Positions 1 to 64,000 of a stretch of DNA of 64,000 bases are shown here, piece by piece (within the stretch, counting starts at the first letter, position 1; each line of letters opens with the position of its first letter). Made by a program: the position numbers and the translations under genes. The DNA is from Opitutia bacterium (GTDB lineage Bacteria > Verrucomicrobiota > Verrucomicrobiia > Opitutales > Opitutaceae): positions 62,001 to 126,000 of the forward strand of contig JACPIS010000037.1 of assembly GCA_016187925.1 (NCBI GenBank). Direction: 5' to 3'. The notes below the pieces were generated by a model. The model did no database searches, was not told where the DNA came from, and saw nothing but the letters and a program-made list of their open reading frames with translations.

Positions 1-429
1 GAGCGTCTCGCTGAACGGCATCGGCTGCCCGGCGTAGAGCGAGGAGGAGGACGCGAGGACGAATTTCTTTACACCGTGCCGGCGCATCAGCTCGAGCAGA
101 TTGAGCGTGCCGTCGACGTTCGTGGTGAAATAGACGCGCGGCGCCTCGATGCTGGCACGCACGCCGGCGCGGGCGGCGAGGTTGATGACGGCGTCGAAGC
201 GGTGCGCGGCGAACACGGGCTCGAGCGCCGCGGACTGCTCGATGTCGCCGCGCACGAAGGTGAACCCCGGCTGCGCGCGCAAGCGGGCCAGCCGGTGCTC
301 CTTCAGGCGGACGTCGTAGTAGTCGTTGAGATTGTCGAGGCCGACGACGGCATGGCCGGCGTCGAGCAGCAGCTCGACGGTGCGCGCGGCGATGAACCCG
401 GCGGCTCCGGTGACGAGGTAGGTGGCCAT
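1..429 (-). CDS. NAD-dependent sugar-nucleotide epimerase/dehydratase, N-terminal part
   Basis: The first 143 residues of a short-chain dehydrogenase-type sugar-nucleotide epimerase are present; the rest lies beyond the left edge. The Rossmann dinucleotide motif GAAGFIA is at residues 8-14, a D-N-L-N-D-Y-Y acidic stretch follows strand beta-2, and the SSSSLYAG segment fits the strand before the catalytic YxxxK, which is outside the window. The D-N-L-N-D-Y-Y-D pattern resembles UDP-glucuronate 4-epimerases, but the substrate cannot be fixed from this part. The start is the ATG at 429. The gene follows the TPR gene closely on the same strand. Confidence 0.85.
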   Translation of the reverse strand, partial: MATYLVTGAAGFIAARTVELLLDAGHAVVGLDNLNDYYDVRLKEHRLARLRAQPGFTFVRGDIEQSAALEPVFAAHRFDAVINLAARAGVRASIEAPRVYFTTNVDGTLNLLELMRRHGVKKFVLASSSSLYAGQPMPFSETL

Positions 430-432
430 GGA

Positions 433-807
433 TCAGCTCTGGGGCTTGAGCTTTTCGAGCAGCTGCTGGAAGCCGGGCGTGTCCTTCAGGCTCTCGAGGT
501 CGGGATCGCGCAGCATCCAGTTGAGATCGGAGTAGCCGAGCGAGACGGCCTTGCGCAGGGTGCGGAGGGCGTCGGCGCGGCGCTTGCTCAGGGCGAGGCT
601 GCAGGCGAGGTTGTAGTGGGCGGTGGCGTTGTCCGGCAGGAGGCGGACGAGTTTGCGGTCCATGCGCAGGCCGTCGGCGATGCGTCCGGTCTTGGTGTAG
701 AGCCCGCCGAGCAGCTCGATGACGTCGGTGTAGGCCGGCACGCGGCGGTGGACCGACTCGTAGAAGGAAATATCGAAGGAGGGATCGTTCTTGGGTTGGC
801 GGGCCAT
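433..807 (-). CDS. small TPR-repeat protein
   Basis: A 124-residue soluble protein with tetratricopeptide-like helix pairs in the middle, for example around ATAHYNLACSLALSKRRADAL and the following ALRTLRKAVSLGY. It carries no signal peptide and no catalytic motif, so a protein-protein interaction role is the most one can infer. The ATG at 807 lies 2 bp after the stop of the Fur-family gene, and the stop lies 3 bp before the epimerase start. The three genes therefore look like one transcript. The partner protein is unknown. Confidence 0.7.
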   Translation of the reverse strand: MARQPKNDPSFDISFYESVHRRVPAYTDVIELLGGLYTKTGRIADGLRMDRKLVRLLPDNATAHYNLACSLALSKRRADALRTLRKAVSLGYSDLNWMLRDPDLESLKDTPGFQQLLEKLKPQS

Positions 808-809
808 GA

Positions 810-1277
810 CTACTTGCGGGCGCGGTTGGGGCAGCGGCCGTGCTGGCGGAACGCGATGCATTGCGCGCTGACCTGCAGGCGCTGCGAGACGGGTTTCAGG
901 CCGAGCTTCGAGGAAACCGTGCTGCCGTACCATTCCATGAACGGGGCGCTGATCTCGAAAATCTTGTCGCAGTCGACGCACACGACCTGGGCAACCTGCG
1001 AACCGGTGTCGCCGACGCGGAGGTAGTATTTTTCGCCCTTGCCGATGTCGACCTCGCGGAGCAGATGGCTCTCGGTCATGATCGGCAATGTGCGGTAGAT
1101 GGTGGCCCGCGACACGGAGTCGTCGATTGCGCGGGCGTGGTCGAGCAGTTCCTCGGCGGTGAAGTGCTCCTTCTGCGCGAAGGCGGCGTCGAAGATCGCC
1201 AGACGCTGGTTGGTCACGCGGAGTCCCTTCTCGGACAGGTAGGCTTGGAATTTTTCGCGGGAGGCTTCGACGCTCAC
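810..1277 (-). CDS. Fur-family metal or peroxide-responsive repressor
   Basis: A 155-residue protein of usual Fur length. The winged-helix recognition segment [10 protein letters not shown] is at residues 55-64. A metal-site pair CVDC is at residues 100-103, with further cysteines at 140 and 149. Fur, Zur and PerR cannot be told apart from this alone. I chose the GTG at 1277 because the reading frame upstream loses all family similarity; no ATG fits and no clear Shine-Dalgarno sequence is visible. The gene is divergent from priA, and the roughly 117 bp between them must hold both promoters. Confidence 0.85.
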
Positions 1278-1394
1278 GGGCCGAGTGTCGCGCGCGGGTT
1301 TTCCGACTGTCAACTCATCTATTGTCCGCCCCGGGCGCGCGGCCCGGCGCGAAACGCGTTGCCAGCCCGCCGCGCGCCGCCAATCACTGGGGCG

Positions 1395-3626
1395 ATGATC
1401 GTGGGTGTCCAACCGCTGGCGGGCTTCGACAAGCTCCTGCACTACCGGGTGCCGGAGGCTTTGCGCGCGCACCTGCGGCCGGGCCAGCTCGTGCGCATCC
1501 CGATCGTCAACCGCCAGCATCTGGGCCTCGTGCTCGAGACCGACGCCGTGCCCGACGTGCCGGTGGAGAAACTGAAGTCGGTCAGCGGCATCCTGCACGA
1601 TTACCCGGCGCTGACCCCGGACCTGCTCGACCTCGCGCGCTGGATGCACGGCTACTACGCCGCGCGCATGGAGGCGGTGCTGGAGGCCATGATCCCCGCC
1701 GCCGTGCGCGACGGGGCACGGCTCAAGCAGGAGAAATACCTCGCGCCCGCCCGCGCGCTCACGCCCGACGAGCACGCCGCCCTCGCGCGCAAAGCCCCGA
1801 AGCAGGCCCGGCTCTACGATTTCCTGAAACAGCAGTTCCACCCGGTGAAGAAGTCGCTCGTGCTCTCGCGGCTCGACACGACCGCCGCCGTGGCCGCCGC
1901 GCTGGTCAAGAATGGTCTCGTGCGCGAGGAGGCGCGGCACGTCGAGCGCGTGGCCTACGCCGACGGCTGGTCGGGCGGCGAGGTCGTCGCCGCGCAGCCA
2001 CCGAAGCTCAACGAGGAGCAGTCCGCGGTCGTGGGCTCGGTCTCGGGCAGTCTGGCGAAGGGGAAATTCGCGGTGCACCTGCTGCACGGCGTCACCGGGT
2101 CGGGCAAGACCGAGGTTTATCTGCGCGCGGTCGAGGAAGTGCTCGCCGCTGGCGGCAGCGCGATCTACCTCGTGCCCGAGGTGGCGCTCACGCCGCAGAC
2201 GGTGGCGCGGTTGCGCGGACGCTTCGAGGCCGCGGGCCATCAGACCGTCGTCTGGCACAGCCACCTGAGCGAGGGCGAACGGCTCGACGGCTGGACCGCG
2301 CTGGCGTCCGGCCGGGCCAGGGTGGTGGTCGGCGCGCGCTCGGCGGTGTTCGCGCCGGTGCACAACCTGCGGCTCATCGTCGTCGATGAGGAACACGAAC
2401 CGGCCTACAAGCAGGACGAGACGCCGCGTTACCACGGTCGCGACGTGGCGGTCTACCGCGCGAAGCTCGCGGGCGCCGTCTGCCTGCTCGGCTCGGCCAC
2501 GCCGTCGCTCGAGTCCGTCGCCAACGTCCGCGCGGGCAAATACCACCTCAACACGCTGACCAAGCGCGTCGACGACAAGCAGCTGCCCGACATCCATGTC
2601 GTCGACATGCGCGTCGAGATCATGCGCACGCGCGGCATGGTCACGCTGTCGCGCCTGCTGGTCGACCACATGCACCGGCGCTTCGAGCGCAAGGAGCAGA
2701 TCATCCTTTTCATCAACCGTCGCGGCTACTCGTCGAGCATGCTCTGCCGGAAGTGCGGCCACGTGGAGGAATGCCCGCATTGCAGCGTGGCGATGACCTA
2801 CCACCGCGCCGATGAGACGTTGAAGTGCCATCTGTGCGGCCACCAGCGCGGCGCTCCGGCCGTGTGCCCGAAGTGCGCGGCGCCCGACATCCGCTGGCGC
2901 GGACTCGGCACGCAGCGGGTCGAGGAGGCCGTGCGCCGCGTGCTGCCGCGCGCGCGGTTGGAGCGCATGGACACCGACACAATGTCCAAGAAGCACCGCT
3001 TCCGGCAGATTTTGTCGGACTTCCGCGCCGGCAAGATCGATATCCTCATCGGCACGCAGATGATCGGCAAGGGGCTGGACTTTCCCAACGTCACGCTCGT
3101 CGGGCTGGTCGACGCCGATCTCTCGATGCACGTGCCGGATTTCCGGGCCAATGAGCGCACGTTCCAGCTCCTCGTGCAGGTGGCCGGCCGCGCCGGTCGT
3201 GGTGATCGCGCGGGCGAGGTGGTCGTGCAGACCTTCACCCCGCAGTCGGGTGCGATCCAGTTTGCCCGGCACGCGGACTTCAACGGCTTCGCCGACACCG
3301 AGCTGGCGATGCGAAAGAGTTTTCAGTATCCGCCTTACCGGCATCTCATCCACCACCTCTTCCGCGGACCGAACCCGGAGAAGATCAAGTTCTACTCCGA
3401 GCACTGGGTGAAGAAGGTCGAAGCCGCGCTGGGCAACGCGGTGGAGATCCGCGGGCCGTCCGCCGCGCCGATCGAGAAGGTGAAGGACGAATACCGCTAT
3501 CAGGTCTGGTATTTCACGCACCGCACCCAGAAGGTCGTGACCGAGCTCGTGAAACTGCAGAGCGAATTCGCATGGCCCGAGGACGTCACGCAGGTGCTCG
3601 ACGTCGACCCGATGAGCCTCGTCTGA
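1395..3626 (+). CDS. priA: primosomal protein N', replication restart helicase PriA
   Basis: A 743-residue protein of normal PriA length. An N-terminal fork-binding domain is followed by helicase motif I ([12 protein letters not shown], near residue 235) and a DEEH box near residue 331. Paired CxxC zinc motifs lie between about residues 452 and 494 ([13 protein letters not shown], then CHLCG and CPKC). The later motifs GTQMIGKG and [11 protein letters not shown] complete the DExH helicase. PriA reloads the replisome at stalled forks. The ATG at 1395 begins [11 protein letters not shown], the expected PriA N-terminus. It converges on the nitrate cluster, with an inverted repeat between the two ends. 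Confidence 0.97.
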
Positions 3627-3794
3627 GGGGCGGACGAACCAGAGTTCATTCGCCGCGGGTCCGATACTCCGGAGCTCGCTCCGGCCTGGTCGCGTTGTAG
3701 GAGCCTGCTTGCAGGCGTTAGGGAACGCGCACCGACGGATTCTGCGCTGAGTCGCCTGCAAGCAGGCTCCTACACGAAAAAATCGCGGGCTGCG
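3627..3794. repeat. intergenic region with a large inverted repeat between convergent priA and mobA
   Basis: The segment between two gene ends contains perfect 21-bp arms at 3697-3717 and 3753-3773 (core GGAGCCTGCTTGCAGGC), separated by 35 bp. A second small palindrome, CCGGAGCTCGCTCCGG, is at 3668-3683, and a weaker hairpin lies at 3629-3654. The arms are themselves partly palindromic, as in REP or BIME elements. This sequence family differs from the RAYT-linked family near 22.5 kb. It could terminate transcription from both sides. Confidence 0.75.
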
Positions 3795-4364
3795 TCAGGC
3801 CACGTCCGCCGGCGTGTTCCAATTGGCGACCCGCGCCTGGTCGGCGCGTCGCAACGGAACGGACGTCATCAGCCCGCGCCGCACCAACGTCGTGAGCAAT
3901 TGCTGCAACGAGAATTTTTCTGCGGCCAGTCGCTTCACGATCTCCGGCAGCGCCGCGCGCGGGTAGATCGCCGCCAGCGGTTCGTAGCCGTCAGGCGTGC
4001 GCACCACGGCGCCGCGGTCGACGTGGCAATGGCGCGCGAGTCGGCCGAACCAGTCGGCGTCGATGCCCGGCATGTCGACCGCCAGCACGGCGAGCCACGG
4101 CGGCTCGCAGGCAGAGAGCGCGGCATGCAATCCTGCCAGCGGACCCGCGTCGCACACGGTGTCGCGCACGACGCGCCGACGCAGCGCCCGCTGGCCCGGC
4201 GCCTGCACGAGCAAAACGGGTTTCGCGCCGGCTTGCGCGAGCACGCCGAGTTGGCGGCGCCACAGCGGTTGACCGTCGACGCGGAGCAGCGCCTTGTTGC
4301 GGCCCATGCGACTCGACTTGCCGCCGGCCAGCACCGCGCCGCCGAGTTGTCCGGCGAGCTTCAT
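3795..4364 (-). CDS. mobA: molybdenum cofactor guanylyltransferase MobA
   Basis: A 189-residue nucleotidyltransferase that would attach GMP to molybdopterin. The signature LAGGKSSRMGRNKALL spans about residues 12-27, and VDMPGID carries the metal-binding aspartate. The ATG at 4364 shares one base with the TGA of the MOSC gene, which indicates translational coupling. It is the last gene of the nitrate cluster, which fits a role in making the bis-MGD cofactor of the nitrate reductase encoded upstream at 5625-7859. Confidence 0.9.
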   Translation of the reverse strand: MKLAGQLGGAVLAGGKSSRMGRNKALLRVDGQPLWRRQLGVLAQAGAKPVLLVQAPGQRALRRRVVRDTVCDAGPLAGLHAALSACEPPWLAVLAVDMPGIDADWFGRLARHCHVDRGAVVRTPDGYEPLAAIYPRAALPEIVKRLAAEKFSLQQLLTTLVRRGLMTSVPLRRADQARVANWNTPADVA

Positions 4365-4822
4365 CAGCCGGTGCGGAGCCAGCCGCCGCCCAGCACGCGG
4401 CAGCGGAGACCGCCGCGGCCCTTGAGCCACTCCTCGGCGCCCGGAGCCACCACCTTGTCCATCCAGTGGCACGGCCGGCATTCCTCCATGCCCTCGAATT
4501 CCACGCCCTGCAGGGTGAAACGCTCGCCGATCAGCGCGTTGAGGTCGACGCCCTCGGAGATGATGTTGCGGCGGAACACGGAGGCGGGCAGCTCTGCCAG
4601 GTTGAACATCCGGCGCAGCTCGTCGTAGATCTCCGTCGCAAAAAAAGTGGCCTGCCCCTTGTACTCCGGCCGGTAACCGTAGAAGCGGTCGCCCCGCAGG
4701 CCGTAGCCGGCCACGCACTCGACCTCCGGCACCTCGACAACCGGGTGGGTGCCGGCGGGCTTGCCGTAGTTGCCGAAAAAATTATGGCCCGGCGAAATGA
4801 AGATGTGCCGCACGTGGAGCAT
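4364..4822 (-). CDS. MOSC domain protein
   Basis: A 152-residue protein consisting of one MOSC (molybdenum cofactor sulfurase C-terminal) domain. The motif MEECRPCHWM supplies the conserved cysteines, and an earlier GLRGDRFYGY loop fits the fold. MOSC proteins bind or modify molybdenum cofactors. Its position between cobA and mobA suggests work on the nitrate reductase cofactor, although the exact chemistry is not established for this subfamily. Start and stop overlap both neighbours (ATGA with cobA, one base with mobA), so the three are co-translated. Confidence 0.85.
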   Translation of the reverse strand: MLHVRHIFISPGHNFFGNYGKPAGTHPVVEVPEVECVAGYGLRGDRFYGYRPEYKGQATFFATEIYDELRRMFNLAELPASVFRRNIISEGVDLNALIGERFTLQGVEFEGMEECRPCHWMDKVVAPGAEEWLKGRGGLRCRVLGGGWLRTG

Positions 4823-5628
4823 CAGGCCGGACTCAAAGCGAGCGCCGCGGCGCGGGCAACCGGTTTTCCGGCGGGGCGCGGGCCTGCTTCGCCCGGGCTG
4901 CGGGCGACTTCGCCGACGATGATCAGGAGCGGGGCGGAGGGCGCGGCGGCTTCTGCCACCGCCGCCATCGTGCCGAGCGTGGCCGGCAGAATTTGCTGTT
5001 CCGCCGTGGCCGCTGCGGCGACGAGCAGGACGGGCGTGTCGGCGGGCAGGCCGCCCGCCTGCAGTTCCGCGGAAATCTTCGCCGCGCGGCGCCGGCCCAT
5101 GTAGATGCAGAGCGTGGCGTCGAGCTTCGCGTAGTCGGCCCAGCGCGTGACGCGGCCGGGCAGGTCGGGTGCCTCGTGTCCGGTGGCGAGCAACACGGCT
5201 TGGCTCAGCCCGCGCTCGGTCAACGGCACTTGCGCCGCGGCGGCTGCGGCCACGGCCGCCGTGACGCCCGGCACCACCTCGCAGGGCACGCCGGCGGCGG
5301 CCAGCGCCGCGAGTTCCTCACCGCCGCGGCCGAACACGAGCGGGTCGCCGCCCTTCAGCCGCACGACGCGCCGGCCGGCGCGCGCCAGCCGCACCAGCAG
5401 CGCGTTGATCTCGGATTGGGGGCGGCACGCCCGGCCGCAGCGCTTGCCGACATCGAGCAGCTCCGCGCCGGGCCGCGCCCACGCCAGCACCTCGACGGGA
5501 CTCAGGGCGTCATGCACAAGGGCGTCGGCGGTCTCGATGAGACGGCGCGCCTTCAGCGTAAGCAGCTCGGGATCACCCGGGCCGGCGCCGACGAGCCAGA
5601 CGAAACCCAATTTGGACAGACGGGTCAT
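4822..5628 (-). CDS. cobA: uroporphyrinogen-III C-methyltransferase (siroheme synthesis)
   Basis: A 268-residue SUMT that would methylate uroporphyrinogen III twice to precorrin-2, the route to siroheme. Family motifs are [16 protein letters not shown] near residue 12, [16 protein letters not shown] near residue 100, and VVPGVTAA after it. It has only the methyltransferase domain, so the oxidase/ferrochelatase (CysG N-terminal) function must lie elsewhere. It overlaps the nitrate reductase gene by ATGA and is well placed to supply siroheme to NirA. Confidence 0.93.
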
Positions 5629-7859
5629 GTGCTCCTCCGTTCCTGGATGGCGCGCTTCAGGCGGACGGCGCAGGCCTTGTAGCTGGGCTGGCGCGAGTGG
5701 GGATCGAAGGCCGCGAAAGTCAGGCGGTTCACCTGGTCGTCGTGCATGGGGATGAAAACCTGTCCGGCCTGCACGGTCGGCGTGACCACCGCGGTCGCGC
5801 GCATCTCGCCGCGGCGCGATTGGATGAGCACGCGGTCGCCGGCGCGGATGACGAGGCGGCGGGCGTCGACGGGGTTGATCTCGATGATCGCGCCGCGCGG
5901 CGCGAGCTTGCGCAGCACGGCGCTCTTGTCGGTGCGCGAGCCGGTGTGCCATTGCGCGGAGGTGCCGCGGCCGGTCAGCAGCAGGAACGGATAAGAGCCG
6001 TCGGGCTCCTCCGGCATCGGGCGCGGATGGTCGAAGACGAAGCGCGCGCGCCGGCGCGGCGTGAAGAAGCGCCCGTCGGCGAACAGCCGGCGCTGCCGCT
6101 GGGGCGCCCGGCCGCTGGCGGCCATTTCGCTGGCCTCGGTCCACGGCCACTGGATGCCGCGGGCCTCCGCCAGATGGGCGTAGTCGCGCACGCCGGAGAA
6201 ATCACAGGGCTGTCCGCGCGAGAGCTCCTTGAGCAGTTGGAAAACGGCCTCGGGCGACGACCAGCGCGCGAACATTTTGCCGCAGCCCCAGTATTCCGCG
6301 ATGAGCTTGAAGATGGCGAAGTCGCTCAGCGCGGCGCCCGGCGCGCGGGCGACCTTGCGCACGAGGCCGAGCCGCCGCTCCGAGTTGATGAGCACGCCCT
6401 CCTTCTCGCCCCAGCCGGCCGCGGGCAGGATGAGGTCGGCCAGCTGCGCGGTGCGTGTCGTGGCGTACATGTCCTGCACGACGAGAAATTCCAGTTTCGA
6501 ACGCAGCGCGGCGAGCCGCCCCTGGTTGATCCACGAATGCGCGGGGTCGGTCGCGATCACCCACAGGCCGCGGATCTGGCCCGACTCGATGCCGTCGACG
6601 ATCTGGTCGTAGGCCCAGCTCTTGGCGGAAGGAATGAGCGCCGCGTCGAGGCCGAGGACGCGGGCGACGTGCGCGCGGTGTTCCGCGTCGGCGAAATCGT
6701 AGCCGCCGAGCAGCGAAGTGGCGTTGCCATACAGGCGCGAACCCATCGCGTTGCACTGGCCGGTGATGGAGTTCGGGCCCGTGCCGGGGCGGCCGATCTG
6801 GCCGGTGAGCAACGCGAGGTTGATGATGGCCTGCGCGGTGCGGGTCGATTCGTGGCCCTGGTTGACGCCCATCGTCCACCAGTACGACACGCGCTTCTCG
6901 CGATCCGCGAGGGCGGCGGCGAACTGTTCCAATTCCTCCGGTGTCAGGCCGGTGGCGGCGCAGACGCGCGACGGTGGAAAATCCCGGACGTGCAGCGCGA
7001 ACGCTTCGTAGCCATCGGTCGAGGCGCGGATGAACGCCTCGTCGGCGGCGCCGCGGTTGATCAGCAGATGGGCGAGGCCGTAGAGCAGCGTGAGGTCGCT
7101 CTTCGGCTGGATCGCGTAGTGTCGCCCGGCGGCCATCGCCGTTTCCGTGCGACGCGGGTCGACGACGATGACGAGCGGCTGGCGCCGGCTGCTCATCACG
7201 CGCTGCCACATGATGGGGTGCGCGATGCAGGGATTCGCGCCGATGAACACCAGCACGTCGCTCTCCTCGAAGTCGGCGTAGGTGAACGGCGGCGCGTCGA
7301 AGCCGAACGACTCCTTGTAGGCGACGTGCGTGGTGGCCATGCACTGCCGGGTGTTGGAGTCGAGGTGAAGCAGGCCCATGCCGAACTTCGTCAACGCGCC
7401 GAGCAGCGCCATTTCCTCCGTCACGATCTGGCCGGTGCTGAGCACCGCGACGCTGTGCGGGCCGTGGCGGGCCTGCACGTGCTTGAGCCGGCCGCAAAAC
7501 GTCCGCAGTGCCTGCTCCCAGCCGACAGGGGCGAAGCGTCCGCCGGCGGCGCGGAGCAGCGGCGTCGTCACGCGGTCCGCCGCCGCGAGCGGGGCGAGCG
7601 CCTCCCAGCCCTTGGGGCAGGCCATGCCGAGGTTGACGGGATAATCCGGGTCGGGCGTCAGGTTCACCGCCTGTCCGGCGGCATCGAGATGCACGCGCAG
7701 CGAGCAACCGGTGCTGCAGAACCCGCAGACCGTGTTCGTCGTGGAAACCGGTTTCAGCCGCGCCGGCACGCGGCCGAGTCCGAAGTCGCCCGGCCGCAGC
7801 ACGAGCTCGCTGGTCATCGGGCCTTCGTGGGCGCGCAGGAGATTTTCCAGCGGCTTCAT
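5625..7859 (-). CDS. nasA: assimilatory nitrate reductase, molybdopterin catalytic subunit
   Basis: A 744-residue Mo-bisMGD oxidoreductase. A [4Fe-4S] site is formed by Cys45, Cys48, Cys52 and Cys81 (CGFCSTGC, then ACPKG). The core has segments such as [20 protein letters not shown] and [13 protein letters not shown], which match NasA/NarB-type enzymes. There is no twin-arginine leader, so it should be cytoplasmic and assimilatory. Unlike many NasA proteins it has no C-terminal BFD-like iron-sulfur domain. Met15 is an alternative start. It overlaps the DmsBC-like gene upstream and cobA downstream, each by ATGA, which argues for fixed stoichiometry. Confidence 0.92.
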
Positions 7860-9346
7860 GCAGGCGTGCTTCCGGTGGCCGGTTGCGGCTGGCCCGGCAT
7901 CTTGGGCGCGTCGACCGAGCGGAAGAACAGATAGCGCTCCGCCAGTTCGCCGGCGAGTGCCGCCGAAAGTGTCATATAATAGATGACACTTTCCTCGGAG
8001 CCGTACAGCAGGCCGCAGAGCGCGGCGGCGCCGAGGGCGAAGCGCAGATGGGTGGCGCGGCGGAGGGGGCCGCGCAAGAGTTGCGCCGCCGTGCTGCGGT
8101 CGCGGAGCGTGGTGAGTTCAAAAAGCAGCTTGGCGGTGAGCACGAACGCGGCGGCGCGCGGGGTGGCGACGGCCAGCGCCAGCACGGCGCCGGTGCCGAA
8201 GAAGCGCGGCAGCGTCTGCGCCAGGCGCCACGCGGCACGGTGCGTGTCGACGTAGATCATCACCGAGCAGAGCAATCCGGCGAAGCCGGTGAGCGCGGCC
8301 AGCGGGCGAAAGAACGGTTCGGACAACGCCAGCGCAGTGATGCCAAACCACAGGCCGAAGAGCACGGCTTCGCGGGAGAACCACGAGTGTTGCAAGCCGA
8401 GGAAGACGCGCCACGCGCGCAGCGGCCGCCCGAGGTGGAACGTGGCGGCGGCGAGTCCCGCGAGTCCTGTCGCCCAGGGCAGCCAGCGTGCAGGTACTGC
8501 GACAGCGAAGGGTGTCAGGGAGAGAATTTGGAAAACGATGGCGGACGGCAGCAACGTGAGCATGACGACCAGCGGCCAGTGCGGCGGTTGCGGTCGCAGC
8601 GCATGGGCATCGGCCGCGTGGGCATCGGCGGGGAGTGGTAGACGCGAGACGTAGCGCGTGGTCGGTTGCGTGAACGCCGGGTCGGGTGCGGCGGCGAGGA
8701 AGTGCGACGTGTCGGCGCACGGACCGCCGGCCGTGCGCGTGACGCTGACCGCGACGATGCGGATGGCGTGCGTGGGGCAGGCTTGGACGCAGGCCGGGGC
8801 CTCGCCATGCGCGAGACGCTGGTGGCACATGTCGCACTTGCGCACGATGCCGAGGCGCTCGTTGTACTTCGGCACGTCGTACGGACATTTCAGGATGCAG
8901 TATTGGCAGCCGATGCACTGGTCATCGAGGTGGCGGACGATGCCCGTGCGCGGATCCTTTTCGTAGGCGAGGACGGGGCAACCCTCGAGGCAGCCCGGGT
9001 CGGCGCAGTGATGGCAGGCGGTGGTGACGGTCTGCTGGTAAGGCGCGGCCGGCGTGCCGCCGAGGATGACGCCGGTGTCGCGCCAGGCTTCGGAGTCGTC
9101 CAGACCGTTGAGCGAATGGCAGGCGGCGACGCAGGCCTTGCAGCCGGTGCAGGCGTCGAGATCGACCTCGAAGGCGTATTGCTCGCCCGGCCCGGGCGCG
9201 GTCAGCGGGATCAGGTCGCGATAGACCGGGGCGAGCGCCGGGGCCGTCCCGCCTCCATGCGTGCCCGGGAAACGCGCCACCGGGGTCTGCAGCCGTCGCT
9301 GCTCCTCCAGGTAGGCGTCGATGATTGTTTTGCCATCGGCGACCAA
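7856..9346 (-). CDS. fused DmsB-like ferredoxin and DmsC-like membrane anchor
   Basis: A 496-residue fusion. Residues about 60-210 carry four [4Fe-4S] cysteine clusters ([37 protein letters not shown], and CDMC with ACVQACP). The remainder is about eight hydrophobic helices typical of the DmsC/NrfD-type quinol-oxidising anchor. In DMSO reductases these are separate subunits. Its position directly before the nitrate reductase gene suggests it passes quinol electrons to that enzyme. The start appears to be TTG at 9346, 9 bp after the preceding stop, because no ATG or GTG fits. Confidence 0.88.
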
Positions 9347-9355
9347 GGTGACGGC

Positions 9356-11107
9356 TCAGTAGACGTCGCGCTGGTAGCGCTTCGCGGTTTTCAAGGCCTG
9401 CAGATAGTGCTCGGCCTCGGCGGGCGTCCGGCCGCCGGCGCGCGCAAGGAGCTCGAGCAGGGCGGCGTGGACATCCTTCGCCATGCGCGAGGCGTCGCCG
9501 CACACGTAGAAATGCGCGCCGGTCTCGAGCCAGGCGTAGAGTTCGACGGCGTGCTCGAGCATGCGCTGCTGCACGTAGATTTTCTCTGTCTGGTCGCGCG
9601 ACCAGGCGAGGTCGAGCCGCGTCAGCACGCCCGCGCGCTGCAGGTCGTGGAGTTCGTCACGGTAAAGAAAATCCGTGCTCGCGCGCTGGTCGCCGAAGAA
9701 CAGCCAGTTCTTGCCCTTGGCGCCGGTGGCGCGGCGCTCCGCGAGGAACGCGCGAAACGGCGCGATGCCGGTGCCCGGGCCGACCATGATGACGGGCGTG
9801 TTGCCGTCCGCCGGGAGCCGGAAGCCGTTGTTGTGATGCACGAACACCCGGGCGCGGCCGGCGGGCAGCGCGCGCTCGGCGAGGAAGGTGGAGCAGGCGC
9901 CCTTGCGGCGGCGGCCCGCGGCTTCGTAGCGCACGGCGCCGACGGTGAGGTGTACGTGGCCGGGATGGGCCTTGGGCGAGGAGGAGATCGAGTAAAGCCG
10001 CGGTTGGAGCGGGCGCAGCGTGGCGACGAATTCCCGGAGCGAGGGCTTTTTCTCCGCGGCGAGCAGCAGGTCGATGACATGGCGCACCGGAGCGGACGAC
10101 GCGACGGATTCAGTCGCGACACCGGCGGTGACGGGCGTCAGCAGCTTGGCGAGCGACGGCGTGGGCTTGCCGAGGTCGTAATGCTCGGTCAGCGCGCGCC
10201 AGAGCGACATCTCGCCGGCGGGCGTGGGCACGGCCTCCTCACCATCGCAACCGAGCGTGGCGATGACCTCGCCGACGAGGTCGGGGCAATTCTCGGGGAA
10301 CACGCCGAGAGCGTCGCCCGCTTCGTAGGCGAGGCCGGAGCCCTCGAGGGAAAATTCGACGTGGTTGACCTCCTTGGCCGAGCCGGCGCCGTTGAGATTG
10401 CGCACGGCAAGCACCGGAGCCGGGAAAGGATTCTTGCGCGAGTGAGTGGGGTGAGCGTCGACGGGCGCTGGCTCTTCCTGGGGCGCGGCGGGCAAGGCCG
10501 CGGTGGTTGGCGTGAGCGACTGCAGCGCGGTGTCGAGCCAGCCGGTGAAAGCGCTTTCGTAATCGAGATCGCAGTCGACGCGCGGGGCGGTGGGCGTGGC
10601 GCCGAGTCTGGCTAGGAACGAGTCGAAGTCCTTCCCGCACTGGCAGAATTTCGCGTAGTTGGTGTCGCCGAGTGCGCAGACGGAGAAACGGAGGCCGGCA
10701 AGTTGCGAGTTGGGCGCCGAGGGTTGCGCACTCGCGGCGGCCAGGGCGGCGTGCAGGGCCTTGGCGCTGTCGGGCGGTTCGCCGTCGCCGTAGGTGCTGG
10801 TGATGACAAGCGCGCGCGAGGTGGCGGCAAGTTTCGCGAGGTCGAACGAACCGAGTTCGGCGAGGGCCGGAGCGAAGCCGCGCTGCGCGGCTTGCTTGGC
10901 GGCCTGCTTGGCGAGCGACTCGGCCGTGCCGGTCTGCGAGCCGTAGAGAATGGCGAGCGGCTCGGCCGGGACGGCGGGGGCGGACGGAGTGGGGGCGGTT
11001 TGCGGGCCGCGCGAAAAAATGCCGGCGAGGAAGCCGTTGAGCCACGCGCGCTGCTCGGCGGTGAACGGCGCGCTGTCGGGAATGAGCGGAAGGGCGGCGG
11101 AGGACAT
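9356..11107 (-). CDS. CysJ-like diflavin reductase (NADPH sulfite/nitrite reductase flavoprotein)
   Basis: A 583-residue diflavin reductase. The FMN flavodoxin domain starts with LYGSQTGTAESLA near residue 55 and includes STYGDGEPPD. The FAD site has RLYSISSSP, the NADPH region has GPGTGIAPFRAFL, and the protein ends YQRDVY, the classic CysJ terminus. The N-terminus has FTAEQRAWLNGFLAGI, which resembles the CysJ oligomerisation segment and recurs in NirA. It lies 30 bp downstream of nirA, so it probably reduces NirA with NADPH, although sulfite reductase service is possible. Confidence 0.9.
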   Translation of the reverse strand: MSSAALPLIPDSAPFTAEQRAWLNGFLAGIFSRGPQTAPTPSAPAVPAEPLAILYGSQTGTAESLAKQAAKQAAQRGFAPALAELGSFDLAKLAATSRALVITSTYGDGEPPDSAKALHAALAAASAQPSAPNSQLAGLRFSVCALGDTNYAKFCQCGKDFDSFLARLGATPTAPRVDCDLDYESAFTGWLDTALQSLTPTTAALPAAPQEEPAPVDAHPTHSRKNPFPAPVLAVRNLNGAGSAKEVNHVEFSLEGSGLAYEAGDALGVFPENCPDLVGEVIATLGCDGEEAVPTPAGEMSLWRALTEHYDLGKPTPSLAKLLTPVTAGVATESVASSAPVRHVIDLLLAAEKKPSLREFVATLRPLQPRLYSISSSPKAHPGHVHLTVGAVRYEAAGRRRKGACSTFLAERALPAGRARVFVHHNNGFRLPADGNTPVIMVGPGTGIAPFRAFLAERRATGAKGKNWLFFGDQRASTDFLYRDELHDLQRAGVLTRLDLAWSRDQTEKIYVQQRMLEHAVELYAWLETGAHFYVCGDASRMAKDVHAALLELLARAGGRTPAEAEHYLQALKTAKRYQRDVY

Positions 11108-11137
11108 CGGGGAAGATTCTTTGGCGAGTGGTAAGAC

Positions 11138-12943
11138 TCAGGCGCTGAGCAGTTCCTTGAGCTGGTCGGGACTGTGGCGGCGGGACCATTGGGCAAAGGT
11201 TTCGCCTGTGGTGCGCCGGGTGGAGTAGGCGGCGAGGATGCGCTCGACGGTGGCGTTGACCTCCGTGGCGCGAACCCCGCGAAGAATTTCCCGCGCGATG
11301 CCCTGCTCGTGATCCATGCCGCCGCCGAGGACGACGTGGTAGCCCTCGGCGCCGTCGGCGAGCTTCGCGCCGAGAAAACCGATGTCGCCGCAGTAGTGCT
11401 GGGCGCAGGAGTGCGGGCAGCCGGTGAAATGAATGTTGAGCGGCGTGTCGACGAGCGGGCGGCCGGCCAGCGCGGCATGGAGCGCGGTTGCGTGGGCCTT
11501 GGTGTCGGCCGCGGCGTACTTGCAGCCGCGGTTGCCGGTGCAGGCGACGATGCCGCCGGCGGCGCAGCTCGCCTCGGTATGAAGGCCGAGCGCCTGCACG
11601 GCTTGGGCGACAACGGACACGTCGGTGTCGGCCAGATGCGGAATGAGGACGCTCTGCCAGACAGTGAGCCGCAGCTCGCCGGTGCCGTGGCGCGAGGCGA
11701 GCCCGGCGAGGGCATGCAACTGGGCCGCGTCGAGCCGACCCGCCGGAGTGCCGACGCCGAGATACGACCGGCCGGGCTGAACCTGCGGGTGCGCGCCGAG
11801 CCAACCGTGCTTCACAACAGCCGGACGCGGCTCGCAGGCTGCGAGCGGCAGGCGCACGAGCGGGAAGGCGAGTTTCTTCTGCGTTTCCGCGAGGAATTTT
11901 TCCACGCCCCAGCGTTCGAGCAGGTATTTCAGGCGGGCTTTCTTGCGGTTGGTGCGGTCGCCGTGCTCGCGGAACACGCGGATCATCGCGGCGGCGACGG
12001 CGACGGCCTGCGACGGCGCGATAAGCAGTCCGGTGTCGCGGGCGAAATCCTGGTGGCCGGTGATACCGCCGAGCAGAACGCGGAAATAAACGCCGGGGGG
12101 AACGGAATTTGAGATTTCAGATTTGTGATTTAAAAGGGATTCGGCGGTGACGCGGCAGGCGAAGAAGCCAATGTCGTTCGTGTCGACGGCGGCGGAGATG
12201 CGGCCGCCGCTGTCGAAGGCGACGTTGAACTTGCGCGGCAGGCCGTAGAGGTCGCGGTGGTTGAGGATGTAGTGGTGAAGCCCCTTGGCGAAGGGAACGA
12301 CATCGATGAGTTCGCCGGGATCGAAGCCGCTGGTCGGCGTGGCGGTGATGTTGCGGATGTTGTCGGCGCCGGCGCCGCGCGAGGTGAGGCCCAGTTCCTG
12401 GATGCGCGTGAGGACGGCGACGATGTCGCGCGGCCGGAACTCGCGCAGCTGGAGGTTGGCGCGGGTGGTGAGGTGCGCGCAGCCGTTGCCGAGCTCGGCG
12501 GCGAGTTCGGCGAGCCCGTGCAGCTGCGGCGCGGTGACGATGCCGGCCGGCAGACGGAGGCGGAGCATGAAACTGTCCTGCGCCGGCGCGACGTAGAACA
12601 GGCCGTGATACTTGAAGCGAAAAGTGTCGGCCTCGTCCGGGAAGCAATCCTCGGCGGCGTGCGCGCAAAGTTTTTCCCAGAGATCGAGCGGGTTCTCGGC
12701 GTGCTTCCAGAGCTCGGGCTTGGACAACTCGCTGAGCGGCGTGCCGCAGACACATTCCTCAGCGGCCGGCGCGGCGAGGTTGGCAGTGGCGGATTCACCC
12801 GCGTGCGCGGTCAGCCGGCCGTTGGTGGTGCGCCCCACGAACGCTCCGCTCGCGGCGACGCCGGCCATGAAGCCCTGCAGGTACTCCTTTTGCTCGGCGG
12901 TGAAGCCGGCGGGGGCGGCGGGAACTGGGGCCTCGGGGCGCAT
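11138..12943 (-). CDS. nirA: assimilatory nitrite reductase, siroheme [4Fe-4S] type
   Basis: A 601-residue siroheme protein of the nitrite/sulfite reductase family. The cluster ligands are ACTGNRGCK at about residues 467-474 and GCPHSCAQHYCGDIG at about 508-513. The duplicated ferredoxin-like halves carry HLTTRANLQLR and ELRLTVWQSV. An extra N-terminal segment has GFTAEQKEYLQGFMAGV, matching the CysJ-like partner. Cluster context (nitrate reductase, cobA, nitrate importer) favours nitrite over sulfite. A 130-bp leader upstream contains a candidate LysR operator at 13009-13025. Confidence 0.92.
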   Translation of the reverse strand: MRPEAPVPAAPAGFTAEQKEYLQGFMAGVAASGAFVGRTTNGRLTAHAGESATANLAAPAAEECVCGTPLSELSKPELWKHAENPLDLWEKLCAHAAEDCFPDEADTFRFKYHGLFYVAPAQDSFMLRLRLPAGIVTAPQLHGLAELAAELGNGCAHLTTRANLQLREFRPRDIVAVLTRIQELGLTSRGAGADNIRNITATPTSGFDPGELIDVVPFAKGLHHYILNHRDLYGLPRKFNVAFDSGGRISAAVDTNDIGFFACRVTAESLLNHKSEISNSVPPGVYFRVLLGGITGHQDFARDTGLLIAPSQAVAVAAAMIRVFREHGDRTNRKKARLKYLLERWGVEKFLAETQKKLAFPLVRLPLAACEPRPAVVKHGWLGAHPQVQPGRSYLGVGTPAGRLDAAQLHALAGLASRHGTGELRLTVWQSVLIPHLADTDVSVVAQAVQALGLHTEASCAAGGIVACTGNRGCKYAAADTKAHATALHAALAGRPLVDTPLNIHFTGCPHSCAQHYCGDIGFLGAKLADGAEGYHVVLGGGMDHEQGIAREILRGVRATEVNATVERILAAYSTRRTTGETFAQWSRRHSPDQLKELLSA

Positions 12944-13008
12944 CTACCCCGGAGAAAGCTCCCGGCGTGCCATGCGCTCAAACGGGCGGGATTTCTGGCC
13001 GAAAACTA

Positions 13009-13025
13009 TTCATGCGGCGCATGAG
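13009..13025. promoter_or_regulatory. candidate LysR operator upstream of nirA
   Basis: The palindrome TTCAT-GCGGCGC-ATGAG lies in the 130-bp gap between the ATPase gene and nirA. Its half-sites and 7-bp spacer match the TTCAT-N7-ATGAA palindrome at 19935-19951 in the lysR/nasS-like divergent promoter. The inner bases are also symmetric (TCATGCG-G-CGCATGA). It suggests a second, internal promoter driving the reductase half of the cluster under the same regulator. Confidence 0.5.
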
Positions 13026-13073
13026 GCCGGTTCATGGCGAACGGTGTCTGCGGCTCGTTCGCATGAGCGGCGT

Positions 13074-13979
13074 TCACTCGCGGGCGCCGACGGCCCGGCC
13101 CCGCCAGCCGGCGAAGGATTGTTGGAAGCGCGTGAGGGGGCCGCGGGACACGATGGTCGTTTCCGGCAGCGGAGTCCCCGGGAAGGGAGGATCATCCGTG
13201 GCGGGCAAAGGACGGAGATGGCTGCGCTCCTCGAGGAACGAGATGAGGTGCTCGCGGCATTGGTAATACGCGGGGTCCTCCAGCAGGTCGGTGCGGACGC
13301 GCGGGCGGGCGAAGGGCACCTCCAGCACCTCGCCGATGGTGGCGCGCGGGCCGTCGGTCATGCAAACGACGCGGTCGGCGAGAAACAGGGCCTCGTCGAC
13401 ATCGTGCGTGATGATGAGTGCGGTGATCTTGAGGCGCTGCCACATCTCGAGCAGCACGTCCTGCAGCTCGGCGCGCGTGAGCGAATCGAGCATGCCGAAC
13501 GGCTCGTCGAGCAGCAGCATCTTGGGCGAAAGGGCGAAGGCGCGCGCGAGCCCGACGCGCTGGCGCATGCCTTGGGAGAGCTCGGCCGGGCGCTTGTGCA
13601 ACGAATCAGCCAGGCCGACCAGCGAGAGATAATACTCGGCCAGCTCGCGGCGCTCGGCCGCGGTGGCGGTGTAGTAGACTTGGTCGACGCCGAGACGCAC
13701 GTTCTCGAGCGCAGTGAGCCACGGCAGGAGGCAGGGCGATTGGAAGACGACGCCGCGGTCGGGGCCGGCCTCGTAGACCTGTTTGCCGGAGAGCACGATG
13801 TTGCCCCCGGACGGCGGGGTGAGCCCCGCGATCATCGAGAGCACGGTGGACTTGCCGCAGCCCGAGTGGCCGATTAGTGCCACGAACTCGCCGCGCCGCA
13901 TGCGGAGGTTGAAGTCCTCGACGATCACGGCGGGGCCGTAGGACTTGGCGAGGTGGAAGAGCTCGAGGTAGGTGGACAT
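13074..13979 (-). CDS. nrtC: nitrate ABC transporter ATPase (first of two)
   Basis: A 301-residue ABC ATPase. Walker A is GHSGCGKST (about residues 37-45), the signature is [14 protein letters not shown], Walker B is MLLLDEPFG, and the switch is ITHDVDEAL. The Q-loop [18 protein letters not shown] is typical of nitrate, taurine and aliphatic sulfonate importers. A 40-residue C-terminal tail replaces the NrtA-like sensor domain that cyanobacterial NrtC carries; the separate gene at 18754-19866 may take that role. The symbol is assigned by position. Confidence 0.8.
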
Positions 13980-13997
13980 GGGGAGAAATGCGGCAGG

Positions 13998-14906
13998 TCA
14001 GGCGGGCGGGGCAACGGGAGCAGGAGTCGGGCCGGTTTCGCGGCGGCGCGGCGGGCGACCCCAGGCGAAGATGGGCCGGCCGAGCGTGAGATCCTCGGGC
14101 AGCAAGTCGGGCGGCGGTCGGTCGGGACCGAGCGAGCCGCGGCGGTTGGCGCCGATCTCGAGCAGCCGGTGCGTCACGTGGGAGCGCAGGCGCTTGTATT
14201 CTGGGTCGTGGTTGAGGTCCTTGCGATTGCGCGGGTGGGCGAGGTTGACGGGAATGGACTCGCCGAGCGTGGCGCCCGGGCCGGTGGTGAGCGGAATCAC
14301 GCGGTCGGCCATGAGCAGGGCCTCGTCGACATCGTTGGTGATGAGCAGGACGGTCTTCCGGTCAGCTTCCCACAGATGGACGATTTCCTGCTGCAACGAG
14401 CCGCGCGTGAGCGCGTCGAGCGCGCCGAGCGGTTCGTCGAGCAGCAGCAACGAGGGGCTCATGGCGAGACCGCGGGCGACGGCGACGCGCTGGCGCATGC
14501 CGCCGGAGAGCTGGCGCGGTAGCTTGTCGCGCGCCGGGGTCAGGTGGACCATCTCGATGTGATGCTCGACGTGGGCCGTGCGTTTTTCCCGGCTCCAGTC
14601 GGGAAAGCAGCGGTCGACGGCGAGGGCGATGTTCTCGTAGACGGTGAGCCAGGGCAGCAGCGAGTAGTTCTGAAAAACGATACCGCGGTCGCGTCCCGGG
14701 CCGGTGATCTTCTGGCCGTCGAGCGTGAGCGTGCCGGCGTCGGGGGCGAGCAGGCCGGCGACGAGGCTGATGAGCGTGGTCTTGCCCGAGCCGGAGTAGC
14801 CGACGATGGCGACGAACTCGCCGCGCTCCATCGTCAGGTTGATGTCGCGCAGGACCGAAGTGGAGCCAAAGGATTTGGAGACTTGGCGGAGTTCGAGGAA
14901 AGACAT
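13998..14906 (-). CDS. nrtD: nitrate ABC transporter ATPase (second of two)
   Basis: A 302-residue ABC ATPase with Walker A GYSGSGKTT, signature LSGGMRQRVAVARG, Walker B LLLLDEPLGALDALTRG and switch ITNDVDEALLMADRV. It resembles NrtD and the preceding ATPase and would form a heterodimer under the NrtB permease. I prefer the ATG at 14906 (MSFLELRQVSKSFG), 4 bp after the NrtS-like stop, over an upstream ATG at 14945 inside that gene. The roughly 60-residue proline/arginine-rich C-terminal tail is unusual. Confidence 0.85.
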   Translation of the reverse strand: MSFLELRQVSKSFGSTSVLRDINLTMERGEFVAIVGYSGSGKTTLISLVAGLLAPDAGTLTLDGQKITGPGRDRGIVFQNYSLLPWLTVYENIALAVDRCFPDWSREKRTAHVEHHIEMVHLTPARDKLPRQLSGGMRQRVAVARGLAMSPSLLLLDEPLGALDALTRGSLQQEIVHLWEADRKTVLLITNDVDEALLMADRVIPLTTGPGATLGESIPVNLAHPRNRKDLNHDPEYKRLRSHVTHRLLEIGANRRGSLGPDRPPPDLLPEDLTLGRPIFAWGRPPRRRETGPTPAPVAPPA

Positions 14907-14910
14907 GAGG

Positions 14911-15156
14911 TCAGGGCGGAGACTGGAACTGGCGGTAGGTGGCAATGGCGGTGCAGAGCGCGACGCTGTAGGTCACGAGCGGGGTAAGCAGGGACTTGGC
15001 CAACACCACGGGCGTGACCTGGCCGTGCAGCCAGTGGTCGCCTTGGTTGATCGCGACCTGCAGGAGACCGACCGGCAGGGAAAACCGCGCCGCGCGCAGC
15101 CAGACGGCGCGCAGCGCGGCGGAAAACGGGGCGGAGATGCGCGTGGCCGCGTCCAT
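14911..15156 (-). CDS. NrtS-like small nitrate/nitrite transporter
   Basis: An 81-residue protein with two hydrophobic helices (about residues 22-36 and 50-70). The central VGLLQVAINQGDHWLHG followed by LLTPLVTYSVAL matches the layout of cyanobacterial NrtS proteins (VGTLL..INxG..., then LLTYLVPY). NrtS transports nitrate and nitrite in its known cases. The ATG at 15156 shares one base with the porin stop, so it is translationally coupled. The family call rests on pattern memory rather than a search. Confidence 0.6.
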   Translation of the reverse strand: MDAATRISAPFSAALRAVWLRAARFSLPVGLLQVAINQGDHWLHGQVTPVVLAKSLLTPLVTYSVALCTAIATYRQFQSPP

Positions 15157-16628
15157 CAGAATTTCACCACGAGCTGGGCGTAGCCGAAGGTGGCGTTGTC
15201 GGCCCGGCCGGTGGCGGCGAGGTAATCGCCCGCCTCGAAACGGCTCCAGCCGAGCAGCACGTCGTAGGGCGCGCTGGGCGACCACGTCCAGGTGACGTCG
15301 AGTTCGTTGCCGGCCTGCGTGGGCAGCGCGCCGGTGCGCGACGCCGCGGGCCGCACGATGGCGATGGCGTTGGCGCGGTACCAGAAGTCGGTGGTGCGCT
15401 CCAACCAGAACCAATGGTAGTCGAGGCGCAGGATGGATTTTTTCAGCGAGGAATCGAGATAGACGAGGGGCTTGAAGCGCGCGTTGACGGCGAAGTTGCG
15501 CATGTTTTTCCAGGCGAAGACATCCATGTAGCCGTAGTGAAGATGGTTCGTGTGGAAAAGATTCAGGAAGCCCTCGTTCTTCGTGTCGTTGGGGTTCTTG
15601 TCCCCCGAGGCCTGGTTGTACTCGGTGCCGACGCGCGGGAAGAACTTGCTCTTCTCCCACGTGTAGCCGGTCTCGGCGTGCACTGCGTAGGCGCGGTGAT
15701 CGAACCAGTTGAAACCGGTGACGGTCGTCGCGGGCAGGCCGGGGCGGGCCTTGCCCCACTGGTAGGCGGCCTCGACGGTGTAGTCGAAGCCCTTGAGCGG
15801 CGCGATGGAGATGTTCTGGAAGCGGAAACCGAGCGTCCAGATTTTCTCCGGCACGTCGAAGGCGCGGATGCTGCCGTTACCGAAGGCCGGCGCGGCCACG
15901 ACGTAGTTGGGCGAGTTCTCGGTCTTTTCGCGGTAGAGCAGGTAGAGGTCGGTGCGCTGGTTGCGGATCTTGCCGGAATTCTGCACGTAGAGGCCGAGGA
16001 ACAGGTCGTCCTTGTCGGAGCGGTCGAGCTTGGCGTGGCGCACGCGGTCGGGCGTGGTCTCGCCGGGCGTGACGACGCTGAGGGCGAACAGGTCGAAGGT
16101 CGTGCGCTGGTCGGCCCAGTTGTAGACGGCCTTGGCGCCGTCGAAGACGCGGGCGGGGTTGTTCCACTCGAAACCGCCGATGAGGCGCTGGTCGCCGTAC
16201 GCGACCATCTGGCGGCCGACGCGGCCGGACCAGCCGGAGTCGCGCGGGTCGCCGAGGTCGACATACAGCTGGCGGAGGTCGGCGCGGGCGTCGCCCTCGG
16301 CGGCGTTCACGTAGGGGACGTTCGGGCGCTTCGAGTCGAACTCGCGGGCGTCCTGCAGCTGGCCGTAGAAGGCGAGCGTGGGCGACGCGGTGTATTTCGC
16401 GCCGACGCGGAAGCGGGCGAGCGTGAACGTGTCGTCGTTCGCCGTGTTCGTGAGCGAGTTGAAATCGAACGTGTTGCTGCGCGCCTCGGTGCGCAGGCGG
16501 AGGTTGAAGTCGAAGGCGAGCTTGCCCCCGGCGGCCGTGAGCGGGTCGCCGAAGACATAGGCGTGCGCGGCGAGCGGGGCGCCGAGCAGCGCGATCAGGG
16601 GGACAAGGCGGGTGAATCGGAAGGACAT
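15156..16628 (-). CDS. alginate-export-type outer-membrane beta-barrel porin
   Basis: A 490-residue outer-membrane protein with a signal peptide (MSFRFTRLVPLIALLGAPLAAHA). It has alternating beta-strand character throughout and a C-terminal phenylalanine (AQLVVKF) as expected for BAM recognition. Family features such as RLRTEARSN, RVGRQMVAYGDQRLIGGFEW and WGKARPG match the alginate-export porin group. Inside the nitrate operon it probably provides outer-membrane passage for nitrate. The ATG at 16628 gives the leader; an upstream in-frame ATG would spoil it. Confidence 0.8.
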   Translation of the reverse strand: MSFRFTRLVPLIALLGAPLAAHAYVFGDPLTAAGGKLAFDFNLRLRTEARSNTFDFNSLTNTANDDTFTLARFRVGAKYTASPTLAFYGQLQDAREFDSKRPNVPYVNAAEGDARADLRQLYVDLGDPRDSGWSGRVGRQMVAYGDQRLIGGFEWNNPARVFDGAKAVYNWADQRTTFDLFALSVVTPGETTPDRVRHAKLDRSDKDDLFLGLYVQNSGKIRNQRTDLYLLYREKTENSPNYVVAAPAFGNGSIRAFDVPEKIWTLGFRFQNISIAPLKGFDYTVEAAYQWGKARPGLPATTVTGFNWFDHRAYAVHAETGYTWEKSKFFPRVGTEYNQASGDKNPNDTKNEGFLNLFHTNHLHYGYMDVFAWKNMRNFAVNARFKPLVYLDSSLKKSILRLDYHWFWLERTTDFWYRANAIAIVRPAASRTGALPTQAGNELDVTWTWSPSAPYDVLLGWSRFEAGDYLAATGRADNATFGYAQLVVKF

Positions 16629-16698
16629 GGCTTGGTGCTGGGTTGAAGAAGGATGTTTGTAGCCGAGAGCGGCGGGGGCGTCCTTGACCTGGGTCATG

Positions 16699-17484
16699 TC
16701 AGGTCGCGGCGCGCAGTTTCGCCTCGGCGAGGCTCATCAGCCGGTCGAGCGCGAAGCCGATGAGGCCGATGGCGATGACGCACATGACGATGTGGCGGTA
16801 GTTGAGGGCATTGTATTCCTGCCAGAGAAAACCGCCCAGGCCGGGCGCGCCGGTGAGCATCTCGACGGCCACGATCACGAGCCACGCGATGCCGAGGCTC
16901 AGCCGGAAGCCGGTGAACATGTACGGCAGCGTGGACGGGATGATGATCCGCCAGAGCATCTGGAAGTGCGACAGCCGGAGCACGCGCCCGACATTCAGGT
17001 AATCCTGCGGCACGGCGCGCACGCCCTGCGCGGTGTTGAGCACCGTCGGCCACATCGAGCAGAACGCGATGGTGAACAGGCCCGCGCCGTCGAGGCCCTT
17101 GAAAAGACCGAGGCCGATGGGAAACCACGCGAGCGGCGAGATGGGCCGCACGATCTGGATGATCGGGTCGAACGCCTTGGTGAACAGCGTCGAGAGCCCG
17201 AGCATCAGGCCGATGGGCACGCCGAGCAGCAGGCCGAGCGAGTAGCCCTTGCCGACGAGATAGAGCGACTTCCACGTGAAACGGAGGATGCCCTGGTCCT
17301 GCTCGCCGCGGTAGGCGAGCGGATCGGTGATGTAGGACTTGCTGTTCTCCCACGTCTCGTGCGGCCCGGGGAAGTAGTTGCTGTCGTCCTTCGCCCGGTC
17401 GTGGGCCGAGTAGAAATGCCAGGCCAGCACGAAGAGCGCGATGGTGATGAGCGGCAGGACGAGCCAGTCGTATTTGAATCTCAC
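16699..17484 (-). CDS. nrtB: nitrate ABC transporter permease
   Basis: A 261-residue permease with about six membrane helices and the importer EAA loop near GVRAVPQDYLNVGRVLRLSH, where it contacts the ATPase. PIIQIVRPISPLAWFPIGLGLF is typical of NrtB and SsuC permeases. The start lies 2 bp after the nrtA stop. A 70-bp gap separates it from the porin gene, small enough for one transcript. The solute-binding protein and flanking reductases point to nitrate or nitrite as substrate. Confidence 0.92.
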   Translation of the reverse strand: MRFKYDWLVLPLITIALFVLAWHFYSAHDRAKDDSNYFPGPHETWENSKSYITDPLAYRGEQDQGILRFTWKSLYLVGKGYSLGLLLGVPIGLMLGLSTLFTKAFDPIIQIVRPISPLAWFPIGLGLFKGLDGAGLFTIAFCSMWPTVLNTAQGVRAVPQDYLNVGRVLRLSHFQMLWRIIIPSTLPYMFTGFRLSLGIAWLVIVAVEMLTGAPGLGGFLWQEYNALNYRHIVMCVIAIGLIGFALDRLMSLAEAKLRAAT

Positions 17485-17486
17485 GG

Positions 17487-18815
17487 TCAGCCTTTCAGGG
17501 AGTTCACGGCGAAGCCCTTGGCGTAGGCCTCGAGGTCGCCCGCGGGATCAAACGTCGTGCCGTCGAAGAATTTCTCCGGCGCGTTGTCGAGGGTGCGGCC
17601 GCTGACGCCGAGCTCGGCCATGGCCTCGCTGTAGAGATCGTGGCGGCAGACCTTGTCGACCACCGCGTAGTCGGGCGCGCCGTTGACCATGCCCCAGCGG
17701 CGGAACTGCGTGAGCCACCACTTGCCGTATTTCGGCTGCGGGAAATTGCAGTTGCGGGCGCTGAAGGACATGTAGAGCGGATCCTGCTTCTTGCGGCCGT
17801 CGCCGTAATCGTAGTCGCCGAGCAGGCGGCCGAGGATGATCTCCTTCGGGCAGTTGATGTACGCCGGGGCGGACACGATGTCGGCCTGCTCCGAGCGGTT
17901 GTCGAGGTTGTCGAGCCACACGCTGGCCTCGTGCAGGGCCTTGAGGACGGCCTTCACGGTCTTCGGATTCTTCTCGGCGAACTCGGCGGTGAACGCGCAG
18001 ACCTTCTCCGGGTGGTCGGCCCACATGTCCTGCGTAGTGAGCGCGGTGTAGCCGATGCCGTCGTCGATCGCGCGGGCGTTCCACGGCTCGCCGACGCAGA
18101 AGCCGTCCATCTTGCCGACGCGCATGTTCGAGACCATCTGCGGCGGCGGGATGGTGATGAGGTTGACGTCGGCGCCCGCGCCGGCGGCGTCGCCGGGGTG
18201 GATGCCGCCGCTCGCCAGCCAGTAGCGCATCCACATGGCGTGCGTGCCGGGCGGGAAGGTCTGGGCGAAGGTCAGCGGCTTGCCGGCCTTCTTGGCCTCG
18301 TCGACGAAGGGCTTCAGCGCGCTCGCGTCGGCGGCGACTTTGCCGCGGTATTGCTTTTTCAGGCTGATCGCCTGGCCGTTGCGGTTGAGCATCCAGGCGT
18401 AGACCATCGGCTTCTTCGGGGAACCGAGCAGGCCCATGGTCGAGGCGTAAGGCATGCCGATGAGCATGTGCGTCGCCTGGTTGTCGCCGGTGGAAAGGCG
18501 GTCGCGGATGACGGCCCAGCTGGCCTCCTTCGAGATTTTCGAGCGGATGCCGTACTTCTGGAAGAAACCCTTCTCGTGTGCGACGACGATGGGCGAGCAG
18601 TCCGTGAGCGCGATGATGCCGAACTTCACGTCGGGCGTCTCGGGCGCGTCGCTCGCGGCGGCAGACGTGGCGGCCCAACTCTTGGAGCCGAGCGCGGCGA
18701 AGAGCGCGGCGGAGCCGGTGAGCAGGGCGCCGCGTTTCAGGAACTGGCGGCGGTCAAGCAAGGCAGGGCTCCGAAGAGGAGAACCCGCGGGGGTGGGTGA
18801 TGTGGGCTGGTGCAT
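17487..18815 (-). CDS. nrtA: nitrate-binding periplasmic protein
   Basis: A 442-residue solute-binding protein with a twin-arginine leader (LDRRQFLKRGALLTGSAALFA). The body follows NrtA: FGIIALTDCSPIVVAHEKGFF, FPPGTHAMWMRYWLASGG, and the ligand region KMDGFCVGEPWNARA. Starting at the ATG at 18815 overlaps the upstream gene by 62 bp. A TTG at 18761, next to the upstream stop and giving MLDRRQFLKRG, is a plausible alternative. It delivers nitrate to NrtB. Confidence 0.9.
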   Translation of the reverse strand: MHQPTSPTPAGSPLRSPALLDRRQFLKRGALLTGSAALFAALGSKSWAATSAAASDAPETPDVKFGIIALTDCSPIVVAHEKGFFQKYGIRSKISKEASWAVIRDRLSTGDNQATHMLIGMPYASTMGLLGSPKKPMVYAWMLNRNGQAISLKKQYRGKVAADASALKPFVDEAKKAGKPLTFAQTFPPGTHAMWMRYWLASGGIHPGDAAGAGADVNLITIPPPQMVSNMRVGKMDGFCVGEPWNARAIDDGIGYTALTTQDMWADHPEKVCAFTAEFAEKNPKTVKAVLKALHEASVWLDNLDNRSEQADIVSAPAYINCPKEIILGRLLGDYDYGDGRKKQDPLYMSFSARNCNFPQPKYGKWWLTQFRRWGMVNGAPDYAVVDKVCRHDLYSEAMAELGVSGRTLDNAPEKFFDGTTFDPAGDLEAYAKGFAVNSLKG

Positions 18816-19866
18816 GGTCGGTGGATTCACGGAGGGCGGCGCGGTGGAGATCGTCGCGGAACAGGCGCCGCGGCAGATCGGCGGTGGCAAGCTCGCGCGG
18901 CAGCAGGCCGGCGGCGACGAGCTCGGACTGGAGCGCGGCGGCGGCGGCGGGCTGCGGGACGTTGGCGCCGCCCCGGGAGAAGATATGGAAATCCGGCACC
19001 GCGGCGGCGTGGCCGCAGCCATCATCGAAGTGCCCGGTGAGCGCAGTACGGATCGCCTCGACCGGCAGGTCGAGATAACGCGGACCGGCCAGCCACGCGG
19101 CGAGCTGGGGGCGGTTGGCGGGCACGTCGCACCACGCGCAGGCCTCGGTGAGGGCGGCGACGAGCGCGAGGTGTTCGGCGGGGCGCTCCTGCGCGAAATC
19201 CGCGCGCACCATCAGCACCTTTTCCAAGTGACCGGGTGCCAGGCGCGCGCTCCAGGCGGGGCACCAGCCCTCGCCGGCCTGCACCGCGACGGTGTTCCAA
19301 GGCTCGCCCGCGCAATAGCCGTCGAGCGTGCCGGCGGCGAGGTTGCGGAACATCTGGGCCGGCGGCACGACCACGATCCGTACGTCGCGCTCGGCATCGA
19401 GCCCGGCGGCGGCGAGCCACTGCCGGAGCAGCAGGTGGTGGGAGGAGTATTTGAAGACCACACCCAGCGTCAGGCGACCGTCACCGCGCCGGCGCAAGGC
19501 CTCGGCGCGGAACGTGGCCGCATCGTGCACGCCCGCGGTGCGCAAGCGCGTGGACAACGTGAGGGCGTTGCCGTGGAGATTCAGCACGAGCGCGGTCAGC
19601 ACGGAGGCGGTCGGTCCGCCGAGCCCGAGCTGCGCCGACCAGAGCATCGGGGCGGGGGCCTGCGCCGCCTCCAGTTCGCCGTAGATGACCTTGTCGCGGA
19701 CGCTGGCCCAGCCGACCTCGCGCCGGAGGTCCACCGTCAGGCCGCGGGCGGTGAAGAGCCCCAGCTCGCGGGCCGCGGCGAAGGGCGCGGCATCGCTCAA
19801 GGCGACAAATCCCACGCGCAAAGGGCGGCGGTTGCGGCGGACGGCGGGTTTGGTGGCGGTGGTCAC
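18754..19866 (-). CDS. NasS-like cytoplasmic nitrate sensor (NrtA homologue without leader)
   Basis: A 370-residue NrtA-family protein with no signal peptide (MTTATKPAVRRNRRPLRVGFVALSD), so it should stay in the cytoplasm. It keeps the ligand region (LDGYCAGEPWNTVAVQ) and other NrtA blocks (LRREVGWASVRDKVIYGE). NasS sensors have this form and normally control the RNA-binding antiterminator NasT, but no nasT lies in this window. It may instead act on the importer, like the fused C-terminal domain of cyanobacterial NrtC, or on the neighbouring LysR. It is the first gene of the cluster. Confidence 0.8.
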   Translation of the reverse strand: MTTATKPAVRRNRRPLRVGFVALSDAAPFAAARELGLFTARGLTVDLRREVGWASVRDKVIYGELEAAQAPAPMLWSAQLGLGGPTASVLTALVLNLHGNALTLSTRLRTAGVHDAATFRAEALRRRGDGRLTLGVVFKYSSHHLLLRQWLAAAGLDAERDVRIVVVPPAQMFRNLAAGTLDGYCAGEPWNTVAVQAGEGWCPAWSARLAPGHLEKVLMVRADFAQERPAEHLALVAALTEACAWCDVPANRPQLAAWLAGPRYLDLPVEAIRTALTGHFDDGCGHAAAVPDFHIFSRGGANVPQPAAAAALQSELVAAGLLPRELATADLPRRLFRDDLHRAALRESTDHAPAHITHPRGFSSSEPCLA

Positions 19867-19934
19867 TATGCCGCCCGGAAAAGCCGGGGATGTGCCAGCG
19901 CACGCATCTGGCCCGCTTATTGCTACGCAATGAT

Positions 19935-19951
19935 TTCATTCCTGACATGAA
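19935..19951. promoter_or_regulatory. candidate LysR operator in the lysR/nasS-like divergent promoter
   Basis: The palindrome TTCAT-TCCTGAC-ATGAA has the T-N11-A form of LysR-type boxes. It lies in the 97-bp gap between the divergent starts at 19866 and 19964. That is the usual place for an operator controlling both the regulator and the target operon. A second copy with the same spacer lies upstream of nirA. Confidence 0.55.
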
Positions 19952-19963
19952 CCACATTCATCT

Positions 19964-20914
19964 GTGAGCGAAGCCCTCGACAGCCGCCAGCTCCAGGCGT
20001 TCGCCGCCGTCGCGCGCCGGCAGAGTTTTACTCTGGCCGCGAAGGACCTCCATTTGACCCAGAGCGCCGTCAGCCACGCCATCCGCGCCCTGGAGGACGA
20101 TCTCGGCTTCCGGCTCGTCGACCGCAACGGCCGCTCGATCTCGCTCACCGAGGCCGGCGAACAGTTCCTGCGCCACGTGAATTCCATCCTGCGCGAAATG
20201 GATACGGCGCGCGCAGGGCTCGACGCCATTTCCCGCTGGGGCCACGGCCGGCTGCGGGTCGGCGCCAGCACCACCGCCTGCCAGCACATCCTGCCGACCG
20301 TGCTGCGCGAATTTCGCCAGAGTTTTCCGAAATGCGTCATCAGCATCGAGCCGGGCGACTACCATCGCCAGCTGGAGCTGCTCCGCGGCAACAGCGTGGA
20401 CCTCGCCGTGATGCTTGAGCCGGACAAGGAGGCCGGACTGACCTTCGTGCCGCTGTTCGAGGACGAGTTGCGCGTGCTCGTGTCGCCCATGCACGCGTGG
20501 GCGCGGCAGGGCCGCATCCCGCGCGGCGGGCTCGCGAACGAAACTCTCATCGTCTACAACAAGTCCAGCTACACTTTCCGGCTCGTCAGCGAATACCTGC
20601 GCGAGGAGGGCGGCATACCCGGTGCGTCGATCGAGCTCGGCAGCATGGAGGCCATCAAGGAACTCGTGAAGATCGGGCTCGGGGTCGGCGTGCTGGCCCC
20701 GTGGGTGGCGCGCGCGGAGCTGGAGAGCGGAGCGCTCGTCGCGCTGCCGCTCGGCCGCCGCAAGCTCCGCCGTCGCTGGGGTGTCGTGCATCTGCGGGAG
20801 CGCCGCCTGCCGCTGGGGGAGGAAACCTTCGTCGGCCTCTGCCAGGCGGTGGCGCGCGACATGGCCCTGCTGCCGCCCGGGCTGGCGGATGGCGCGTCTG
20901 GCACGGCGGGCTGA
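19964..20914 (+). CDS. LysR-family regulator of the nitrate cluster
   Basis: A 316-residue LysR-type regulator. The helix-turn-helix is near residues 18-45 (RRQSFTLAAKDLHLTQSAVSHAIRALE), followed by the linker helix and a type-2 periplasmic-binding-like effector domain. It starts with GTG at 19964. Divergence from the nitrate genes and the palindrome between them make it their likely activator or repressor; the effector (nitrite, or a nitrogen-limitation signal) is unknown. It is unrelated to the NasS-NasT antitermination route. Only 44 bp separate it from mpl. Confidence 0.9.
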   Translation: MSEALDSRQLQAFAAVARRQSFTLAAKDLHLTQSAVSHAIRALEDDLGFRLVDRNGRSISLTEAGEQFLRHVNSILREMDTARAGLDAISRWGHGRLRVGASTTACQHILPTVLREFRQSFPKCVISIEPGDYHRQLELLRGNSVDLAVMLEPDKEAGLTFVPLFEDELRVLVSPMHAWARQGRIPRGGLANETLIVYNKSSYTFRLVSEYLREEGGIPGASIELGSMEAIKELVKIGLGVGVLAPWVARAELESGALVALPLGRRKLRRRWGVVHLRERRLPLGEETFVGLCQAVARDMALLPPGLADGASGTAG

Positions 20915-20958
20915 AAATTACTGTTGGCCGGACGGCGTTCGCGCGCCAATGCATTGGC

Positions 20959-22479
20959 ATGCGGATTTACTTCATGGGCATTTGCGGCACGGCGATGGGC
21001 AACGCGGCGTTGCTGGTGCGCGCGGCCGGCCACGAGGTGCTCGGCGCCGACACCGGCGTCTACCCGCCCATGAGCACGGTGCTCGCCTCCGCCGGCATCG
21101 AACTCCACGAGGGTTACGACCCGGCGCGCCTTGAAAAACTGCAGCCCGACCTCGTCGTCGTCGGCAACGCCATGTCGCGCGGCAACGCCGAGGTCGAGTG
21201 GCTGCTCGACACACGCGCCTTCGCGTTCACGTCGGTGCCGGCGCTGCTGGCGGACTTCGTGCTCAAGGGACGCAAGAACATCGTCATCGCCGGCACGCAC
21301 GGCAAGACGACCACGACCGCGCTCACGGCGTTCCTGCTCCGGGAGAACGGCCGCGACCCGGGCTTCCTCATCGGCGGCGTGCCGCAGGACCCGCCGGTCG
21401 GCAACCATCTCGGCACGGCCGGCGATCCGTTCGTCATCGAGGGTGACGAGTACGACAGCGCCTTCTTCGACAAACGCAGCAAGTTCATCCACTATGCGCC
21501 GCACATCGCCGTGCTGAACAACCTCGAGTTCGACCACGCCGACATCTTCCGCGACTTGCCGGACGTGCAGCGGACGTTCCTCCACCTGACGCGCATCGTG
21601 CCGCGCAACGGCTGGGTGGTGCTCAACGGCGACGACGACAACCTGCGCGCGCTCGGGCCGCTCGGCTGGACGCGCGTCGTGCGCGTCGGTACCGGCGAGG
21701 GCAACACCGTGCGCATCGTCGATTTCACCGAGTCACCGGAGGGCGTCAGCTTCTCGCTCACCTGGAACAACGAGCTGTGGACCGACGTGCACTGGACGCA
21801 GCCCGGCCTGTTCAACGCCCGCAACGCCGCGATGGCGGCGACGGCCACCGCGCTGGCCCTCGAGGGTGGCAGGGCGCGTCGTCTCGAGGAGCCGCACTCG
21901 GGCCACGGCTCGTCCGGCCTGTCCGCCACCGCCCCGGCGGCGGGAGGATTTGCCCTGCCGGCAGAAAGCTTGGCGCGGGTGAAGCTCGATGCGCTCGCCC
22001 GCTATCGCGGCGTGAAGCGCCGGCAGGAGCTGCTCGTGGACACGCCGCTGCTGAAGGTCGTCGAGGATTTCGGCCATCACCCGACCGCGGTGGGCGAGAC
22101 GCTCGTGTCGCTGCGCGCGCGCTATCCCGGGCATGTGATCCACGCGGCGTTCGAGCCCCGCAGCAACACGTCGCGCCGGAAGGTGATGCAGACGGCGTTC
22201 ATGCGCGCGCTAGCGAACGCCGACGAGGTCTATCTCGGCCCCGTGGCCCGCGCGCACCTGCTGAAGCCCGACGAGCGTTTCGACCACGAGGCCATCATCG
22301 AGCACCTCGCCGTCCAGGGCGTGCACGGCCACACCGCGCCGACCAACGCCGAGTTGCTCGACAAGATGCTCGCCAATGTCGCCGCCGAGACGACCAACCC
22401 CCAACTCGTGGTGTTCTTCACCAACGGATCATTCGACGGGATCATCGCGGGCTTTGTCCAGCAGACAGGGAAACGGTAA
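20959..22479 (+). CDS. mpl: UDP-MurNAc:L-Ala-gamma-D-Glu-meso-DAP ligase Mpl, with REP-derived insert
   Basis: A 506-residue Mur-ligase that would recycle the murein tripeptide onto UDP-MurNAc. Visible parts are the N-terminal MGICGTAMGNAALL, the ATP loop AGTHGKTTTTALTAF, EGDEYDSAFFDKRSKF, the central NARNAAMA and C-terminal VEDFGHHPTAV with FEPRSNTSRRK. Between about residues 304 and 334 there is a Gly/Ala/Ser-rich stretch absent from the family pattern. It coincides with an inverted pair of REP-like sequences (21868-21959). The frame stays open, so the enzyme is probably still made. Confidence 0.93.
   Translation: MRIYFMGICGTAMGNAALLVRAAGHEVLGADTGVYPPMSTVLASAGIELHEGYDPARLEKLQPDLVVVGNAMSRGNAEVEWLLDTRAFAFTSVPALLADFVLKGRKNIVIAGTHGKTTTTALTAFLLRENGRDPGFLIGGVPQDPPVGNHLGTAGDPFVIEGDEYDSAFFDKRSKFIHYAPHIAVLNNLEFDHADIFRDLPDVQRTFLHLTRIVPRNGWVVLNGDDDNLRALGPLGWTRVVRVGTGEGNTVRIVDFTESPEGVSFSLTWNNELWTDVHWTQPGLFNARNAAMAATATALALEGGRARRLEEPHSGHGSSGLSATAPAAGGFALPAESLARVKLDALARYRGVKRRQELLVDTPLLKVVEDFGHHPTAVGETLVSLRARYPGHVIHAAFEPRSNTSRRKVMQTAFMRALANADEVYLGPVARAHLLKPDERFDHEAIIEHLAVQGVHGHTAPTNAELLDKMLANVAAETTNPQLVVFFTNGSFDGIIAGFVQQTGKR
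21868..21959. repeat. inverted REP pair embedded in the mpl coding sequence
   Basis: The left unit (21868-21894) matches the REP at 36400-36426 at 24 of 27 bases; it begins GGCAGGGCG and ends GAGGAGCCG. The right unit (21941-21959) is the reverse complement of the first 19 bases of the same REP with 3 mismatches. The pair is read through in frame in mpl. A further weak match to the right half lies at 21907-21930. Confidence 0.7.
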
Positions 22480-22495
22480 GGCGAGAATGGCACAA

Positions 22496-22521
22496 GGTAG
22501 GGCGAGTTCTCCGAACGAGCC
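22496..22521. repeat. left terminal repeat of the RAYT element
   Basis: A 26-bp sequence (starting GGTAGGGCGAG, ending CCGAACGAGCC) that is the exact reverse complement of 23007-23032. It lies 17 bp after the mpl stop and 11 bp before the RAYT start. It is itself an imperfect palindrome, as REP units are. Confidence 0.85.
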
Positions 22522-22532
22522 GCACGCTAGCG

Positions 22533-23003
22533 ATGCCTGAATTGCCGCAACGAAAGCGATTGCATCACGCGATTCCGCCGTGGGTGGAATCAGGTTCGTT
22601 GTTTTTTGTGACGCTCTGCACGCAGCCAAGAAGGGTGAACCAACTTTGCCGGGATGAGATCGGCGAAAAGGTGATCGAATCAGCGATTTTCTACCATGAG
22701 CAGCAAATCTGGTGGCTGAGGTTGTTTTTGCTCATGCCAGACCATGTGCACGCATTGCTGGCAGTGCCGGCCGACCGCTCGCTGCCCGTGGTTCTTCGTC
22801 GTTGGAAGGCCTATCAGACGCGAGCGTTCAACGTGAATTGGCAGTCGGGATTCTTTGACCACCGATTGCGTTCGGTGGAATCACTCGAGGAGAAGGCCGA
22901 TTACATCCGGATGAACCCGGTGAGGGCCGGATTGGTTGCCAAGGCGGAGGAATGGGCGTTTGTCTGGCCCAAGGAGCCTATGGCTGGTGTTGTCGATGGT
23001 TGA
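22533..23003 (+). CDS. REP-associated tyrosine transposase (RAYT)
   Basis: A 156-residue Y1 (HUH) transposase of the REP-associated class. The metal-binding pair His71 and His73 lies in MPDHVHALL, and the candidate nucleophile Tyr124 lies in YIRMNPVRAGLV, the family hallmark. Such enzymes cut and join REP sequences as single strands. The gene is flanked by a perfect 26-bp inverted repeat, and related copies lie at 34678, 36400 and inside mpl. It appears intact and full length. Confidence 0.92.
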   Translation: MPELPQRKRLHHAIPPWVESGSLFFVTLCTQPRRVNQLCRDEIGEKVIESAIFYHEQQIWWLRLFLLMPDHVHALLAVPADRSLPVVLRRWKAYQTRAFNVNWQSGFFDHRLRSVESLEEKADYIRMNPVRAGLVAKAEEWAFVWPKEPMAGVVDG

Positions 23004-23006
23004 GAC

Positions 23007-23032
23007 GGCTCGTTCGGAGAACTCGCCCTACC
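23007..23032. repeat. right terminal repeat of the RAYT element
   Basis: The exact reverse complement of 22496-22521, beginning 3 bp after the RAYT stop. It also fills the space between the convergent RAYT and rimO ends, where it could act as a terminator. Confidence 0.85.
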
Positions 23033-23041
23033 TCGGCCACG

Positions 23042-24457
23042 TTACTGCGCCCGCTTGGCGACCTTGTAGACGACGGGCTCCTGGCCCTTGGGCAGGGCGA
23101 TGAGGTCGTAGTCGTGGAACGAATTGATCGTGACCTCGGCGAATTCGCCGACGGGCAGGCTGCGCGAGACGTAGACGCGGCCGTCGATGTCGGGCGCGTC
23201 GGCCTCGCCGCGGGCGACGCCGGGCTCCTCGACGAGCACGCGCAGTTTTTTGCCGACGTAGCTCTTGGAGACCTCGCGGGCGACATCCTGCTGGAGCTGC
23301 ATGGTGCGGTGCCAGCGGGCTTCCTTCACCTTGGCCGGGAGCTGCTCATCCATCTTGGCGGCGCGGGTGCCTTCTTCTTGCGAGTAGCGGAAGACGCCGA
23401 GGCGCTCGAATTCGGTTTCCTTGATGAAGCGGCAGAGCTCGTCGACGTCGGCCTCGGTCTCGCCGGGGAAGCCGACGATGAAGGTCGTGCGGATGGCGAT
23501 GCCCGGGATGCCGGCGCGGATGCGCTGGAGCAGGTCGCGGATGTAGTCGCCGCTCGTCTCGCGCTGCATCAGGCCGAGCATGTGGTCGGAAATGTGCTGG
23601 AGCGGGATGTCGATGTAGCGGGCGACCTTGGGGCACTCGGCGATGGTGCGGATGAGCTCGTCGCTCCAGTGGGCCGGGTGCGTGTAGAGCAGGCGGATCC
23701 AGAAGTCGCCCTCGATGGCGTTCAGCTGGCGGAGCAAAGTGGTGAGGGCGGTGCCGCGCGAGGAGTCGACGGGCGTGCGCGGGTTCGGGCGCTGCTCCCA
23801 GGTGTCCATCCCGAAGAAGGTCGTGTCCTGCGAGATGAGGTTGATCTCCTTGACGCCTTCCTTGACGAGCTGGCGCGCCTCGGCGACGACGCTCTCGACC
23901 GTGCGGCTGCGGTGCCGGCCGCGGATCTGCGGGATGATGCAGAACGTGCAGGGGTGGTTGCAGCCCTCGGCGATTTTGATGTAGGCCGTGTGCTTCGGCG
24001 TGAGCCGGAAGCGCGGCGTGTCGTAATCCGGGATGTAGGTCGAGCGGCCCGCGACGTAGTCGGTAGGCGCGTCCTTCTTGCCGCGCTCCCGGGCGTAGAT
24101 CTCCTCGATGATGGGGGCGACTTTCGTGACCTGGTCGAGGCCGATGAAGGCGTCGACCTCGTGCAGCTCGCCCTTAAGGTCCTTCGAGAAGCGCTGCGAC
24201 ATGCAGCCGGCGACGATCAGCTTCTGCTCCTTGCGGCGTTTCTTCATGCCGCGGTTCTGGTGCACTTCGAGGATGTGGCCGATCGACTCCTCCTTGGATG
24301 AGTCGAGGAACGAGCAGGTGTTGACGATCACCACGTCGGCCTGCGCGGCGTCGGGGATGACCGACATGCCGGCCTGGTGGAGGTGGCCGACCATGATCTC
24401 GCTATCGACGAGATTCTTCGCGCAACCGAGGGAGATGAGGCTGACCTTGATGGGCAT
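23042..24457 (-). CDS. rimO: ribosomal protein uS12 methylthiotransferase RimO
   Basis: A 471-residue radical-SAM methylthiotransferase. The N-terminal UPF0004 domain has SLGCAKNLVDSE with cluster cysteines near residues 11, 48 and 85 (NTCSFLDSSKEES, AGCMSQR). The radical SAM motif is EGCNHPCTFCIIPQIRGRHRSR. A C-terminal TRAM domain follows. SLGCAKNLVDSE and the QDTTFFG segment favour RimO over MiaB. It would modify an aspartate of ribosomal protein S12. A terminator for the small gene upstream ends at its start codon. Confidence 0.96.
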   Translation of the reverse strand: MPIKVSLISLGCAKNLVDSEIMVGHLHQAGMSVIPDAAQADVVIVNTCSFLDSSKEESIGHILEVHQNRGMKKRRKEQKLIVAGCMSQRFSKDLKGELHEVDAFIGLDQVTKVAPIIEEIYARERGKKDAPTDYVAGRSTYIPDYDTPRFRLTPKHTAYIKIAEGCNHPCTFCIIPQIRGRHRSRTVESVVAEARQLVKEGVKEINLISQDTTFFGMDTWEQRPNPRTPVDSSRGTALTTLLRQLNAIEGDFWIRLLYTHPAHWSDELIRTIAECPKVARYIDIPLQHISDHMLGLMQRETSGDYIRDLLQRIRAGIPGIAIRTTFIVGFPGETEADVDELCRFIKETEFERLGVFRYSQEEGTRAAKMDEQLPAKVKEARWHRTMQLQQDVAREVSKSYVGKKLRVLVEEPGVARGEADAPDIDGRVYVSRSLPVGEFAEVTINSFHDYDLIALPKGQEPVVYKVAKRAQ

Positions 24458-24490
24458 AAAATAAAATGCGCCCGCTGATGCCGCGGGCGC
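24458..24490 (-). terminator. intrinsic terminator downstream of the 32-residue basic gene
   Basis: On the minus strand an 8-bp GC stem (GCGCCCGC with GCGGGCGC, arms 24468-24475 and 24483-24490, 7-nt loop) is followed by the T-rich run ATTTTATTTT at 24458-24467. It should end transcription of the small basic gene just before rimO, which then needs its own promoter or read-through. Confidence 0.7.
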
Positions 24491-24517
24491 GCTGGGAAGG
24501 GGGCGGCGGACGCGGCC

Positions 24518-24616
24518 TTACTTCTTCTTCTTGGCGGCGTTGGCCTTGACCTTGCGGCGCTTCTTGAGAGCGACGCGGCGTTTCTTCTTGATGACTTTGT
24601 TGTATTGTTTGCCCAT
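24518..24616 (-). CDS. very small lysine/arginine-rich conserved protein (32 aa)
   Basis: An ATG at 24616 opens a 32-residue frame beginning MGKQYNKVIKKKRR and ending NAAKKKK. More than half of its residues are Lys or Arg. It looks like very short ribosome-associated or RNA-binding proteins; I recall similar MGKQYNKV-type small proteins from Verrucomicrobia and Lentisphaerae but cannot verify this. It is followed by its own terminator, which supports a real gene. Function unknown; a ribosomal role is a guess from composition. Confidence 0.7.
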   Translation of the reverse strand: MGKQYNKVIKKKRRVALKKRRKVKANAAKKKK

Positions 24617-24683
24617 AGGTTGGAAAGGTTGGACGGATGTTGTGCCCCAAGTGGCGCGCCGGAGTCAAGCGCGTGGGCCGGCT

Positions 24684-25004
24684 TCAATAACGCGGCAGCG
24701 CGGGGTCGATTTGGAGCGCCCAGGCGTCGATGCCCCCGGCGACGTTGCTGACCCGCGCGAAACCGTTGGCCCGGAGGAACTGCATCACGCGCAGGCTGCG
24801 GCCGCCGTGGTGGCAAAGCACGAGGATGTCCCGGTCCTGCGGCAGGTCGGGCAGGGACGCGGGAATCTGGCGCATCGGGATGTGCCGGCTGCCGGGGATG
24901 GCGCAGGCCGCGACCTCGTAGGGTTCGCGCACGTCGAGCAGCAGCGCGCCCTCGCGCAACTGTTGCGCGGCGGTGGTGACGTCGACTTCGAGCGGTGGAG
25001 CCAT
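24684..25004 (-). CDS. rhodanese-like sulfurtransferase, single domain
   Basis: A 106-residue single rhodanese domain. LLDVREPYEVAACAIPGSRHIP is the CH2A region, and the active-site loop CHHGGRS (Cys near residue 64) matches the CxxGxR type. It would move sulfane sulfur between thiols; the acceptor is unknown. I prefer the ATG at 25004 (MAPPLEVDVTT) over one six codons upstream. It is divergent from manC with about 90 bp between. Confidence 0.87.
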   Translation of the reverse strand: MAPPLEVDVTTAAQQLREGALLLDVREPYEVAACAIPGSRHIPMRQIPASLPDLPQDRDILVLCHHGGRSLRVMQFLRANGFARVSNVAGGIDAWALQIDPALPRY

Positions 25005-25093
25005 GGTGGAGGCGCGCAACATGCCCGGGCCGCCCGGAAAATCAACCCAGAGTTCGCCGTTGACGCGCGGCGGCGGCGCGCTGCCATAAAGCC

Positions 25094-26176
25094 ATGACCG
25101 AACGTTTCGTGGTGATCATGGCCGGCGGCCGCGGTGAGCGGTTCTGGCCCCAAAGCCGACTCAAGAAGCCCAAGCACCTGCTGCCCATCGTGGGCCAGCA
25201 GCCGATGCTCACGCAGACCATCGCGCGCGTCCTGCCGCTGGTGCCGAAGAAGAACGTCTTTGTGATCACGACGCGCAGCCAGCTGGCCGAGGTACGCAAG
25301 GCCTGCCCGGGTCTGCCGCGCGCCAACATCGTGGCCGAACCGATGGGTCGCGACACCGCGGCGGCGGTCGGACTCGCGATGCTCCTCGTGCAGCAACGCA
25401 ATCCCGATGCGGCGTTCGCCATTCTGCCGGCCGATCATGTCATCGGTGACGTGGCGAAATTTCGCGAGCTGCTTGCCGAGGCCTTCAAGGCCGCCGAGTC
25501 GGCCGACGAACTCGTCACCCTCGGCATCGAGCCGACGGAGCCCGCGACCGGCTTCGGCTACATCGAGCGGGGCGCCCTCTGGCACAGCGGTCCGGTGCGC
25601 GTGCTGCGCGCGAAGCGTTTTGTCGAGAAACCCACCCTGGCCAAGGCCAAGGCGTATCTGGCCTCCGGACGTTATTGCTGGAACGCCGGCATGTTCGTCT
25701 GGCGCGTACCGGTGATCGAGGCGGCGCTGAAAAAGCACGCGAAGGAATTGCACGCCGGCCTGCGTCAACTCGGGCAGGCCCTGCGGCGCGGCTCCGCTGA
25801 CGCAGCGCTGGCGAAGATTTACCCGAAGCTGCCGAGGATTTCCGTCGACTACGCCGTCATGGAGAAGGCGCGCAACGTTCTCGTGGTGCCCGCCGGCATG
25901 GGTTGGGACGACGTCGGTTCGTGGCCCGCCGTGGCGCGCCACCACGGCAAGGATGCCGCGGGCAACGTCCTGCGCGGTCTCTCCCGCGTCGAGGCGGGGC
26001 GGGGCAACATCGTCATTTCCGAGGGTCGGCATCTCACCACCGTGCTCGGCTTGGACAACGTGGTCGTGGTCCACACGCCCGATGCGACGCTGGTCTGCCC
26101 GAAGGATCGCACGCAGGACATCAAGCAACTGCTCCAACGGTTGCAGGCCGATAAAAACACGCAGCGGTATCTCTGA
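25094..26176 (+). CDS. manC: mannose-1-phosphate guanylyltransferase
   Basis: A 360-residue nucleotidyltransferase that would make GDP-mannose from GTP and mannose-1-phosphate. The nucleotide-binding signature MAGGRGERFWPQSRLKKPK is at residues 9-27. AILPADHVI holds the metal-site aspartate, and FVEKPTLAKAKAYL and WNAGMFVWRV are family blocks. It lacks the C-terminal isomerase half of bifunctional ManC/AlgA proteins. It is 2 bp upstream of ruvX, so the two probably share a transcript although their functions are unrelated. Confidence 0.93.
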   Translation: MTERFVVIMAGGRGERFWPQSRLKKPKHLLPIVGQQPMLTQTIARVLPLVPKKNVFVITTRSQLAEVRKACPGLPRANIVAEPMGRDTAAAVGLAMLLVQQRNPDAAFAILPADHVIGDVAKFRELLAEAFKAAESADELVTLGIEPTEPATGFGYIERGALWHSGPVRVLRAKRFVEKPTLAKAKAYLASGRYCWNAGMFVWRVPVIEAALKKHAKELHAGLRQLGQALRRGSADAALAKIYPKLPRISVDYAVMEKARNVLVVPAGMGWDDVGSWPAVARHHGKDAAGNVLRGLSRVEAGRGNIVISEGRHLTTVLGLDNVVVVHTPDATLVCPKDRTQDIKQLLQRLQADKNTQRYL

Positions 26177-26178
26177 GC

Positions 26179-26610
26179 ATGCGCTGCCTCGGCATCGACT
26201 ACGGCGCCAAGCGCCTCGGCCTCAGCCACGGGGACGAGGTCGGCGTCGCGGTGCCGCTGCCGGCGCTGACGGATGTCGCGACCGTCGAGCCGTGGGCGCG
26301 CCTCGGCCAGCTGATCCAGGAGCGGCGCATCACGGACCTCGTCGTCGGCTATCCCTACAACATGGACGGCTCGGTCGGCTTCAAGGCGAAGGAGGTCGAC
26401 GCATTCGTGGCGCAGCTCAAGGAACGCTTCGGCCTGCCGGTGCACCTCGTCGACGAGACGCTGACCAGCTACGCGGCGGAGTCATCGATCAAGAAACAGG
26501 ACCGCCGCGCCGTGCGCGACAGCGGCCTCATCGATTCGCGCGCGGCGACGATCATCCTGCAGGATTTCCTCGACCAGCAGCAACCGCCGGCTTTGCCGTC
26601 TGAGGAGTGA
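26179..26610 (+). CDS. ruvX: RuvX/YqgF family RNase H-fold nuclease
   Basis: A 143-residue protein of the YqgF/RuvX family. The first strand GIDYGAKRLGLSHGDEVGVAVPL carries the catalytic-type aspartate, and DETLTSYAAES and SRAATIILQDFLD are the other family blocks. Members act in 16S rRNA 5'-end maturation, and a Holliday-junction role was proposed earlier. It starts 2 bp after manC. Confidence 0.92.
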   Translation: MRCLGIDYGAKRLGLSHGDEVGVAVPLPALTDVATVEPWARLGQLIQERRITDLVVGYPYNMDGSVGFKAKEVDAFVAQLKERFGLPVHLVDETLTSYAAESSIKKQDRRAVRDSGLIDSRAATIILQDFLDQQQPPALPSEE

Positions 26611-26617
26611 GTTGTTT

Positions 26618-26691
26618 GACCACGGATCACACGGATGGACACGGATTCAGAACAACCTTATCCGAGAGAATCAGTGAAATCCGTGGTTAAA
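26618..26691. repeat. ACCACGGAT-type intergenic repeat overlapping the truA start
   Basis: The sequence contains ACCACGGATCACACGGATGG near its left end and ATCCGTGGTT near its right end, an inverted pair around a less conserved middle. Repeats of this ACCACGGAT...ATCCGTGGT form are, to my memory, common between genes in verrucomicrobial and planctomycetal genomes. Here it supplies the first codons of truA. Confidence 0.6.
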
Positions 26692-27429
26692 GAAGTCGCC
26701 CGCTGGAAATGCGTCTGCGCTTACGACGGCGGGGCGTTCGACGGCTGGCAGAGCCAGGCGAGCGGCAACGCCATCCAGGACGTGATCGAGCGGCGCCTGC
26801 GTGCGGTGTTGAAGCGCGACCTGCGCATCCACGGCAGCGGCCGGACCGATGCCGGCGTTCATGCGCACGGGCAGGTATTCCACTTCGACACCGTCTGGAC
26901 GCACGGCGCCGACAAGCTCCGGCTGGCGCTGCAGACCGGGCTGCCGCGGGCGATCCAGATCAAGAGCGTCCGGCGCGCCGCGGCGAAGTTTCATTCGCGC
27001 TTTGCCGCGAAGGGGAAAATCTACCGCTACGAGATTTTCCTCGGCGAGGCGGACCCGTTCACGGCGCCGTATTGCTGGTCGCTCAACCGCGAACTCGACT
27101 GGAAGGCCGTTGGCGAGGCGGCGGCGATGTTGCGCGGGAAGCACGACTTCAGGGCCTTCGCCGCCGAGGGCGGCACGGAGCGGGAGACGACCGTGCGCGA
27201 CCTGCGCCGGCTGGATGTGGCGCGGCGTGGCCGGCGGGTGCGCCTGACGTTCGAGGCCGACGGCTTTCTCTACAAGATGGTGCGCAGCCTCACCGGCACG
27301 CTGGTCAACGTTGGTTTGGGCAAACTCACACCGGCCGACGTGGCCGCGCTGCTCAACTCCGCCCGGCGCTCCGCCCAGGTGCAGACGGCCCCGTCGCAAG
27401 GCCTGTTTCTGGTGAAGGTGATTTATTGA
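26635..27429 (+). CDS. truA: tRNA pseudouridine(38-40) synthase TruA
   Basis: A TruA protein of up to 264 residues. The catalytic aspartate lies in GSGRTDAGVHAHGQV, and YDGGAFDGWQSQ, KIYRYEIFLG and FLYKMVRSLTGTLVNVGLGK are family blocks. It modifies positions 38-40 of the tRNA anticodon arm. The first 17 or so residues from the ATG at 26635 are encoded by a repeat and match nothing in the family. GTG codons at 26674 or 26683 are possible native starts. Confidence 0.93.
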   Translation: MDTDSEQPYPRESVKSVVKEVARWKCVCAYDGGAFDGWQSQASGNAIQDVIERRLRAVLKRDLRIHGSGRTDAGVHAHGQVFHFDTVWTHGADKLRLALQTGLPRAIQIKSVRRAAAKFHSRFAAKGKIYRYEIFLGEADPFTAPYCWSLNRELDWKAVGEAAAMLRGKHDFRAFAAEGGTERETTVRDLRRLDVARRGRRVRLTFEADGFLYKMVRSLTGTLVNVGLGKLTPADVAALLNSARRSAQVQTAPSQGLFLVKVIY

Positions 27430-27449
27430 AGGACCGGGCTCCCTGTTTC

Positions 27450-27490
27450 TGTCATTGCGAGGAGCGCAGCGACGAAGCAATCCAGATGGA
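27450..27490. repeat. widespread CATTGCGAGGAGC-type repeat
   Basis: The stretch reads TGTCATTGCGAGGAGCGCAG followed by CGACGAAGCAATCC. This is the form of a dispersed palindromic repeat that I remember from many unrelated bacterial genomes. ATTGCGAGGAGC and the distal GCAATC end pair imperfectly. It lies between truA and comF. Confidence 0.6.
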
Positions 27491-27529
27491 TCGCCGCGCT
27501 TGGCTGCACCAAGCTCGCGAAGGCAAACA

Positions 27530-28264
27530 ATGAACGCGACGATGCAAGAACTCTGGCGCGACACGCTCGATGTGGTGTTTCCGCGGAGCTGCGTGCATTG
27601 CGGCGGGTTGGTGGAGGGCGGGGGACTGCGGCACCTGTGCGTCACTTGCGAGCGGACGCTGCATGTCGTCGCGGCCCCGCATTGCACGACGTGCGGGCAT
27701 CCCTTTTACGGCGAGATGCTGGCGAACCGCCTCTGCGAACACTGCGAGGCGCTCGTGCCGGAGTTCGGCGAGGGCAAGACCGCCATCCTGCTCAAGGGCC
27801 CGGGCCGCGCGCTCATCCATGCGCTCAAATACCACCACGGCCTGCACGTCCTCGAGGACATCGCGGAGCTCATGCGCCGGGCGCCGGGTTATGCGGACTA
27901 TTTGCGCGGGGCCGTGCTCGTGCCGGTGCCGCTGCATCCGCGGAAGCTCCGCAAGCGCGGCTACAACCAGAGCCTCCTGCTGGCCGAGTGCGCGGCGCAA
28001 GCCGTTGGCGGGCAGGCGCGCGTCGAGGATTTGTTGCGGCGGGTCATAGACACCGTGTCGCAAACGCATTTCGACCGCGCCACGCGCCAGCAGAACCTGA
28101 AAAATGCCTTTGCCTTGGCCCCCGGCGCCGCCATAACCCCCGGCCAACGTTATATCCTAGTTGATGATGTGTTCACTACGGGCTCCACACTCAACGCCTG
28201 CGCCGCAATCCTGCGCCGCGCCGGTTGCCTGAGCCTGGACGTCGTCACTTTCGGTCACGGCTGA
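27530..28264 (+). CDS. comF: ComF-like phosphoribosyltransferase
   Basis: A 244-residue ComF family protein. An N-terminal zinc-finger-like region has four CxxC-type pairs (CVHC, CVTC, CTTC, CEHC within residues 18-70). The C-terminal PRTase fold carries the PRPP loop VDDVFTTGSTLNAC near residue 218. LVPVPLHPRKLRKRGYNQS is the family hallmark. ComF is needed for DNA uptake in competent species; the reaction is unknown. I chose the ATG at 27530; earlier codons are read through the repeat. Confidence 0.9.
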   Translation: MNATMQELWRDTLDVVFPRSCVHCGGLVEGGGLRHLCVTCERTLHVVAAPHCTTCGHPFYGEMLANRLCEHCEALVPEFGEGKTAILLKGPGRALIHALKYHHGLHVLEDIAELMRRAPGYADYLRGAVLVPVPLHPRKLRKRGYNQSLLLAECAAQAVGGQARVEDLLRRVIDTVSQTHFDRATRQQNLKNAFALAPGAAITPGQRYILVDDVFTTGSTLNACAAILRRAGCLSLDVVTFGHG

Positions 28265-28270
28265 TTCGCC

Positions 28271-29155
28271 ATGGCACATTTCACCAAACCCAAACTTTCC
28301 GCTCCCAAGAAGAAGAAGAACATCCCGGAGGGCCTCTGGACCAAGTGCCCGGTCTCTGGCGAGATCATCTTCAACAAGGACCTCGAGGCCAATCTCATGG
28401 TCGTGCCGAAGAGCGGCTACCATTTTCCCATCGGCTCCCGCCAGCGCATCGCGGCGCTGATCGACGCGGACACCTGGGAGGAATACGACGCCAATGTGAA
28501 GTCGGCCGACCCGCTGAAGTTCGTCGATTCCGCCGCGTATCCCGACCGCATCAAGAAATACGAGAAAGAGAGCGGGCTGCCCGAGGCCGTCATCTGCGGC
28601 ACGGGCCGGATCCTCGGCATTCCGGTTTCGCTCGCGGTGATGGACTTCCGTTTCTGCGGCGGCGCCATGGGCGCGGCCGTCGGCGAGAAAATCACCCGCG
28701 CCATCGAGCGCGCGGTGAAGAAGAAAACCCCGTGCCTCATCGTCAGCTCCTCGGGCGGCGCGCGCATGCAGGAGGGCATCTACAGCCTCATGCAGATGGC
28801 CAAGACCAGCGCGGCCCTCGGCCGGTTGAGCGAGGCCAAGCTGCCCTTCATCTCCATCCTCACGCATCCGACCACCGGCGGCGTCACGGCGAGCTTCGCC
28901 ACGCTGGGCGACGTCATCATCGCCGAGCCCGGCGCGCTCATCGGCTTCGCCGGCGCGCGCGTCATCAAGGAGACGACCAAGCAGACGCTGCCGGCCGGCT
29001 TCCAGACCGCGGAATTCCTGCTCAAGCACGGCCTGATCGACCAGATCGTCCCGCGCACCGAGATGCGCGACCGCCTGGGCAACCTGCTGTCCGTGTTCCA
29101 CACGCACAAGAAGCTCAAGGTCGAGACGGCCCCGGCCGTCGCGGCGGCCTCTTAA
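28271..29155 (+). CDS. accD: acetyl-CoA carboxylase carboxyltransferase beta subunit, zinc ribbon degenerate
   Basis: A 294-residue AccD that would transfer the carboxyl group from carboxybiotin to acetyl-CoA together with AccA. The catalytic core is intact ([52 protein letters not shown]). The N-terminal zinc ribbon is not. The usual four cysteines (C-x2-C ... C-x2-C) are reduced to one: TKCPVSGE and [10 protein letters not shown] show Ser, Val and Ser in place of three of them. It is 6 bp after comF. Confidence 0.94.
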
Positions 29156-29158
29156 GGC

Positions 29159-29195
29159 AACTTTCAACGTTCAACGCCGAACGTTCAACTTTCAA
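29159..29195. repeat. left arm of inverted repeat flanking the four-helix-bundle gene
   Basis: The arm (core TTCAACGTTCAACGCCGAAC) starts 4 bp after accD ends. Its first 34 bases match the reverse complement of 29594-29627 at 31 positions. It is internally repetitive, with CAACG and GTTCAA units. Confidence 0.8.
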
Positions 29196-29205
29196 GGAAG
29201 CCGCC

Positions 29206-29601
29206 ATGGATTCCGGCAAGCGGGATTTCGATTTGGAGGAACGGCTGCTCGAGTATGCTGCGGACATCATCCGGCTGACCGAAACCATGCGCCGCACGCA
29301 GGCGGGCATTCACGTGGCCGCACAGTTGCTGCGCTCGGGCACTTCGGCGTTGCCCAACCATGGTGAAGCCCAAGCGGCGGAATCAGCGGCCGATTTCGTG
29401 CACAAGCTGAGCATCTGCCTCAAGGAGCTGCGCGAGACGCGGCGTTGGTTGCGCCTGGCGCAACGCGTCCCGCTGGTGAAGACGGATTCATCCGTTGACC
29501 CGCTTCTCCGCGAGACCGAGGAATTGATCCGGATTTTCTATCGGAGCATCTCCACCGCAAAAAAGCGCACTTTGAGGAAGGAGTCTTCAGGTGAACGTTG
29601 A
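29206..29601 (+). CDS. four-helix-bundle protein of the 23S rRNA intervening-sequence (IVP) family
   Basis: A 131-residue helical protein with the family hallmarks: a short N-terminal FDLEERLLEYAADIIRL, then RSGTSALPNHGEAQAAESAADFVHKLSICLKELRETRRWL. Such proteins are encoded inside intervening sequences of 23S rRNA in spirochaetes and others, and resemble Avd of diversity-generating retroelements. Here it sits between accD and folC, enclosed by imperfect inverted repeats. Its stop overlaps the presumed folC start. No rRNA or reverse transcriptase lies nearby. Function unknown. Confidence 0.85.
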   Translation: MDSGKRDFDLEERLLEYAADIIRLTETMRRTQAGIHVAAQLLRSGTSALPNHGEAQAAESAADFVHKLSICLKELRETRRWLRLAQRVPLVKTDSSVDPLLRETEELIRIFYRSISTAKKRTLRKESSGER

Positions 29602-30931
29602 GCGTTCGGCGTTGAGCGTTGAAAGTTCGGGTAATCCGCCCGCGCCGGATTACCCGGCCATCACCGAGTATCTCTTCGCGTTGAAGAGCATCGGCGTGCG
29701 CTTCGGCATCGATCGCATGCACCGGCTGGTCGAGGCGCTCGGCCACCCGGAGCGCCGCTACCCGGTCGTCCACCTCGCGGGCACCAATGGCAAGGGCTCG
29801 GTCTCGGCCATGCTGGAGTCGATCCTGCGTACGGCGGGCAGCCGCACCGGCCTCTACACCTCGCCGCACCTCGTGAAGCTGGGCGAGCGCGTGCAGGTCG
29901 ACCGCCACATCCTGAGTGAGGCGGAGATCGTGGCCTACACGCACGAACTCCGGCCCGTGGCGCAGAAGCTCGCTGCGGCCGGACCGGACGAGCATCCGAC
30001 GTTCTTCGAGTTCATGACCGCGATGGCCTTCCTGCAGTTCGCGCGCCGGGAAGTCGATGTGGCCGTCATCGAAGTCGGATTGGGCGGGCGGCTCGATGGC
30101 ACCAACGTCGTGCAGCCCGAGGTGACGGTCATCACGTCCATCGGCCTCGATCACATGGAGCAACTGGGCGACAACGTCGCCAAGATCGCGCACGAGAAGG
30201 CCGGCATCATCAAGGACGGCCGCCCGGTCGTGCTCGGCCGCCTGCCCGCCGAGGCGGAGCAGGTGATCCGCGAGGTCGCGCGCGCCCACCACGCGCCGAT
30301 CCACTCGGTGCGCGAGGTTTTCGGCGAGAATCTCGCCGATTATCCCGAAACCAATCTCGAGGGCGACTACCAGCGCTGGAACGCCGCCACGGCCACGCTC
30401 GCCGCGCGGCTGCTGCGCAGCCGGTTCAAGCTCGACGATGCCACCATCACGCGCGGGCTGCGGCAGGTCAGCTGGCCGGGCCGCTGGCAGCGCACCAGCA
30501 TCGGCGGCCGGCCGCTCATCCTCGACGCCTCGCACAATCCCGAGGGCGCGCAGGTGCTGGAGAACAACCTCCACAAGCTCGTCGCCTCGACCGGTCGCAA
30601 GCCCGTCATCGTCACCGGCGTGCTGGGCGAGTTCCGCGCGCGGGCGCTGCTCGACGTCGTCTGCCGCTACGCGAAGGAGGTCCACCTCGTGCCGCCGCAC
30701 CAGGAACGCGCCTGCACTTACGAGCAGCTGGAGACCATCGTGCCCGAGGAGCACCGCGCGCTGCTGCGCCGCGCCACGCTGGAGCAGGTTTTCCCCGACG
30801 CCCACCACTGCTCGGTCGGCGGCCCCGACGACACCGTGGTCGTCACCGGCTCGATCTACCTGCTCGGCGAAGTGCTCACCCGCATCGAACCCGACCGCGG
30901 CTCCGGCGAGGGCCGGTTGCAGGATTTCTGA
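29591..30931 (+). CDS. folC: folylpolyglutamate/dihydrofolate synthase
   Basis: A 446-residue Mur-ligase-like enzyme that would add glutamate to folates. The P-loop HLAGTNGKGSVSAML is near residue 59. Other blocks are TSPHLVKLGERVQVD, EVGLGGRLDGTNVV, ITSIGLDHMEQLGDN and DASHNPEGAQ. The GTG at 29591 lies in the right inverted repeat of the preceding element, so the first 15 or so residues are repeat-encoded; the family part begins at YPAITEYLFALKS. The last 78 bases are duplicated downstream beyond the toxin-antitoxin cassettes. Confidence 0.93.
   Translation: MNVERSALSVESSGNPPAPDYPAITEYLFALKSIGVRFGIDRMHRLVEALGHPERRYPVVHLAGTNGKGSVSAMLESILRTAGSRTGLYTSPHLVKLGERVQVDRHILSEAEIVAYTHELRPVAQKLAAAGPDEHPTFFEFMTAMAFLQFARREVDVAVIEVGLGGRLDGTNVVQPEVTVITSIGLDHMEQLGDNVAKIAHEKAGIIKDGRPVVLGRLPAEAEQVIREVARAHHAPIHSVREVFGENLADYPETNLEGDYQRWNAATATLAARLLRSRFKLDDATITRGLRQVSWPGRWQRTSIGGRPLILDASHNPEGAQVLENNLHKLVASTGRKPVIVTGVLGEFRARALLDVVCRYAKEVHLVPPHQERACTYEQLETIVPEEHRALLRRATLEQVFPDAHHCSVGGPDDTVVVTGSIYLLGEVLTRIEPDRGSGEGRLQDF
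29594..29627. repeat. right arm of inverted repeat flanking the four-helix-bundle gene
   Basis: A 34-bp arm ending GTTGAAAGTT, complementary to 29159-29192 with three mismatches. It overlaps the end of the four-helix-bundle gene and the first codons of folC. Confidence 0.8.
30854..30931. repeat. folC 3' end, copy R1 of a three-copy direct repeat
   Basis: The last 78 bases of folC match 32534-32611 (R3) at 73 positions. The distal 31 bp (30903-30933) also match 31550-31580 (R2) with one mismatch. R1 to R2 encloses one toxin-antitoxin pair and R2 to R3 encloses another. Confidence 0.85.
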
Positions 30932-30958
30932 GCTGAGCTCCCGCAACCTGCGGCTTCT

Positions 30959-31285
30959 TCAGGTTTCTTCGTCGGCGATTTCGCGGATGAGTAGACGCGC
31001 CTGAATGGCATCGGGATCACGCACGGTCGAGAGCACGCCGCCCAGCAGCCAGCAAATGGGAAGCTCGCGGTAGAAAATCGAGAAACCGGGGTGTCCGGGG
31101 ATGATCATCTGCCGCCAGCCGTGCCGCCTGGTGCGACAGGCCTGCGGATTATGTTGAATGACTCGGATGGCGCGCGCGTAGGAGGCGAGAAATCGCGCGG
31201 CAGCCATCGGACTGTAGCTCCGGTAGTAGTCGTAAGCCACCTGCAGGTCGGCGGCGTAACCCTCGGCTTCGCGGAACTCCTTCAT
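30959..31285 (-). CDS. ParE/RelE-type toxin
   Basis: A 108-residue RelE/ParE superfamily protein. It has an alpha-helical start (FREAEGYAADLQVAYDYYRSY), then FLASYARAIRVIQHNPQACRTRRHGWRQMIIPGHPGFSIFYRE, with the central arginines and the strand typical of the fold. The target (ribosome or gyrase) cannot be told from sequence. Its ATG overlaps the antitoxin stop by four bases, antitoxin first, as usual for type II modules. It lies within the cassette between folC repeats R1 and R2. Confidence 0.8.
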   Translation of the reverse strand: MKEFREAEGYAADLQVAYDYYRSYSPMAAARFLASYARAIRVIQHNPQACRTRRHGWRQMIIPGHPGFSIFYRELPICWLLGGVLSTVRDPDAIQARLLIREIADEET

Positions 31286-31494
31286 CGCCGCAGTCGGCGC
31301 TCGGCATCACCCGCCGGTTTCAACCGGTGGGGATGGGCGAGTGCGGAAGCGGCCCGGGAGTTGAGGGTGGCCAGCTGCGAGGCGGTGGGCCCTAGCTTGG
31401 CTTCCGCCTCGCGCCAGAGATGGTCCGCCACCGCAGCCTTTTCACGGGCGGACAAGCGGCGCAACTCGGCGGCGAGACGGGTGGTGACTGGCAT
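31282..31494 (-). CDS. antitoxin of the ParE/RelE-type module
   Basis: A 70-residue protein starting MPVTTRLAAELRRLSAREKAAVADHLW, which fits short addiction-module antitoxins encoded immediately before a RelE/ParE toxin. The basic C-terminus (RLKPAGDAERRLRR) could contact the toxin. I prefer the ATG at 31494 over one seven codons upstream. It has no obvious DNA-binding motif of a named family, so the call depends on the four-base overlap with the toxin gene. Confidence 0.65.
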   Translation of the reverse strand: MPVTTRLAAELRRLSAREKAAVADHLWREAEAKLGPTASQLATLNSRAASALAHPHRLKPAGDAERRLRR

Positions 31495-31549
31495 GGCAAC
31501 GAAGCTAGTCTGCAAATGGACTCAGGCAAGTCGGAAGCTGTTGTCTTGG

Positions 31550-31580
31550 CCGGCGAGGGCCGGCTGCAGGATTTCTGAGC
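31550..31580. repeat. folC 3' end fragment, copy R2
   Basis: 31 bp identical to 30903-30933 except for one base (T to C). It ends in the same GCAGGATTTCTGAGC as the folC stop region and separates the two toxin-antitoxin cassettes. Confidence 0.85.
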
Positions 31581-31827
31581 AGCCGATTGCAATGGTGCTT
31601 GGCGGAGCTGAGTTGCCGGGATTTGCCCTCTGATGATCCTATTTGCCTGGCCGAAATATATGACGATCCAGTTGTCATGGGCAGGGCGCGTCCGTTGGGC
31701 GCGACGTGAATGAAAATGCGGCGGACTCAGGGGTGCCGCCTACCCGGGGTGAAAACCGCTTGCGAGTCGCCTGAGGTGCCGATCATCGCAAGTTGACAAT
31801 GAACTGATGCCCGGCAAATTGTCCGGC
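31581..31827. other. intergenic region between toxin-antitoxin cassettes with REP-like remnants
   Basis: No gene is seen. At 31680-31705 there is a REP-like start (GGCAGGGCGCGTC, identical to the first 13 bases of the mpl-embedded REP). GTGCCGCCTACCCGGGGT near 31732-31750 looks like a degenerate inverted partner. The promoter of the vapBC-like pair must be in the right part. Confidence 0.45.
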
Positions 31828-32073
31828 ATGAACACGGTCACTGTCCGCGAGCTGCAGAAGAACCTGAAGGGCGCGTTGCTGCGTGTGGAGCGTGGTGCGA
31901 CGTTGCGGGTGACCCGGAGGCGGAAGGTGGTGGCCGAAATCGGGCCGGCGCGTCCGTCGGCGGCCACCAAGGGCTGGCCTGACCTGCGGGCGCGGGCGGA
32001 GAGCGTGCTGGGCAAGCGCGTGCTGCGGACCGAGGCGGCGGACGAGGTCCTGGCCGGGCGGGGGGACCGGTGA
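31828..32073 (+). CDS. Phd/VapB-type antitoxin
   Basis: An 81-residue antitoxin. MNTVTVRELQKNLKGALLRVERG followed by LRVTRRRKVVAEIGP fits the Phd/YefM N-terminal DNA-binding fold. The remainder should wrap the toxin. The GTG start of the PIN-domain toxin overlaps its stop by four bases. I chose the ATG at 31828 because it gives the family N-terminus; another lies seven codons upstream. Confidence 0.82.
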   Translation: MNTVTVRELQKNLKGALLRVERGATLRVTRRRKVVAEIGPARPSAATKGWPDLRARAESVLGKRVLRTEAADEVLAGRGDR

Positions 32074-32516
32074 AGACCTATTTCGATTCCAGTGCGCTGG
32101 TGAAAATCTACGTCACGGAAGCGCATTCGGACCGGGCGCGGAAGGAGGCACAAGCGGTGCCGCAGATACCCTTCACCTGGCTGCACACGCTGGAGGTGGG
32201 CAATGCGCTGCGGGTTCTGGCTGGAGGGGGGTTGCTGTCTGCCGAGGAGTCGCGCGCTTTGCTCGGACAGATGGAGGATGACCAGCAGGCGCAACGGCTG
32301 GTCAGCATGACGATGGAGTGGCCGAAGGTGTTTCATGACGCGGTGCAATTGTCGCGTGGGCATGCCGCCCGGCTGCTTTGCCGCAGTCTGGACATCCTGC
32401 ATGTGGCGGTGGCTGCGGAGCTGGGCTGCGCGCGTTTCGTGTCGGCGGACGACCGGCAACTGGCGCTGGCCAAGGCAGCCGGCCTCAAGCCCGTGGACAT
32501 CCGGCAGGCTCGCTAG
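32070..32516 (+). CDS. VapC-type PIN-domain toxin
   Basis: A 148-residue PIN-domain ribonuclease. Acidic residues fit the active site: Asp6 (YFDSSALVKIY), Glu42 (LEVGNAL), Asp108 (SLDILHVA) and Asp127 (SADDRQLALA). Such toxins cut tRNA or rRNA. It starts with GTG at 32070, overlapping the antitoxin gene. The module lies between folC repeats R2 and R3. Confidence 0.88.
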   Translation: MKTYFDSSALVKIYVTEAHSDRARKEAQAVPQIPFTWLHTLEVGNALRVLAGGGLLSAEESRALLGQMEDDQQAQRLVSMTMEWPKVFHDAVQLSRGHAARLLCRSLDILHVAVAAELGCARFVSADDRQLALAKAAGLKPVDIRQAR

Positions 32517-32533
32517 AAAGACGACGTGGTCGA

Positions 32534-32611
32534 ATCTACCTGCTCAGTGAAGTGTACACCCGCATCGAACCCGACCGCGGCTCCGGCGAAGGCCGGTTGC
32601 AGGATTTCTGA
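32534..32611 (+). pseudogene. folC C-terminal fragment, copy R3
   Basis: A 78-bp copy of the folC 3' end at 73 of 78 bases. It would encode IYLLSEVYTRIEPDRGSGEG and the rest of the tail, with Gly to Ser and Leu to Tyr changes relative to folC. It has no start and is a remnant, either of the original folC end or of an imported one. Confidence 0.8.
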
Positions 32612-32630
32612 GGACGCCGGACGTTATCAA

Positions 32631-32728
32631 GGTAGGGCGGAGCGGCCCGCTCCGCCGCGAGGGTGATATCACGTTCCCGGCGCACCGGGCCGGCGACAAG
32701 TGCGTCAGCATTGGCGGTGCGCCCTACC
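32631..32728. repeat. REP-like inverted pair between R3 and the methyltransferase gene
   Basis: GGTAGGGCGGAGCGGCCCGC and the following TCCGCC (32631-32656) form a tight palindrome that shares its first nine bases with the RAYT repeat. At 32713-32728 the sequence ends GCGCCCTACC, the inverted form of the same start. The middle is unrelated. Confidence 0.55.
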
Positions 32729-32749
32729 TGTCAGTCTGATACGCGAGGC

Positions 32750-33565
32750 TCAATAAGCGTCGACGATGACAACGTGCGCCTGGATTTTCCCGTCAACGGC
32801 GCCAGTTCCGAATCGTTGCGTCAGGGCCTTGGCCGCGGCGTCCGTTGCTTCCAGTAATCGGGAAGCATCGCGTGCCTCGATCTCGTTGCGGAGGGGCGTG
32901 CCCTGGCAATACGCAATGGCGGGGACGAGCGAAGATTGCGCCCGGCTGCGCGCGCTCACGGTCACAATCTGTGGCGGCCGTTGAAATCCGGCGGCCCTGA
33001 GATCCTGCTCGATAAGCCGAGGATCGTGATAACCGTGGGGTGTGCGCGCCAGGAAGCGCGGCGGATCCTCGGGAAAGATGGACTCCAGCGCCGTTGTGAC
33101 GCTGTCTGCAAATTCGTTCTCCGCGATCCGATCCCACACGCTGAAGATGAACACGCCTCCCGGCTGGAGCACGCGCCGCGCCTCCGCAAAGGCCTTCGCC
33201 TTGTCCGGAAAGAACATGGCCCCGAACTGGCACACCAGGGTGTCGAATTCGCCCTCGTGGAATGGCAGTGCCATCGCATCCGCCTGCCGCCAGTCAACCG
33301 GGCGGGCTGTTCCGACTGCGGCGGCTTCATCCAGCATGGCTTGATTCAGGTCCGTGGCCACGATGGCCGCGCTTTGGTCCAGCATGGCGGCCAGGGCGCG
33401 AGTGACTATCCCGGTGCCGGCCGCGACTTCCAGAAGCCGCGCGACTTTTCTCGCCTTCAATCGCTCGCCCAAGTCCGCCGCATACGGCTCAAATATAAGC
33501 GGCACGAGGTGCTCCTCGTAGAATTTCGGGATCGAGCCGGCGAAGACCTTGTCTGTGTCAGCCAT
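32750..33565 (-). CDS. class I SAM-dependent methyltransferase
   Basis: A 271-residue Rossmann methyltransferase. Motif I is LLEVAAGTGIVTRAL (about residues 44-58), motif II has VATDLNQAMLDEA, and motifs III/IV have FDTLVCQFGAMFFPD. RRVLQPGGVFIFSVWD is typical of the UbiE/MenG-like group. The substrate is unknown. It lies 17 bp downstream of a VOC-family gene on the same strand, so the two are probably cotranscribed. Confidence 0.87.
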   Translation of the reverse strand: MADTDKVFAGSIPKFYEEHLVPLIFEPYAADLGERLKARKVARLLEVAAGTGIVTRALAAMLDQSAAIVATDLNQAMLDEAAAVGTARPVDWRQADAMALPFHEGEFDTLVCQFGAMFFPDKAKAFAEARRVLQPGGVFIFSVWDRIAENEFADSVTTALESIFPEDPPRFLARTPHGYHDPRLIEQDLRAAGFQRPPQIVTVSARSRAQSSLVPAIAYCQGTPLRNEIEARDASRLLEATDAAAKALTQRFGTGAVDGKIQAHVVIVDAY

Positions 33566-33582
33566 AGGTCCCGTTTTTTAAG

Positions 33583-33984
33583 TCAGGCTTTTTTGCTGGC
33601 GTGCTTTGCCGCGGACTGGCCGGGCAATTCTTCGCCAAACACAATCCGGTGACCGTCGGGAGTGACGACGGCAAACTCGCGCATACCCCACGGCTTGTCC
33701 TCGAGCGGGTGCCAGATCTCGACGCCTTTCTTCAGCGTCTCTTTGTATAAACCTGCCGCATCCCGGACGTGAAGATAGGCAAACCACGAGTGATCCCGGG
33801 CCTGCGACATCGGTTTCGCCTCGGGGCAATGGCCCAGACGCAGCATGCAGGCCCCGCGGCTCAAGAACGCCCACCCGTCGACACTGAAGTCCTCGGTGAA
33901 GCCGAGTTTTTCCACATAAAACCGCCTCGACGACGCCAGATCATTTACGGCCAGCACGAACATTGAGGCGAGGATTTCAGGCAT
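33583..33984 (-). CDS. VOC-family (glyoxalase/bleomycin-resistance-like) protein
   Basis: A 133-residue VOC fold protein: SMFVLAVNDLASSRRFYVEKLGF, then SWFAYLHVRDAAGLYKETLKKG and EFAVVTPDGHRIVFGEEL. These give the paired beta-alpha-beta-beta-beta modules of the family. Possible metal ligands are His and Glu near the module ends, but the usual glyoxalase set is not complete, so a binding or dioxygenase-like role cannot be excluded. It precedes the methyltransferase. Confidence 0.82.
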   Translation of the reverse strand: MPEILASMFVLAVNDLASSRRFYVEKLGFTEDFSVDGWAFLSRGACMLRLGHCPEAKPMSQARDHSWFAYLHVRDAAGLYKETLKKGVEIWHPLEDKPWGMREFAVVTPDGHRIVFGEELPGQSAAKHASKKA

Positions 33985-34063
33985 AGGGAGGGCTTTTCTT
34001 TCGCTGGGTCAACGCCATCAGCCAGACACGAAGGGGCCACCGGAATTGTCTGTGATGCTCTGG

Positions 34064-34447
34064 TTAGCTCTTCTTTTCATCGAAGTAGATATGCGCTTCT
34101 TTCTGGGCCTCAGCAACAGCGGCATCAACAAACTCATTCACCTTCTTCTCTTCTTCTTTGGTCAAGCGCCGCCGAGAGAGAATCACGACGTCGTATCCGG
34201 CAATCTGTGGAACTAAAACGCACTCGATCTGGACGTCGCTGCCCAATCGACTGACAAAATCATCGAGCTTCGAATTTGCGATGGCCAGTACTGGTGCCGA
34301 ATATCCTCCCGGTAGCGTATGGGTGATATGGACGTGCGAACCACTTCGAATCACTCTATCGCTTTCCAAATCGGGCGACAGCTTTCTTGTGCACGCTGAC
34401 AGACACACGACAAGTAGGATGGTAGAAAAGGCATCGCGTGCTCTCAT
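34064..34447 (-). CDS. small lipoprotein of unknown function
   Basis: A 127-residue protein with a lipoprotein leader (STILLVVCLSAC, lipobox LSAC, Cys near residue 19). The rest is soluble with a charged C-terminal helix (RRLTKEEEKKVNEFVDAAV). I do not recognise the family. Codon use and base composition look less GC-rich than the neighbours, which fits the accessory nature of the 31-34.7 kb stretch. The ATG at 34447 gives the leader. Confidence 0.6.
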   Translation of the reverse strand: MRARDAFSTILLVVCLSACTRKLSPDLESDRVIRSGSHVHITHTLPGGYSAPVLAIANSKLDDFVSRLGSDVQIECVLVPQIAGYDVVILSRRRLTKEEEKKVNEFVDAAVAEAQKEAHIYFDEKKS

Positions 34448-34732
34448 GTTTCTTTGGCTAGCAGTGTAATTCAGACTGCGTAGAAAGCCTACGCTGGCTT
34501 GGCCCGTTTGCAGGAGGAAGCATGACCGGCCGCGGGCTGGCAATAATGGAGTTCCACGGTCGGGTTGGACGTGAGGAGTCCAACTCGGTGGGTTCGGGCG
34601 GAGAAGCAATCCACTGAATCGCCACGTTCAGGTTGCGGAACTCTGGTCCGAGTAACGCGAATTTTCTGGATGGGCGCGGCTCGTCGGGACGACTCGCCCT
34701 ACCTATGGCTGTCGCTTCAACTTGCTCTGCTC
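34448..34732. other. intergenic region with a RAYT-family REP copy
   Basis: No gene is seen in 285 bp. A short hairpin, GTTGGAC-N7-GTCCAAC, lies at 34564-34584. The notable item is the REP at 34678-34703 next to the purA 3' end. Confidence 0.6.
34678..34703. repeat. solitary REP copy of the RAYT-linked family
   Basis: The reverse complement starts GGTAGGGCGAGTCG and ends CCCGACGAGCC. It agrees with the RAYT terminal repeat at 22496-22521 except in the central loop bases. It lies between the lipoprotein gene and the end of purA. Confidence 0.75.
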
Positions 34733-36256
34733 TCAGGCGAGGGCGAGCAGTTCGGCGGTGGAGGGGACGTCCTTGATGAGTTGCGAGGGTTGCGGGCCGA
34801 CGCCGAGGTAGCGGAGATTTGGCAGGGTGGCGGGCAATTGGTCGGGGTAGGCGATCTGGACGAGCGTGCGGACCATCGCGGCGGTGTAGCGCTGGGCGTT
34901 TTTCGGCAGGTCGGCGAAGCGGCGCACGCCGGAGATGTCTTCGGCCCAGCCGGGATGCTTCGTGTAGACGGGCTTGAGCACGCGGCGGACGGCCTCGTTG
35001 CGCGGCACGTGGGTGTAGCGGCGGCCGTTGGGGTCCTCGTAGGCGATGCAGATGAGCAGCTCGTCGGCGCCGGTGAGGGCGTCGATTTTGTTGATCATCA
35101 GATCCTGGTAGCCGCCGTAGCGGAGGGCGTCGCCCTTCTCCACGGCATCATACCAGCCGACCATGCGCTGGCGGCCGGTGACGACGCCGAACTCGAGTTT
35201 CTTGAGTTTTTGGCAGATGGGCAGGCTGTCCTCCATCTGCGTGATGAAGGTGTGGGTGCCGACCTTGGTGTCGTAGGCCTTGGCGACGGCGAAGGTGTGG
35301 ATCGGTTGCACGGGCACGCCGGCGCTCTCGAAGAACTCGGGCGTGAACGTGTGGGAGGCGGTGACGTTGGGCGAGAAGCCGTGGCGCTTGTCGAGCCAGT
35401 AGGCCTGGCCGAACTCGCCCACGATGCTGCGGCCGGCGGCGAGCTCGCGCAGCACCAGCTCGCGCACCTCGCCGATGTTTTGGCGCAGCTGCTGGCCGGC
35501 TTCCCAATAGACGCGCGTCAGCTCGGCGACATTCAGCGTGAACGGCTCGGCGCCGCGGAATTTCTGGAAATCGAATTCCTCCTTGGCGAACAGGCCCAGC
35601 TCGATGGCCTCGGCGTTGGCCTTGGTCTCGGCGGCAGAGAGTTTCTCGAAGAACGCGTCCCATGCCGCCGGGCTGACGCGGCAGACGTGCTGGATGGTGC
35701 GCAGGGCGCGGTCGGCGCGCGCGGCGAGCTTGCGGGCGAAGAAATTCGGGCCGCCGAGGAAGTCGGCGAACGTGATCTGCCACTGGCCGGTCTCGTCCTG
35801 GTAAGCGGGCGTGATGCCGCGGCCGGTGGAGCCGCGCGGCTCCTCGGCGAGGACGTTGACCCGGTAATCCTCCCACGCGAGGTCGAGCAGGCGGTGGGAG
35901 AGGTCGGAGACCATGGTGCGCTCGTCGACGACGAGGCGGGAGAAAATGGCGTAGCCCTTTTTCTCGAGTGGCCGGCCTTCCCAGAGGATTTTCCGCGGAT
36001 CGGCGACGACGCCCGCGCCGATGGCGAGGTGCGGGACGGATTTCTCGACGACGCCTGCGGGCAGGAGGTTGAGGCGGATGCCGCCGGCGGTGTGGCCGGA
36101 GTTCGAGCCGCCGTTGACCTTGAAGACCACGGAGACGGCGGCGGGCGTGGAGCGGAGCTCCTCGATGACCTCGGGGATGAGGCGGCCCTTGCCTTCGTCA
36201 CCGAAGGAGATGCCGACGTCGGCGATGAGCTGGCTGCGGAAAGGGAGGAGCGACAT
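34733..36256 (-). CDS. purA: adenylosuccinate synthetase, long divergent form
   Basis: A 507-residue PurA-family protein. The P-loop reads [10 protein letters not shown] in place of the usual QWGDEGKGK, and the IMP site has [12 protein letters not shown]. Other matching segments are [22 protein letters not shown] near the switch region, [11 protein letters not shown] and NKIDALTG. PurA makes adenylosuccinate from IMP, aspartate and GTP. It is about 75 residues longer than typical bacterial PurA (about 430), with several altered motifs, so a specialised paralogue is possible. ATGs at 36256 and 36265 are both usable. Confidence 0.82.
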
Positions 36257-36399
36257 GCGATGCACGGCAGCCAGAGAAGGAGTCCCCGGTTGCGGAAAAG
36301 CTCAAACGCGACCCGCCCCGGGACAGCAAGGCAAAATGCCGGCCGGGCGGCGGCATGACAGAGTGAAGTCAACGTTCCGGCCCTTGGAAGGCATTACCC

Positions 36400-36425
36400 G
36401 GCAGGGCGAGTCGTCCCGACGAGCC
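36400..36425. repeat. solitary REP copy of the RAYT-linked family
   Basis: It starts GGCAGGGCGAGTCG and ends CCCGACGAGCC. It lies in the 221-bp gap upstream of purA and downstream of the first GH17-like gene. It is the closest relative in this window of the left REP unit inside mpl. Confidence 0.75.
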
Positions 36426-36486
36426 GAAAAATGCCGCGGACAGGCGGCGACGGTCCAGGCAGCGCGCAACCGCGGCGCAGCCGGCG

Positions 36487-37506
36487 TTACTTCCCCGTCG
36501 GGTAGAATTCCCGGATGATGGCCTGAAACGACGGCTTGGGGCGGCGCTGGGCATCGAAGACGCCCCAGTGCTTCTCGACGACATGCGGCGGAGTGACTGC
36601 GCCGCCGCCTTTCCAGTTTTCGTCGAACGCCTCGAAGAGAATCGTGGGCACGCGATGCTCGGCCACCCAGCGGTAGTGCTGGCGCAGGTAACTCTCCTGG
36701 GCCGCGACGGAGACCTCGGCGCGCATCTGGTAGCCTTCTTCGCCGGGGTTCTTCCGCGTCGGGTCGTATTGCGTGGCCCAGCCGGTCTCGCCGATGATGA
36801 TCGGGACGCCCGGGTGAAAACGCACGGCCTCGTCGTAGCGCGCAGCGGTCCACGCCATGGCGCCTTCCAGCGGCTGGCTGTTCCAAAGCGCGTAGGCGTG
36901 AAAGATGATGAAATCCAGCTCGGCGGCGACGGCGCGCGACTCGTCCTTGTTCCAGAAGTTATAGTCGTCGGCAGAGGTCACGGGCTGCTTGACGGCGGCG
37001 CGGACCTCCCGGGCCCAGCGGACGATGTTCGCCGGCTCGGTGCGGAAGCCCGACCAGAAGACGCAGGCCTCGTTGCCGATGGCGGCGGCGAGGACGATGT
37101 CGGGGTAGGCGTTGGCGAGGCGGATCAGGCCGTCGATTTCGGCGCGGTTCTTGGCCTGCTCCGCCGGCGTCCGGTCGGCGGTCACCCAGGCGCCGATGAT
37201 CGCCCGCATCGGCAAGTGCTCGCGCCGGATCAACGCCAGCGTGCGCTCCGTGGCCGGCGTGAGTTCGTACAGGCGGATGAGTTGCCAGTAGCGGGAAACG
37301 AGGCGCAGGTCGGCGAGGATTTCCTCGTCGGTGGGCGGCCGCTGGTAAGGCGCCTCGCCGTCGCGATACGGACTGAAAGCGACGCCGCGGCCGATCCATT
37401 CGCCGTTCAACTCCAAGTTGAGCGGGCGCCGCCCGCCCGGCAGATTGTCCGCGGCGAAGGAAACAACCGCACCGAACGCGAGCAGCCCGAGGAGTGCGCA
37501 GCGCAT
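36487..37506 (-). CDS. GH17-like secreted beta-glucanase (copy 1)
   Basis: A 339-residue protein with a signal peptide (ALLGLLAFGAVVSFAAD). The TIM-barrel carries GNEACVFW with acid/base Glu146 and IIIGETGWATQ with nucleophile Glu240, the two GH17 signatures. GH17 enzymes cleave or rearrange beta-1,3-glucans. A paralogue with the same layout is at 59222-60253. The start is 9 bp after the large GH94-like gene stops, so they share a transcript. Confidence 0.8.
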   Translation of the reverse strand: MRCALLGLLAFGAVVSFAADNLPGGRRPLNLELNGEWIGRGVAFSPYRDGEAPYQRPPTDEEILADLRLVSRYWQLIRLYELTPATERTLALIRREHLPMRAIIGAWVTADRTPAEQAKNRAEIDGLIRLANAYPDIVLAAAIGNEACVFWSGFRTEPANIVRWAREVRAAVKQPVTSADDYNFWNKDESRAVAAELDFIIFHAYALWNSQPLEGAMAWTAARYDEAVRFHPGVPIIIGETGWATQYDPTRKNPGEEGYQMRAEVSVAAQESYLRQHYRWVAEHRVPTILFEAFDENWKGGGAVTPPHVVEKHWGVFDAQRRPKPSFQAIIREFYPTGK

Positions 37507-37515
37507 GGTTGAAAC

Positions 37516-40500
37516 TCAGAGCGGGCGATAGGCTGGCCCGAGGAACACTTCGATTGTCGCGATGGCTCCGGTGCGGGCAAAGACGGCGCTGCTTGCCGCC
37601 GCGTCCAAGGCGGTGCCGGCGACCTCGGTGATCTTGCCGCTCGCAGCGCGCAGCCGCAGCCGGGCCGCGTCGGCCGAGAGACGATAGACGACCGGTACTC
37701 CGCAGAACGTGAAGGCCAGCGCGCCGGCGGGCAGATCGAGGGTGGCGTTACGGCCGTGCAGGTCGACGTAGCGGAACGCGGCGGATGCCGGCGTGAATTC
37801 ATTGGCGCGGAGCAGAGCCGGCGCGAAGGCAAGCACTCCGTCGCGCACGGAGACGCCGAGTTCGCCGAGGCGGGTGAGAATCTCCTCCTTGACCTGGCCG
37901 GTCATGCCCGGCTGCTGCGCGCCGGAGTGGCCGGGCGTGTGCGAGTACGGATCGGTCGGGATGGCGCCGTAGCTGGCCGGCGTCTTGTTGAAGCCGAGGC
38001 CGGCGCGCACGTCGTAGTAGAGTTCGGCGAGGCGGGCGGCTTCCGGCGCGGCGGCGGCTTGGGCGGCGTGCACGTTCTCCTGCACGGCGAGCAGCAGCTT
38101 CGCGACCATGTGCCAGTAGATGCAGCCCAGCCCTTCGTAGCCGAACATCGAGCCGCTGCGACCCGTGAAGGCGCGGTGGTGGAAAACCGATTCGTAGATC
38201 GCGCGCACCTGCGGGGCGTGCGCGGCGACGGCGTCGGCCCAGCGTTTTTCGGCGGCGAGCTGGCCGAGGCGCTGGTCGAGCGCGTCGGCGTTGACCAGGT
38301 CGGCATGGAAACGGTGCTGGCCGGAGGCGTCGTGCAGGATGAGACGGCTGTCGCCGGCCGCGAGCAGGGCGGTGAGCAGCGGGCAGGAAGCGACGGCGTC
38401 AGCCGGCAGCTGGTTGCGGTCGAGAAACCCGGGCAACTGCCGGTCGGGATAAAGCAGGTAGCTGTGCTGATCGGCGCGATAGAGCGGGCTGCGCCGGAGC
38501 GCGACGAGCAGGTCGACGGTCTCGGCGGGCGTGAGCAGGCCGGAGCTGAGCACAGCGACCTGGCCCTCGAGCATCGGCTGGAGAGGGTGGACTTGCAGGC
38601 CCCTGGGCTGGTCCGTGAACTCAAGGAGATTGTAGGCGTGGTAGAGGCCGTCCGCGCGCCGGTTGGCGCGGAGCGAGTGGTCGACGAAGTCGAGGGCGGT
38701 GTCGAAAAACCGGATGATGTCGGCGGGGGCCAGCGCAGCGGGCGCGCCGGGACCGTTGCGATAGACTTGGGCGCGGTAATCGCTGCCGGCGCCCGCGAGG
38801 GCATCGAGCAGCGCGCGGCGGGCCGTGCTGGAGATTTCGCGGGAGGCGAGGATGGAGCGGTGCGCGTCCAGCGCGGTCTGCACCTGCCGGGCGAGAGAGA
38901 CGAGGGCGCCGGAAACGGATACGGGAGCGGAGTCGAGCGCGGGCAGCAGCACCGTGCGGCAATGCTGCAGCAGGCGGCGCAGGTAGCCGAGCGTGACGAC
39001 CGAGACGCCGTAGCCGACGAGCGCGTTGTTGGCGTCGTTCCACTCAGGGCGCTGGGTGTTCATCCAGATGCCGCCGCCGGGCACGAAGTTGGTCAGACGG
39101 GTCAGGACGAGCAGCAGGAGTTTCTCGGTGAGGTTAACGTGAAGCACGCCGCCGCCCGGCGCGGGTACGAGGCGCGCGTCGGTGCCGGCCTGCGGCACTT
39201 GTTGCTCGATGGTGCGGTGCAGCGCGGCGTCGAACTCGATCGTGGCGCGCGGATTTTGCCGCATGGCGGCGTAGTGCGTGATGCGATAGGGGACGCGCGC
39301 ATAGCTGTAGCTGGCGGCGCGCAGGCTCGCGGCGAGGCGGCCGGGGTGGAAGCGCGCAGACCACTCGAGGAGCTTGAGCAGGTAGATGACCTGATGGTCG
39401 CCCCAGTAACCGATGGTGGCCCAGGGATCCTCGTGATCGGGCACCTCCCAATCGATGCCGTTATGCGTGAGCCGGTAGGGGTTGTAGCCGTCGAGGGTCG
39501 AAGCGTTGAGGAATTTCGCGACGATGCCCTCGTAGAACTCGGGATAGCTCAGGCAGAGTGATTCCCAGTTCTGGAAAATATCGCGCCAGTTGCCCTCGTG
39601 GGTGAGAAGGCGCCGGCCCTGCGCGTCGCGCACGCGGATGCTGAAGCGGTTCCACGGCCGGCTCGGATCACCGTGGCGGCGGCTGAAGGTGATGGGCAGG
39701 TATTCGGCGCCGAGGCGTGCGAGGTCGGCGTCGCCGGTCTGCGCGATGCGCGCGAGCAGTTCGTCACGCGGGAGCGAGGCGGGCAGCGCGGCGAGAAGCG
39801 CGGCGTGCCGGTCGGAGGCGGCGCGGTTGTGCGTGCGCACGAAGGCGGCGAAATCCTCGCCGGGAATCTGGTAACCGTCGGCGAAGACGCCGCCGCGCAT
39901 GACGTTGAAGAGAACGTTGGCGAAGTGGTGGGCCGCGATGGTCTCGTCGCCGCTGTGCTGGAGGCCGTCGGCGGAGGCGACGATGGCCCGGAGGCGCCGC
40001 GTGGAGGCGTCGGCGTCGGCGAGGGCGGCCTCGGCCAGGCCGCCGGCGGCGAGGGCCTGGCGGCGGGCGGCGACGTCGGCCTGGGTGAGGTTGGTATCGG
40101 CGACCATCAGCCAGCGGCGCGTCTGGCGCGGCGCGAGTTCGAGCGAGGCGGCGAGAGCATAACTGGCACGCACGCCGCGGCGGTGCGGCTCGGTCGCCGG
40201 CCGGCCGCCGGCGCAGAAGGTCTCAAGCTGCGCGTAGGAGAGGAGGATCGCGGCGTCGGGCAGGCCTTCGGACCAGACGGCGGCGGCGTGCAGCGATTCC
40301 ATCGGGATGGCGCGATCGACGATGCCGGCGGCGAGAGTGTAGACGGCGAGCGAGGTGCCGGGGAGAAGCTCCGCGGTCTTGTAGGCATCGGTGAGGCAAC
40401 TGCTCGTGCTTTGGAGGCGGGTGGAGACGCCGGGCGGCAGCAGGTTGCGCAGGCCGTCGAGGAGATGCAGCGAGACGGGACGGTCGCAGAGGCTCTCCAG

Positions 40501-40998
40501 TTCGCAGCGGCGGATGAGGCCGTGGGACTCGGCGCTGGACCAGCCGTAGCGGAACGCGAGGCCGAGACGGTGGTTGATTTCCTCGAACCAGACGCGGTCG
40601 CCTTCGACGCTCTTGAAGAGATTGCGCGTGATGGCGCGGTCGTGATCGGCGTGCGGGGCGAAGGGTTCCCACAGAGTCTCCGCGCCGTCGACGGCGACCC
40701 GCAACACCGTGCAGGGGCCGGTGAGGCCGGCGCTGTCGTAGATCTTGTCGACCGTCTGGTAGGGCAGGAGGGCGTGCTCGGCATCGATGCGGCCGGCGGT
40801 CAGCGCTCCGTTGCTGGCGAGAAAGAGCCAGAGGTCGGACGAGCTGACGACGTTCATGAAGAACGTCGGGAGGACGTTGACGCTGCTGATACGATAGTAG
40901 CGTCCGCCAAAGGCGTCGACGAGTGAGCCGGCCGGCTCGGTGGAAGAAAGGGGGAGGGAAGGGGAAGCGGACTTCACTGGAAAATGGGAGTAGAGCAC
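37516..40998 (-). CDS. large GH94-clan-like protein, possible beta-glucan phosphorylase
   Basis: A 1160-residue cytoplasmic-looking protein. The N-terminal part (FGGRYYRISSVNVLPTFFM, SSSDLWLFLASNGALTAGR) resembles the beta-sandwich of GH94-type phosphorylases. Later it has DPWATIGYWGDHQVIYLLKLL and near residue 670 PEWNDANNALVGYG, which parallels the catalytic-acid segment DWNDGxN of GH94. The length is close to the beta-1,3-oligoglucan phosphorylase families GH149 and GH161, which would suit this locus. The assignment is tentative. It is divergent from the first TonB receptor. Confidence 0.55.
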   Translation of the reverse strand: MLYSHFPVKSASPSLPLSSTEPAGSLVDAFGGRYYRISSVNVLPTFFMNVVSSSDLWLFLASNGALTAGRIDAEHALLPYQTVDKIYDSAGLTGPCTVLRVAVDGAETLWEPFAPHADHDRAITRNLFKSVEGDRVWFEEINHRLGLAFRYGWSSAESHGLIRRCELESLCDRPVSLHLLDGLRNLLPPGVSTRLQSTSSCLTDAYKTAELLPGTSLAVYTLAAGIVDRAIPMESLHAAAVWSEGLPDAAILLSYAQLETFCAGGRPATEPHRRGVRASYALAASLELAPRQTRRWLMVADTNLTQADVAARRQALAAGGLAEAALADADASTRRLRAIVASADGLQHSGDETIAAHHFANVLFNVMRGGVFADGYQIPGEDFAAFVRTHNRAASDRHAALLAALPASLPRDELLARIAQTGDADLARLGAEYLPITFSRRHGDPSRPWNRFSIRVRDAQGRRLLTHEGNWRDIFQNWESLCLSYPEFYEGIVAKFLNASTLDGYNPYRLTHNGIDWEVPDHEDPWATIGYWGDHQVIYLLKLLEWSARFHPGRLAASLRAASYSYARVPYRITHYAAMRQNPRATIEFDAALHRTIEQQVPQAGTDARLVPAPGGGVLHVNLTEKLLLLVLTRLTNFVPGGGIWMNTQRPEWNDANNALVGYGVSVVTLGYLRRLLQHCRTVLLPALDSAPVSVSGALVSLARQVQTALDAHRSILASREISSTARRALLDALAGAGSDYRAQVYRNGPGAPAALAPADIIRFFDTALDFVDHSLRANRRADGLYHAYNLLEFTDQPRGLQVHPLQPMLEGQVAVLSSGLLTPAETVDLLVALRRSPLYRADQHSYLLYPDRQLPGFLDRNQLPADAVASCPLLTALLAAGDSRLILHDASGQHRFHADLVNADALDQRLGQLAAEKRWADAVAAHAPQVRAIYESVFHHRAFTGRSGSMFGYEGLGCIYWHMVAKLLLAVQENVHAAQAAAAPEAARLAELYYDVRAGLGFNKTPASYGAIPTDPYSHTPGHSGAQQPGMTGQVKEEILTRLGELGVSVRDGVLAFAPALLRANEFTPASAAFRYVDLHGRNATLDLPAGALAFTFCGVPVVYRLSADAARLRLRAASGKITEVAGTALDAAASSAVFARTGAIATIEVFLGPAYRPL

Positions 40999-41415
40999 TC
41001 GCTAACCCGGTGAGGAGCCGGAGTTAGAGTTGCGCCAGAATCAGACGGTCGCACAGGTGGGGTTGATAGTTTCAGGCGCGCGAAACTGGCTACCGAATCG
41101 TTTTTTTAAGGCAAGAACGAAGCTAGTGCACAAAAACAAGAACGATGTCTGATTTATGTGGCGAGATATAAAATATTAATTTCGTAATCCATTAAATAAT
41201 AGCCAATAGTTAACATATAATGGTGCCATAGATTCATGCACGGTTGCATGCACAGCAATGTTGACAGCTATGCACAGTGCGCGATTTTCTTCCGTCAGTT
41301 CACGGGTATCTCGTGAACATTTTCCATATCCCCCGAGCTTAGCTGATCACTCGCTCCTTTTTCCGGGCGGGAGTGGCAGTGAGGCTCAGGGTTTTCGAAC
41401 CCAAACCACCCCGCC
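40999..41415. promoter_or_regulatory. AT-rich divergent promoter region with ATGCAC operator sites
   Basis: A 417-bp gap, far more AT-rich than its surroundings, between the GH94-like gene and TonB receptor 1. Three ATGCAC-type sites start at 41235, 41247 and 41269 (spacings 12 and 22), with a TTGACA at 41261-41266. A further GTGCAC is at 41126. The leader just before the receptor has a possible hairpin GGGTT-TTCG-AACCC at 41389-41402 and no clear Shine-Dalgarno. Confidence 0.6.
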
Positions 41416-44391
41416 ATGAACACAACCAATCGTTCTGCGCTTCGCGCTGGACTGCTGGCCATGCTTTGCAGCTGGCCGCTGGCCTCCTGGGCCCAAGAAA
41501 CAACCCCGGCTTCCGCCCAACCCACAGGCGGTAAGAAGGACGAGGCGACCAAGGAGGTCGCATCGCTTGATGAGAAGGTAGTCCAGTTATCACCGTTCAA
41601 GGTGACGACGGACAAGGACCGTGGCTATCGCGCCACGAATTCCATTTCGGGCTCCCGCCTGAACACCGCGATCAAGGACATCCCGATGCCCATCGAGGTC
41701 ATCACGGAGCAGTTCCTGAAGGACACCGGGGCGAGGGATCTCCGCCAGAGCCTCCGCTACAGCGCGGGCATCCAGCTGCAGTCCCAGAACGACTACGGCA
41801 CCCCCGGCGGCGCCTACCAGGGTCCGGGCGGCGTCAACAACCCCGAGGGCGCGACGGCCAACAAGAGCCAGTCCTCCGTCAAGATCCGTGGCTTCGTGAC
41901 CGAGTCCGTCCTGCGCGACGGCTATCTCCGCCAGAACGCCACCGACTCGATCAACATCGACCGTGTCGAGGTCGTCCGCGGCCCCGCGGCGCTGCTCTAC
42001 GGCGTCGGCAACTTCGGCGGCATCGTCAACTATCTGCCCAAGACGCCCCAGTCGAAGCAGCAGGGCGAGTTCAGCGTGGGCATCGGCTCCTACGGCTTCA
42101 AGCGCAGCACGCTCGACGTTACGGGCCCCGTCAGCCCCGGTTGGGATTTCAATTACCGGCTCAGCGGCGCGTGGGAGCAGTCCGATGACTACACGGACTT
42201 CCGCACGTCGCGGCACCACTTCTTTGCCCCGATCATCACCTTCCATCCGACCAAGAAGACGGAAGTGACGATCGACTATGAAAACGGCAGCGCCCGCGAC
42301 CAAGGCATCGGCTTCCAGCGCGTCCGCTCCTCCGTCGGCCCCGGCCCGAACAACGACCAGAACGAGCACGCCGCCCACTACACGCTCCCGGGCACCAACT
42401 CGCGCACGTTCCGCTGGAGCGGCCCCGACACCTATCTCGACACGGAGTCCGACAATCTCCGCATCCAGCTCGACCAATCCTTCACGGACAACCTCCGCCT
42501 GCTCGTCGGCTACAACAAGTCGAAGGTGAAATTCGACAACCTCGACGTCTACGGCAACCTCCAGGGCTGGACCGACCAGTTCAGCAACGCCGACAGCGCC
42601 TTCGCGTTTGTGCCCTTCACGCCCGCCGGCCCGAACGGCACGAGCAATCTCGGCCTGGGCAACGTCGGCAGTCTCACCCGCGCCACGCTCGCCTATCGCT
42701 GGACCGGCTACAACGAGACCAACCGCCGTGACCAGGTCCGCGCCGAGCTGCTCTACAAGTTCAAGCTCTTCTCCGAGAGCAGCAACAAGTGGCTGCGCAT
42801 GGACAACATGATCATGGTCGGCCGCACGGAGTTGCGCTTCGAGACCGACAAGACCACCTACCAGAGCGCTTGGAACCAGGCGAACAACTTCTTCTGGGTT
42901 ACCAACTACTACAACCCCGGCAACGCCTCGCCCCTTCGCTTCGGCCAGAAGCAGGCCAACGGCACCGCCGAGCTGCCCTTCCTCAAGAACACCGGCTCGA
43001 AGGCCACGACTTGGAATCAGGCCGACTACGGCGTGTTCCAAGGCAAGTGGCTGGATGACCGCCTGACGATCGTCGCCGGCGTCCGCCGCGACCGCAACGA
43101 GACGACCAGCAGCAACGTCACGTACCTCGGCAACCGCGCGCCCACCAGCACCCGCCGCCCCGCCGAGTCGCAGTCGACCACCCAGATCGGCGCGTCCTTC
43201 GCGATCATCCCGGCGGTCTCCGTCTACGCCCTGTCCTCCGGCGGCCTGCAGCCGAACTTCACGGGCAACCGCGACGTGAACGGCAAGCCGCTGCCCGCCA
43301 CGCTCGCCAAGAGCAAGGAAGTCGGCGTCAAGCTCGACCTCCTCGACGGCAAGATCACGGGCACCGTCAGCGCCTTCAAGATCAAGCGCACCAACTCGCC
43401 CATCTTCTACTGGTGGGCCCCGACCTCGAACTACGGCAGCCGCTTCAACCCGAACAAGGACATCGTCTATCAGGTGAACGAATTCCGTCCGTCCAGCATC
43501 GGCGGTCCGACCTGGACCAACGGCGCCAACGACGCTTCAGTCGCCCAGTGGGATGCCGCCGTCTCCGCCGGCGCCGCCTACCAGGTGGGCAACAACTGGT
43601 ACGTCAACGCCTCCAAGGCCACCGGCGCCGCGTTCCTCGATGCCATCTTCGATTACACGAAGGCGCACAAGTACACCTGGCCGGGCTGGCTCTACAACAC
43701 CGACGCCAACACGAACAACTCGTGGGATATGCGCGCCTCCGGTCCGGACGGCAGCGAGTACGTGCTCGGTGCCGACACCTCCAAGGGCTGGGACACCCAG
43801 ATACTCATCAAGCCGAACGACAATCTCCAGATTTCGCTCGGCTACGCCCACGTGCAACGCGTGGTCGAGAGCGCCGGTCACTTCGCCAAGTCGCCCTATC
43901 CGCAGGACAAGTGGGCCGTCTGGTTCTTCCCCAACACCGACTGGGGCCTGACCAGCACCCCGCTCGACAAGGCCTACGGCAATGCGAACGACACCTCCAC
44001 CTGGACTGGCACCCGCTGGGGCCAGGGTCTCCCGATGGACGACACGCCCGAGCACCAGTTCACCGCCTGGGCGAACTATGAGTTCACCAAGGGCACGCTC
44101 AAGGGTCTCTCCCTCGGCGCCGGCGGCTACTACGAGTCGCCCCGCCTCTACCTCTCCGGCCTCACGCACGGCGGCGGCCAGCAGATCACGGACAAGGACG
44201 GCAACCCCGTCATGCTCCGCACCAAGGCCCGCTACAACGTCGACATGATGGCCCGCTATGCCTTCAAGATCTCGGATCACGAAGCCAGCGTGCAGCTGAA
44301 CGTGAGCAACGTGCTCAACGACCAGAAGCTCTACGGCTTCATCTACTCGGCGCCGACCACGGCCCGCCTCGTGTTCGACTACAAGTTCTAA
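41416..44391 (+). CDS. TonB-dependent outer-membrane receptor 1
   Basis: A 991-residue receptor with a signal peptide (LRAGLLAMLCSWPLASWAQE). It has a TonB-box-like VVQLSPFKVTTD near residue 55 and a plug domain with IPMPIEVITEQFLKD and VEVVRGPAALLYGVGNFGGIVNYLPK. A large barrel ends in LVFDYKF. There is no N-terminal secretin/STN signalling domain. It is about the same length as receptor 2 and shares the leader and much of the barrel. In this locus it probably imports beta-glucan oligosaccharides without a SusD partner. Confidence 0.9.
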   Translation: MNTTNRSALRAGLLAMLCSWPLASWAQETTPASAQPTGGKKDEATKEVASLDEKVVQLSPFKVTTDKDRGYRATNSISGSRLNTAIKDIPMPIEVITEQFLKDTGARDLRQSLRYSAGIQLQSQNDYGTPGGAYQGPGGVNNPEGATANKSQSSVKIRGFVTESVLRDGYLRQNATDSINIDRVEVVRGPAALLYGVGNFGGIVNYLPKTPQSKQQGEFSVGIGSYGFKRSTLDVTGPVSPGWDFNYRLSGAWEQSDDYTDFRTSRHHFFAPIITFHPTKKTEVTIDYENGSARDQGIGFQRVRSSVGPGPNNDQNEHAAHYTLPGTNSRTFRWSGPDTYLDTESDNLRIQLDQSFTDNLRLLVGYNKSKVKFDNLDVYGNLQGWTDQFSNADSAFAFVPFTPAGPNGTSNLGLGNVGSLTRATLAYRWTGYNETNRRDQVRAELLYKFKLFSESSNKWLRMDNMIMVGRTELRFETDKTTYQSAWNQANNFFWVTNYYNPGNASPLRFGQKQANGTAELPFLKNTGSKATTWNQADYGVFQGKWLDDRLTIVAGVRRDRNETTSSNVTYLGNRAPTSTRRPAESQSTTQIGASFAIIPAVSVYALSSGGLQPNFTGNRDVNGKPLPATLAKSKEVGVKLDLLDGKITGTVSAFKIKRTNSPIFYWWAPTSNYGSRFNPNKDIVYQVNEFRPSSIGGPTWTNGANDASVAQWDAAVSAGAAYQVGNNWYVNASKATGAAFLDAIFDYTKAHKYTWPGWLYNTDANTNNSWDMRASGPDGSEYVLGADTSKGWDTQILIKPNDNLQISLGYAHVQRVVESAGHFAKSPYPQDKWAVWFFPNTDWGLTSTPLDKAYGNANDTSTWTGTRWGQGLPMDDTPEHQFTAWANYEFTKGTLKGLSLGAGGYYESPRLYLSGLTHGGGQQITDKDGNPVMLRTKARYNVDMMARYAFKISDHEASVQLNVSNVLNDQKLYGFIYSAPTTARLVFDYKF

Positions 44392-44416
44392 GCCCAACCC
44401 GACCGGAAAAATTGCG

Positions 44417-44450
44417 AGCGCGCACCGCGAAGACGGTGCGCGCTTTTTCT
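44417..44450 (+). terminator. intrinsic terminator after TonB receptor 1
   Basis: A perfect 11-bp GC stem (AGCGCGCACCG at 44417-44427, CGGTGCGCGCT at 44434-44444) with a short loop, followed by TTTTTCTTTTTT. It separates the receptor from the convergent GH1 gene. Confidence 0.9.
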
Positions 44451-44503
44451 TTTTTGGAATTCGTCGTCCGTACCTGCGACGGACCACCGGATCGTCGGCC
44501 CGT

Positions 44504-45862
44504 TCAGACCAGCCGGTTGGCAGCGATGACTTGCGAATACCAGTGTGCGCTGAGCTTGGGCGTGCGGCGCTGGGTCTTGAAATCCGTGTGCACGATGCCG
44601 AAGCGACGCGTGTAGCCGTCGGCCCACTCGAAGTTGTCGAGCAGCGACCACAGAAAATAGCCGCGGACCGGCGAGCCGTCCTGGATGGAGCGGTGCAGCT
44701 CCTTGAGGCAGGCGCGGACGTATTCGACGCGGTGCAGGTCGGGGCATTCGCCGTACACGACTTGGTCGTCGTCGTAGCCGCAGCCGTTCTCGGTGATGCA
44801 GATGTTTTTCTCGCCGTAGACCTCGCGGACGAAGCGCGGCCCCCAGTACAGCGCGCGGGGGGCGAGTTTGAGCCAAGTGCTGTCGGCGCACGGGTAACTG
44901 GGAGAGGTGGGAACGACTTCGGGCCGCCCATCGCGTCCGCGGCGGACATAGCAGCCCGAGTAGATGTTGAGGCCGACGAAATCCGCCGGCTGGCTGATGA
45001 GCGCGAAGTCGCCGCGCGCGACCTTGGGCCGCGCGGCACCGCACCGGCGCAGGTAGGCCGGGGCGTAGCGTCCGGTGTAGACGGCGCCCAGGATGGGCTG
45101 GTTGGCTTCCTCGAAGCGGGACCGCGCGGCGGCGACGTCGGCGGCCGATTCCGTGACCGGAATGATGCTCTCGCAATTGTCCGTCAGACCGACGCGAGCC
45201 TCGCGGCCGCCGTGTTCGCGCACCGCACGCACCGCGTGGCCGTGGCAGAGGAGGGCGTGGTGCATCGTCTGGTTGACGACTTGCGGCGGATCGTGCCGGC
45301 CGGGCGCCTTGTCCATGCCGCCGTAGCCGTGGACGGTGAAGCAGCGGATTTCATTCAGCGTGATCCAGTGCTTCACGCGGTCGCGGAAGGTGGAGACCAC
45401 GGTGTCGGCATAGGTGGCGAACGCGTCGGCCACCTTCCGGTTGCGCCAGCCGCCGTAGCGCGTCTCGAGCGCTTGCGGAAGATCCCAGTGAAACAGCGTG
45501 ACCCAGGGGGTGATGCCGTTTTCGTGCAGCGCATCGAACAGCCGGCGGTAGAAATCGAGGCCACGCTGATTAACCGCGCCGTCGCCCTCGGGAAAGATGC
45601 GCGGCCAGGCGAGGGAGAGCCGGTAGTGGCGGAGGCCAAGCCGCCGCATCAGGGCGAAATCCTGCCGGAAGCGATGGTAGTGGTCGCAGGCGACCTCGAG
45701 CGTATCGCCCTGGCGGATCGCGCCGCGGCGCCGCGCGAAGTGATCCCAGATGGACGGGCCCTTGCCGCCGGTGAAGGCGGCCCCCTCGATTTGCGGCGCG
45801 GCGGTCGCGACGCCCCAGACAAAACCGCGCGGGAAGCGGCAGGCGTGGGGCGGGCGGGGCAT
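44504..45862 (-). CDS. GH1 beta-glucosidase
   Basis: A 452-residue family 1 glycosidase. The N-terminal signature is FVWGVATAAPQIEGA, the acid/base is Glu171 in TLNE and the nucleophile is Glu358 in ITENG. It has no signal peptide, so it should act on imported oligosaccharides in the cytoplasm. It follows the LacI gene by 29 bp in one transcript, a common regulator-enzyme arrangement. Beta-glucosidase is the most likely activity; beta-galactosidase or others cannot be excluded. Confidence 0.93.
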   Translation of the reverse strand: MPRPPHACRFPRGFVWGVATAAPQIEGAAFTGGKGPSIWDHFARRRGAIRQGDTLEVACDHYHRFRQDFALMRRLGLRHYRLSLAWPRIFPEGDGAVNQRGLDFYRRLFDALHENGITPWVTLFHWDLPQALETRYGGWRNRKVADAFATYADTVVSTFRDRVKHWITLNEIRCFTVHGYGGMDKAPGRHDPPQVVNQTMHHALLCHGHAVRAVREHGGREARVGLTDNCESIIPVTESAADVAAARSRFEEANQPILGAVYTGRYAPAYLRRCGAARPKVARGDFALISQPADFVGLNIYSGCYVRRGRDGRPEVVPTSPSYPCADSTWLKLAPRALYWGPRFVREVYGEKNICITENGCGYDDDQVVYGECPDLHRVEYVRACLKELHRSIQDGSPVRGYFLWSLLDNFEWADGYTRRFGIVHTDFKTQRRTPKLSAHWYSQVIAANRLV

Positions 45863-45891
45863 CGGGAGAACCAAGCGGATTGCGCGCGGAC

Positions 45892-46950
45892 TCAGGCCAC
45901 GACATGCGGCGGCGGGGCGACGGTGAAGCCGTTGACGAGCTGCGCCTCGACGAGGATTTTCCGGCGCGGGGAAGCGGGATGCTGGATGCGATTGACGAGG
46001 CGCGTGAGGGCGGAGGCGCCGATGTGCTCGTGCGGCACGCGCATTGAGGTGGCGCGGCGCAGGCCGGCCGGCGGCTCGAGGCCGTCGAAGCCGGTGATGG
46101 AGCAATCCTCGGGCACACGGAGGCCGCGGTTCTGCAGATCCTGCATGAGCGGGTAGGCCTGGTGATCGGCGGCGCAGACCCAGGCCGTGACGCCTTGCTC
46201 ACGGATCAGGCGCGCGACCGTTTCGGAAATCTGCGGCGGCAGGAGACGCGGGCCGTTCTTGTGCACGTTGATGACCCACTCGGGGTGGAACTCAAGGCCT
46301 TGGACGAACAACGCCTCGACGTAACCGCTGAAGCGGCGCGCCACCCAGTGGCCGCCGACCGGATACGCCCAGGAGAGAAAGCCGATGCGACGGTGGCCGG
46401 CGGCGATGAGCGTGTTGGTCAGCGTAAGCACGGCCGACGGGTCGTCGGTGTCGATGATGTCGATGCCGGGCTGGTTGTAGCTCTCGAGCACGGCGACGGT
46501 CGACAGTTTGCGCGAGATCATTTCCACCGCCGGTTCGGGAAACGGATAGATGAGGATGGTGCCGCGCCAGTCGTTGGCGCGGATTTGCCGCGAGACGGAC
46601 TGGTTGCCCTCTTCCGGATGAAACTCGCCGGGCGCCTGGTAACAGACGTCGAGGTTTACGTGCTCGACGGCCGCGCGGTCGCGAATGCCCTTGAGGATGT
46701 AGGGGAACGTCGCCATCGCGACGTTTTCCGCCGGCACGCCGATCAGCACGCCTACCGTCAGGCGGCGCGAATTCCGCGTGCGGCGCGCCATGCGGCCGGG
46801 CGAGAGTTTGTAGCCCATCTGCTCGGCCATGTTCAGGACCTTGACTCTCGTCTCCATGCTGATGGCCGGATGATTCGCTAGGCTCCGCGAGACGGTGGAG
46901 CGGGAGATGTTCAATCGCTGGGCTATGAGTTCCTGATTGATGGAAGACAT
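45892..46950 (-). CDS. LacI-family regulator of the glucan locus
   Basis: A 352-residue LacI/GalR regulator. The helix-turn-helix and hinge (NQELIAQRLNISRSTVSRSLANHPAISMETRVKVLNMAEQMGY) occupy residues 5-47. A periplasmic-binding-like effector domain follows (VGVLIGVPAENVAMATF, ITGFDGLEPP). It is divergent from TonB receptor 2, and both receptor promoters carry the same set of ATGCAC sites, its likely operators. The inducer is probably a beta-glucan oligosaccharide. Confidence 0.9.
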   Translation of the reverse strand: MSSINQELIAQRLNISRSTVSRSLANHPAISMETRVKVLNMAEQMGYKLSPGRMARRTRNSRRLTVGVLIGVPAENVAMATFPYILKGIRDRAAVEHVNLDVCYQAPGEFHPEEGNQSVSRQIRANDWRGTILIYPFPEPAVEMISRKLSTVAVLESYNQPGIDIIDTDDPSAVLTLTNTLIAAGHRRIGFLSWAYPVGGHWVARRFSGYVEALFVQGLEFHPEWVINVHKNGPRLLPPQISETVARLIREQGVTAWVCAADHQAYPLMQDLQNRGLRVPEDCSITGFDGLEPPAGLRRATSMRVPHEHIGASALTRLVNRIQHPASPRRKILVEAQLVNGFTVAPPPHVVA

Positions 46951-47349
46951 GACGGGGTGGGGCGGCCAGTCGTGGGGGTGCTGACCTCAAAAGCGCTGCA
47001 GAGTGGTTAGTGCAACAGACGCGGAAATCAAGGTTTAAAAACTATGCACGAAAACTAGGAATGAGATTGTGGATTGGGTGCACGAATTATTTGATTGTTT
47101 TCTAAGTCATTTTTTAATAAAAGTTAATTGATTACATGAAATGCTGCATCAGCATGCACAAATCGATGCACAGTGATGTTGACACCGATGCACTGTGCGC
47201 GATTTCCTTGCCCAGACGCGCGGGTTCCCCGTCCGTCTTTCTTTCCCAACGCCACTCCGAACTCCGTAGTCTGGCCGGCAACCCCCTCAACCCTGCGCCG
47301 AGCTAGACCGTGGAGCCTCAGGAGTTTTTCTAACCCAAACCACCCCGCT
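46951..47349. promoter_or_regulatory. AT-rich divergent promoter region with ATGCAC operator sites (copy 2)
   Basis: A 399-bp region between lacI and TonB receptor 2. ATGCAC-type sites start at 47153, 47165 and 47187, with the same 12- and 22-bp spacings as before receptor 1. The TTGACA at 47179-47184 keeps the same offset. Additional half-sites are TATGCAC at 47043 and GTGCAC at 47078, nearer lacI, which could give autoregulation. The leader just upstream of the ATG repeats the AACCCAAACCACCCCGC seen before receptor 1. Confidence 0.6.
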
Positions 47350-50328
47350 ATGAACTCCAAGAATCGCTCGGCACTCCGTGCCGGATTGCTGGCCATGCTT
47401 TGCACATGGCCATTGGCCTCCTGGGCCCAAGAATCACCACCTGCTTCCGCCCCTGCGGATGCGAAGAAGGACGCGACGACCGCAGCAGTCGCCCCGATGG
47501 AAGAAAAGGTCATTCAGTTGTCGCCCTTCAAGGTGACGACCGACAAGGACAAGGGCTATCGCGCCACTAACACCACCTCGGGCACGCGCCTGAACACGGC
47601 AATCAAGGATCTGCCGATGCCGATCGAGGTCATCACCGAGCAGTTCATCAAGGACACGAACGCGCGGGATCTGCGGCAGGCTCTGTCTTACAGCGCAGGT
47701 ATCCAGCTGCAGACGCAGAATGACTGGTCGAGCCCGACCGATTGGGCCTCCGCCACTCCCGGCCGCATCAACAATCCCGAGGGCGTGACCTCCACGGCCG
47801 ACCAAAGCCACGTCAAAATCCGCGGTTTCCAGACCGAGTCGACCCTGCGCGACGGTTTCCGCCGCCAGAATTCCACCGACTCGGTGAACATCTCCCGCGT
47901 GGAAGTCATCCGTGGCCCGGCCGCGTTGCTCTACGGCGTCGGCAACTTCGGTGGCGTGGTCAACTACCTCGTCAAGCAACCCGAGGCCAAGAACGACGGT
48001 TCCATTTCCGCGAGCTTCGGCAGCTACGGCTTCAAGCGGGCGACGCTGGACTTCACCGGTCCGATCAATGACACGCTCGGCTACCGCATCACCGGCGCCT
48101 ATCAGGACACGAAGGACCACACCGACTTCGCTCACGAGAACCATTTCTACGTCTCGCCGGTTCTCCTCTGGAAGCCTTTCTCCGGCACCGAAATCTTGAT
48201 CGATACCGAGTTCGGCAAACAGGATCGCGATGGTATCGGCTTCCAAAACCTGCGCGCGGTGCCCAATGGCTTCGTCAACGATGCGGCGGGTTACGACGGC
48301 TCGTTCCTCAACATCCCCGGTCGCAACATCAAGGAGTTCCGTTGGAGCGGCCCGGATACCTTCAACAACAGCGAGGCCTACAACTTCCTCGTCAAACTCA
48401 CGCAGCGCATCACCGACGACCTGAATTTCTCGGTCGGGGCGAACTACTCCAGCTTCCGTTACGATCAGCGTGACGTGAGCGCTTCCATCCAGAACACCAG
48501 CACGAGCACGCCGGCCTGGGCCATTGGCACAGTCGTTTATAGCCCGCTCGTCACAGGCCAGCAGGGTATCCCCACCGGTCCCCGCAACGCCACCGTGGGC
48601 TATCAGTGGAATGACTCGAAGGAGAACGATAAGCACAAGCAGATCCGTGCCGACCTGACGTACACCCTGAAGCTCTTCGAGAACGCCTCGTCGAAGTGGA
48701 TGAAGATGGATAACACCTTCCTCATCGGTCTCAACTACACCAACGAGACCCACGAGTCCTCCAATTTCGGCACGGTCTATAACCGGAACAACTTCAAGAA
48801 TCCGGGCGACTTCAGCCCGTTCCGTTTCGGTTTCATGCCGGATGGCACGCCTGATACGCAGATGGACGATCTGACGCACCGCAAGGACATCACGCAGGAC
48901 GCCGCCAGCTACGCGATCTATCAGGGCAAGCTCCTTGACAACTGGGTCACCTTCATAGCCGGCATCCGCAAGGACCGCAGCTGGAATAAGAATTGGCACT
49001 ACAATCCGCAATGGGGTGCCAACCGCACGGGTCACAATCAAGGCTCCGACCTGAAACCGGTAGCCGTCTACGGCACACCCAGCAGGGATACGACGCACCA
49101 GTATGGTATCGACGTGCGTCTGATCAAGGATGGCAGCCTGTCCGTCTTCGCCATGAAGTCCGAGGCCAGCCTGCCGAATTACAGCGGCGCCAAGGATTTC
49201 TCCGGCAACCTGCTCCAGTCCTCGCTCGGAGAGGATAAGGAAATCGGCATCAAGTTCGACCTCTTCGATGGCCGCGTGTCCGGCACAGTCAGCAAGTTCC
49301 AGATCACCCGCACCCGCGTGGGCATCGGCAATCCCGGTGGCACCTGGTGGGCTCCGACCAATCCGTCCAACCTCACGTTCAATCCCAACAAGAACATCGT
49401 CTATCAGGTCAACGATCTGAATCCGTATAACAACGGTTGGAATGGTGCTATCGTTGCTTCCAAGTCGCAGTGGGATGCCGCGGTCGCCGCCGGCACGGTC
49501 TATCAGGCGACGAATTCCGCCAACAACACCAACTGGTACGTCAATGCGTCCAGCTCCACGGGTGCGGCGCTCATGGACGCCGTGTTCGCCAATGCCGTCG
49601 CGCTCAAGCAGACCGGCTGGTGGGGCTGGATCTACAGCTTCGACAACCTGACCAATGAGGCGACGTCCGACTACAACGGCGGCGCTCCTCCCGGGCCGAC
49701 CGGTGGCCAGTCTGTTCCGCTGGGTTCTGATCGTTCCTCGGGCTGGGATGCCCAGATCCTCCTGAACCCCACGGACAATCTGTCGGTGTCGCTCTCTTGG
49801 GCGCACATCGAGAAGAAGGTCCTCAACGCCTCGGGCTGGATCAAGTATCCGTACCCGCAGGACAAGTGGGCGATCTGGTACGCTCCGATCGACTGGGCGG
49901 ATGGTGGCACGCCGGCCAGCCAGCGCTACACGGATGTGAGCGACACCTCGACGCACATCTCGTTCGGCAATGGGCTGGCGCTGGATGACACTCCGAAGAA
50001 CACGGGTTCCGCCTGGGTGCACTACCAGATGGACAAGTCTTCCTCGCTTCACGGTCTCTCCTTTGGCGCGGGTGTGATCTACACCGGCTCCGGCTCGATC
50101 TACCCGGCCTTCAACCGCATTGTTCGCGATGCCAATGGCAACATTGTCTTCCTGAATACCGAGGCTAAGAAGATTTACAACGGCATGGCCCGTTACGAGT
50201 TCAAGGTCCGTGGCCGCGAGGCCAGCGTCCAGCTGAACATCGACAATCTGGCGAACAACACCGACTACTACGGCTTCATCGCGCAGGCTCCGCGCAAGTG
50301 GACTCTGACCTACTCGCAGAAGCTCTGA
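47350..50328 (+). CDS. TonB-dependent outer-membrane receptor 2
   Basis: A 992-residue paralogue of receptor 1. The leader is LRAGLLAMLCTWPLASWAQE and the TonB-box-like segment is VIQLSPFKVTTDKDKGYRAT. The plug carries LPMPIEVITEQFIKD and VEVIRGPAALLYGVGNFGG, and the barrel ends LTYSQKL. The start is the ATG at 47350, giving the same leader as receptor 1. The two receptors may admit different chain lengths or branches of one glucan. It has its own terminator and precedes the GPH symporter operon. Confidence 0.9.
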   Translation: MNSKNRSALRAGLLAMLCTWPLASWAQESPPASAPADAKKDATTAAVAPMEEKVIQLSPFKVTTDKDKGYRATNTTSGTRLNTAIKDLPMPIEVITEQFIKDTNARDLRQALSYSAGIQLQTQNDWSSPTDWASATPGRINNPEGVTSTADQSHVKIRGFQTESTLRDGFRRQNSTDSVNISRVEVIRGPAALLYGVGNFGGVVNYLVKQPEAKNDGSISASFGSYGFKRATLDFTGPINDTLGYRITGAYQDTKDHTDFAHENHFYVSPVLLWKPFSGTEILIDTEFGKQDRDGIGFQNLRAVPNGFVNDAAGYDGSFLNIPGRNIKEFRWSGPDTFNNSEAYNFLVKLTQRITDDLNFSVGANYSSFRYDQRDVSASIQNTSTSTPAWAIGTVVYSPLVTGQQGIPTGPRNATVGYQWNDSKENDKHKQIRADLTYTLKLFENASSKWMKMDNTFLIGLNYTNETHESSNFGTVYNRNNFKNPGDFSPFRFGFMPDGTPDTQMDDLTHRKDITQDAASYAIYQGKLLDNWVTFIAGIRKDRSWNKNWHYNPQWGANRTGHNQGSDLKPVAVYGTPSRDTTHQYGIDVRLIKDGSLSVFAMKSEASLPNYSGAKDFSGNLLQSSLGEDKEIGIKFDLFDGRVSGTVSKFQITRTRVGIGNPGGTWWAPTNPSNLTFNPNKNIVYQVNDLNPYNNGWNGAIVASKSQWDAAVAAGTVYQATNSANNTNWYVNASSSTGAALMDAVFANAVALKQTGWWGWIYSFDNLTNEATSDYNGGAPPGPTGGQSVPLGSDRSSGWDAQILLNPTDNLSVSLSWAHIEKKVLNASGWIKYPYPQDKWAIWYAPIDWADGGTPASQRYTDVSDTSTHISFGNGLALDDTPKNTGSAWVHYQMDKSSSLHGLSFGAGVIYTGSGSIYPAFNRIVRDANGNIVFLNTEAKKIYNGMARYEFKVRGREASVQLNIDNLANNTDYYGFIAQAPRKWTLTYSQKL

Positions 50329-50360
50329 TTCCCCACCCGGGCAAGGGGTAGAAATACAAA

Positions 50361-50395
50361 CGCGCACCAGCTTCACGGTTGGTGCGCGCTTTTTC
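50361..50395 (+). terminator. intrinsic terminator after TonB receptor 2
   Basis: Stem CGCGCACCA (50361-50369) with TGGTGCGCG (50380-50388), then CTTTTTC. It is the positional and sequence counterpart of the terminator after receptor 1. Confidence 0.85.
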
Positions 50396-50493
50396 TATCT
50401 CCCTCCCAGTCTCTCTCTCCGGCTCCTTGGGCCTCGCCACCACACCCGCCTTTTCCTAAAAAGGAAGCGCTCAAACCCCAACTCGTCCCCGTC

Positions 50494-51861
50494 TTGTCCA
50501 CTTCACAGGAACGCCTCAGTTTCCGCGAGAAATTCGCCTACGGCCTCGGCGACACCGCCTCGAATTTCTTTTTTCAGGTCTTCAACCAGTTCCTGGTCTA
50601 TTACTACACCGACATCTTCGGCCTGAAGGCCGACGCGGTCGGCACCATGATGTTCGCCATGCCGATCATGGTGGCGCTGCTCAACCCGCTCGTCGGCATC
50701 GCCGCCGACCGCACCGAGTCTCGCTGGGGCAAGTTCCGCCCGTACATCCTCTGGGGTGCCGTGCCGTACGGTGCCCTCGGCTACCTGATGTTCGCCAATC
50801 CGGCGCTGGGCTCCGGCGGCAAGCTGGTCTTCGCCTACGCCACCTACGGGCTCATGCTTGTGGCCTACGTGGCGATCAACACGCCTTACTCCGCCCTCAT
50901 GGGCGTCATGTCCGCCTCGTCCGAGGACCGGACCTCCCTTTCCACCTATCGCTTCGCGTGCGCCTTCACCGGCGGCCTGCTCATCGGCTGGCTCGTGCCG
51001 TGGCTGAAAGACCATAGCGGCGGCGCCACGCCCGCCGAGGGTTTCCGCAACACCATGGCCATCTTCGCCGTCGTGTCCGTGGGTATGTTCCTCTACACGT
51101 TTTTCAACACCCGTGAGCGTGTGAAGGCGCCCGTCAGCGCCCAGCAGTCCGTCTGGACCGATCTCCGTGATCTCAGCGGCAACGCGCCCTGGCTCATCCT
51201 ATTCTTCACGGCGTTCCTGACTCTCGCCAATGTCGGTCTGCGCAGCGGCGCCAACATCTACTATTTCAAATACTGCGTGGGCGACGAGTCCGGCCTCGGC
51301 CAATACAACCTCTTCGGCGGTCTCGCGTTCATCATCGGCTCGCTCTCGACCAAGCTGTTCCTTCGCCTCGGCTCCCGGCGCGCCCTGATGATCTGGCTCA
51401 CGAGCCTGAACGCCCTCGCCATGGGCGCGTTCTATGTCGTCGACGCGCACAACCTGCCGGTGCTCTACGCGCTGAACATCTTCGCCGCCTTCGTGGCCGG
51501 TCCGACTCCCGCCATTGTCTGGTCGATGTATGCCGACACAGCCGACTACGGCGAATGGAAGTTCGGCCGCCGCAGCACGGGCCTCGTCTTTTCCGCGGCG
51601 GTGTTCGCGCAGAAGGTCGGCCTGGCCCTCGGCAGCGCGATGCTCGGCTGGCTGCTGAGCTATTACGGCTACGTGGCCAACGCCGTGCAGACTCCGCGGG
51701 CGCTCTTCGGCATTCACCTGGTGTTCGCCATTCTGCCGTGCGCCTTCGCCCTGCTCAGCGGCCTGTCGGTCATTTTCTACCGGCTCGACGAGACCACGGT
51801 GAAGCAGATCGAGCGCGAACTCGCGGCGCGCAAGGGCCCGCCTGCTCCCGCGGCCGCCTGA
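50494..51861 (+). CDS. GPH-family sugar:cation symporter (MelB-like)
   Basis: A 455-residue transporter with about twelve helices. FREKFAYGLGDTASNFFFQ at the N-terminus is the GPH hallmark, followed by NPLVGIAADRTESRWGKFRPYILWGA, the cation and sugar-site loop. GPH proteins import glycosides with Na+ or H+. The start appears to be TTG at 50494; the next in-frame ATG would cut into helix 1. It leads an operon with GH30 (13 bp), an SSS symporter and a small membrane protein. AGGAAGCGCTC upstream could be another LacI-type operator. Confidence 0.9.
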   Translation: MSTSQERLSFREKFAYGLGDTASNFFFQVFNQFLVYYYTDIFGLKADAVGTMMFAMPIMVALLNPLVGIAADRTESRWGKFRPYILWGAVPYGALGYLMFANPALGSGGKLVFAYATYGLMLVAYVAINTPYSALMGVMSASSEDRTSLSTYRFACAFTGGLLIGWLVPWLKDHSGGATPAEGFRNTMAIFAVVSVGMFLYTFFNTRERVKAPVSAQQSVWTDLRDLSGNAPWLILFFTAFLTLANVGLRSGANIYYFKYCVGDESGLGQYNLFGGLAFIIGSLSTKLFLRLGSRRALMIWLTSLNALAMGAFYVVDAHNLPVLYALNIFAAFVAGPTPAIVWSMYADTADYGEWKFGRRSTGLVFSAAVFAQKVGLALGSAMLGWLLSYYGYVANAVQTPRALFGIHLVFAILPCAFALLSGLSVIFYRLDETTVKQIERELAARKGPPAPAAA

Positions 51862-51874
51862 GTTTCCATTTCCC

Positions 51875-53302
51875 ATGACTATGCGTTCAACCTCCCTCCA
51901 GTCTGCGGGTGCGCTCGCCGCGCTCGCCCTGTCCATGACCACCGCTTCCTTCGCTTCCACCTGGTCGCTTGTCCAGACCGCGCGTGACAACGGCCAGCGC
52001 CTCGAATCCATCGCCGCCCCGGCTCCGGCGGCCGGCGCGCCCGCCGCGGGCGCTCTCACGCTTGATCCGGGCAAACGCTATCAGGAGATCGTCGGCTTCG
52101 GCGGCGCGCTCACTGAGTCCTCCGCCTGGGTGCTGGCCCAGCTGCCGGCCGAAAAGCGCGCGGAGATCCTCCGCCGCTACTACGACCCGCAGGAAGGCAT
52201 CGGCTACACGCTCGCCCGCACGCACATCAACTCCTGCGACTTCTCGCTCAACATGTGGGCGCTCGACGACGTCCCGGGCGACTACGACCTGCACAACTTC
52301 ACGCTCGCGCCGATGCGCAAGTGGGTGCTGCCGCTGATCCACGACACGCAAAAGATCGCCGGCCCCGACCGCTTCAAGCTGCTCGCCTCGCCGTGGAGCC
52401 CGCCGGCCTGGATGAAGACGAATTTCCGCATGGACGACGGCGGCACGCTCCGCCGCGAGTACGCCGCGCCGTGGGCGAACTACTTCGTGAAGTTCATCCA
52501 GGCGATGGAGCAGGAGGAGAAGATTCCGATCTGGGCCCTCACGGTGCAAAACGAACCCGAGGCGCACCAGACTTGGGAGTCCTGCCTCTACACGCCCGAG
52601 CAGGAGCGCGACTTCGTCAAGAACCACCTCGGTCCCGCGCTGGCCCAGGCCGGCTACTCCGGCATCAAGCTCATCGGGTGGGACCACAACCGCGACCGCA
52701 CGGAAGCGCGCGCCGATGCCATGCTCGGTGATCCCGAGGCCGCAAAATATCTCTGGGGCATCGGCATCCACTGGTATGTCAGCGAGGATTTCGCCTCCTC
52801 GGCCCGCGTGCATGCGAAGTTTCCCGACAAGCCCATCCTCTTCACCGAGGGCTGCGTCGAGAGCGGCGCCCTCATCGGCCGTTGGGACAACGGCGAGCGC
52901 TACGCCCGCAACATCATCGGCGACCTCTCGAACTGGGTCACGGGCTACATCGATTGGAACATCGTGCTCGACCAGCGCGGCGGGCCGAACCACGTGGGCA
53001 ATTTCTGCGAAGCTCCCGTCATCGTCGACGTGAACACGAAGGAAGTGCGCTACATGACTTCGTTCTACTACATCGCGCATTTCTCGAAGTTCGTGCCGCC
53101 CGGCGCGCACCGCATCGGCACCTCCGGCGGTCCGGCGCAGCTGCAGACCATCGCCTTCGCCAATCCCGACGGCTCGCTCGTCACGGTCGTGGTCAATCCG
53201 ACCGATGCCGCCGTGGGTTTCAGTCTCGCGGCCGCGGGCGAATCGCTGGCGTGCTCCATTCCCGCCCACGGCATCCAGACCTACGTCCGCTCCGGCCGTT
53301 GA
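51875..53302 (+). CDS. GH30 family beta-glucanase/glucosidase, secreted
   Basis: A 475-residue glycosidase with a signal peptide ending near residue 28 (ALALSMTTASFAS). GFGGALTESSAW starts the catalytic barrel, the acid/base is Glu227 in TVQNEPEAH and the nucleophile is Glu325 in LFTEGCVES. The C-terminal beta domain belongs to the GH30 type. Subfamilies 1 and 3 are the closest in form; subfamily 3 contains beta-1,6-glucanases, which would remove branches from laminarin. Subfamily assignment needs a tree. Confidence 0.88.
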   Translation: MTMRSTSLQSAGALAALALSMTTASFASTWSLVQTARDNGQRLESIAAPAPAAGAPAAGALTLDPGKRYQEIVGFGGALTESSAWVLAQLPAEKRAEILRRYYDPQEGIGYTLARTHINSCDFSLNMWALDDVPGDYDLHNFTLAPMRKWVLPLIHDTQKIAGPDRFKLLASPWSPPAWMKTNFRMDDGGTLRREYAAPWANYFVKFIQAMEQEEKIPIWALTVQNEPEAHQTWESCLYTPEQERDFVKNHLGPALAQAGYSGIKLIGWDHNRDRTEARADAMLGDPEAAKYLWGIGIHWYVSEDFASSARVHAKFPDKPILFTEGCVESGALIGRWDNGERYARNIIGDLSNWVTGYIDWNIVLDQRGGPNHVGNFCEAPVIVDVNTKEVRYMTSFYYIAHFSKFVPPGAHRIGTSGGPAQLQTIAFANPDGSLVTVVVNPTDAAVGFSLAAAGESLACSIPAHGIQTYVRSGR

Positions 53303-53435
53303 TCTCGGTTATGTCCTGTTTTCCTCAGCGGTGTCCGGCATCCATGCTTGATTTCATTTTTTGCGCCCAGCACCCTGTGCCACCCCTTGCGGCTGTTTGT
53401 GCGCCGGCCCTTTTCTCCCCACACACTCCCCCGTC

Positions 53436-55373
53436 ATGCAAGTCAACCTAACCTGGCTCGATTACTTCATCCTGCTCGCCTATACCGGCTTCGTCGTCGG
53501 CATTGGCTTCGCTCTTCGGAAATACATGAAGAGCTCGTCGGACTTCCTTACGTCCGGCCGTTCCATCCCCACGTGGGTGACCGGACTGGCGTTCATCTCC
53601 GCCAACCTCGGTGCGCTCGAGCTCGTCGGCATGGCGGCCTCCGGCGCCAAGTACGGCATCGCCACCAGCCACTTCTACTGGGTGGGCGCGATCCCGGCCA
53701 TGATCTTCCTCGCGGTGTTCATGATGCCGTTCTACTACGGCTCGAAGGCGCGTTCGGTCCCCGAGTATCTCAAGATGCGCTTCGATGAGCGCGTCCGCGC
53801 GCTGAACTCGATCTCGTTCGCCGTCATGACGGTCTTCGCCTCGGGCATCTCGATGAACGCCCTGGCCAAGCTCCTCAATCTCCTCCTCGGCTGGAACTAT
53901 CACGTCTCGCTCTGGATCTGCTCGGCCATCGTGCTCCTCTATGTGCTGAAGGGCGGCCTCACCTCCGCCATCTACACCGAGGTGCTGCAGTTCTTCATGA
54001 TCGTGCTCGGCTTCGCCCCGGTCGTTTATCTCGGCCTCAAGGACGTCGGCGGCTACTCCGCGATGACGCACCTGCTCGAAGGCGTCGCCACCAACCCCGG
54101 CGCACTCCACCTGAAGGAAGCGGGCACGACCTACGGCGCCAACGCCTGGTCGAGCGCCTGGCAGCCGCTGCTCGGCGGGCCGTCCGCCAATCCGATGGGC
54201 GTCGACTGGTTCTCGATGGTCTTCGGCCTCGGGTTCGTCCTCTCCTTCGGTTACTGGTGCACCAACTTCCTCGTCGTCCAGCGCGCCATGGCCGCGCGCA
54301 ACATGACCGCCGCGCGCAACACCCCGCTCGTGGCCGCCGTGCCTAAGATGCTCTTCCCGGCGCTCGTCATCGTCCCCGGCATGATCGCCGTCGCCCTGAT
54401 GACCGTCCCCTCGAAGGGCTACCGCATCCCGGCCCCGATCCTCGACGACGCCATCTACGCCAAGGCCCAGACCGTGGTCGCCTCCGTCGCCACGCTGCCC
54501 GCGGACGAGGCGCTCAAGCAGGTCAGCGCCGCCGTCGGCAAGAAAATGGATGCCGCCGCGGTCGCCGCTCTCATCAAGGACAACGCCGCCGGCTCGCTCG
54601 CGCCCGCCGTCTTCAAGGACCGTCTCTGGAACGCCGTGGCCGAGTACGATTACGACGGCGTCATCCTCTCGCTCGTGAAGCGCTATTGCCCGCCGGGCCT
54701 CCTCGGCCTCGCGCTCACCGCGCTGCTCGCGTCCTTCATGTCGGGCATGGCCGGCAACGTCACCGCCTTCAACACGGTGTGGACCTACGACCTCTACCAG
54801 GCCTATCTCGCGCCCAACAAGAGCGACGAGCACTACATGTGGATGGGCCGCGCCGTCACGGTCGTCGGCATCGTGCTGAGCATCGGCTGCGCGTATTTCG
54901 CCGCCATGTACAACAACGCCATGGATATCATCCAGCTGGTGTTCGGCTTCGTGAACGCGCCGCTCTTCGCCACGTTCCTCCTCGGCATGTTCTGGGCGCG
55001 CACCACCGCCACCGGCGCCTTCCTCGGCCTGCTCGGCGGCACCGCCACCTCGGGTCTTTTCCACGCGCTCACCATTGCCCAGGGCAACGCGCCCGGCGTC
55101 AAGGGTGGCTACCTCGGCGTGCTCCACACCTTCCCGAGCGAGATGGCGCAGAACTTCTCCCTCGCGACCTTCGCCTTCCTCGGCTGCTTCGGTCTCACCC
55201 TCGGCATCTCGCTCGCGACTTCGCGGACGAAGACCGACGACGAACTGCGCGGCCTCGTCTATTCGCTCACGCCCAAGATCAAGGACGAAGGTGCCGCCTG
55301 GTACCAGCGCCCCGGTGTCATCGGCGTCGTGCTGCTCGCCGCCTGCGTCGTCCTCAACCTCATCTTCTGGTAA
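53436..55373 (+). CDS. sodium:solute symporter (SSS family) with cytoplasmic insert
   Basis: A 645-residue SSS transporter. The core is LDYFILLAYTGFVVGIGFAL, SGRSIPTWVTGLAFISANLGALELVGMA, GGLTSAIYTEVLQFFM and LALTALLASFMSGMAGNVTAFNTV. Between helices, near residues 310-410, there is a soluble Ala/Lys/Asp-rich insert (DEALKQVSAAVGKKMDAAAVAALIKDN) that makes it longer than SGLT-type relatives. It probably imports a sugar released by the GH30 enzyme. A two-helix small protein follows 15 bp later. Confidence 0.9.
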   Translation: MQVNLTWLDYFILLAYTGFVVGIGFALRKYMKSSSDFLTSGRSIPTWVTGLAFISANLGALELVGMAASGAKYGIATSHFYWVGAIPAMIFLAVFMMPFYYGSKARSVPEYLKMRFDERVRALNSISFAVMTVFASGISMNALAKLLNLLLGWNYHVSLWICSAIVLLYVLKGGLTSAIYTEVLQFFMIVLGFAPVVYLGLKDVGGYSAMTHLLEGVATNPGALHLKEAGTTYGANAWSSAWQPLLGGPSANPMGVDWFSMVFGLGFVLSFGYWCTNFLVVQRAMAARNMTAARNTPLVAAVPKMLFPALVIVPGMIAVALMTVPSKGYRIPAPILDDAIYAKAQTVVASVATLPADEALKQVSAAVGKKMDAAAVAALIKDNAAGSLAPAVFKDRLWNAVAEYDYDGVILSLVKRYCPPGLLGLALTALLASFMSGMAGNVTAFNTVWTYDLYQAYLAPNKSDEHYMWMGRAVTVVGIVLSIGCAYFAAMYNNAMDIIQLVFGFVNAPLFATFLLGMFWARTTATGAFLGLLGGTATSGLFHALTIAQGNAPGVKGGYLGVLHTFPSEMAQNFSLATFAFLGCFGLTLGISLATSRTKTDDELRGLVYSLTPKIKDEGAAWYQRPGVIGVVLLAACVVLNLIFW

Positions 55374-55388
55374 CCCAAGGAGTATTTT

Positions 55389-55613
55389 ATGGGACTCGAT
55401 ATCCGCTGGCCCATCGGCCTCATGTTCTCACTCGTCGGTCTGCTCATGACCGGCTACGGCGTCCTCACCAAGGGCGACGCCGAGCTCTACCGCCGCTCGC
55501 TCGACATCAACATCAACCTCATCTGGGGCCTGGTGTTGCTCGCCTTCGGCGGCTTCATGCTCTTCATGGCCGCGCGCGCGAAGAAAAACGCCGGCCCGGA
55601 CGCCGGGAAGTAA
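55389..55613 (+). CDS. two-helix small membrane protein paired with the SSS symporter
   Basis: A 74-residue protein with two hydrophobic helices (about residues 8-26 and 43-62) and a basic C-terminal tail (ARAKKNAGPDAGK). It has a good AAGGAG ribosome-binding site at 55376-55381. The close spacing to the SSS gene suggests an accessory subunit, by analogy with the small YhdT-like protein next to PanF. I do not recognise a named family. Confidence 0.7.
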   Translation: MGLDIRWPIGLMFSLVGLLMTGYGVLTKGDAELYRRSLDININLIWGLVLLAFGGFMLFMAARAKKNAGPDAGK

Positions 55614-55633
55614 TTCCACTCCGCTTCCTTTCG

Positions 55634-55682
55634 CCCGCCTCGTGCGCCTGGCTCCGCCGGCCGCGCGAGGCGGGTGTTTTTT
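55634..55682 (+). terminator. intrinsic terminator ending the GPH-GH30-SSS operon
   Basis: Stem CCCGCCTCG (55634-55642) with CGAGGCGGG (55666-55674) around a GC-rich loop, followed by TGTTTTTT. It sits between the convergent operon end and the NagX-like gene. Confidence 0.85.
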
Positions 55683-55705
55683 GGGCCGGCAAATCGGGTG
55701 CCCGC

Positions 55706-56839
55706 TCAAATGCGCAGAAAAATCTTCCGCTGGTAAAGGAAGCGGCAGAGCGCGAAGCACAGCGCCGCACCGACCAGCGCCAGCACGAGCCCGCCGAGAC
55801 CGGGCCACAGCGCGTTGAGCGCCGTGGCGATGTCGCCGCCGGCGAAACGCTCGGAGAGTTTGCCGAAGTCGACGATGTTGCTCGCGAGATAGATCGCCAG
55901 CGGGTTGGCGCCCACCCATACGAACGGCCACGCCCACACGCGCACCTGCGCCACATCGAGCACGAGATAAAACGCACCCAGCAGCGCCGCGCTCCAGCCG
56001 CCGGCCACGAGCACGAACGACGATGTCCAAATCTTTTTGATGACGGGAAACTGCAGACCCCAGGCATGGCCGAGCGCGATTAGCACCGCGCCCGCGCCGG
56101 CGAGCCACCAGCCTTTGGCCGCCGGGCTGCGGTCACTGCGTTTCAACCACAGGCTGGCCAGCGCGCCAAGCAGGCACGACGCGATGGCCGGGAGGGTACT
56201 GAGCAGGCCCTCCGGGTCGTGATCGCCGTCCCACTGGTGCAGCGGCAGGTAGTGCGCATCGATCCAGTTGGCGAGGTTGTGCCCCTCGGCGAAGTCGCCC
56301 GCGCCGAAGCCCGGCACGGGCACGAAAGTCAGCAGCGCCCAATAACCCGCCAGCAACGCAACGGCGGCCACGACGAGCCCGCGCGGCCGGAGATACAGGT
56401 GGAGCAGACTGGCCGCGCCGTAGCACAGCGCCAGCCGCTGCAGCACGCCGAGCAGGCGCACTTCCGCCAGCGGCGTGGCGAAGCCGCCGTAATAAAACAA
56501 CCCGAGCACATAGAGCAGCAACGTCCGCCGCAGCACGCGGCGGAGCGCCGCGCCGCGCCCTTCGGCGGCGACCATCTTGTCCAGCGAGAGCGGCACGGCG
56601 GCGCCGACCATGAAGACGAACAGCGGGAAGATAAGATCGTAGAAATGAAATCCCGCCCACGCCACGTGCTCCAGTTGCTCCGCCAGCGCCCGCACCGGCG
56701 GGCCGCCCTGCAGGCGCGCGACGGCGCCACCGATCGCGTCGGCGCCCACGATCCACAGCATATCGAAACCACGCAAGGCATCGAGCGACAGGAGGCGAGG
56801 CGATGACGGAGTCGGGGCGGGGGACACGACGGCGGGCAT
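55706..56839 (-). CDS. NagX/HGSNAT-like membrane acetyltransferase
   Basis: A 377-residue protein with about ten helices of the DUF5009/heparan-alpha-glucosaminide N-acetyltransferase group. SLDALRGFDMLWIVGAD is followed by EHVAWAGFHFYDLIFPLFVFMVG; His58 aligns with the catalytic histidine of human HGSNAT (HATWNGLTVADLVFPWFVF). It would pass an acetyl group across the membrane to an amino sugar. It is divergent from a GH89 alpha-N-acetylglucosaminidase gene, the enzyme of the next step in heparan breakdown. Confidence 0.87.
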   Translation of the reverse strand: MPAVVSPAPTPSSPRLLSLDALRGFDMLWIVGADAIGGAVARLQGGPPVRALAEQLEHVAWAGFHFYDLIFPLFVFMVGAAVPLSLDKMVAAEGRGAALRRVLRRTLLLYVLGLFYYGGFATPLAEVRLLGVLQRLALCYGAASLLHLYLRPRGLVVAAVALLAGYWALLTFVPVPGFGAGDFAEGHNLANWIDAHYLPLHQWDGDHDPEGLLSTLPAIASCLLGALASLWLKRSDRSPAAKGWWLAGAGAVLIALGHAWGLQFPVIKKIWTSSFVLVAGGWSAALLGAFYLVLDVAQVRVWAWPFVWVGANPLAIYLASNIVDFGKLSERFAGGDIATALNALWPGLGGLVLALVGAALCFALCRFLYQRKIFLRI

Positions 56840-56932
56840 GACGCGCCGATGCTTGGCGGACGCGGCGGGACTGTCGAGTGGAGGTTTTTTCCCATCGCAT
56901 CCGTTCCCGTCCTTTGCTTGGTTGGATTTCCT

Positions 56933-59215
56933 ATGCGAAGCCTTCCGAGCCGTCTGCTCCTTGTTGCTGTGCTTGCGATCTCCGCCCTTGCGTCGACTGC
57001 CAGCGCAGGGCCTCGACTCTCCCGGGAAGAAGCCTTTCTCCCCGCGGCGCGCGCCCTTGTCGGCCGGATTTTGCCGGCGCATGCGGCGCAGATCGACGTG
57101 GAGGCGCTCCCGCGCGCAGCCGACGGGCTCGATGTGTTCGAGGTCGAGACGCGCCGCGGCCGGCTCGTGCTGCGCGGGCACAACGGCGTGACCGTCGGCT
57201 CGGCCTTGAACTGGTATCTGCGCAACGTCGCCCACGCCCAGATTTCCTGGAACGGCGACAATCTCAATTTGCCCGCGCAACTTCCGCCCGTGCCGGAGAA
57301 GGTGCGGATCAGTTCGCCCTACCGGCACCGCGTCTACCTGAACTACTGCACGTTCAACTACACGATGTCCTGGTGGGACCGGGCGCGTTGGGAGCGCGAG
57401 ATCGACTGGATGGCGCTGCACGGCATTACCATGCCGCTCGCCGCCACAGGACAGGAGGCGGTCTGGCAGGCCACGCTCCGCCGTTTCCGGATGAACGACG
57501 ACGAGATCCGCCGCTTCTTCGCCGGCCCGGCCTTCGGCGCCTGGCAGTGGATGACCAATATGGAACAATGGGGCGGCCCGTTGCCGCAGCCGTGGATCGA
57601 TTCGCACCTCGAGCTCGGCCGCTTCATCATCGAGCGCGAGCGCGAACTGGGCATGACGCCCATCCTGCAGGGTTTCACCGGCTGCGTGCCGCTGGCGTTC
57701 CTCGAGAAATTCCCCGCGGCGAAAATCCTGAAGAAGCAGATCTGGTGCGAAGTGCCGCCGGGCACGGCGCAGCTCGATCCGGAGGATCCGCTCTTTGCGG
57801 AGTTTGGGCGCGCGTTCCTCGAGGAGCAGACCCGGCTGCTCGGCACCGACCACCTTTACGCGGGCGATCCGTTCCACGAGGGTGAGCCACCGCAGAACAC
57901 GCCCGACTATCTACGCGACGTCGGCGCCAAGCTTTTCCAGATCGCGCACGACTTCGATCCGCAGGCGATCATCGTCATGCAGGGTTGGACGATCCGCGAG
58001 GGCATCGTGAAGGGCATCCCCGCCGACCGGTTGCTCGCGCTCGATCTCACGGGCCAGAAGTGGCGCGAGACGCAGGCGTTCTGGGGCCGCCCGTGGGTGG
58101 CGGGTATTCTGCACAACTTCGGCGGACGCCACTATCTCGGCGGCAACCTGCCGCAGCTCGCGTCCAATGCCCCTTCGTTGCTCGCCGATCCCGCAAAGGG
58201 CGGGCAACTCGTCGGCGTGGGGCTTTTCCCCGAGGCCATCGAAATCAATCCGCTGCTTTACGAACTGGCGACCGACCTCGCCTGGCACCGCACGGCGCCC
58301 GACCTGCCGGCGTGGACGCGCAGCTACGTGCTCGCCCGTTACGGCCGCGACGTGCCTGCCGCGCAGAGCGCCTGGGCGCGCCTGGTGGCGTCGGTTTACT
58401 CGCAGCGCAGTCCCGAGCCTCCGATGGAGAGCCCGTTGCAGGCCCGCCCAGCCCTCGCGGCCATGACGACCGCGTCGCCCTGGGGTTCGTTCGAGCGCGA
58501 TTACGACATCACACAGGTCTGGACCGCGTGGGGCGAACTACTGACGGCGGCCGAGTCGCTGGGCAGTGTGGACCCGTTCCGCTACGATCTGGTCGACGTT
58601 GCCCGGCAGGCGCTGGCCGATCTGTCGCTGCCCTTGCAACGCGAGGTGACGGCGGCGTGGCTTTCGGGCGACCAGGCGCGTTTCACGGCGGCCAAGGCGC
58701 GCTTCCTCGATCTCGGCACCGATCTCGACACGCTGCTGGCCACGCGCCGCGATTTTCTGCTCGGGCCGTGGTTGGCCGATGCCCGCCGCTGGGGCACGAC
58801 GCCGGCCGAGGCCGACCAGTTTGAGCGCAACGCCCGGCAGTTGATCACGGTCTGGGGCCCCGACAGCCCCAAGGCCTACATCTTCGACTATGCCTGCCGC
58901 CAGTGGGCGGGGCTGCTGCGTGGCTTCTATCTGGAGCGCTGGAAGAAATTCTTCGCGTATCTCGACACGCAGCCGGCCAGCTACCGTGACGACCAGATTG
59001 CCCGCGGCACCAACCGGCCCAACAACGACGCCAGCGACTTCTACCGCGAGCTCTCGCGCTGGGAATACGCGTGGTGCGAGGCGCACGAAAGCTATCCGAC
59101 CGAGCCGCAGGGCGACAGCGTCGCGGTGGCGCGGGCACTGTTCGCCAAGTGGTCGCCGGTGATGCGCGAGAGCTGCGCGCGCTTCGACTGGAAAAAACTC
59201 GAGCCGAAGCCCTGA
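56933..59215 (+). CDS. GH89 alpha-N-acetylglucosaminidase, secreted
   Basis: A 760-residue homologue of human NAGLU with a signal peptide (RLLLVAVLAISALASTASA). Family blocks are RVYLNYCTFNYTMSWWDRARWEREIDWMALHG, QEAVWQ, AGDPFHEGEPP and PWVAGILHNFGGRHYLGGNL. The catalytic acids should be in QEAVW and the LFPEAIE segment. It removes terminal alpha-GlcNAc. The ATG at 56933 is chosen for the leader, leaving 93 bp to the divergent NagX-like gene. It is convergent with the second GH17 gene, 6 bp apart. Confidence 0.92.
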   Translation: MRSLPSRLLLVAVLAISALASTASAGPRLSREEAFLPAARALVGRILPAHAAQIDVEALPRAADGLDVFEVETRRGRLVLRGHNGVTVGSALNWYLRNVAHAQISWNGDNLNLPAQLPPVPEKVRISSPYRHRVYLNYCTFNYTMSWWDRARWEREIDWMALHGITMPLAATGQEAVWQATLRRFRMNDDEIRRFFAGPAFGAWQWMTNMEQWGGPLPQPWIDSHLELGRFIIERERELGMTPILQGFTGCVPLAFLEKFPAAKILKKQIWCEVPPGTAQLDPEDPLFAEFGRAFLEEQTRLLGTDHLYAGDPFHEGEPPQNTPDYLRDVGAKLFQIAHDFDPQAIIVMQGWTIREGIVKGIPADRLLALDLTGQKWRETQAFWGRPWVAGILHNFGGRHYLGGNLPQLASNAPSLLADPAKGGQLVGVGLFPEAIEINPLLYELATDLAWHRTAPDLPAWTRSYVLARYGRDVPAAQSAWARLVASVYSQRSPEPPMESPLQARPALAAMTTASPWGSFERDYDITQVWTAWGELLTAAESLGSVDPFRYDLVDVARQALADLSLPLQREVTAAWLSGDQARFTAAKARFLDLGTDLDTLLATRRDFLLGPWLADARRWGTTPAEADQFERNARQLITVWGPDSPKAYIFDYACRQWAGLLRGFYLERWKKFFAYLDTQPASYRDDQIARGTNRPNNDASDFYRELSRWEYAWCEAHESYPTEPQGDSVAVARALFAKWSPVMRESCARFDWKKLEPKP

Positions 59216-59221
59216 ACCGGC

Positions 59222-60253
59222 CTACTTGGCCGTCGGGTAGAACTCGCGGATGATGGCCTCGAACGAGGCCTTCGGTTTGCGGTTCTCGTCGAACACGCCC
59301 CAGTGTTTCTCGGCGGCGAGTTCACTGACCTTGGCGCCGCCGCCCTTCCACGGTTCATCAAAAGCTTCGAAGAGCAGGGTGGGGACCTTGCGCTCGGCGA
59401 CCCAGCGGTAGTGCTGGCGGAGGTAGGCTTCCTGCGCGGCGACCGTGACCTCGCCCTTCATCAGGCCGCCTTCCTGCCATGATTCCTTGCGGGAGGCGTC
59501 GTGCTGCGTGGCCCAGCCGGTCTCGGACAGGACGATGGTCTTGCCCGCGTGCAGGCGCTGGACGCTGTCGTAGATTCCGTTGGTCCACTGCAGGGCCTCG
59601 GCAACCTGCCGGCCGTGCCAGAGGGCATAGATGTGCAGCATGATGAAATCGACCTCGGCGGCCACGGCCTTGGACTCTTCCTTCTCCCAAAATCCGTAGT
59701 CATCCGCCGTCGTCACGGGCTGCTTGATGCCGGTGCGCACATGACGGAGGTGGCCGAGAAGAATCCCGGGCGTGTTGCGGTGGCCGGACCACTCGACGAG
59801 GGTTTCGTTGCCGACGTTCACGGCCAGCACGATGCCAGCGTACTCGTTGGCGAGGCGGATGGCGTTGGCGACTTCGGTCTCGTTCGTGGCGCGATCGGCG
59901 GGCGCATTTTCCTGTTTGATCCAGGCGCCGAGGATCACACGGATCGGCAGCCGGTGGGCGCGGATGAGCCGGAGGATCCGCTCGGACACGGAGGAGGAAT
60001 CGTAGACGCGGATGAGCTGCCAATAGGGGCTGATGAGTTTCAGGTCCTCGAGGAGCTGGGCATCTGTCGGCAGTTGCTGGCCGTCCGGCTCCTGGCCGCG
60101 GCGGTAGGGTCCGTAGGCTACGCCGGAGCCGATCCAGCGGCCCTCGAGCTCGAGATTCAGCGGGCGCGTGCCGCCGGCCGGGGTCTCGGTGGCGGAGACG
60201 GCGGCGAACGAAAGGAGCAGAGTGAACAGGCAGAGAAGAGAACGGGTAGACAT
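59222..60253 (-). CDS. GH17-like secreted beta-glucanase (copy 2)
   Basis: A 343-residue paralogue of the protein at 36487-37506, with a signal peptide (LLCLFTLLLSFAAVSATE). The acid/base is Glu150 in NVGNETLVEW and the nucleophile Glu244 in VLSETGWATQ. Both start the mature part with RPLNLEL-G-WIG-GVA. Unlike copy 1 it stands alone, facing GH89. Together the copies bracket the glucan locus at its two ends. Confidence 0.8.
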   Translation of the reverse strand: MSTRSLLCLFTLLLSFAAVSATETPAGGTRPLNLELEGRWIGSGVAYGPYRRGQEPDGQQLPTDAQLLEDLKLISPYWQLIRVYDSSSVSERILRLIRAHRLPIRVILGAWIKQENAPADRATNETEVANAIRLANEYAGIVLAVNVGNETLVEWSGHRNTPGILLGHLRHVRTGIKQPVTTADDYGFWEKEESKAVAAEVDFIMLHIYALWHGRQVAEALQWTNGIYDSVQRLHAGKTIVLSETGWATQHDASRKESWQEGGLMKGEVTVAAQEAYLRQHYRWVAERKVPTLLFEAFDEPWKGGGAKVSELAAEKHWGVFDENRKPKASFEAIIREFYPTAK

Positions 60254-60346
60254 GGGGAGATGGGTGGTGGAGCGTGCTGCTTCCGCGCAAGCGCGGTCAA
60301 TACCCGCTTGTGCAATATTCGGAAAAATCGAAACCGTGCACGGGCG

Positions 60347-60967
60347 TCAGCCGTTCGCATCCGCCGCCGGCTGTTGCGTGCGCCAGGCGACGAGCCAGGC
60401 GAGCACGGCATACGCGGCGCTGGCGAGATGCGCGCTCGTGGCGACCTGGATGCCCGGGTCGTCGAACCGGATCATGCCGCCGCCGCGTCCGCCCTGCACC
60501 GCTTCGAAAATCACCTCGCCGACATAGATCGCGAGCACGGCGGGCCAGAACCAGTCGGACCAGTTGCGCTGCCAGCCCTGCCCGGCGAAGAAGAGGAGCA
60601 GCCCGAGGTTCACCGCGCTCAGACCGCCGTAGCGCAGCATGCCCGGATCCAGCCGGTAGATCACGGCGGACACGAACAGCGGCATGAAAACGAGGGCCAG
60701 CCGGCTGAACCACGGATGGCGCGCTTCCAGCCACCACCCGAGGATCACGAACAGCCCGACGTCGGCGATGAAGTGCGGCCAACCGAAGTGCACCACATGC
60801 CCGGTCCACACCCGCCACCACTCGCCTCGAGCCAGGGCGGCGCGGTCATAGAGGAGCACGTCGCGCCAGCCCGGGACCAGTTGGATGAGCAGGGCGGCGG
60901 CAGCCAAAGCGAGAAACGTCCAAGGTGGACGTCCGGGGAATAGCTGCCGCAGCCAGTGCATGCGCAT
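60347..60967 (-). CDS. rrtA: rhombosortase-type intramembrane serine protease
   Basis: A 206-residue rhomboid-fold protein with about six helices. The catalytic serine is Ser117 in YGGLSAVNLGL and the histidine is His180 in ATSAHLASAAYAVL. The small size and lack of extra domains fit rhombosortase (RrtA), which processes proteins carrying a GlyGly-CTERM tail. Its ATG at 60967 shares a base with the stop of the gene upstream (TGATG), whose product ends in exactly such a tail. An internal ATG at 60961 is an alternative start. Confidence 0.82.
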   Translation of the reverse strand: MRMHWLRQLFPGRPPWTFLALAAAALLIQLVPGWRDVLLYDRAALARGEWWRVWTGHVVHFGWPHFIADVGLFVILGWWLEARHPWFSRLALVFMPLFVSAVIYRLDPGMLRYGGLSAVNLGLLLFFAGQGWQRNWSDWFWPAVLAIYVGEVIFEAVQGGRGGGMIRFDDPGIQVATSAHLASAAYAVLAWLVAWRTQQPAADANG

Positions 60968-62649
60968 CACTCGCGGCGCAGGCCGCGCCGGACAGCCAGC
61001 AACGCGAGCGCGCCGACGAACCAGAGGCTGGGCGCGCCACCGCCGCCACCACCGCCGCTCGACGGCGGCGGCGCAGGAGGTGGAGGCTGGTTGACCGTGA
61101 GCGTGGCGGTGTTGCTGACACCCGAGCCTGCGGTGTTGACCGCGGTAACCGAGTAATTGCCGGCGCTGCCCGCCTGCGCATTGGTGATGGTGTAGGTCGT
61201 GCTGGTGGCCCCGGGGATGGCGGTGCTGCCGAAGAACCATTGCAGCGTGGGCGTCGGATTGCCCGCGACCTCGACGGTGAAGGTGACATTTGCTCCGGCA
61301 GTCACGGTCTGGCTGGCCGGCTGCGTGGTGAAGGAGGGGATGGTCGTGGCCGGGTTGACGGTGAGCGTGGCGGTGGTGCTGGTCGCGGTGCCGGCGCTGT
61401 TGGAAACCGTGACGGAGTAATTGCCGGCGTTGACCTGCTGGACGCTCGTGAGGGAGTAGCTGGCGCTGGTGGCGCCACTGATCGGATTGCCATTGAAGTG
61501 CCACTGATAGGTCAACGTGCCTGTGCCGGTCGCGGCGACCGTGAAGGTGACGTTCGCCCCGGCAGTCACCGTCAGACTGGTGGGCTGCGTCGTGATAGTC
61601 GGAGCCGAACCGCCGACGGGGGTGAAGACGAGGTTGAGCGTGATTCCGGCGCAATCACCGTCGAAGCCGTCGACCGCGATGAGGTAGGTGGTGCCATTAC
61701 CGACCGTGAAAGTCACGGTGCTGGCTTGGACGACGCCGCGGTCGATGTCGTCGTTGGACGCGATGGTCGCGAGCGAGCCGACACTCGTGCCGGTATAGAC
61801 GCCGAGGGTGGTGTCGAAGCGGCTGCCCCGTGTGTCGAGGGTGACGCTGCCGTCGGCGGGTGCGGTCCACTTCCACCAGACGGAGCGCCCGCCGCGATCG
61901 CCGGCGTGGCTGGGCTCGTTTGTTTCCTTGGTGGCGTTGGTATTGAAGCCTGTGGCGGTGACGGCGTTGTTGGCCAGGGTCAAGGCGATGGCACTGGCGA
62001 AATTGTCGTTGGCCGGGATGCCGGGCGGACCGTAGAGCTGCTGCGCGCCGTCGATGTCGTCACTCGTCTGGGCGTCGATATTGCTGACGTGACTGTTCAT
62101 GATCGCCGCCACGGTCTGTCCGCCTTCGTCGGGATGATCGAGACCGAGGCTGTGGCCCAGCTCGTGAATGGCGACGCGCCGCAGATCGACGAGATTCGCC
62201 CGGCGGATGCCGCGGTAGGAGTCCCAGGTCCACTTGGTGTTGAAGATGATGTCGGACTCGGCGCGGTCGTTGCCCCGATGCCAGACGGTGGTGACCGCGA
62301 GCGTGTTGGTTTCAAACGGGTCGCCGTAAATCGTGTCGCTGAAGGTGATTTCATTGATACGATTGCCGTCGGCGCCAGTGCCGGAGGCCAAAACCTGTGT
62401 GGTAAGTTGCACGTTACCGAGCAAAGGATTCCAGCTGTCGGCGGCCGCTTGAAAGCTCGTGTTGTAATTCGTGCCATCACTCAGAGTTGAGCTGGAGCCG
62501 AGCGTGACGCGGAATGGAATGCTGCCCGGGGGCCATTTGAGCGGCAGGCCAGTGTTCGAATTGATGATGAAAGTGAAACCGGCGAGCAGCGTCGTCAGGG
62601 CCAGCAGCACCGCGAAGAGCAGAGGATGTTTTTTCACGGCGGAGCTCAT
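60967..62649 (-). CDS. matrixin-type zinc protease with Ig-like repeats and GlyGly-CTERM-like tail
   Basis: A 560-residue secreted protein. An N-terminal signal anchor is at residues 8-28. The metzincin motif HELGHSLGLDH lies at residues 162-172 and a matrixin-like fold precedes it. A pre-peptidase-type beta domain (about 205-335) is followed by two Ig-like repeats (PTITTQPTSLTVTAGANVTF, PSFTTQPASQTVTAGANVTF). The tail is a proline linker, a seven-glycine run, a hydrophobic helix and VRRGLRRE, which is the GlyGly-CTERM layout. The rhombosortase gene is coupled downstream. Confidence 0.88.
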   Translation of the reverse strand: MSSAVKKHPLLFAVLLALTTLLAGFTFIINSNTGLPLKWPPGSIPFRVTLGSSSTLSDGTNYNTSFQAAADSWNPLLGNVQLTTQVLASGTGADGNRINEITFSDTIYGDPFETNTLAVTTVWHRGNDRAESDIIFNTKWTWDSYRGIRRANLVDLRRVAIHELGHSLGLDHPDEGGQTVAAIMNSHVSNIDAQTSDDIDGAQQLYGPPGIPANDNFASAIALTLANNAVTATGFNTNATKETNEPSHAGDRGGRSVWWKWTAPADGSVTLDTRGSRFDTTLGVYTGTSVGSLATIASNDDIDRGVVQASTVTFTVGNGTTYLIAVDGFDGDCAGITLNLVFTPVGGSAPTITTQPTSLTVTAGANVTFTVAATGTGTLTYQWHFNGNPISGATSASYSLTSVQQVNAGNYSVTVSNSAGTATSTTATLTVNPATTIPSFTTQPASQTVTAGANVTFTVEVAGNPTPTLQWFFGSTAIPGATSTTYTITNAQAGSAGNYSVTAVNTAGSGVSNTATLTVNQPPPPAPPPSSGGGGGGGAPSLWFVGALALLAVRRGLRRE

Positions 62650-63257
62650 TTGAGGCGCTTCTGTTGATTACGATTTTCGACCTGCGCGCGGATGCGCGTG
62701 CTGAAAGCAGCTGCGGTCATCGGCTTGGCCTGGGCGTTCACGGCCTTGGTCGCGCTGAGCTGCATCATCGGCAGGGCGACGTCCTTTTCGCTGTAGAGCG
62801 GCATGCCGTTGCTGCGCACGACGTAGTCCGAGCCGGATGCCTTGTCGTGGAAAATGGGGTAGAAGCCGTGCATGACGCCGACGAGCGGATAGAAGACCGT
62901 GCCGTTGCCTTGGACGAAGAGAATATCCTCCTCACCGACCGTGAGCCGGGGCGCGCCCTCGACGCGCAATTCGTCATCGCCCACCCGGCCGCCAAGGAAG
63001 TCCAGCACAACGGTGGCAGGCGGAGTGCCCTTGATGACTTCGCGCACCTCCAGCGTCACCTTCGTGGCGATGTAACGGTGGCCGGCCTTCTCGCGCCACT
63101 CGGATTGGGATGATTTGATGACGGCGCGGACGACGTAGTCGGCCTGGTCGACCAAGGCGGGAAATTCGGGGGGCTGCACGGTGGTGGCGCGCGCGAGGCC
63201 GGGGGAGAGAGCCAGCAACAGGCCAAGGCCCAAGCTGGCGAAACGGTTGTATCGCAT
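62646..63257 (-). CDS. secreted protein of unknown function upstream of the protease
   Basis: A 203-residue protein with a signal peptide (LGLGLLLALSPGLARA). The body has ALVDQADYVVRAVIKSSQS, VTLEVREVIKGTPPATVVLDFLGG and GEEDILFVQGNG, an all-beta pattern seen in uncharacterised secreted proteins often encoded beside matrixin-like proteases. Its stop overlaps the protease start by ATGA, so it is co-translated. It could be a chaperone or inhibitor of the protease; that is a guess from position only. Confidence 0.7.
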   Translation of the reverse strand: MRYNRFASLGLGLLLALSPGLARATTVQPPEFPALVDQADYVVRAVIKSSQSEWREKAGHRYIATKVTLEVREVIKGTPPATVVLDFLGGRVGDDELRVEGAPRLTVGEEDILFVQGNGTVFYPLVGVMHGFYPIFHDKASGSDYVVRSNGMPLYSEKDVALPMMQLSATKAVNAQAKPMTAAAFSTRIRAQVENRNQQKRLK

Positions 63258-63355
63258 AGGTAGTGGGATGGAATTCTGGCCCGTGAGTTCCGACGCTGAA
63301 CGATTGTAACGCCGCCATTGGCGTCAATCCCTACGTATCCCGAATGCGCTTTTTA

Positions 63356-64000
63356 TCAACCTTTGCGGGTCGCGACCTCGATCACGTCGTGCGGCGAAGC
63401 TTCCTTCTGGCCGGCCGGGGTCACGCGCACGTAGCGGGCCTTGGCTTTCAAATCGGGCAACGTCCTGGCGCCGAGATAGCCCATGCCGGACTGCACGCCG
63501 CCGATCAGCGTGCCGAGCACGTCGTCGACGGAGCCGGAAACTTCCTTGAGCGCCTCGATGCCCTCGGCGGCGACCTTGCGGGTCGTGTCGGTCTTGTCGT
63601 GGCCGTAGCGGGCGGCCGAGCCGGCCTTCATGGCGGCGATGGAGCCCATGCCGCGGTACTGTTTGTAGAGCTTGCCGGAGATTTCCATGATCTCGCCCGG
63701 CGCCTCGCGGCAGCCGGCGAGCAGACCGCCGAGGATGACGGCGTCGGCGAGCGTGAGCGCCTTCACGATGTCGCCCGACTTGGTGATGCCGCCGTCGGCG
63801 ATGACGCGCACGCCCCGCTTCGCGGCGCTCTGGCCGGCGACGTAGAGAGCGGTGAGCTGCGGAATGCCGACGCCCGCCACGATGCGGGTCGTGCAGATCG
63901 AGCCGGGCCCCTGGCCGACCTTGATGGCGCTCGCGCCGCAATCGGCCAGATACTCGACGCCGGAGCCGCTGGTGACGTTGCCGGCGATGATGGAGAGATG
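63356..64000 (-). CDS. guaB: inosine-5'-monophosphate dehydrogenase, C-terminal part
   Basis: The last 214 residues of IMPDH; the start lies beyond the right edge. The catalytic loop [18 protein letters not shown] carries the nucleophilic cysteine. [20 protein letters not shown] and [11 protein letters not shown] bind the IMP phosphate. The mobile flap has [18 protein letters not shown]. It makes XMP in guanine synthesis. It is followed by about 100 bp without a gene before the secreted-protein gene. Confidence 0.95.

Follow-up and report, generated by a model that had tools for sequence, protein, structure and literature searches.

Toxin-antitoxin cassettes closed by copies of host gene ends behind folC and other conserved genes of an Opitutia bacterium

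Two cassettes and three gene tails at folC

The window, the whole stretch of 64,000 nucleotides analyzed here, contains a complete folC gene (29591-30931, plus strand; NCBIfam TIGR01499, 355 bits, cut-off 163). Its functional 3' end (30854-30931, plus strand; tail copy 1) was the reference for repeats D1 and D2. As the initial annotation had described, the end of folC recurs twice downstream on the plus strand. Tail copy 2 (31550-31580) consists of the final 29 bp of folC plus 2 bp and is identical to 30903-30933 at 30 of 31 positions, whereas tail copy 3 (32534-32611) matches copy 1 at 73 of 78 positions, or 74 of 79 with the next base included. The match therefore extends beyond the stop codon by 2 bp between copies 1 and 2 and by 1 bp between copies 1 and 3. 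By eye, a degenerate start of copy 3 is visible already at ~32520, ~3 bp past the vapC stop codon (32514-32516), where GACGAC...GTGGTCG is recognizable with two small gaps.

We searched the whole genome (3,995,137 bp) for the folC tail and recovered matches with E = 4.6e-37, 1.2e-28, and 4.5e-8, the next best having E = 0.003. A 24-base folC-tail pattern allowing up to three mismatches matched at three places, which are the three tails, and its reversed control matched nowhere. These results rule out an origin by chance or low complexity. They also show that the tails are not scattered in the genome away from cassettes, a pattern that had been named beforehand as evidence against cassette insertion.

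Each interval between tails holds a predicted toxin-antitoxin (TA) pair, with the gene types and strands first proposed for it. Cassette 1 lies on the minus strand and comprises a ParE/RelE-like toxin gene convergent to folC (30959-31285; PF05016, ParE_toxin, 23.1 bits, at the cut-off of 23) and an overlapping putative antitoxin gene (31282-31515; PF09720, 15.2 bits, below cut-off). Cassette 2 lies on the plus strand and comprises a Phd/YefM-like antitoxin gene (31807-32073; PF02604, 20.6 bits, below the cut-off of 29.8) and a VapC-like (PIN) toxin gene (32070-32516; PF01850, 29.8 bits, cut-off 23.6). With a PIN toxin above cut-off and an adjacent, overlapping gene weakly similar to Phd, cassette 2 has the predicted layout of a type II TA system. 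None of the four cassette proteins had an NCBIfam match at E ≤ 0.1. No integrase was visible at folC in the first reading, and the seven proteins scanned between folC and purA include no match to a recombinase family.

A homologue of the cassette 1 ParE toxin (63% identical) occurs in genome G114, where it is arranged in the same way behind a gene for an amidohydrolase. In G005, the genome whose FolC is most similar, folC is followed only by a phd remnant, ~90 bp downstream of the gene and homologous to the cassette 2 Phd/YefM gene. No direct folC-tail repeat was detected downstream of folC in any of 20 relatives (in one, L052, the stop position was 111 bp off). Thus repeated tails lacking TA genes, which would have spoken against insertion, were not seen there, and the other strains expected to carry cassettes closed by the same folC tail were not found either: no second genome had a folC-tail cassette. 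The folC tails themselves are too short to reveal their origin.

Recurrence behind other genes and in other genomes

The layout at folC recurs elsewhere: a host gene is followed by a compact TA operon and then by a second copy of the host gene's 3' end. A census of 1,852,047 bp (1.85 Mb, 46%) of the genome gave nine loci with a gene end repeated behind its gene, including dciA, which was missed by gene calling and counted from other searches. The insert is a TA module at seven of the nine (folC, gyrB, ruvB, clpB, dciA, a GNAT gene, and a pilus-like gene); the other two have no recognized TA, and one of them shows a synonymous excess (6/2). Five tail-type pairs were dropped by eye as tandem paralogues (C27:138409, C39:92128, C44:27307, C6:10764, and C6:138753). 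Mirror-image loci with a repeated gene start numbered three, one paralogue pair (C38:68198, judged by eye) having been removed, and no TA family was found among the five interior proteins scanned. Repeats of 31-530 bp were found at many loci. A complete 3' end at the gene and a second end at the far side of the insert are found at folC, gyrB, ruvB, clpB, and dciA.

The inserts belong to several families, namely PIN, ParE, HicA, Phd (weak), mobile mystery A (below cut-off), mobile mystery B, AbiE, DUF433/DUF5615, and YCII. No restriction-modification (RM) system was found as an insert, and the insert proteins scanned included neither a recombinase nor a transposase. The genome also encodes a ComEC-family competence gene.

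Stacking is not confined to folC. Two TA modules with a gene tail between them follow the pilus-like gene in the same genome and ettA in L292. At least three tails, with one recognized TA module per locus, were found at clpB and the GNAT gene of this genome and at dciA in L229. The stepwise accretion proposed for folC is supported by these loci; the single attachment-like site proposed with it is not, as described below.

Other Opitutales have similar gene-end loci, as do Proteobacteria, where the gene is ettA; most of the genomes compared are metagenome assemblies. The RelE pair behind gyrB is shared with G336 and missing from 11 of 12 relatives. The ruvB antitoxin and tail are also shared with G336, with no match in the other 13 of 14 relatives (one of which, G009, offers too little DNA to judge). 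The VapBC module behind dciA occurs in this genome, G114, and G006, and 11 of 13 relatives lack it. Hence one cassette stands behind one gene in two genera, and most relatives checked have an empty site. The six closest of 80 VapC relatives in named genomes all lie behind dciA, two of these being G114 and G006 again. The same gene can also be followed by a different module: clpB in G008 by AbiE, and gyrB in G114 by a PIN gene.

PIN loci were bracketed by repeats in 12 of 30 cases compared with one of 24 folC control loci (P = 0.003), a statistic biased by selection because four of the five genomes were picked after bracketed loci had already been seen there. The repeat is a gene end in eight of the 12 (L106, L109, L110, L113, L116, L120, L125, and L128). 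The other four (L104, L105, L115, and L117) were not assigned to a gene end, so the bracketing repeat is not always one. Seven of 17 bracketed VapC loci were assigned to a gene end; among the 17, L278 and L238 carry tRNA-Phe-like stretches, and L240, L254, and L282 look intergenic.

Starts, divergence, and possible translation of the tails

Tail starts within one gene differ. They lie at about -29 and -78 in folC (by eye also -105), at -170, -63, and about -74 in dciA, and at about -180, -105, and -24 in ettA, giving no fixed crossover position in the target gene, with later truncation possible. The trans-acting integrase that had been suggested as a check was sought in the genome: there are three tyrosine recombinases, none near the cassettes, and no Resolvase-family match that would indicate a serine recombinase. 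The differing starts, together with the lack of a recombinase nearby, argue against one attachment site, and we rejected it.

A broader form of site-specific integration would have a trans-acting or lost recombinase target gene 3' ends, with the replacement end carried by the element as its attachment site and the TA genes as remains of eroded islands. We regard this as improbable, albeit the strongest competitor. Repeats that finish at or near the stop codon resemble gene-end attachment sites, tails of other allele types would suit an element-borne replacement end, and in L237 and L278 a tRNA-Phe gene, a classical island site, is close to relatives of the dciA VapBC. The third tyrosine recombinase (423 aa, at C40:999) could act in trans. 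Yet the variable starts, repeats of up to 530 bp, target genes that share no obvious common sequence (by eye only), and the recombinase search all weigh against it.

Known elements of this type provide a comparison. When e14 inserts in icd, or SCC in rlmH/orfX, the incoming copy rebuilds the gene 3' end and displaces the original, and tandem elements are possible. The loci described here likewise have a complete end at the gene and a second one at the far side. However, no recombinase was found with the cassettes (none among the insert proteins scanned, action in trans being possible), the copy start varies, and a minimal cassette has about two genes and uses many unrelated target genes.

The divergence between paired tails bears on whether they were copied in place. 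In 13 of 27 comparisons, the tails differ mainly at synonymous sites (P < 0.01). Examples are radC (25.5 synonymous/3.5 nonsynonymous) and ettA (14/0 and 13/2). For gyrB we count 6/0 over 18 codons, replacing the gyrB rows of the 27-comparison set, which were misaligned (only 12 identical codons in this genome, the wrong stretch in G336). On this pattern, many tails look like alleles of different lineages and not like local duplicates. At clpB, the C-terminal types differ, tail 2 being closest to G114 (87%) and tail 1 to G012 (92%); as both end types are present in the window's genus, another genus need not be the source of tail 2. The percentages for clpB tails 3 and 4 against the native gene were out of register and are left out; by eye, tail 3 shares sequence with tail 1 past the stop codon. 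Behind the pilus-like gene, the middle tail differs from the two outer ones, which are 93% alike. A test for chimerism between gene body and tail was suggestive for dciA (P = 0.055) and uninformative for gyrB and ruvB.

Other pairs are close. Copies 1 and 3 of folC differ by two synonymous and three nonsynonymous changes over 25 codons, and the folC and ruvB differences look neutral; judged by sequence, folC and other such pairs, e.g., dciA of this genome (98.8% identical), look like plain duplicates. The SUI1 and amidohydrolase copies are each 94% identical. These pairs, with folC copies 1 and 2 (30/31) and 1 and 3 (73/78), would fit a transposition-like or break-repair event that duplicates 30-500 bp of the resident gene, the copies diverging later. 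RM genes with long, variable (about 100 bp) target duplications offer a precedent (PMC3874152, PMC3031569). Duplication of the resident target is possible for folC and dciA of this genome, but as a general account we think it rather unlikely, as 13 of 27 comparisons are mainly synonymous, unlike a dead duplicate, clpB tails 1 and 2 are of different end types, and the middle pilus-like tail is unlike its neighbors.

The displaced tail often begins 0-8 bp from the TA stop codon, and its possible translation was examined at 13 co-directional junctions. In five (gyrB, ruvB, and dciA of this genome, and ettA in L292 and L299), an ATG or GTG in frame with the host tail overlaps the TA stop, at odds with the view that distal tails are never translated. 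Six junctions, folC included, have no such start, and one has TTG only. These starts and the synonymous excess of several tails would accord with a third functional gene in the TA operon, the displaced tail being translated into a C-terminal piece of the host protein that selection maintains. We consider this very unlikely, given the junctions without a start or with TTG only, the SUI1 tail whose frame is lost through a 1-bp deletion, the neutral appearance of the ruvB (this genome) and folC tails, and dciA in G006, where a displaced tail was not detected.

Relation to known systems and proposed acquisition

The folC-type loci are best read as a variant of the insertion with long target duplication known for RM genes (Nobusato et al. 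2000), as that system is presented in citing papers (PMC3031569, PMC3874152, PMC1643837). Both have an addictive gene pair between long variable direct target repeats, no transposase, and recognition by comparison with empty sites; here, we found long variable repeats, empty sites in relatives, and no mobility gene among the insert proteins scanned. Compared with the RM cases as those papers describe them, the inserts here are mostly TA modules drawn from several families, the repeat copies a conserved gene's 3' end and finishes near the stop codon, the copies often resemble alleles of different lineages, and the cassettes stack behind one gene and turn up after the same gene in two genera. 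Microcystis aeruginosa PCC 7806 also has a repeat-flanked TA pair just behind a gene, a ParDE-like module behind an orthocaspase gene with two 152 bp direct repeats (PMC7935541). There, the first repeat begins 14 bp past the stop codon and holds inverted repeats, so it does not copy the coding end of that gene. Nothing in the open-access literature we searched described duplicated coding gene ends at TA modules.

In Neisseria, minimal mobile elements are cassettes exchanged through homologous recombination in conserved flanking genes. Such exchange resembles what we propose here; in Neisseria, however, the flanking genes are the arms, whereas here the second arm may come from a duplicated gene end, and most of the cargo is TA.

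On balance, we lean toward a model in which TA cassettes are acquired through homologous recombination within conserved gene ends and then retained by addiction. DNA with a TA operon beside a conserved gene end would enter the cell and recombine with the resident gene copy through ordinary homology. Whichever 3' end the gene then carries, resident or imported, would be complete, and the alternative copy would come to lie beyond the TA operon. Recombination between such direct repeats would normally eliminate them; the TA operon would make this loss costly, so that TA inserts survive. With the conserved gene end as homology arm, cassettes could pass to other genera and accumulate in series behind one gene, no integrase being needed. 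A displaced end with a start codon at the TA stop could be translated, perhaps limiting polar effects. Among the points against homologous import, the frequent start of tails 0-8 bp from the TA stop is unexplained by random homologous exchange, and the synonymous excess might instead reflect selection on a displaced tail that is translated.

The arrangement, in which the second gene end often looks like an allele from another lineage, suggests that TA modules may pass from one bacterium to another with no integration enzyme of their own. More tentatively, a TA operon with a borrowed core-gene end may constitute a distinct integrase-free mobile unit, with the gene end as address and homology arm and addiction as anchor, that stacks behind genes such as folC, gyrB, ruvB, dciA, clpB, and ettA and, in at least two phyla, moves from genus to genus through homologous recombination.

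For lone chromosomal TA modules, which have no visible vehicle, a recognizable scar, consisting of a TA operon and then a repeat of the end of the gene before it, would allow insertions to be counted and dated, would separate donor from recipient alleles, and would test whether addiction retains direct-repeat insertions that are otherwise unstable. Conserved core genes would thereby act as landing sites for selfish modules, and the cassettes may explain some exchanged gene ends, such as those encoding ClpB C-termini.

The folC locus

Behind folC (29591-30931, plus strand) lie two putative toxin-antitoxin (TA) pairs. The one directly behind the gene is of ParE type and reads from the minus strand; the other, a plus-strand Phd/VapC pair, stands between two displaced copies of the folC end. 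We refer to copies of a host gene's 3' end as tails (tail 1 is the functional end) and to a TA module closed by a displaced tail as a cassette. As the initial annotation described, tail 2 (31550-31580, 31 bp) is identical to the folC end at 30/31 positions and the longer tail 3 (32534-32611) at 73/78, each beside a TA pair. Genome-wide sequence and pattern searches found these three folC tails and no others, so the repeats are not scattered without cassettes. Between tail 2 and phd lies ~225 bp of unexplained DNA (31580-31806); several other cassettes are spaced more tightly.

The convergent purA gene is 3.8 kb from the folC stop here. Of 20 relatives whose DNA behind folC was examined, 12 have purA no more than ~660 bp from that stop. 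None of these 20 (279 bp to 8.3 kb of downstream DNA examined; the assumed stop position in one, L052, is 111 bp off) carries a direct repeat of its own folC tail, and thus repeated tails were not seen in relatives without the TA genes. Among 57 genomes searched with FolC as the query, including this one, only this one encodes a detached FolC C-terminus (E <= 0.001). The FolC most similar to that of this genome is encoded in G005, where a truncated remnant of phd, together with its leader, begins ~90 bp behind folC (72% over 97 bp), with no ParDE match and no tail copies there. The Phd/VapC site is thus older than the genome studied here, or was struck twice.

Duplicated gene ends within and between genomes

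We scanned 1,852,047 bp (46% of the genome), with genes called by a home-made hexamer method, for gene ends repeated behind their gene, using gene-start repeats as a mirror control. This census yielded 73 direct-repeat pairs; in 16 a copy falls on a gene 3' end, and in 4 on a gene start. Once pairs judged by eye to be paralogues had been dropped and dciA, missed by the gene caller, had been added, we were left with nine gene-end loci. Seven contain TA modules: gyrB (ParE/RelE toxin), ruvB (a zeta-like fragment, below cut-off, and a small gene), clpB (mobile mystery protein A, below cut-off, and mobile mystery protein B), dciA (PIN), a GNAT gene (PIN), a pilus-like gene (HicA; VapB with PIN) and folC (ParE; Phd with PIN). 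The names pilus-like, thioesterase-like, SufT-like and HicB, and antitoxins without a family match, are our own reading. The other two loci hold no TA module. At the thioesterase-like gene (contig C6:34633-35644), the gene end brackets a YCII-domain gene (93% over 56 bp), and at the SufT-like gene (C40:67268-69779) two repeats of the end surround a gene for a 546-aa protein that matches no Pfam family. Five interior proteins scanned at the three remaining gene-start loci included no TA families; one is an IS200-like transposase.

Flanking direct repeats also occur at TA loci found by homology across the order. Direct repeats bracketed 12 of 30 PIN loci examined (from 35 PIN matches in five genomes), versus 1 of 24 folC control loci, a contrast that is biased because four of the five genomes were picked after bracketed loci had been seen there, and in which folC, as control, is the longer gene. 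The open census gives a fairer comparison. Most genomes compared are unnamed or metagenome assemblies. In G114 (another genus), a ParE 63% identical to the one behind folC, and in the same orientation, is flanked by the end of an amidohydrolase gene and a second copy of that end, 98 bp long; a PIN gene lies between gyrB and gyrA, with no gyrB tail match found. An AbiE pair separates clpB from a second clpB tail in G008, and radC (L261) and yifB/comM (L272) ends are duplicated in Opitutales. In a proteobacterial bin (L299), VapBC stands between ettA and a tail of that gene, and Sideroxydans (L306) has a weak 23-bp version. VapBC relatives at L278 and L238 are bracketed by long repeats with tRNA-Phe-like stretches; ARAGORN found intact tRNA-Phe in L237 and L278 (at 4907-4982 in the latter). 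In L278, L237 and L238, a tRNA-Phe or tRNA-Phe-like stretch adjoins VapBC (~3390-3550, behind VapC).

The stepwise build-up proposed in the initial annotation finds parallels behind other genes. The pilus-like gene has three tails with two TA modules, as folC does, and three or more tails follow GNAT and clpB in this genome and dciA in an Opitutia genome (L229). In Candidatus Ferrigenium straubiae (L292), a member of the Betaproteobacteria, the order behind ettA is a DUF433/DUF5615 pair, a 59-codon ettA tail and then VapBC. The proposed attachment-like site is not supported in the sense of one recombination site, as tail starts vary and target genes are many.

Some cassettes recur behind the same gene in different genera. 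G336, which belongs to another genus, has the gyrB RelE pair (88 and 89% identical) with an identical junction (AAATGACCGCGC); the pair is absent from 11 of 12 relatives. The ruvB antitoxin and tail also recur in G336, with no match in the other 13 of 14 relatives (G009 offers too little DNA to judge). Behind ruvB in G336 (L194), a different upstream gene pair precedes the same small antitoxin-like gene and tail, and part of the cassette may therefore have been swapped. A weak ruvB-tail-like stretch (69%) about 1978-2063 bp behind ruvB in G004 (L200) may represent a tail displaced long ago. Both G114 and G006 have the dciA VapBC, which is lacking in 11 of 13 relatives; no distal dciA tail was detected behind dciA in G006. 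In a set of 80 VapC loci taken from named genomes, each of the six closest is found behind dciA, and two of these six are G114 and G006 again.

Junctions and tail alleles

On the gene side, most copies end between ~12 bp before and ~28 bp after the stop codon; one GNAT comparison and clpB tail 3 extend further. On the TA side, many tails reading in the same direction as the preceding TA gene begin 0-8 bp from its stop codon, with exceptions at ~24 bp (L292), 35 bp (L229) and 475 bp (L261). At 5 of 13 such junctions, though not at folC, the TA stop codon is overlapped by a start codon (ATG or GTG) that is in frame with the tail. Random homologous exchange does not account for this compactness, the feature that we understand least. 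Between the distal gyrB tail and gyrA lies an ORF of 214 aa that matches DUF4145 (C27:82577-83221). Its ATG overlaps the tail's stop (TGATG), so that gyrB, TA, tail, ORF and gyrA appear to be linked in a translational chain.

We counted synonymous/nonsynonymous differences for 27 tail pairs. Nonsynonymous changes were below expectation (P<0.01) in 13, although these P values are rough, assuming equal rates at all sites, with several rows sharing one gene. The 13 comprise three clpB pairs, SufT-like (6/2), ruvB in G336, amidohydrolase, epimerase in G184, ettA in L292 (13/2) and L299 (14/0), radC (25.5/3.5), comM (5/0) and two dciA pairs in L229. A separate count for the gyrB pair of this genome gave 6/0 in 18 codons. 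Neutral or uninformative pairs were folC (2/3), the ruvB (4/8) and dciA (1/1) pairs of this genome, thioesterase (1/3), GNAT tail 2 (1/2) and SUI1 (0.5/4.5). The simplest reading of these sequences is that the tails are alleles from different lineages. An alternative explanation of the synonymous excess is that displaced tails are translated and under selection. The four clpB tails (C40:142382-144454) have differing C-terminal types: tail 1 ends ...KDDALVMK, as in G012 (92%), whereas the ...KGDELVMG ending of tail 2 is that of G114 (87%), also found in G010, G009 and G005 of the window's own genus. By eye, tail 3 matches tail 1 past the stop codon. At the pilus-like gene, the outer two tails are 93% alike and the middle one differs from both. 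ClpB end types are patchy between species of the window's genus, possibly through end-swapping.

Mechanism of insertion

An unlikely route is site-specific integration by a recombinase acting in trans, followed by erosion. The initial annotation saw no integrase; the genome has three tyrosine recombinases, none on the folC, dciA, ruvB or gyrB contigs and none close to either of the two C40 cassette loci, and a search for Resolvase-family proteins found none. True long target duplication appears less likely still. It has a precedent in restriction-modification (RM) genes, which are described as inserting with long, variable target duplications (PMC3874152, PMC3031569); here the insert is mostly TA. 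Repeats also flank a Microcystis TA pair, where they start behind the gene's stop codon (PMC7935541), whereas here coding gene ends are duplicated. In the open-access literature searched, we met no description of a TA module accompanied by a duplicate of a gene's coding end.

Tails start at varying points, the target genes are numerous, tail alleles differ and cassettes are shared; on these grounds we favour, with some reservation, import by homologous recombination at conserved gene ends. The genome carries a ComEC-family gene. Once imported, the TA cassettes would be retained by addiction.
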